NCBI GenBank assembly: GCA_904502105.1
Contig: CAJGDF010000114.1
Span: 1 to 6,035, forward strand
DNA from: an uncultured Clostridia bacterium
Lineage (GTDB): Bacteria; Bacillota; Clostridia; Oscillospirales; UBA644
Direction of reading: 5' to 3'
Length of the DNA: 6,035 nt
Shown here: piece by piece, positions 1 to 6,035 of the stretch
Layout: the number at the start of each line of letters is the position of its first letter
Numbering within the stretch: the stretch's first letter is position 1
Notes under the pieces: model-generated
What the model saw: the letters and a program-made list of their open reading frames with translations, nothing else
Database searches by the model: none
Told to the model about the DNA's origin: nothing
Made by a program: the position numbers and the translations under genes

Positions 1-1
1 A

Positions 2-568
2 AAAAATATATATGTTAAAAGCAAATATTTAGCGGAAAAAGTTGTGTTTGATGCAATATCCGACGGATTAAATGCCAAGATATTCCGTTTGGGCAGATTG
101 GTCGGACGTGATTCTGATGGAAAATTCCAGAAAAATCCCGAATCCAATGCTTTTTATTTAACCGTTAAGGGCTTTAAACAAATTGGCGCTATTCCTTTCG
201 ATGTGGAAAATGCAGGTATAGATCTTATGCCGATAGACCGAAGCGCAAAGCAGGTTCTTTTGCTTAAGGATTCTTCCGATACTGTTTTTCATATCATGAA
301 TCCGATCCCTCCTTCTCTCGGAGAGATCATGAATTCGGTAAACCCCAATAACCGAATTGTTAAAATGAAGGAATTTTTTGATATCCTTAAAGAGCAAGCT
401 CCAAATCTTGAAGGACATTTGTTCGGTGTTGTTATGGATGCGGTTCGTTCCAACGCGATCTCAAAACAGATAACCGTAACAAATAACAATACAGTTGATG
501 CTTTAAAGAAGAACGGATATGTCAACGAAGCGGTTGATGTTTCTGTCGTTCTTAAAGAGTTTGATTGA
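2..568 (+). CDS. Thioester reductase domain, C-terminal part (3' end of a probable NRPS or NRPS-like gene, truncated by window edge)
   Basis: The reading frame is open from base 2 to the TGA at 566-568, so the gene starts outside the window; the GTG at 44 is an internal codon. Bases 11-25 read Y-V-K-S-K, the YxxxK catalytic pair of extended short-chain dehydrogenases. It is followed by A-E (32-37) and then G-L-N-A-K-I-F-R-L-G-R-L-V-G, the pattern of the NAD(P)H-binding thioester reductase family (Lys2/carboxylic acid reductase/NRPS terminal R domains). Later I-D-L-M-P-I-D matches the conserved VDxxPVD segment. Such domains reduce a carrier-bound thioester to release an aldehyde, sometimes further to an alcohol. 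About 163 codons follow the catalytic lysine and no other domain follows, so this is the protein's C-terminus. The Rossmann NAD(P)H motif and any A, T or C domains lie upstream and cannot be seen. A free-standing reductase is possible; the downstream ligase, carrier protein and transferase favour an NRPS. Confidence 0.86.
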   Translation, partial: KNIYVKSKYLAEKVVFDAISDGLNAKIFRLGRLVGRDSDGKFQKNPESNAFYLTVKGFKQIGAIPFDVENAGIDLMPIDRSAKQVLLLKDSSDTVFHIMNPIPPSLGEIMNSVNPNNRIVKMKEFFDILKEQAPNLEGHLFGVVMDAVRSNAISKQITVTNNNTVDALKKNGYVNEAVDVSVVLKEFD

Positions 569-573
569 GGAGG
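567..573 (+). promoter_or_regulatory. Ribosome binding site that fixes the histidine kinase start
   Basis: GAGGAGG overlaps the last two bases of the reductase stop codon and sits 8 bases before the ATG at 582. It is a near-perfect Shine-Dalgarno sequence. An upstream in-frame ATG at 519 lacks such a site and would add 21 residues encoded within the reductase gene, so 582 is the better start. The placement suggests translation re-initiation after the reductase gene. Confidence 0.85.
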
Positions 574-581
574 CTGTTTTT

Positions 582-2477
582 ATGGTATCTGATTTTTCAG
601 TTATATTATTTATTGTTACACTTTTTGCTTTTGTTGTATTTTTGATCTGGAGCCGAAAAACTCAAAAGAAACGTGCATTTCTGAACGGGCTTTTTATCGC
701 GCTTGCTTTATCTTATTCAAGCTGGTTAATCCCATTGATAGCATTAAGATTTGTTGATACGTCAAACAGTTCTCTTATGCTTTTGCTGGACTGTGCCATG
801 CAGCCCGGCGGGGCACTGTGCTCTCCGATCTATCTGTGTATTGCTATTTCCTTTGTTAAAGGTTACGATAAAATGCAATCGTGGATGAAGCTGTTTTTTA
901 TTCCTCCGATAATAACTATTATTGTTGCCTGGACTAACGAATTACACCATTTGTATTACGTGGAATTTTCGATCGTCAGAAGTGAAATAGTTTTCGGACC
1001 GTATATATTAATAAGCGGATTCTTTAATTATGTATTTCTTGTTTCCGGTATAGTATACATGCTCTGGTTCGGTATAAAGAACAATACATCTTTATATTGG
1101 AGACAGTGTCTTGTTTTTATTGCCAGTGCGTTATGCCCTCTTTTGGTCAGTGCTGTTGCGACATTCGGCGAAAAGGATCTTCCGATAACCGCCACTCCGT
1201 TAAGCTTCCTTGTAACTGTTGTTCTTAACGGTATTGCGATATTTAAACTGCATATTCTCGATATCAGTCCCATCGCAAAACAGCATATCCTGAATGCTAT
1301 ATCCGACAGTTATCTTGTTTTGAGTGAAACAGGTATAGTTGTACAGTTCAACAACAGATTTCAGGAGCTTTTTGCCAAGGAATACGGTATTACGGAAAAT
1401 ATTCAGCTTGGTGAATGTCTGAAAAACAGCGAGAATTCGCAGAAGGACGTTATATACAGTCTTCTTGCTGCTGTTGATTCAAGCCGACAGGGTGGGACCC
1501 ATGTTTCATATGAACAGTCTGTACTGTTCAATTTAGATAATGCACAAAAAAAATATTATTTTGTTGTGGAAGTTTCGCCTTTGGACCTTTACGGAAAGCT
1601 CACGGGCTTTGTAATACTGTTTAAAGATATTACACAGCTTCGAGACAGTATGAAAAGACTTCAGGCAAACCAGGAAAGAATGATGGAACAGGAACGTTTT
1701 GCTTTCCTTGGTCAGATGATCGGCGGCCTTGCGCATAACCTGAAAACTCCGATCATGAGTATCTCCGGATGTGTTTCCGCTACAGAGGCTCTTGTTGAAG
1801 AGTGTGAAAGCAGTATCGGTGACAGCGATGTTACAGAAAGCGATTTCATGGAAATTTACTCGGAAATGCGCGATTGGCTGTCAAAGGTGAAAGAGTCCAC
1901 CGCATATATGTCCGATATAATTACGGCTATAAAAGGACAGGCTGCGAATGTCAGCACCGATGATAAAATTACTTTCACAATAGACGAAATGATCAAACGA
2001 AGCACTCTGCTTATGAGACATGAGCTTTTAAACAGCGGCTGCAGTTTGAAAATAGACTATAATAAAAATGAAGAGATATCTCTTCGCGGTGATATAAATA
2101 ATCTTGTACAGGTAATAGGAAATCTGCTTAATAATTCGATTTTTGCTCAGAAACAAAAAGGCGGCGGCGAGATTGAACTGAAAGTCTGCCATGATGACGA
2201 GTATTTAAGTATACTTGTTAGTGACAGAGGTGTCGGAATTCCGGAAAATGTTCGGGAAAAGCTTTTTAAATCAATGATCACAAGTAAAGGTGCTCACGGT
2301 ACCGGTTTGGGATTATATATCTCCAATGCTGTTATCAAAGGTAAATTCAACGGCGAGATCTGGGGCGAAAACCGCGAAGGCGGAGGTTGTACTTTTGGTA
2401 TAAAGATACCGCTGGATATAGTTAGTATCCGAACATTAGCAACTGTGAATGGAGTATTAAGTCATGAGGAAAAGTAA
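582..2477 (+). CDS. Sensor histidine kinase: 7TM sensor region, PAS domain, HisKA and HATPase
   Basis: Membrane kinase of 631 residues from the ATG at 582, chosen by the strong ribosome binding site. Seven hydrophobic segments occur at about residues 7-23, 33-55, 64-92, 101-117, 141-163, 176-195 and 204-221, with T-N-E-L-H-H-L at 118-124, typical of the 7TM N-terminal sensor family of histidine kinases. A PAS domain follows (about 240-354), then a short coiled coil and the dimerisation helix with phosphoacceptor H385 in A-H-N-L-K-T-P-I. The ATPase domain has the N box (N514, N518), G1 D-R-G-V-G-I-P (548-554), an F box at F562 and G2 G-T-G-L-G-L (573-578). All ATP-binding elements look intact, so it should be active. 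The residue after the histidine is N rather than the usual E, and the loop between the two dimerisation helices is long. The gene overlaps the response regulator by 14 bases, so that regulator is its likely partner. The ligand is unknown; a membrane-soluble or small diffusible molecule is plausible for a sensor with little extracellular mass. Confidence 0.93.
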   Translation: MVSDFSVILFIVTLFAFVVFLIWSRKTQKKRAFLNGLFIALALSYSSWLIPLIALRFVDTSNSSLMLLLDCAMQPGGALCSPIYLCIAISFVKGYDKMQSWMKLFFIPPIITIIVAWTNELHHLYYVEFSIVRSEIVFGPYILISGFFNYVFLVSGIVYMLWFGIKNNTSLYWRQCLVFIASALCPLLVSAVATFGEKDLPITATPLSFLVTVVLNGIAIFKLHILDISPIAKQHILNAISDSYLVLSETGIVVQFNNRFQELFAKEYGITENIQLGECLKNSENSQKDVIYSLLAAVDSSRQGGTHVSYEQSVLFNLDNAQKKYYFVVEVSPLDLYGKLTGFVILFKDITQLRDSMKRLQANQERMMEQERFAFLGQMIGGLAHNLKTPIMSISGCVSATEALVEECESSIGDSDVTESDFMEIYSEMRDWLSKVKESTAYMSDIITAIKGQAANVSTDDKITFTIDEMIKRSTLLMRHELLNSGCSLKIDYNKNEEISLRGDINNLVQVIGNLLNNSIFAQKQKGGGEIELKVCHDDEYLSILVSDRGVGIPENVREKLFKSMITSKGAHGTGLGLYISNAVIKGKFNGEIWGENREGGGCTFGIKIPLDIVSIRTLATVNGVLSHEEK

Positions 2478-3513
2478 GAAAGTACTTGAAAATAAAATAT
2501 CGATCTTAACACTTGACGACGATCCCATTATAACTTCGACGATTCAGGCATATTTCAAGCGTTCGGGTTATGATGTCGATATTGAAAACGATCCGTTAAA
2601 GGCAATTGAACGAATCAGAGTTTCTTCGTATGATATATTGTTGCTTGACTTTTTGATGAGTCCCATATGCGGCGACCAGGTCGTTGAGCGTGTAAGAGAA
2701 TTTAATAAAGAGATATTTATTGTTTTGCTGACAGGTCATAAAAGCATGGCTCCGCCGGTAAAAACGATACGTCAGCTTGATATTCAGGGCTATTATGAGA
2801 AAAACGAGCGTTTTGACCAGCTGGAACTTCTTGTTGAGTCCTGTGTTAAAAGCATAAAACAAATGCGAATTATAAAAGAATATCAGGAAAGCCTCTCAGA
2901 TGCCTATATGCAGACGGTAGACACACTCAGAACTGTTGTAGAAGCACGAGATAAAGAAACGCAGGGCCATTCCGAAAGAGTTTCTTTCCTTGCTGTTGCT
3001 TTGGCTGAAGAACTTGGCTTGTCCGAAGGCGATGTCGATAATATTCGCATTGCGGGACTTTTTCATGATATCGGCAAGATAGGTGTCAGAGATTCCATTC
3101 TTTTGAAAAACGGTTCTTTGACAGATGAAGAATTCTCCGAAATAAAAAAACATCCTGTTGGCGGGGAGTCTATTATTAAAGAGTTTGCTCTTTTCAAAGA
3201 CCTTCTCCCTATAATAAGACAGCATCATGAAAGAATAGATGGTTCGGGTTATCCCGACAGACTGTCCGGTAACGATATCTGTATCGGAGCTAGGATCATT
3301 GCCGTTGCGGACTCTTTTGATGCTATGATTTCCAACAGAGCATACAGAAAAGGCTTGGGCTTTGAAAAAACTATGTCCGAGATCGCAAGATGCAACGGCG
3401 TTCAGTATGACCCGAAAGTTGTTGATGCATTGAATTCCATTATTGCACGTTTGGGACAGGAAACCTTCATGAAGCTTTTTTGTATGAACTCTGATACGAA
3501 AGGAGTCGAATAA
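2464..3513 (+). CDS. Response regulator with HD-GYP c-di-GMP phosphodiesterase output
   Basis: Cytoplasmic 349-residue protein. The receiver domain (about 11-133) has the acidic pocket D18-D20, phosphoacceptor D62, T90 in L-L-T-G-H and K113 (followed by N, not the usual P). After a helical linker, residues about 152-330 form an HD-GYP domain: G-H-S-E-R-V around H169, the HD pair H201-D202 in H-D-I-G-K-I-G, H230, H254-H255 in H-H-E-R, then D-G-S-G-Y-P (259-264), and D283 in V-A-D-S-F-D-A-M. All the expected metal ligands and the GYP motif are present. The family hydrolyses c-di-GMP to pGpG or GMP, so phosphorylation by the kinase probably changes c-di-GMP levels; there is no DNA-binding domain. 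The ATG at 2464 is preceded by GGAG at 2451-2454 and overlaps the kinase gene by 14 bases, so the two are translationally coupled. Its stop overlaps the ligase start by one base. Confidence 0.94.
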   Translation: MRKSKKVLENKISILTLDDDPIITSTIQAYFKRSGYDVDIENDPLKAIERIRVSSYDILLLDFLMSPICGDQVVERVREFNKEIFIVLLTGHKSMAPPVKTIRQLDIQGYYEKNERFDQLELLVESCVKSIKQMRIIKEYQESLSDAYMQTVDTLRTVVEARDKETQGHSERVSFLAVALAEELGLSEGDVDNIRIAGLFHDIGKIGVRDSILLKNGSLTDEEFSEIKKHPVGGESIIKEFALFKDLLPIIRQHHERIDGSGYPDRLSGNDICIGARIIAVADSFDAMISNRAYRKGLGFEKTMSEIARCNGVQYDPKVVDALNSIIARLGQETFMKLFCMNSDTKGVE

Positions 3514-5153
3514 TGAAAAGATATCCTCTTAATCAAGTGAAATATTACAGCCTTTTCCGTGATATGATAGATGATCTTGCGGTCGGAAACGAATCTAAAA
3601 AGGCTATTTCATGGTTTAACAGAAAGGGCGAAGAGGATGGTGTTACCTGGGGTCAGTTTTACAGTGATATATTGAATCTTCAGGAACGTCTTATCAATCT
3701 TGGATTGGCTGGAAAGCATATTGCTATTCTCAGCGAAAACAGTTATGAATGGCTTCTTACATATTTTTCTGCGGCATATTGCGGTGCTGTTGCTGTTTGT
3801 ATTGATATAGAACAGTCTACCGAAACAATAGAACAAATGCTGGATATGGCAGATGTTGAATGTATTTTTTGTGCTGAAAGATATAGATCTATAAGTGAGG
3901 AATATTTTTCCGGTTCAAAATCTGTTTATTCATTTAACAGAGAAGACAGTGAGCGTTCTATCTACGGACTTATTGCCGAAGGTAAGAATTTGCGTGATTC
4001 AGGTGCGTTAACAGATGTTGCCGTAACTCCCGATATGACCGCATCCATTGTTTTCACATCAGGAACGATGACTTATTCCAAGCCGGTAATGCTTAGTCAG
4101 GAAGCTATTCTTACAAATGCTTCGGATGCTCTCGCAAATGTTGCTATCGGCGATATCGCATTTACCGCACTTCCGTTCTATCATACATACGGCTTGACTT
4201 GCTCGGTTTTATCTATGCTGATAGGTAAAGCTCATCTTTATATCAACGGTAATATAAAAACCGTTATGCGAGATATACAGCTTGCAAATCCGCACACAAT
4301 GCTTACTGTTCCGCTTATGCTTGAAACGATTCACAGCAGCATGTGGGCTTCGGTAGCCGCTGCCGGAAAAACCGACGGCTTGAAGAAATTGATGAAAATT
4401 AAAAAATTCCTTCTTTCTGTCGGCATAAATAAAAAATTCAAATCCATGGAGCTTATACGTGAAAAATGCTTCGGTTCAATTAAACTGATCATTTGCGGCG
4501 GCGCTCATATGAGCCAGAATATCATGGAAGAATTTTATTCTCTCGGTGTTCTGGTCCTCCAGGGCTATGGAATAACCGAATGCGCTCCGCTCGTAAGCGT
4601 TAACAGAAATAAAATGAATAAGTTTGATTCTGTCGGACTTGTTTCCGCTCATACCGAGGTTAAAATCGAGGACGGCGAAATATTGGTCCGCGGAAAGAAC
4701 ATAATGAAGGGCTATTATAAACGCCCGGATCTGACTGAAGATGTCATGACTGACGGCTGGTTCAGAACAGGTGATATAGGTGAACTTGATAAAGACGGAT
4801 TTTTGCGTATAACAGGCAGAAAAAAGAACCTGATCGTTTTCAGAAACGGAAAAAAGGTTTCTCCCGAAAAGCTTGAAGCGAAGATCCAGAAGATCCCGCT
4901 CGTTCAGGATGTTGTTGTTTACGGCGCGGCAAGCGGCGTTTCAACCGATGATGTACAGGTTGCAGCAAGCATCTTCCCGAATAAAGAAACTACCGCAGGT
5001 ATGGACTCATATGAAATATTGGAGGCTCTGCAGGAAGCAATCGGGTTGATAAACGAAGAATTACCGTTGTATCAGCAGGTCCGTATGATCAATATCAGAG
5101 AGCAGGAGTTTTCAAAAACTGCGCTTAAAAAAATAAAACGTTATCTCGTTTGA
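3513..5153 (+). CDS. AMP-forming acyl ligase (fatty acyl-CoA/acyl-ACP synthetase type)
   Basis: A 546-residue member of the ANL adenylating superfamily; it activates a carboxylic acid as the acyl-AMP and passes it to a thiol. Visible motifs are the phosphate-binding loop T-S-G-T (182-185), Y-G-I-T-E (352-356), T-G-D (419-421), I-T-G-R-K-K-N (433-439) with R436, and a C-terminal K-T-A-L-K-K-I-K-R whose K540 aligns with the catalytic lysine. The basic stretch at about 289-318 and the G-Y-G-I-T-E-C-A-P-L block resemble long-chain acyl-CoA synthetases more than amino-acid adenylation domains, so a fatty acid is the likely substrate. The loop is atypical: T187 and P191 stand where the glycines of TSGTTGxPKG normally lie. 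The start overlaps the regulator stop (TAATG) and has AGGAG at 3501-3505. A carrier protein gene follows after 21 bases, suggesting the acyl group goes to that protein rather than to CoA. Substrate length and acceptor are inferred. Confidence 0.9.
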   Translation: MKRYPLNQVKYYSLFRDMIDDLAVGNESKKAISWFNRKGEEDGVTWGQFYSDILNLQERLINLGLAGKHIAILSENSYEWLLTYFSAAYCGAVAVCIDIEQSTETIEQMLDMADVECIFCAERYRSISEEYFSGSKSVYSFNREDSERSIYGLIAEGKNLRDSGALTDVAVTPDMTASIVFTSGTMTYSKPVMLSQEAILTNASDALANVAIGDIAFTALPFYHTYGLTCSVLSMLIGKAHLYINGNIKTVMRDIQLANPHTMLTVPLMLETIHSSMWASVAAAGKTDGLKKLMKIKKFLLSVGINKKFKSMELIREKCFGSIKLIICGGAHMSQNIMEEFYSLGVLVLQGYGITECAPLVSVNRNKMNKFDSVGLVSAHTEVKIEDGEILVRGKNIMKGYYKRPDLTEDVMTDGWFRTGDIGELDKDGFLRITGRKKNLIVFRNGKKVSPEKLEAKIQKIPLVQDVVVYGAASGVSTDDVQVAASIFPNKETTAGMDSYEILEALQEAIGLINEELPLYQQVRMINIREQEFSKTALKKIKRYLV

Positions 5154-5174
5154 TAACATTCAGGAGCTGATTTA

Positions 5175-5417
5175 ATGGAAGAAAAACTTTTTTTATTTAT
5201 AAAAGAGACCGTTGGCAGAGTTACCGGAAAAAAGGGTATCGTTTATGATACTGATTTTGTAAAAGATCTCGGTCTTAACTCTTTTGACGTAATGAATATA
5301 GTTTGTGCTTTTGAGGATCATTTCGACGTTGAAATACCCAGCCGAGATGTCTGGAAGCTGCATACTGTAAAAGATGTAATCGACTATATGATCAAAAACG
5401 GTTATACAAATGTCTGA
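5175..5417 (+). CDS. Free-standing acyl carrier protein
   Basis: An 80-residue protein, the normal length of a discrete acyl or peptidyl carrier protein. S36 in D-L-G-L-N-S-F-D-V is the expected phosphopantetheine attachment serine; the common motif is DSL, so N replaces D and F replaces L. Helix III is followed by H-T-V-K-D-V-I-D-Y, typical of the fourth helix. AGGAG at 5162-5166 precedes the ATG by 8 bases. It lies between the acyl ligase and the phosphopantetheinyl transferase, whose start lies within its last codons. The simplest role is to carry the ligase-activated acyl group to a starter condensation domain of the upstream synthetase. The primary-metabolism carrier protein of fatty acid synthesis is less likely because no fab genes are nearby and the sequence departs from the DSL consensus. 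Confidence 0.92.
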   Translation: MEEKLFLFIKETVGRVTGKKGIVYDTDFVKDLGLNSFDVMNIVCAFEDHFDVEIPSRDVWKLHTVKDVIDYMIKNGYTNV

Positions 5418-6015
5418 TAAAGACAATTCCGTTTTACGGTTGTACGTTTATTTAAAGCCTTCTCAAACAACTGAAGAGCTGATCAGAAAATCAGTTGAGA
5501 GTTTTGTGTCGCAAACAGGTACAGCTTTTGATACCAATTCGGTAAATATATTGAAAACGGCAAAAGGTAAGCCTTATCTTGTCGGCACCGACAGTATATA
5601 TTTATCTGTAACTCACAGCGGCGACTTCTGTATCATTGCAGTTTCTTTTTTTGAAACAGGTATCGATCTTCAGTTTCATGAACGCTTGAAAACCGAAACA
5701 GAGCAACAGGCTGCCGAAAGATATTTGAAACTTTCAAAACGTTATTTTCATAACGATGAATATGAATATGTAAAAACAGATCCGCTTGTTTGCTTTTTTG
5801 ATGTTTGGACGGCAAAGGAAAGTTATGTGAAGTACAAAGGCAATGGTATAGACGATTCTTTCGGAACTTACAGCGTTTTACCCGAAAATAATCAGGCAAG
5901 AACGTTGTCCTGGAAAAAATCCGATGCTTATTTCCGGATAGTTCCTTTTGTTGAAGGATATACTTTATGCACTTGTTCGTCTGAACAGACGTCCGTTAAA
6001 CTTATTTATAATTAG
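5410..6015 (+). CDS. Sfp-type 4'-phosphopantetheinyl transferase
   Basis: A 201-residue protein, slightly short for the Sfp type (about 220-240) but much longer than AcpS. It transfers phosphopantetheine from CoA to the serine of carrier proteins. Visible motifs are G-K-P-Y-L (53-57), S-V-T-H-S-G-D (66-72) with H69, G-I-D-L-Q (84-88) and W-T-A-K-E-S-Y-V-K (133-141). D86 and E137 are the expected magnesium ligands and K136/K141 the conserved lysines. The second acid of the DxE motif is Q88 here. The start overlaps the end of the carrier protein gene by 8 bases (ATGTCTGA) and has no clear ribosome binding site, so translation probably depends on the upstream gene. The context implies it activates the adjacent carrier protein and the carrier domains of the synthetase. 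Only 20 bases follow the stop. Confidence 0.92.
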   Translation: MSDKDNSVLRLYVYLKPSQTTEELIRKSVESFVSQTGTAFDTNSVNILKTAKGKPYLVGTDSIYLSVTHSGDFCIIAVSFFETGIDLQFHERLKTETEQQAAERYLKLSKRYFHNDEYEYVKTDPLVCFFDVWTAKESYVKYKGNGIDDSFGTYSVLPENNQARTLSWKKSDAYFRIVPFVEGYTLCTCSSEQTSVKLIYN

Positions 6016-6035
6016 AAATCTTTATTTTTCTGCAG

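What the first reader, a model, noticed from the sequence alone, without database searches (positions are those of the whole stretch)
1..6015. Likely cluster for an N-acylated, reductively released peptide (aldehyde-type) product
Seen: a terminal thioester reductase end, an acyl ligase, a discrete carrier protein and an Sfp-type transferase in one co-directional run. Known: gut Clostridia carry NRPS clusters with terminal reductases that give peptide aldehydes and pyrazinones, some of which are protease inhibitors. Inference: the ligase and carrier protein supply a fatty acyl starter and the reductase releases an aldehyde, giving a lipopeptide aldehyde.
Basis: partly seen in the sequence, partly recalled or inferred. 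Interest (0 to 1): 0.75.

Follow-up and report, generated by a model that had tools for sequence, protein, structure and literature searches.

The report
Acyl-dipeptide-aldehyde operon with built-in sensor
This DNA, likely from a gut Clostridia bacterium, holds the tail of an operon predicted to make a fat-capped dipeptide aldehyde, a kind of molecule known to inhibit proteases; inside it sit a membrane sensor and a predicted cyclic-di-GMP-degrading partner, and relatives of that sensor often lie next to peptide-making genes, so the product is possibly also a bacterial signal.

Summary
In detail: six co-directional, nearly touching genes. They are the end of an NRPS thioester-reductase domain (2-568), a 7TM histidine kinase (582-2477), an HD-GYP response regulator (2464-3513), an acyl ligase (3513-5153), a carrier protein (5175-5417) and an Sfp-type PPTase (5410-6015). 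The finding left out the two signalling genes.

Eleven orthologous loci keep the order NRPS, kinase, regulator, ligase, carrier. In the 8 with a complete upstream gene it is a two-module NRPS of 2442-2651 residues (C-A-T-C-A-T-R in the 3 scanned with Pfam), with a distinct starter-like first C domain. No product was measured; acyl chain and residues are unknown. Ruminopeptin and BGC0001686 products are of this kind, so the chemistry is not new.

The less expected part is the kinase. It is single-copy in 11 of 11 cluster genomes. In a sample of 391 genomes an NRPS lies directly upstream of 17 of 29 full-length kinase relatives (14 of the 19 closest); 7 have none. These NRPSs end in R, AAR-like or TE domains but share one first-C clade where tested. 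Not excluded: acyl-peptide aldehydes are signals read by a co-operonic receptor that controls c-di-GMP.

The parts
2..568 (+). 3' end of an NRPS gene: last 188 residues of the terminal thioester-reductase (R) domain, including the YxxxK motif
   Evidence: 74% identical over 188 residues to the end of the 2483-residue NRPS of L012; PDB matches 6vtj and AusA reductase 4f6c
582..2477 (+). Histidine kinase: seven-helix membrane N-terminus, PAS-like domain, DHp with HNLKTP box, ATPase domain
   Evidence: AlphaFold2 model, mean pLDDT 74.5, pTM 0.40; RBS-like GAGGAGG upstream
2464..3513 (+). Response regulator: receiver plus HD-GYP domain, predicted c-di-GMP phosphodiesterase
   Evidence: receiver aspartate, HD and HHExxDGxGYP motifs kept in 12 of 12 aligned regulators
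3513..5153 (+). AMP-forming acyl ligase, predicted to load an acyl group on the discrete carrier protein
   Evidence: orthologues 46-83% identical in four named loci
5175..5417 (+). Discrete acyl carrier protein (80 aa)
   Evidence: Ser36 invariant in 5 of 5
5410..6015 (+). Sfp/AusB-type 4'-phosphopantetheinyl transferase (201 aa)

Best explanation
The window holds the end of an NRPS reductase domain, a 7TM histidine kinase, an HD-GYP response regulator, an acyl ligase, a carrier protein and a phosphopantetheinyl transferase in one operon-like run, predicted to make an N-acyl dipeptide aldehyde and likely to lower cyclic-di-GMP when the kinase meets its still unknown signal. Shown by sequence: the six genes, their order, their motifs, and recurrence of the core order in 11 of 11 orthologous loci. 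Inferred: the PPTase activates the carrier sites; the ligase charges the discrete carrier with an acyl group; the first C domain passes it to amino acid 1; the second module adds amino acid 2; the R domain reduces the thioester with NAD(P)H to a free aldehyde, which N-acylation keeps from closing to a pyrazinone. Inferred: the kinase phosphorylates the HD-GYP regulator, which hydrolyses c-di-GMP, in some relatives opposing a GGDEF enzyme encoded just upstream of the NRPS. The product, or something it changes at the membrane, is the most economical candidate for the kinase's signal; this is untested.
For: Domains. Complete NRPS in 8 of 11 orthologous loci, C-A-T-C-A-T-R in 3 of 3 scanned. First C domains of 20 NRPSs in one clade, 100/100, apart from 16 second C domains after two mislabelled rows are put right. 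Core gene order in 11 of 11 loci. Kinase single-copy and in the locus in 11 of 11 cluster genomes, 0 of 5 other genomes at E<=1e-40. HD-GYP motifs kept in 12 of 12. NRPS directly upstream of 17 of 29 full-length kinase relatives found in 391 genomes. GGDEF protein with active-site and I-site motifs directly upstream of the NRPS in 4 of 8 loci.
Against: The window's own NRPS modules are not in view. No product, acyl chain or residue was determined. Six of the 17 NRPS-linked kinases have no HD-GYP regulator next door (L063, L068, L071, L081, L087, L089), 7 of 29 kinase relatives have no NRPS, and GGDEF is missing in 4 of 8 loci, so the c-di-GMP link is not universal outside the ligase-bearing clade. 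The regulator has no DNA-binding domain, so direct control of the operon is not explained. Nothing shows that the kinase binds the product.
Confidence: 0.78

Rival explanations
1. The two-component system is a passenger regulator: it senses a cue unrelated to the product (envelope state, bile, peptides) and stays with the NRPS only because operons are inherited together.
For: Linked genes share trees without any functional link; the kinase family also occurs without NRPS (7 of 29), and the one regulator scanned there is receiver-HTH (L083). HisKA_7TM is a broad family.
Against: The same kinase family accompanies NRPSs of quite different build (two-module R, one-module R, AAR-like, TE), 14 of the 19 closest having an NRPS directly upstream and none of the 19 a plainly unrelated neighbour in view. 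The kinase tree sorts by NRPS type: 10 changes against 24.3 for shuffled labels, which co-inheritance can also give.
Confidence: 0.5
2. The ligase and discrete carrier do not feed the NRPS; they belong to another acyl pathway and the NRPS takes acyl-CoA or housekeeping acyl-ACP.
For: Ligase-ACP pairs occur without an NRPS (L045, L046). Seven two-module NRPSs with the same first-C type have no match to the window ligase gene in view (L062-L066, L069, L081). BGC0001686 expressed in E. coli gives N-octanoyl-Met-Phe-H (PMC8518294, passages).
Against: All 11 ligase orthologues at 557 bits or more lie in the NRPS operon, a threshold set after seeing the gap to 462 bits; the kinases of these loci form one clade (12 rows, 100/100), so ligase and carrier entered once and stayed.
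Confidence: 0.12
3. The upstream gene is a carboxylic acid reductase or stand-alone reductase and there is no peptide.
For: The window shows only the reductase end; a related ligase is fused to a reductase-like region in L047 (990 aa).
Against: In all 8 relatives with the complete gene it is a two-module NRPS; here ligase and reductase are separate genes with the kinase and regulator between them.
Confidence: 0.03

Closest known systems
Ruminopeptin (rup) pathway of Ruminococcus bromii (Schneider and Balskus 2018, not held; seen through passages in PMC12327764 and PMC8518294)
   Same: NRPS of gut Clostridia; product an N-acylated dipeptide aldehyde (Leu-Glu) reported to inhibit proteases
   Different: Sequences not compared here. 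Whether rup carries a kinase and HD-GYP gene could not be checked.
BGC0001686, a Clostridium NRPS cluster giving N-octanoyl-Met-Phe-H in E. coli (PMC8518294, passages)
   Same: N-acyl dipeptide aldehyde released from a gut bacterial NRPS; protease and proteasome inhibition reported
   Different: Sequence and gene content not compared here; our relatives carry a dedicated ligase, carrier and a two-component pair.
AusAB, aureusimine/phevalin NRPS and PPTase of Staphylococcus aureus (PMC12153313, passages)
   Same: Terminal R domain and dedicated PPTase; the window's R end and PPTase match the AusA and AusB models
   Different: AusA is A-T-C-A-T-R: no first C, free amine, pyrazinone. Relatives here start with C and carry ligase, carrier, kinase and regulator.
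HisKA_7TM histidine kinases with receiver plus HD-GYP regulators (Pfam PF16927, PF13487; nearest NCBIfam model NosR family, below cut-off)
   Same: Domains and catalytic motifs
   Different: Here the pair is set between an NRPS gene and its acyl-supply genes, and its kinase family is found beside NRPSs.

Membership tests
N-acyl dipeptide aldehyde NRPS clusters (ruminopeptin / BGC0001686 kind) | Two-module NRPS ending in a reductase domain | tested here: inconclusive
   Window holds only the R end; met in 8 of 8 orthologous loci with a complete gene, 3 of them Pfam-scanned
N-acyl dipeptide aldehyde NRPS clusters (ruminopeptin / BGC0001686 kind) | First domain is a starter-type C domain | tested here: inconclusive
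   Not in the window. In relatives first C domains form their own clade; in the PDB the L012 first C scores highest with 9rde (bacitracin synthase 3, part of the domain) and next, over the whole domain, with 7c1h (recalled as a starter C), the second C with tyrocidine synthetase 3. No labelled set of starter C domains was available.
N-acyl dipeptide aldehyde NRPS clusters (ruminopeptin / BGC0001686 kind) | Product is an N-acyl dipeptide aldehyde that inhibits proteases | not testable with these tools
   Needs expression and mass spectrometry
Aureusimine-type (AusA) NRPS | A-T-C-A-T-R without a first C domain | tested here: not met
   Relatives start with C; the window itself does not show the start
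Carboxylic acid reductase | Adenylation, carrier and reductase domains in one protein | tested here: not met
   Ligase, carrier and reductase are on separate genes
7TM histidine kinase with HD-GYP response regulator | HisKA_7TM and HATPase_c with an H box; receiver aspartate; HD and HHExxDGxGYP | tested here: met
Synthase-receptor (quorum-sensing-like) system | Receptor binds the product of the linked synthase | not testable with these tools
   Only linkage and co-segregation are shown

The most novel reading that the evidence does not exclude
Gut Clostridia use N-acyl (di)peptide aldehydes as signals: the reductive NRPS is the synthase, the co-operonic 7TM histidine kinase is its receptor, and the HD-GYP regulator turns the signal into a fall in c-di-GMP. 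It would be one branch of a wider class in which this kinase family is paired with starter-C NRPSs that end in R, AAR-like or TE domains, in one case with a PilZ domain fused to the NRPS.
Probability: 0.25. Interest if true: 0.82.

Novelty: new variant of a known kind. Interest (0 to 1): 0.55.

Why it matters
What gut N-acyl dipeptide aldehydes do for their makers is open; the passages I saw describe them as inhibitors of proteases. A membrane kinase and a predicted c-di-GMP phosphodiesterase set inside the operon in all 11 orthologous loci found, and kin of that kinase beside other NRPSs, give a concrete alternative: the producer itself reads, or is switched by, the pathway. One purified kinase and one synthetic aldehyde would test it. 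The kinase is also a handle for finding such NRPSs with unusual release domains.

Tried and rejected
Own genome of the window: none held, so the NRPS modules were read only in relatives. Substrate prediction: A-domain codes were read by motif anchors (the mapping to GrsA-PheA positions is recalled, not from a call) in 129 NRPSs, 120 listed homologues plus 9 from loci; 19 of 258 domains failed one anchor and single positions were missed in others. A1 is nearly invariant, A2 varies; I assign no amino acids. Carboxylic acid reductase reading: rejected, see rivals. Fold search of the kinase model: not run, since pTM was 0.40 and the common kinase core would dominate. Ligase against the PDB: only general acyl-CoA ligases, best 9.5e-36, no help on the acyl chain.

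Literature for an earlier report of the kinase/HD-GYP link: searches returned 19, 9, 29 (15 listed), 0 and 1 papers; by title and abstract start none describes it; none of them was opened for this. Guo 2017 is not held; Schneider and Balskus 2018 is not among the two papers holding the word ruminopeptin. A mention there is not excluded.

Kinase relatives: one search listed 62 matches in 49 of 391 genomes. I examined the neighbourhoods of all 29 full-length matches and of 3 partial ones (L090-L092, not counted); 30 partial matches, mostly of the kinase core, were not examined. In that call only the top three candidates per genome were scored, so counts are lower bounds. In one search two rows (L044, L062) were labelled first C but are second C domains, because my motif missed their first A domain; one search shows that their true first C domains match the first-C group best. 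L071, L079 and the cut L038 were not in that tree. The reciprocal test (all NRPSs with this first-C type, how many have the kinase) was not run: 1970 of 2000 genomes were used.
Full report
What is there. The window carries six genes on the + strand with gaps of 13, -14, -1, 21 and -8 bases: the last 188 residues of an NRPS reductase domain (2-568), a histidine kinase (582-2477), a response regulator (2464-3513), an acyl ligase (3513-5153), a carrier protein (5175-5417) and a PPTase (5410-6015). Pfam and NCBIfam agree on the kind of each. The reductase end has YxxxK at its first codons and is 74% identical over 188 residues to the end of a 2483-residue NRPS in an Oscillospiraceae MAG (L012).

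The missing upstream gene in relatives. A scan of GTDB genome contigs with the window ligase gave four loci in Clostridia MAGs, two of them titled from goat and cattle rectum. Profile searches of 20, 391, 392, 394, 63 and 299 genomes (some genomes were in more than one draw, and in the larger draws only the top three or four candidates per genome were scored) brought the total to 11 genomes whose ligase scores 557 bits or more. The next ones seen score 462 or less (searches used a stricter cut-off); three were examined and have a ligase-ACP pair (L045, L046) or a ligase-reductase fusion (L047) without this NRPS. In all 11 the order is NRPS (or its reductase end at a contig edge), kinase, regulator, ligase, carrier. 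A PPTase match is in 8 of 11, in L044 beyond the NRPS; none was found in L004, L042 and L043. In the 8 with a complete NRPS gene it is 2442-2651 residues; three scanned with Pfam are C-A-T-C-A-T-R, the other five show similar length, two A-domain motifs and matches to the same C/A and R parts. L002, L038 and L039 are cut by contig ends.

Acylation. The first C domains of 20 NRPSs (7 ligase-bearing, 13 others) form one clade, 100/100, apart from 16 second C domains once two mislabelled rows are put right. In the PDB the first C of L012 scores highest with bacitracin synthase 3 (9rde, part of the domain) and next, over the whole domain, with 7c1h and 7c1k (recalled as starter C domains); the second C scores highest with tyrocidine synthetase 3. 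With the ligase and carrier in the operon, an N-acyl dipeptide aldehyde is the straightforward product. N-acylation would prevent the pyrazinone route of AusA, which lacks a first C domain.

Residues. Codes read by motif in 129 NRPSs (10 first and 9 second A domains failed an anchor) show a nearly invariant first pocket (D-A-L, mostly S or A, I/V/L, C, Q, V) and a variable second pocket (DCVEVLMVF in 48; also DCVELVMVY, DSG-type and Q-type). So residue 1 is probably fixed and the aldehyde residue varies between clusters. I name no amino acids. The NRPS search gave 3078 proteins at E<=1e-100 among 7979 scored candidates, 120 of them listed.

The two-component system. The kinase has seven long N-terminal helices, a PAS-like domain and a DHp/ATPase core. 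The regulator keeps the receiver aspartate, HD and HHExxDGxGYP motifs in 12 of 12 proteins, so c-di-GMP hydrolysis is predicted. At E<=1e-40 the kinase occurs once per genome in 11 of 11 cluster genomes, in the locus each time, and in 0 of 5 other genomes.

A second, kinase-led sample. Searching 391 genomes of the class with the kinase profile gave 62 matches in 49 genomes; 29 are full length and all 29 neighbourhoods were examined (one of the 29 is L003's own genome). In 17 an NRPS gene lies directly upstream on the same strand. In 2 (L067, L080) the contig ends within a domain homologous to the tails of such NRPSs. In 3 (L074-L076) the neighbour is a 543-residue protein homologous (279 bits, profile of the three) to the N-terminal part of the L077 NRPS, in which Pfam finds PilZ. 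In 7 there is no NRPS; the one regulator scanned there is receiver-HTH (L083). Among the 19 scoring 395 bits or more the split is 14, 2, 3 and 0. Against a uniform picture: the HD-GYP-type regulator follows the kinase in 11 of the 17 NRPS-linked cases and is not in view next to it in L063, L068, L071, L081, L087 and L089.

Release domains and trees. The 17 NRPSs end in an SDR-type R domain (by Pfam in L012 and L062, by match to the R part in L063-L066, L069, L081, L087 and L089), an AAR-like reductase (L068, L071, L072; the same domain in L067 matches PDB 9e4s, 'amino acid adenylation domain protein', at 8.7e-90, and weakly PigE), a TE domain (L070, L073, L077), or no visible release domain (L079). 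The kinase tree (40 rows) sorts by NRPS type: ligase-bearing loci are one clade (12 rows, 100/100) and all labels together need 10 changes against 24.3 for shuffled labels. Co-inheritance of linked genes can explain that; it does not by itself explain why this kinase family keeps company with NRPSs of several kinds.

The c-di-GMP theme. GGDEF proteins with GGDEF and RxxD motifs lie directly upstream of the NRPS in L011, L012, L013 and L042, and none was found in L040, L041, L043 or L044, where 1.2-3.4 kb upstream is in view. BTAD-type activators lie upstream in L011 and L012 and downstream in L042. In L012/L003 the run is BTAD, GGDEF, NRPS, kinase, HD-GYP, ligase, carrier, PPTase. In L077 a PilZ domain is fused to the NRPS.

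Interpretation. Shown: gene set, motifs, order, recurrence, linkage. Inferred: product, acyl chain, c-di-GMP hydrolysis, ligand. The chemistry belongs to a known kind (ruminopeptin, BGC0001686; passages in PMC12327764 and PMC8518294). The embedded signalling pair makes it a variant; I found no report of the link in the held library, but the founding papers are not held. The signal-and-receptor reading is testable but rests on linkage only, hence 0.25.

Noticed in passing
L067:2-1198, L080:2-1138 and C-termini of the NRPSs in L068, L071, L072: One-module NRPSs (C-A-T) with a ~380-residue C-terminal domain that Pfam does not name; it matches PDB 9e4s/9e4x ('Amino acid adenylation domain protein', 8.7e-90) and weakly PigE, so it is probably an aldehyde-forming reductase of another fold.
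   Followed up: partly
L077:10701-16337: An NRPS (C-A-T-TE) with an N-terminal region that carries a PilZ domain, next to a 7TM kinase and an HD-GYP regulator; homologues of that region stand alone beside the same kinase family in L074-L076.
   Followed up: partly
L003:12751-13179, L002:7016-7423, L038:8166-8582: A similar-looking ~140-residue protein of no Pfam family follows the PPTase in three relatives; the window ends 20 bases after its PPTase, so its presence there is unknown.
   Followed up: partly
L038:9704-11382: The ligase gene of this genome is split into two ORFs; assembly error or decay, not examined.
   Followed up: no
L047:4529-7501: A 990-residue fusion of a related acyl ligase with a reductase-like region (carboxylic-acid-reductase-like) in another Clostridia genome.
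   Followed up: no
L078, L082-L086: A kinase branch of the same family without NRPS, next to short regulators (receiver-HTH in L083, the one scanned).
   Followed up: partly
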